Positions 1 through 10,959 of a stretch of DNA of 10,959 bases are shown here, piece by piece. A model generated the notes under the pieces. It was not told the origin of the DNA. It saw only the letters and a program-made list of their open reading frames with translations, and did not search any database. The stretch is taken from assembly GCA_013153765.1 (NCBI GenBank), contig JAADDT010000115.1, forward strand, positions 1-10,959, in the 5' to 3' direction. Source of the DNA: Aquificota bacterium. Lineage in GTDB: Bacteria; Aquificota; Aquificia; Aquificales; Hydrogenothermaceae. Each line of letters opens with the position of its first letter. The first letter of the stretch is position 1. A program made the position numbers and the translations under genes.

Positions 1-345
1 GAAGAAAAAGACCTGATAATACAAAAGGCAAAGGAAAAGGTTCAGGAAAGGCTGAAGGAACTGCTTGGGGAAGAGTATTCCGAAAGGGCTTTCATAGAGG
101 CAACCTTACTGGCTGACAAGATGGACATTACGGAGGAGATTGTAAGGTTAAAATCACACATAAAAAGGTTTAAGGAGCTTTTAAATCTGGACGCTCCTAT
201 AGGAAGGAAGATGGACTTCCTGTGTCAAGAGATGCACAGGGAGATAAACACGCTGGGAAATAAGATGCCGGACTTTTCTCCCTATACCGTGGAGATGAAA
301 GCCCAGCTTGAGAAAATCAGACAACAGGTGCAGAATATAGAATGA
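1..345 (+). CDS. yicC: YicC/YloC family endoribonuclease, C-terminal part (5' truncated by window)
   Basis: The reading frame is open from the first base, so only the last 114 residues are present; family members are close to 290 residues. The visible part is the conserved C-terminal (DUF1732) domain, with the hallmark runs KMDITEEIVRLKSHI, GRKMDFLCQEMHREINTLGNK and, at the very end, the typical VEMKAQLEKIRQQVQNIE finish. The first ATG in the frame (base 121) lies inside the conserved domain and is not the start. YicC proteins are cytoplasmic endoribonucleases linked to RNA turnover and stationary-phase survival; that role is family knowledge. The gene overlaps the downstream protease gene by ATGA, which suggests co-transcription and coupled translation. 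Confidence 0.93.
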   Translation, partial: EEKDLIIQKAKEKVQERLKELLGEEYSERAFIEATLLADKMDITEEIVRLKSHIKRFKELLNLDAPIGRKMDFLCQEMHREINTLGNKMPDFSPYTVEMKAQLEKIRQQVQNIE

Positions 346-1613
346 TGAGGAAAGTAATACTTTTTGCAGTGGCTTTACTGTTTGTGTCCTGTGCAAGGAC
401 TTACGACCCGCTGGCAGGTAAAGAGGTGTTTACCCTCCTGCCGACGGAGAAGGAAGTCCAGATAGGGAAGATGTATGTCCCTATGGCTATTGACGAAAAC
501 GACGGACGGTATCCTGACAGGGAAGTCCAGCAGTACATACAGGAAATAGGTCAGAAAATAGCCAGACACACTCCACGGAAACTGAACTACCAGTTCTATC
601 TGGTGAACACGCAGGCTGTTAACGCCTTTGCCCTTCCCGGAGGCTTTGTTTTCGTCAACAGGGGGCTTGTGTTGTCCCTGAACAAGGAGGACGAGCTCGC
701 CGGAGTTATAGCCCACGAGCTTGCCCACATAAACGCAAGACACCACGCAAAATTCCTTGAAAAGATGTACGGTATGAACATACTCCTTTCTGTGGCAAGC
801 ATCTTTGCTTACCAGACCAAGTACGGGGACATTCTGATGAACTTCGGCAAGATAGGGGCACAGCTAATATCCCTCAAGTGGAGCAGGGATCAGGAAAGGG
901 AGGCTGACAGGTTAGGCGTCCGTTTTGCCTACGAAGCCGGCTACGACCCGAGGGGACTGCTTGATACATTCAAAATATTCAAAAAAATGGAAAAGGTTAA
1001 ACAACCGGAATGGCTACTGACACACCCTTTACCGGAAACCCGTATAAAAGAGGTAAAAGAGCTTATAGCAAAGCTTGACCTGAACAGACCGCTTATAAAG
1101 GACACACCACGCTTCCACAGGATTAAGAAAAAATTAGAAGAAACAAAACCCTCCTTTGACCTGTTTTATCAGGCAAAGGAAAAACTCGTCCAGAAGAAAA
1201 AGTTAGCCGCCCTTGAACTGCTGAACAAGTCCCTACAGCTTTTCCCTGACAACAATGCATCACTTACGCTAAAAGCCTTCATACTCCTATCTGAAGACAA
1301 GTACAGGGAAGGGACCGAGCTTGCCGTTAAGGCTACAAAACTTGACGAACTTTATTTCAAGCCACACTTCTTTGCAGGATACGGCTACTTTAAGCTAAAA
1401 CAGTACGAAAAAAGCATTTACTACCTTGAAAAGGCAAAAAACCTGATACCGGACTTTCCGGACGTTTACTACTTCTTAGGCAGGAGCTACGAAGCACTTG
1501 GAAGGCTTTCCGAGGCGGCTAAAAACTACAGAAAAGCCCTCCAGCTTTCGGACGGTAAAAGGGGCTGGGAAAAGGACGCCGAAAGGAGACTGAGAAGGAT
1601 ACTGGGCTCTTAA
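342..1613 (+). CDS. BepA-like M48 family zinc metalloprotease lipoprotein with C-terminal TPR repeats
   Basis: This 423-residue protein starts with a short lipoprotein signal (hydrophobic stretch, then FVSC with Cys17 as the likely lipidated residue), so it should sit on the periplasmic side of an envelope membrane. The M48 domain spans about 35-245: zinc motif AHELAHINARH (His125, Glu126, His129), third ligand in the QEREADRLG segment (Glu185 by the family ExxxD spacing), and a conserved THPLPETR, whose His228 matches the His that in E. coli BepA can also contact zinc. Residues 270-405 form TPR-like helix pairs, for example SIYYLEKAKNLIPDFPDVYYFLG. This protease-TPR layout matches BepA/YfgC, which monitors outer-membrane protein assembly; the same job is inferred here. 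The start overlaps the yicC stop (ATGA), with only a weak AGGTG about 11 bases upstream, so translation may be coupled. A second ATG follows immediately and could be used instead. Confidence 0.9.
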   Translation: MMRKVILFAVALLFVSCARTYDPLAGKEVFTLLPTEKEVQIGKMYVPMAIDENDGRYPDREVQQYIQEIGQKIARHTPRKLNYQFYLVNTQAVNAFALPGGFVFVNRGLVLSLNKEDELAGVIAHELAHINARHHAKFLEKMYGMNILLSVASIFAYQTKYGDILMNFGKIGAQLISLKWSRDQEREADRLGVRFAYEAGYDPRGLLDTFKIFKKMEKVKQPEWLLTHPLPETRIKEVKELIAKLDLNRPLIKDTPRFHRIKKKLEETKPSFDLFYQAKEKLVQKKKLAALELLNKSLQLFPDNNASLTLKAFILLSEDKYREGTELAVKATKLDELYFKPHFFAGYGYFKLKQYEKSIYYLEKAKNLIPDFPDVYYFLGRSYEALGRLSEAAKNYRKALQLSDGKRGWEKDAERRLRRILGS

Positions 1614-1897
1614 GGATACAGCTGTTCGCCGGTATCCGGGTCGTATATAAAAATAGCCTTTACAGGACAGGCTTCAGCTGCCCTGAAAATCTCTTCTTCT
1701 TCCTCAGGCGTAAGGTCAAGTATTACCTCCTGTCTTTTCAGCTTTTGGGCTTCTTCCATTACCTTTTCCTTATCCTTTCCCGGCTCAAGTATTACCGCTT
1801 TATGCTTCCTGTCCAGCTCTATGTATTTTGTCTCTTCAGCACAGGGACCTATCCCTTCACATATTATTCTGTCAACCACAACCTTCAGTTTTCCCAT
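1610..1897 (-). CDS. Small ferredoxin with a three-cysteine, probably [3Fe-4S], cluster motif
   Basis: This is a 95-residue acidic protein with the single-cluster ferredoxin layout: Cys13, Cys19 and a distant Cys77 in the EACPVKAIF segment. The usual second ligand, in the middle of CxxCxxC, is Ile16 (CEGIGPC), so only three cysteines remain. That pattern is typical of [3Fe-4S] ferredoxins such as those serving cytochromes P450; the cluster type is inferred. An in-frame GTG at 1903 is possible, but the GGAGG at 1905-1909 ends one base from it and lies 7 bases from the ATG at 1897, so I chose the ATG. Residues 40-72 are a highly charged insert (LTPEEEEEIF) between the first and last ligands. 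The gene converges on the protease gene, and both stop codons lie within TTAA at 1610-1613. It could supply electrons to the nitrate genes downstream, but nothing links them directly. Confidence 0.85.
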   Translation of the reverse strand: MGKLKVVVDRIICEGIGPCAEETKYIELDRKHKAVILEPGKDKEKVMEEAQKLKRQEVILDLTPEEEEEIFRAAEACPVKAIFIYDPDTGEQLYP

Positions 1898-1972
1898 CTG
1901 CACTCCTCCCGTTTATTAAGGCAGAAATAGATTATAATTGATTTTTAATAAAATGGGAAAGGGACGGGCAGT
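1898..1972. promoter_or_regulatory. Divergent promoter region between the ferredoxin gene and lnt
   Basis: This 75-base gap must hold the promoters of both divergent genes. Its centre is AT-rich and contains ATTATAAT (1931-1938), which gives a perfect TATAAT -10 box on the plus strand (1933-1938) and another on the minus strand (1936-1931). Neither has a convincing -35 box at the right distance. A second candidate -10, TAAAAT, is at 1949-1954. Upstream of lnt there is only a weak AAGGGA (1959-1964) as ribosome binding site. Assignment of any one box is tentative. Confidence 0.4.
1905..1909 (-). promoter_or_regulatory. Shine-Dalgarno of the ferredoxin gene, decides the start
   Basis: Read on the minus strand this is GGAGG within GGGAGGAG. 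It is 7 bases from the ATG at 1897 but only 1 base from the upstream in-frame GTG at 1903, which favours the ATG. Confidence 0.7.
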
Positions 1973-3499
1973 ATGAAAAAAATTTTCCTATCGGCACTGG
2001 CAGGACTGTTAATATCCCTATCCTTTCCCAATACGTTCCTGCCGTTTGTTTATCTGGGGGGATTTTTCATTCTTTTTATGCAGGTTGAAAGGGCAAAAAA
2101 CTACAGGGAGGCTTTCCTTCAGGTTTTTACAGCCGGCTTTACCTTTACGGTGTTTTCCTTTTACTGGATAGTTTTTGCCACCAGCTACTACGGTGATGTT
2201 AGCCTTCCCGTTTCTGCCCTTATGCTGGTCGTCTTTTCTGCCGTCTTTTCCCTTTTCCAGTTCGTCCCTTTTGGAACAGCCCTTTATTTTTTAAGGAAAC
2301 TAAAATACTACCTGTTTCTGGCTCCGTTCCTGTGGACAGCCCTTGAGGTGTTGAGGGAGTTTTTCCCTTTTACCGGCTTTCCGTGGAACCTGCTGGGCTA
2401 CACACTGTCTTACATAAATCCGGTGGCACAGGTCGTTTCTTTCGGCAGTGTTTATTCCCTTTCCTTTTTAGCGGTTTTCTTCGCCGTGGCTATGTACCTG
2501 TTTTACAGGGACAGGACGCCAGCCTCCGCAGGTCTGGTTCTGTTTTCCATTTTGCTTTTTGCAGGACTGTTTGTATGGGGAAAGGGAAGGATAGGGGACT
2601 ACAGGGACAGTGGAATACCGAAAAACATAGCCGTTATACAGGGCAACATTACGGAGGACGTTAAGCTTGACGAAAGCAGTCGCCTTGACGTGATTGCCAA
2701 ATATTTAAGCCTGATTAAAAAAGCGTCTGAATATCCGGTTGACCTTATAATACTTCCCGAGTCTGCCGTTCCGGTCTATCCACTGCTTGAGCCTGCGGAC
2801 GTTTACCAGCTTTACTTTTTTGATAGGCTAAAGGAAGTGAAAAAACCTTTACTGGCAGGATTTGACAACCTGTTTTACGAAGGGGAGGAGCTTTACCTTT
2901 ACAACTCCGTTTTTCTTATAGACGAGAACGGAAAGCCGGTTGATTACTACAGTAAGATAAAACTCGTCCCGTTTGGCGAGTACGTCCCTTCACCTTTCGG
3001 CTTTTTAAGGAAGCTTTTTCCCTATCTGGAGGGATACGACTTTTTTGCAGGTAAGGAAAAGAAGGTTTTAAAATACAGGGAGTTTAAGATAGTCCCTCTT
3101 GTCTGTTTTGAAGCCATATTTCCCGTTTTCGTAGGGGAGTTTTCAAGGAGGGGAAACCTGATAGTGAACATTACCAATGACGCTTGGTTTGGCAGAACTT
3201 CCGCACCGTTCCAGCACTTTGAGATGGCAAGAGTAAGGGCTATAGAAAACAACAGGTACCTTGTAAGGGCGGCGAACACAGGCATTTCCGCCGTAATAAA
3301 CCCTGTAGGCAAGCCTGTCTCCACCCTTAACCTGTTTGAGGAAGGTATTATTCTGGACAGGGTTTACCTGATAGAGGAAAACTCGTTCTGGAACAGCCAC
3401 TACCCTCTCGTGGCACTGGTTTTCTTCCTGTCCTTTCTCCTTACACTGGGAACTGTCCTTTTCCTAAACCTCCGCAAACCTGTCCATAAAACGGTATAA
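1973..3499 (+). CDS. lnt: Apolipoprotein N-acyltransferase
   Basis: Lnt adds the third acyl chain to the N-terminal cysteine of lipoproteins in the inner membrane, using phospholipid as donor. The 508-residue protein has the usual size and layout: about six hydrophobic membrane segments in residues 1-205, a periplasmic nitrilase-like domain in about 217-470, and a last membrane helix near 478-500. The catalytic triad is visible as Glu263 (LPESAVP), Lys328 (YSKIKLVPFGEYVP) and Cys378 (PLVCFEAIFP). The family signature ITNDAWFG (400-407) and the following HFEMARVRAIENNRYLVRAANTG are intact. ATG at 1973 begins a typical MKKIF membrane start. The 3' end overlaps the convergent amidotransferase gene by 36 bases. 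Its likely clients include the lipoprotein encoded at 342-1613. Confidence 0.95.
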   Translation: MKKIFLSALAGLLISLSFPNTFLPFVYLGGFFILFMQVERAKNYREAFLQVFTAGFTFTVFSFYWIVFATSYYGDVSLPVSALMLVVFSAVFSLFQFVPFGTALYFLRKLKYYLFLAPFLWTALEVLREFFPFTGFPWNLLGYTLSYINPVAQVVSFGSVYSLSFLAVFFAVAMYLFYRDRTPASAGLVLFSILLFAGLFVWGKGRIGDYRDSGIPKNIAVIQGNITEDVKLDESSRLDVIAKYLSLIKKASEYPVDLIILPESAVPVYPLLEPADVYQLYFFDRLKEVKKPLLAGFDNLFYEGEELYLYNSVFLIDENGKPVDYYSKIKLVPFGEYVPSPFGFLRKLFPYLEGYDFFAGKEKKVLKYREFKIVPLVCFEAIFPVFVGEFSRRGNLIVNITNDAWFGRTSAPFQHFEMARVRAIENNRYLVRAANTGISAVINPVGKPVSTLNLFEEGIILDRVYLIEENSFWNSHYPLVALVFFLSFLLTLGTVLFLNLRKPVHKTV

Positions 3500-4162
3500 A
3501 AGCTCCATTATCCGGCGGAAGTTTTCCGTTTCTGACAGTATTTCCTCCGGCTTTTGTATGTACCTGCCGTCTTCCATTAATTCCTGAACGGAGTTTTCAA
3601 TGAGAGCCTGTGCGGAGGGCAGGTCTGTCTCAAGGTGGAACTGTAGTCCAATCACCTTCCCGCCGTTGTACTCAAACGCCTGATTGGTGCAGGCTTCACT
3701 GGAGGCCGTATGTACCGCTCCAGCCGGTATCTCAAAGGTATCGCCGTGCCAGTGGAAGGGGACAAAGCTTTCAGGCAGTACGGAAAAAATCCCAGACCTT
3801 TTCCCTTCCTCAGTCAGGTTTACGGGAAACCAGCCTATCTCCTTTTCCCTGTTTTTGTAAACCTTTCCTCCCAGAACATCGGCTATCAGCTGTGCTCCGA
3901 GGCAGATGCCCAGAACCTTTTTGTTTTCCTTTATGGCTTTTTCTATGTATTTTTTTTCCTCCTTCAGCCAGCTAAATTTGTCGTCGTCGTAAACGCCCAT
4001 AGGTCCTCCCATCACCACCAGCATGTCAAAACTGTCCGTCTGGGGAAGTTTTTCTCCCAAAAACAGCCTCGTTCCCGTTATGGAATGGTTCCTTTCTTCA
4101 GCCCACCTGTATATGTTTGCAGGCGTTTCAAAATAGACGTGCTGTATGTAGTGTATCCTCAT
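3464..4162 (-). CDS. GMP synthase-like class I glutamine amidotransferase
   Basis: This 232-residue stand-alone GATase domain would hydrolyse glutamine to glutamate and ammonia. The triad is complete: nucleophile Cys87 in GICLGAQL, and His176 with Glu178 in LQFHLETD. The oxyanion region MGGPMGVYDDD (51-61) and the HWHGDTFEIP segment (137-146) are those of the GMP-synthase-like (COG0518) branch, not of TrpG or carbamoyl-phosphate synthase. No synthetase domain is attached, so the acceptor of the ammonia is unknown. The start overlaps the stop of the TrpD2-like gene as ATGA, with GGAGG just upstream, which indicates an operon and probably coupled translation. The last 36 bases overlap the convergent end of lnt. 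Its place beside the nitrate genes suggests a role in nitrogen metabolism or glutamine sensing (inference). Confidence 0.87.
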   Translation of the reverse strand: MRIHYIQHVYFETPANIYRWAEERNHSITGTRLFLGEKLPQTDSFDMLVVMGGPMGVYDDDKFSWLKEEKKYIEKAIKENKKVLGICLGAQLIADVLGGKVYKNREKEIGWFPVNLTEEGKRSGIFSVLPESFVPFHWHGDTFEIPAGAVHTASSEACTNQAFEYNGGKVIGLQFHLETDLPSAQALIENSVQELMEDGRYIQKPEEILSETENFRRIMELLYRFMDRFAEV

Positions 4163-5166
4163 AACACCTCCCTCTCGGTTATTTCTGCGTACTTTTTAAA
4201 CTTTTCGTAAGCTTTGCCGGAATGTAGAGCCTCCCTGCCCATTTCCACAGCTTCCGGCAAACTGTCGTAAAGACCGTAAGCCACCATAAGTATTCCTGCC
4301 GTCAAAAGGGCAAATTCCTCAAGCTGTCTGTCTTTTCCCTGTAGCAGATCAAGGCAAAGCCTTCCGTTTTCCTCCGCAGTTATTCTCCTTAAAACGGCGT
4401 TTTTATCAATGCCTTCAGGATATACCACCGTTTCCCTGCCGTTGAAAAAAACCTTCGTTTCGTGGTTAGGGAAAGGTTCAACACCACCTTCAAGGCTTTT
4501 GAAAACGGTTATCTTTTCCATTCCCACGTACCTTGCAAGTTCGGTGTATTTCTGAATGTACGGAAGATGGGACACGCCTGTTATCACCCTGTCCGTTCTG
4601 AAAGGATTTAGCATTCTTTCCATCGTATTGTGGTAAGTCCTTAAACCGAACTCCCTCCTTTTTTCCATCAGGTTGAACAATTTTTGTGCAAATAAGCTCT
4701 GATGGGCAAAACCAAAACCTGTCTCCGTCAGAGCTTTTACCACAGTTTCCTTTTTTGCAGGCGTTTTTGCTCCCATCTTCTCAAGAACCTGATGGTACGT
4801 AATTCCGTATTTTGAAGGGACTTTCTCCGCACCGTGTCCGGAAAGGTAAACTCCACAGCTTGTAGCTATGAATATGGACGCCGGAAGGATGTGGACAGAC
4901 CTGTCTTTCCCGTCGTAGTTTACCGCAAGGTCAAGTGGTTTTACAGGCAGGTCTATAAAATCCATATACTCCCTGTGTGCGTCAATAAAACCTTTCAACT
5001 CATTTATAGACGCGTACTTTATCCTTTCGGCAGACCAGAAAGCACCTGTTTGCAGGTCTGTTGCCCTGCCGTCTATTATGCTTTTTTCCGCCGTGTAAGC
5101 CTCCTCCTGCGTAAGGTCTTTAAACCTTTTCTTTCCCGCACCGACCTTTTTCAAGAACTGGAGCAT
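4159..5166 (-). CDS. TrpD2/CnaT-like protein (anthranilate phosphoribosyltransferase fold), divergent from nirA
   Basis: The 335-residue protein has the TrpD architecture: a helical N-terminal domain (about 1-72, with LTQEEAYTAEKSIIDG) and a phosphoribosyltransferase-like domain (about 75-325). Where TrpD has the PRPP-binding GTGGD loop this protein has NYDGKDR (83-89), followed by LPASIFIATSCGVYLSGHGAEK; RTYHNTMERMLNPFR (176-190) replaces the GxRTxFNxLGPLxNP segment. These changes place it with TrpD2/YbiB and CnaT proteins rather than tryptophan enzymes. E. coli YbiB binds nucleic acids, and CnaT of Anabaena is needed for expression of the nitrate (nir) operon; I recall both as published findings. 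A regulatory role at the divergent nirA operon is therefore inferred. A GTG at 5187 would add seven residues, but AAAGGAG lies inside that extension, 8 bases from the ATG at 5166. It ends in an ATGA overlap with the amidotransferase gene. Confidence 0.85.
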   Translation of the reverse strand: MLQFLKKVGAGKKRFKDLTQEEAYTAEKSIIDGRATDLQTGAFWSAERIKYASINELKGFIDAHREYMDFIDLPVKPLDLAVNYDGKDRSVHILPASIFIATSCGVYLSGHGAEKVPSKYGITYHQVLEKMGAKTPAKKETVVKALTETGFGFAHQSLFAQKLFNLMEKRREFGLRTYHNTMERMLNPFRTDRVITGVSHLPYIQKYTELARYVGMEKITVFKSLEGGVEPFPNHETKVFFNGRETVVYPEGIDKNAVLRRITAEENGRLCLDLLQGKDRQLEEFALLTAGILMVAYGLYDSLPEAVEMGREALHSGKAYEKFKKYAEITEREVL

Positions 5167-5174
5167 TCCCTTTT

Positions 5175-5181
5175 CTCCTTT
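5175..5181 (-). promoter_or_regulatory. Shine-Dalgarno of the TrpD2-like gene, decides the start
   Basis: Minus-strand AAAGGAG is spaced 8 bases from the ATG at 5166. Because it would be inside the coding sequence if translation began at the GTG at 5187, it argues for the shorter protein. Confidence 0.65.
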
Positions 5182-5211
5182 GCACACTTTTTGTGAAAAA
5201 AACCTTTACAG

Positions 5212-5217
5212 ATTTTA
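5212..5217 (-). promoter_or_regulatory. Candidate -10 box for the TrpD2-like/amidotransferase operon
   Basis: Minus-strand TAAAAT (one mismatch to TATAAT) lies about 45 bases upstream of the ATG at 5166 in an AT-rich stretch. There is no clear -35 box at 16-18 bases. The sequence around it contains GTAAA twice, four bases apart (5205-5218). Tentative. Confidence 0.3.
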
Positions 5218-5261
5218 CCAGAAAATCGTGGAATTATTGATTTTTCCGTGTTTCTCAGTTT

Positions 5262-5277
5262 TGGCACGGTTATTGAA
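5262..5277 (+). promoter_or_regulatory. Candidate sigma-54 (-24/-12) promoter of the nirA operon
   Basis: The sequence TGGCACG-GTTA-TTGAA fits the sigma-54 consensus TGGCACG-N4-TTGCW at every specified base except the C of the -12 GC, which is A5276. The GG at 5263-5264 and the G at 5275 have the exact 10-base spacing. Counting 12 bases from the -12 position puts the start of transcription near 5288, 25 bases before the nirA ATG and upstream of its ribosome binding site. The sigma-70 alternative (TTGGCA at 5261-5266) has no good -10 box 16-18 bases downstream. No clear NtrC enhancer was seen. Activity with the A at -12 is uncertain. Confidence 0.5.
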
Positions 5278-5300
5278 TATACGGTTATTAAACGGTTAAC
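5266..5300 (+). repeat. Three direct ACGGTTA repeats in the nirA leader/promoter
   Basis: ACGGTTATT occurs at 5266-5274 and 5281-5289, and ACGGTTAAC at 5292-5300. The repeat starts are 15 and 11 bases apart. The first copy lies within the candidate sigma-54 promoter; the others cover the expected transcription start and leader. A binding site for a regulator is possible; chance similarity in AT-rich DNA cannot be excluded. Confidence 0.5.
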
Positions 5301-5312
5301 AAGCAGGTGGAA

Positions 5313-7217
5313 ATGGAAAAACTGGTAAGGATTAGCGAGGAGAAAAACAGGAAGCTTAACAAGATAGAGCTTTTGAAACAGGAGCATTCTTTTAAGGAGG
5401 CCTGGGAAAAGCTTGAATACTACGCAGAAAAGGGCTTTTCCTCAATACCGGAGCACGACCTTAACTACTTTTTAAAATGCTTCGGCATATTCTACAGACC
5501 TGCCACGCCGGAACGGTTTATGCTGAGAGTAAGGATACCGGGGGGCAGGCTTAACCACGTTCAGGCTGTAAAGATAGGAGAGCTGGCAAAAAAGTACGGC
5601 AACGACTACATAGACCTTACGACCAGAATGCAGGTAGAACTCCGGTACCTGCGGATAGAGGACATACCGGTAGTATTGAGGGAGCTTGAAAGCGTAGGAA
5701 TTACCACATTCCAGACAGGTGTTGACAACTTCAGGAACATTGTTCAGGACCCTTTAGACGGACTTGCATTTGACAGCGTCATATCCACCTGGGACATACT
5801 CCAGCAGATACAGGAAATATTCCTTAAAAAGGAAGAATGGATATGCAGTCTGCCCCGTAAGTTTAACATCTCCATAACAGGTAGCTACTCAAACAGGTGC
5901 AACGCTTACGGACACGATGCCTGTTTCATACTTGCTGAAAAGGACGGAATATTTGGCTTCAACGTTTTCCTCGGCGGAAAGGTTGGAGCCGTTGCTAAGC
6001 CTGCCGATGTGTTCCTTCTGGGGGACCAGGTCCCCCCTTTTTTTAAAGCGTTAGCCACAGTTTTCAAAAAGTACGGCTTTAAACACTCAAGGAACAAAAA
6101 CAGGCTTAAATACCTGATAGATGAAGTAGGTATGGAAGAGATAATAAAAGCGGTTGAAATAGAAGGAGGAAGGGGATACGGAAGTGGGGGAACGACCCTC
6201 ACTCCCATTCAGGGGGGAGATAAAACAGATAAAGTCCAGCTTAAGGACGGGACTTTTGCCGTGCATACGGTAGTCCCGTCCGGTATTTTTTCCGGGACGG
6301 GGATGGTAGAAGCTGGTGAACTCTGCCGGGAATACGGCGGGGGAGAGTTGAGGCTTACGGTGGAACAGAACTTTTACATTGTAGGCGTTCCTGAAGAAAG
6401 GATAGGTAGCCTGCTTTCTGAAAACCTTTTTAAAAAATACAAAAACAAAACCTCCATATTCTTTTCGGACCTTGTTGCCTGTGCAGGGACGGAACACTGT
6501 CCCTTTGGAGTTATACCTAACAAGCCCGATGCCATTAGAGTGGCAGACTACCTTACAGCTGAGTTCCCAGACGCTTCCGGAAAAATAAGGATGTACTGGT
6601 CTGCCTGCCAGAAAGGTTGTGGAATACACGGTCTTGGGGATATTGGCTTTATGGGAGTAAAGTTCAGGAAAGACGGGCAGGCTGTTTTGGGCGTTGACAT
6701 ACACTACGGCGGGACTATGACAGGGGAAAGTGGGGAGGGGAAACTGCTGATAAAAAACGTTTCCCTTGATCAGGTTCATCTCCACGTCAGGGAGATAGTA
6801 AGGGAATACCAGAGGCTAATGAAGAAAAACGAAAGCTTTGAGGAGTTTTACAGGAGAGTTTTAACAAGACTGTCAAAAGAGGCTGTAAGGTTTCTGGTTT
6901 TTTTCAACCTGCTTATGGAAAAAAAAGGCTGGGATTTACGGCTTGAGATAAACGACAGCGTTTTGTGTAAGTCTTCCGAAGAGGAGGAGATTTTCGGATA
7001 CGGATACCAGATTTACAGAAAACTGGTAGGAAGACCTCCCTATTCCAGACCTTCCATTTTAGAGATTTACGACCAGCCGGAGCCGGAAAAACCGTCAAGG
7101 CTGGGGATAAATGTTGAAAAGGACTTTGAAAAGGTTCTTATGAAAATGATAACCAAAAAACCTGAAAAAAGGTACAGAGTTTTCACCGAAGTGGAGCAGG
7201 ATTTAGAAAGCATATAG
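5313..7217 (+). CDS. nirA: Ferredoxin-type assimilatory nitrite reductase (sirohaem/[4Fe-4S])
   Basis: NirA reduces nitrite to ammonium with six electrons from ferredoxin, in the cytoplasm. The 634-residue protein has the duplicated nitrite/sulphite reductase layout: ferredoxin-like half-domain about 58-130 (LTTRMQVELR with Arg105 as a likely sirohaem/substrate contact), catalytic domain about 135-285, second half-domain about 312-372, second catalytic domain about 382-510. The sirohaem-[4Fe-4S] cysteines are Cys390 and Cys396 (ACAGTEHC) and Cys432 and Cys436 (SACQKGC). There is no FAD/NAD part, so it is not NirB. A further 125 residues at the C-terminus are beyond the usual end near 510 and are not recognised. 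An in-frame GTG at 5307 is possible, but AGGTGG overlaps it and sits just before the ATG at 5313. It is first in an operon with the transporter and narB. Assimilatory sulphite reductase is a less likely alternative, given these neighbours. Confidence 0.9.
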   Translation: MEKLVRISEEKNRKLNKIELLKQEHSFKEAWEKLEYYAEKGFSSIPEHDLNYFLKCFGIFYRPATPERFMLRVRIPGGRLNHVQAVKIGELAKKYGNDYIDLTTRMQVELRYLRIEDIPVVLRELESVGITTFQTGVDNFRNIVQDPLDGLAFDSVISTWDILQQIQEIFLKKEEWICSLPRKFNISITGSYSNRCNAYGHDACFILAEKDGIFGFNVFLGGKVGAVAKPADVFLLGDQVPPFFKALATVFKKYGFKHSRNKNRLKYLIDEVGMEEIIKAVEIEGGRGYGSGGTTLTPIQGGDKTDKVQLKDGTFAVHTVVPSGIFSGTGMVEAGELCREYGGGELRLTVEQNFYIVGVPEERIGSLLSENLFKKYKNKTSIFFSDLVACAGTEHCPFGVIPNKPDAIRVADYLTAEFPDASGKIRMYWSACQKGCGIHGLGDIGFMGVKFRKDGQAVLGVDIHYGGTMTGESGEGKLLIKNVSLDQVHLHVREIVREYQRLMKKNESFEEFYRRVLTRLSKEAVRFLVFFNLLMEKKGWDLRLEINDSVLCKSSEEEEIFGYGYQIYRKLVGRPPYSRPSILEIYDQPEPEKPSRLGINVEKDFEKVLMKMITKKPEKRYRVFTEVEQDLESI

Positions 7218-7221
7218 GAGG
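7216..7221 (+). promoter_or_regulatory. Strong Shine-Dalgarno of the transporter gene, overlapping the nirA stop
   Basis: AGGAGG begins inside the TAG stop codon of nirA (7215-7217) and is 9 bases from the ATG at 7231. The overlap of stop and ribosome binding site fits coupled translation within the operon. Confidence 0.75.
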
Positions 7222-7230
7222 CAAGTTTTT

Positions 7231-8547
7231 ATGAAGGTTAAAGACCATCAGGTAAAGGGCAGTCCGGCTTTAGGTCTGGCTATGGCTACCTTTGGCTTTT
7301 TTATAGGATTTGCGGCTGTTTCCCTTTACGGACCTGTGGCAAAAAACCTGAAGGAAATACTGGGACTTTCAGGCGTTTTACTCGGTCTGCTTGTTGCCGC
7401 ACCGAACCTTACCGGTTCACTCTTAAGAATACCCTTTGCCGCTTGGGTTGACAAGGTAGGCGGTAAAATACCACTTGCCACCCTTTTAATACTGTCCGTT
7501 ATAGGAATGGCAGGTCTTTCAACACTCCTTTACCTGTATTACCCTAACCTTGAGCCTTGGATGTACTGGCTTATCCTGTTTTTCGGATTTTTAAGCGGTT
7601 GTGGAATAGCCACTTTTTCCGTCGGCATAGCCCAGACCGCATACTGGTTTCCTGAAAGCAAACAGGGATTTGCCCTCGGCGTCTATGCAGGCGTTGGAAA
7701 CCTTGCACCGGGCATCTTCGGACTTTTACTGCCGTTTGCCCTGAAGGAGATAGGACTTACAATGTCCTATATACTGTGGTTTGGATTTTTACTGATTGGA
7801 ACGGTTATTTACATAATCTTTGCAAAGGACGCACCTTACTTCCAGCTTATAAAAGCCGGCTTTCCAAGGGACGTGGCAATAAGGAAGGCAAGGGAGCTGG
7901 GACAGGAGCTTATCCCTACAGGAAGTCTTATAGAATCCCTGAAAAACTCCGCAAGACACATAGAGACGTGGGCTCTGGTAGCCCTTTATTTCACCTCTTT
8001 TGGGGGCTTTTTAGCCCTTACAGGCTGGTTCATAGTTTTCTGGGTTGAGAGCTACGATATGGAGGTAAGACACGCAGGACTGCTTATGGCCTTCGGCTTT
8101 TCACTGCTTGCTTCCGTTATCAGAATATTCGGAGGCTGGCTGTCTGACAAAATCGGTGGAGAGCTTGTATCAATAATGGCTTTCTTTACCATACTGGTCG
8201 GGGCGGTAATAGTAATACTGGGGGGAAATACTGCCTTCTCCGTATCCCTTACAGGTGAGGTGCTGATGGGAGCAGGTATGGGAATAGCAAACGGTGCCGT
8301 TTTCAAGCTTGTTCCAAAGTACGTTCCTCACGCCACAGGTGGAGCCGCCGGCTGGGTCGGAGGTCTGGGGGCTTTCGGCGGTTTTGTGGTTCCTCCTATT
8401 TTAGGTCTGTTCGTCCAGAATTACGGTGTTGTGGGATACTCAAAAGGCTTTATCGTTTACGTTATCCTTTCAATGATGGCAATAATCATATCAGCCCTGC
8501 TCTGGAAAGCTTACGGCAGGGAGATAAACAAACCTATAGAGGAGTAA
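7231..8547 (+). CDS. Nitrate/nitrite transporter, MFS superfamily NNP family (NarK/NrtP/NasA type)
   Basis: The 438-residue protein is almost wholly hydrophobic with about 12 membrane helices, the normal size for a major facilitator. The nitrate-nitrite porter signatures are present twice: GVYAGVGNLAPGIFG (150-164) in helix 5 and GGAAGWVGGLGAFGGF (370-385) in helix 11. Arg66 (LLRIPFAAW, helix 2) and Arg298 (VIRIFGGWLSDKIGG, helix 8) match the two arginines that bind the substrate anion in NarK. The MFS loop motif follows each, as DKVGGK and DKIGG. It would bring nitrate (and possibly nitrite) across the inner membrane for NarB. It lies between nirA (13 bases away) and narB (4 bases away), which indicates an assimilatory rather than a respiratory role. 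Symport or exchange cannot be told from the sequence. Confidence 0.92.
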   Translation: MKVKDHQVKGSPALGLAMATFGFFIGFAAVSLYGPVAKNLKEILGLSGVLLGLLVAAPNLTGSLLRIPFAAWVDKVGGKIPLATLLILSVIGMAGLSTLLYLYYPNLEPWMYWLILFFGFLSGCGIATFSVGIAQTAYWFPESKQGFALGVYAGVGNLAPGIFGLLLPFALKEIGLTMSYILWFGFLLIGTVIYIIFAKDAPYFQLIKAGFPRDVAIRKARELGQELIPTGSLIESLKNSARHIETWALVALYFTSFGGFLALTGWFIVFWVESYDMEVRHAGLLMAFGFSLLASVIRIFGGWLSDKIGGELVSIMAFFTILVGAVIVILGGNTAFSVSLTGEVLMGAGMGIANGAVFKLVPKYVPHATGGAAGWVGGLGAFGGFVVPPILGLFVQNYGVVGYSKGFIVYVILSMMAIIISALLWKAYGREINKPIEE

Positions 8548-8551
8548 TGTG

Positions 8552-10959
8552 ATGGAAGAGGTGCTGGCGAAAGCCCAGTGTCCTTACTGTGGAGTTGGTT
8601 GCGGTTTAGAAATATTTAAGGATAAAAAAGGCAGAATAAAAATAAGGGGAGACAAGTCCCATCCTGCGACAAAGGGAGACCTGTGCCTAAAACCTATCCC
8701 TTACCCGAAGGTTATGGACATAGGCAGAGTTCCCTCTCCACTTTATCGGGAAAACAAGAAAGACCAGTTCAGGCAGATAAGCTGGGAGGAGGCGGTAAGG
8801 ATAATAGCCGAAAAACTAAAGGAAAACAGACCTGACGAAAACTACTTTTACATATCCGGACAGCTTACCACAGAAGACAGTTATGTAATAAACAAGTTTG
8901 TAAAAGGCTTCGTAAAAACGAACAACATAGACGCAAACTCAAGGCTGTGTATGGCTTCGGCGGTGATGGGCTACAAACTGTCCTTCGGTTCTGACGGTCC
9001 TCCTGCAAGCTACGAGGACATAGACGACGCAGACGGATTCGTTTTTGCCGGTTCAAACGCCAGCTGGACCCATCCGGTTCTTTTCAAAAGAGTTTTAAAC
9101 AGGAAAAAGGAATACCCTGAAGCGAAAATAGTCGTGATAGACCCTGTCTATACAGCCACCGCAGAAAAATCCGATTTATGGATAGATATAAGACCGGGGA
9201 CTGATACGGTTCTTTTTAACAGCGTTTTATACCTGCTTCACAAAAAAGGCTGGATAGATCAGGATTTTATAAAAAACCACACGGAAGGCTTTGATGAAGC
9301 TTTAAAGGAAGCGGAAAAATACCCTCCCGAAGTTGCCTCAAAAATATGCGGTATAAAGGAAGCAAAAATATACCGGCTTACGGAAATTTACGCCTTCAGT
9401 AAAAAAGTCCTTTCCTTCTGGACGATGGGATTTAACCAGTCCTCAAACGGCACGATGAAAAACCTCTCCCTGATAAACGTCCATTTAGCCACCGGCAGGA
9501 TAAACGAAAGGGGCAGTCCATTTTCCCTTACGGGACAGCCTAACGCAATGGGAGGTAGGGAAGTGGGCTATCTGGTAAACGGTCTTCCCGGATACAGGGA
9601 CGTTAGGAACAAAGAAGACCGGCTATTTATGGAAAGGTTCTGGAACATTCCTGAAGGGAGCATAAGGGAAAAGCCCGGTCTTACGGTGGTTGAGGCTGTA
9701 GAGCCTATGATAAACGGGGATATTAAACTGGTATGGATAGTCTGTACGAACCCTGCCGTTACGATGCCTAACCTGAACAGGTTTTGGAAGGCTTTAAGGA
9801 ACAGTTTTGTAATAGTTCAGGACGCATACCTTACCGATACTGTGGATTACGCAAACCTCGTCCTGCCTGCAACCCAATGGGGGGAAAAGGAAGGCGTTAT
9901 GACCGGTTCTGACAGGACTATCACACACAACAAACCCTTTGCCAGTCCACCTTCCCAGTGTAAACACGACTGGGAAATATTCTGTATGGTGGCAAAACAG
10001 CTTGGCTGGGGGGACAGTTTTTCTTACACCAGCCCTGAAGAGATATTTAACGAGTATAAAAAAACCACAGAAGGAAGGCTTTGCGACATATCCGATTGGA
10101 GCTACGCAGACCTGCCTAAAAAATGGGGAGGAAAGTGGCTTTATCCGGACAAAAAGTTTTCCACACCCTCCGGAAAGGCAAAGTTCAACCCTGCGGTGTA
10201 TGAAGAGCCTGCTGATAAGACGGAGTATCCTTATTCCATAGCCCTTACAACAGGCAGGACTAAAAAGCAGTGGCACACCATGACCAGAACAGGTAAGGCA
10301 CACGAGCTTTTGAGGGGAGAGGCTGAGCCTTTTATACTCCTTAACGAGGAAGACGCCTTTGAGCTGGGCATATTTGATAACGACTACATTAACGTCCGTT
10401 CCACCAGAGGACAGATATACGTTAAAGCCAAGCTGGGGAAGATAAAAAGGGGCGTGGCTTTCTCACCTTTCGGCTACGGAAAAATTTACCACTTTCCTAC
10501 GAACATACTGGTATCAGACACTTTAGACCCTATTTCAAAAGAGCCTGAGCTGAAATTTTCCGCCATATTTATAAAGCCTAAGAAAAAGAGAATTTACAGG
10601 CTTTCTGAGGAGGTTTATAACGCGGTAAAGGAAACTTACCCTGTAGTAAAAAACTTCCTTGAAGATGCTGTGGAAAGGGGATACAGGGAGATTTCGTTAG
10701 ACGGCATCGGGAAAATAGAAGGTGAGGTTTTGGAAGAGCTTACGGAAAAAACGGCAGAGCTGATAGACATATTCGTAAACAGACCTGCCGATTGGGAAAG
10801 GGCTACGATGCTTAACGACAGGATAGCCCGCATTTACATAAAACTTAAGTTCCAGCCTCACCACCAGCAGTCAATAAGTGCCTCCTTCGGCAGGGGAGTA
10901 AGGGAGATTTTTGACCTGCCGGAGGAGACGGTAAAGGCTTGGGAATACACTTACGACTT
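8552..10959 (+). CDS. narB: Assimilatory nitrate reductase, molybdopterin catalytic subunit, with a C-terminal extension (3' truncated by window)
   Basis: NarB reduces nitrate to nitrite in the cytoplasm at a Mo-bis-MGD centre. The frame is open from ATG 8552 to the last base (802 complete codons). The N-terminal [4Fe-4S] motif is Cys10, Cys13, Cys17 and Cys45 (CPYCGVGC ... DLCLK). Cys133 in SRLCMASAVMGYK is the likely Mo ligand, followed by SFGSDGPPASYED, which is typical of NarB/NasA/NapA. The molybdopterin-binding domains run to about residue 678, with the dinucleotide-binding C-terminal part at about 560-675 (LTTGRTKKQWHTMTRTG). There is no Tat signal and no NADH or flavin part, so ferredoxin is the probable donor. 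Instead of ending there, the protein continues into a globin-like domain, described separately. GAGGAG just before the transporter stop, 7 bases from the ATG, is the ribosome binding site. Confidence 0.92.
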   Translation, partial: MEEVLAKAQCPYCGVGCGLEIFKDKKGRIKIRGDKSHPATKGDLCLKPIPYPKVMDIGRVPSPLYRENKKDQFRQISWEEAVRIIAEKLKENRPDENYFYISGQLTTEDSYVINKFVKGFVKTNNIDANSRLCMASAVMGYKLSFGSDGPPASYEDIDDADGFVFAGSNASWTHPVLFKRVLNRKKEYPEAKIVVIDPVYTATAEKSDLWIDIRPGTDTVLFNSVLYLLHKKGWIDQDFIKNHTEGFDEALKEAEKYPPEVASKICGIKEAKIYRLTEIYAFSKKVLSFWTMGFNQSSNGTMKNLSLINVHLATGRINERGSPFSLTGQPNAMGGREVGYLVNGLPGYRDVRNKEDRLFMERFWNIPEGSIREKPGLTVVEAVEPMINGDIKLVWIVCTNPAVTMPNLNRFWKALRNSFVIVQDAYLTDTVDYANLVLPATQWGEKEGVMTGSDRTITHNKPFASPPSQCKHDWEIFCMVAKQLGWGDSFSYTSPEEIFNEYKKTTEGRLCDISDWSYADLPKKWGGKWLYPDKKFSTPSGKAKFNPAVYEEPADKTEYPYSIALTTGRTKKQWHTMTRTGKAHELLRGEAEPFILLNEEDAFELGIFDNDYINVRSTRGQIYVKAKLGKIKRGVAFSPFGYGKIYHFPTNILVSDTLDPISKEPELKFSAIFIKPKKKRIYRLSEEVYNAVKETYPVVKNFLEDAVERGYREISLDGIGKIEGEVLEELTEKTAELIDIFVNRPADWERATMLNDRIARIYIKLKFQPHHQQSISASFGRGVREIFDLPEETVKAWEYTYD
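10589..10957 (+). other. Putative globin-coupled-sensor-like domain at the C-terminus of NarB
   Basis: Residues 680-802 of the narB product follow the end of the molybdoenzyme fold without a stop. They are predicted helical. RIARIYIKLKFQPHH (757-771) resembles the proximal-helix region of HemAT/protoglobin-type sensor globins, where the pattern is RIAxxHxRIGLxPxW. Upstream, LSEEVYNAVKETYPVV (684-699) and the helix ending LIDIFVNRPADWE (737-749) fit the A and E-to-F helices of the same family, as recalled from memory. The haem-ligating histidine is replaced by Tyr762. The domain may bind haem through tyrosine or may be a haem-free signalling or structural domain. The call rests on a by-eye comparison and is tentative. 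No independent start codon with a ribosome binding site was found for it as a separate gene. Confidence 0.5.

Follow-up and report, generated by a model that had tools for sequence, protein, structure and literature searches.

Fusions of a globin to an enzyme are already known as such, and the fusion in the assimilatory nitrate reductase NarB described here is real and common in the Hydrogenothermaceae. The best sequence relatives of its globin domain are the thermoglobin of Aquifex aeolicus (PDB 7dih) and Cgb of Campylobacter (2wy4). A globin frame of the genome G065 is identical to 7dih over the residues compared, except for Tyr/Phe 29 (7dih is titled as a Y29F mutant), and lies inside a nitrate-assimilation cluster. 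As this frame shows, thermoglobin is encoded on its own and has His at F8, Phe at CD1, Tyr at G5 and Glu at H23, whereas the copy studied here is fused and lacks these residues.

Bjgb of Bradyrhizobium, encoded in narK-bjgb-flp-nasC, is described as a single-domain haemoglobin for NO detoxification (PMC4724949). It resembles the present case in being tied to an assimilatory nitrate reductase, but it has its own gene and is accompanied by a separate flavoprotein. The raphidophyte NR2-2/2HbN, for which a function as NO dioxygenase has been proposed, carries its haemoglobin domain within the assimilatory nitrate reductase itself (PMC9837059, PMC3820574). Nevertheless, as described there, it consists of an NAD(P)H nitrate reductase of eukaryotic type and a truncated HbN, whereas a bacterial-type molybdoenzyme and a flavohaemoglobin-type globin are joined here; these different enzyme and globin types point to an independent origin of the two hybrids. 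Finally, the N-domains of RsbR and MabR have a globin fold described as non-haem and attached to another module (PMC6614362, PMC11617747), although these are signalling and transcription-factor proteins and NarB is a redox enzyme. No NarB-globin fusion in Aquificota was described in the literature covered, which consisted of titles and openings of abstracts, subscription papers being mostly outside reach.

The stretch of DNA analyzed, referred to as the window, is a whole contig (C113) of 10,959 bases from a genome bin of 1.01 Mb that is 70% complete. Its right end is a nitrate-assimilation operon on the + strand, in which a nirA-like nitrite reductase gene (5307..7217, +), with NIR_SIR 4Fe-4S and ferredoxin-like half domains (PF01077, 1.2e-36; PF03460, 1.6e-32) and related ORFs near narB in relatives, is followed by a nitrate/nitrite transporter gene of the NarK/NrtP type (MFS; 7231..8547, +) and by narB with its C-terminal globin domain (8549..10957, +). 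The transporter was assigned by sequence reading and context, and belongs to a BLAST cluster of 17 ORFs. Curated nitrate reductase models matched the NarB of the window, all of them below their cut-offs (the best model was TIGR01591, for formate dehydrogenase, with 496 of 666 bits; NF047855 gave 437 of 1100), so that the name narB rests on context, namely the nitrite reductase and the nitrate transporter (the latter by reading) beside the gene, as in NarB/NasC operons. Genes for a glycosyltransferase of family 3 (TrpD-like) and a class-I glutamine amidotransferase lie at 3464-5187 on the - strand, next to nirA and divergent from it. ORFs related to the TrpD-like gene are found repeatedly in nitrate neighbourhoods (12 ORFs, including that of the window) and also in G065.

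The narB frame can start at a GTG (8549) or an ATG (8552) and is open to the contig end. Its molybdoenzyme core, with matches to the Fe4S4, molybdopterin and dinucleotide-binding domains, occupies 8549..10576 (+), and the last of these matches, to the molybdopterin-dinucleotide domain, stops at residue 669. An earlier note on this DNA had claimed that NarB runs past the end of the molybdoenzyme into an extra domain, and the same was found in 28 other genomes. As judged from profile and sequence matches, this extra domain (10601..10957, +) is a globin of the flavohaemoglobin/single-domain haemoglobin kind to which thermoglobin belongs, interrupted within helix H where the contig stops. The complete domain measures about 145 residues, and 12 relatives of the same class (class B, see below) with a stop codon indicate that 19-31 of them are missing from the window.

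The 127 residues of the window alone matched the Aquifex thermoglobin 7dih with E = 7.4e-5 (177,635 sequences searched), and a 15-row profile reached 2.4e-26, in agreement with the globin-type domain recognized in the earlier note. Homology to flavohaemoglobins and single-domain haemoglobins (thermoglobin, Cgb, Vgb) was found for 13 of the 15 members (L068, 4e-4). Furthermore, the structure prediction proposed in the note as a check on the fold (AF2, with class-A and class-C rows in the alignment) gave a helical globin fold. The kinship suggested there with globin-coupled sensors was not sustained. A sensor of the protoglobin/HemAT kind on NarB, followed outside the window by an output domain, could draw on the matches to PF11563 (protoglobin) in 4 of the 15 aligned relatives (best 9e-6), but PF00042 matched 9 of the 15 (best 3.1e-15). 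The window domain gave no PF11563 match at E <= 1, compared with 4.3e-33 for a positive control, the globin sensor protein of G077 from the same phylum, and the motif around the proximal position is that of the flavohaemoglobin F helix, not that of protoglobins. In addition, 12 class-B relatives read to the stop contained the whole domain and then ended, with no further output domain, the end of the window copy itself being missing. This explanation is thus very improbable, and no positive support was found for the gas or redox sensing also attributed to the window copy. The G077 protein (L217), from another family of the phylum, is a 690-aa frame with a protoglobin domain (Pfam) followed by GGDEF/EAL-like sequence (by reading).

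The fusion was detected in 29 of the 41 Hydrogenothermaceae genomes examined, with some copies cut by contig ends. An assembly or binning artefact might be suspected from the window ending inside the domain and from the 70% completeness of the bin, but it is practically negligible as an explanation, since narB ran into a globin domain in 28 genomes besides that of the window, including assemblies in 2-5 contigs. The NarB frames of relatives that were free of contig-end or stop cuts measured 821-838 aa, and this length comparison, another of the proposed checks, showed the tail to be real. The case of a stop codon and a separate sensor gene, named in the note as a refutation, was seen only outside the family, where the separate globin gene lies elsewhere in the nitrate cluster. 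Two Hydrogenothermaceae, G019 and G020, had a narB without the globin domain. When 136 Aquificota genomes were searched with a class-A domain, those matches that lay inside a narB frame all came from Hydrogenothermaceae, and a contig search with the window domain alone retrieved no relative. Fourteen fusion loci (L068-L081), from Persephonella, Hydrogenothermus, Hydrogenothermaceae and Aquificota, were among the best 80 of 415 confirmed relatives and were recovered by an alignment that included the conserved end of NarB, a procedure by which fusions elsewhere could be missed. Many of the NarB relatives from Bacteroidota (L085-L145, for example L087:6030-9566) were about 1150-1230 aa long; their additional C-terminal portion, which by reading finishes in a Cys-rich, BFD-like sequence, makes them another kind of NarB fusion.

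The fused globins were divided into class A (7 genomes), class B (14, including the window) and class C (8), and residues were compared in an alignment of 38 globins, 10 separate and 28 fused. The counts for class B refer to 13 readable copies, window included, G001 being left out (TGA before F8). The helix names, and the triad of F8 His, G5 Tyr and H23 Glu, are those of the flavohaemoglobin literature. All seven class-A globins had His at F8, Phe at CD1, Tyr at both B10 and G5, and Glu at H23. At the proximal site F8 the window has a Tyr (10835..10837, +), numbered 762 from the ATG at 8552 and 763 from the GTG; as the earlier note had proposed, it aligned with the proximal His, present in 10/10 separate and 7/7 class-A globins (residue 82 of the G065 thermoglobin frame), and it was Tyr in 13/13 class-B copies. 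The G5 residue of the window is Gln (10865..10867, +), shared by 12/13 of class B, where all 10 separate and 7 class-A globins had Tyr, and H23, a site beyond the end of the window, was Val in 12/12; the triad was not present in class B. The window has a Tyr at B10 (10682..10684, +), a site occupied in class B by Tyr (5), Phe (5) or Leu (3). A Glu aligned with the CD1 Phe (10718..10720, +), and Phe was found there in 0/13 class-B copies, in a shortened CD region of uncertain alignment. Class C showed Phe (6) or Tyr (2) at F8, Tyr at both B10 and G5 in 8/8, and neither CD1 Phe nor H23 Glu (0/8 each); since the CD region is gapped in the alignment, the CD1 calls for classes B and C are less certain. 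The helix-H Trp (10940..10942, +) was kept in 38/38. Residues specific to class B, in GTG numbering, were E709, W749 and Y763 (13/13) and Q773 (12/13).

Tyrosine can ligate ferric haem, and haemoglobin variants with the proximal His changed to Tyr are a precedent for ligation by tyrosinate. The class-B globin might still bind haem in this way and provide NarB with a ferric centre that responds to NO or redox state. The invariance of the F8 Tyr (13/13), as would be seen for a ligand, is the counterpoint to any haem-free reading, and an aromatic residue at B10 (10/13) and the predicted globin fold would also suit such a centre. Nevertheless, CD1 Phe and H23 Glu have been lost, G5 Tyr has been lost in 12/13 copies, the CD region is shortened, and the parallel class C has at F8, in 6/8, a Phe, which cannot ligate; continued haem binding is consequently unlikely. 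The best reading for the lineage of the window, and one that we regard as fairly probable for class B on these residues, is the haem-free globin-like module that the note had offered as one of its options. By analogy with RsbR and MabR, we infer that class B became a module of this kind.

A tree of 37 NarB cores, built by a quick method with SH-aLRT supports, placed the 29 fused NarBs in one clade (97) and class B in another (100), which grouped with the class-A pair G025/G031 (96); the other forks of classes A and C were poorly resolved, and G020, from the Hydrogenothermaceae, fell among the NarBs of the neighbouring family. In the globin tree the fused domains formed one clade (98) apart from the 10 separate globins. 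Its stems were long (1.87 to B, 1.44 to C), as was G062, and class B was placed outside A + C (83), unlike in the core tree, at a point where long branches meet. These sequence comparisons suggest one fusion of NarB with a haem-binding globin, with haem ligands probably lost at least twice in the fused globins, and under either tree this single fusion with two or more losses is the simplest account.

The slopes of domain against core distances were 2.54 in class A (21 pairs), 3.52 in class B (78 pairs) and 4.33 in class C (28 pairs), indicating looser constraint on the domain than on the enzyme, especially in the classes that lack haem ligands. The dN/dS values of class B ranged from 0.095 to 0.37, all below 1 (9 usable of 12 pairs listed), compared with up to 0.48 in class C and 0.02-0.03 in the closest class-A pairs, many of the dS values being saturated. 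Values below 1 indicated that the domain is still constrained by purifying selection, less tightly in class B than in class A. In one class-B genome, G001 (loci L010 and L235), an in-frame TGA interrupts the globin domain before F8, while the enzyme core is whole; together with the faster evolution of the class-B and class-C domains, this makes partial dispensability possible. A decaying relic, tolerated and without present function, would explain this TGA, the faster evolution of the domain relative to the core and the disappearance of the haem signature from two classes. It would fit poorly with a dN/dS below 1 in 9/9 usable class-B pairs listed, with a whole domain in 12 other class-B relatives (the window copy being cut by the contig) and with the conservation of E709, W749, Y763 and Q773, and we consider it improbable.

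Additionally, the surroundings of separate globin genes were compared. In a neighbouring family (f2), all five genomes with a separate thermoglobin-type gene (G043, G045, G058, G065, G088) had it in one cluster with narB, a transporter and two further ORFs, one related to nirA and the other PII-like; Pfam confirmation, of PII and cyanate lyase, refers to the G065 cluster only. Among six f2 nitrate clusters examined, the globin was absent from those of G037, G049 and G059, and hence the link between globin and nitrate cluster is not universal. The five Hydrogenothermaceae with a separate globin (G014, G024, G025, G030, G034) had no nitrate gene in the 6-10 kb examined around it. No PF00042 match was present in any of the 14 class-B genomes. 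The separate gene of the neighbouring family, elsewhere in the nitrate cluster, looks like the ancestral state. Genes for a hemerythrin, an Rrf2 regulator and a cupin directly adjoin narB-globin in G006 (L181:8495-9718) and G013 (L226), and a similar trio flanks the separate thermoglobin-type gene of G014 (L228).

The reading that we favour, and hold to be probable as a whole, is that NarB was fused to a thermoglobin-like haem globin, which later became a haem-free accessory module in the lineage of the window. The source would have been a single-domain haemoglobin like that still encoded separately in the nitrate cluster of some other Aquificota, and its fusion to the C-terminus of NarB, according to the quick tree, was probably a single event in an ancestor shared by most Hydrogenothermaceae. 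The ancestral fused globin would probably have bound haem and handled NO arising from nitrate/nitrite reduction, with electrons perhaps supplied by ferredoxin via NarB. The alignment shows that, in the lineage of the window, other residues have replaced the proximal His together with its Tyr and Glu partners and the CD1 Phe, so that haem binding has most likely been lost from the class-B domain. The loss of the residues that hold haem from a domain that is still preserved points to a role probably other than gas binding. What selection has preserved may be a folded accessory module for docking a partner, with ferredoxin, PII and nitrite reductase as candidates, or for steadying or regulating NarB; this is the least certain step, and docking or regulation taken alone is a tentative proposal. 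In the same speculative vein, a haemoglobin captured by a redox enzyme could have been made into a haem-free control or docking part at least twice within one family. A new conserved pocket, formed by Tyr F8, Gln G5 and the Glu and Trp specific to the class, might then recognize a small ligand other than haem, or a partner from nitrogen metabolism.

The hosts of the NarB-globin fusion are hot-vent bacteria, and both gene context and fusion tie the thermoglobins of Aquificota to nitrate assimilation. The raphidophyte hybrid of nitrate reductase and haemoglobin also gains a counterpart in bacteria. The interest of NarB-globin lies in the repeated loss of haem ligands: separate haem-type globins, fused haem-type globins and fused globins without haem ligands form a natural series, which makes the step from a gas-binding to a non-haem globin testable on one enzyme.
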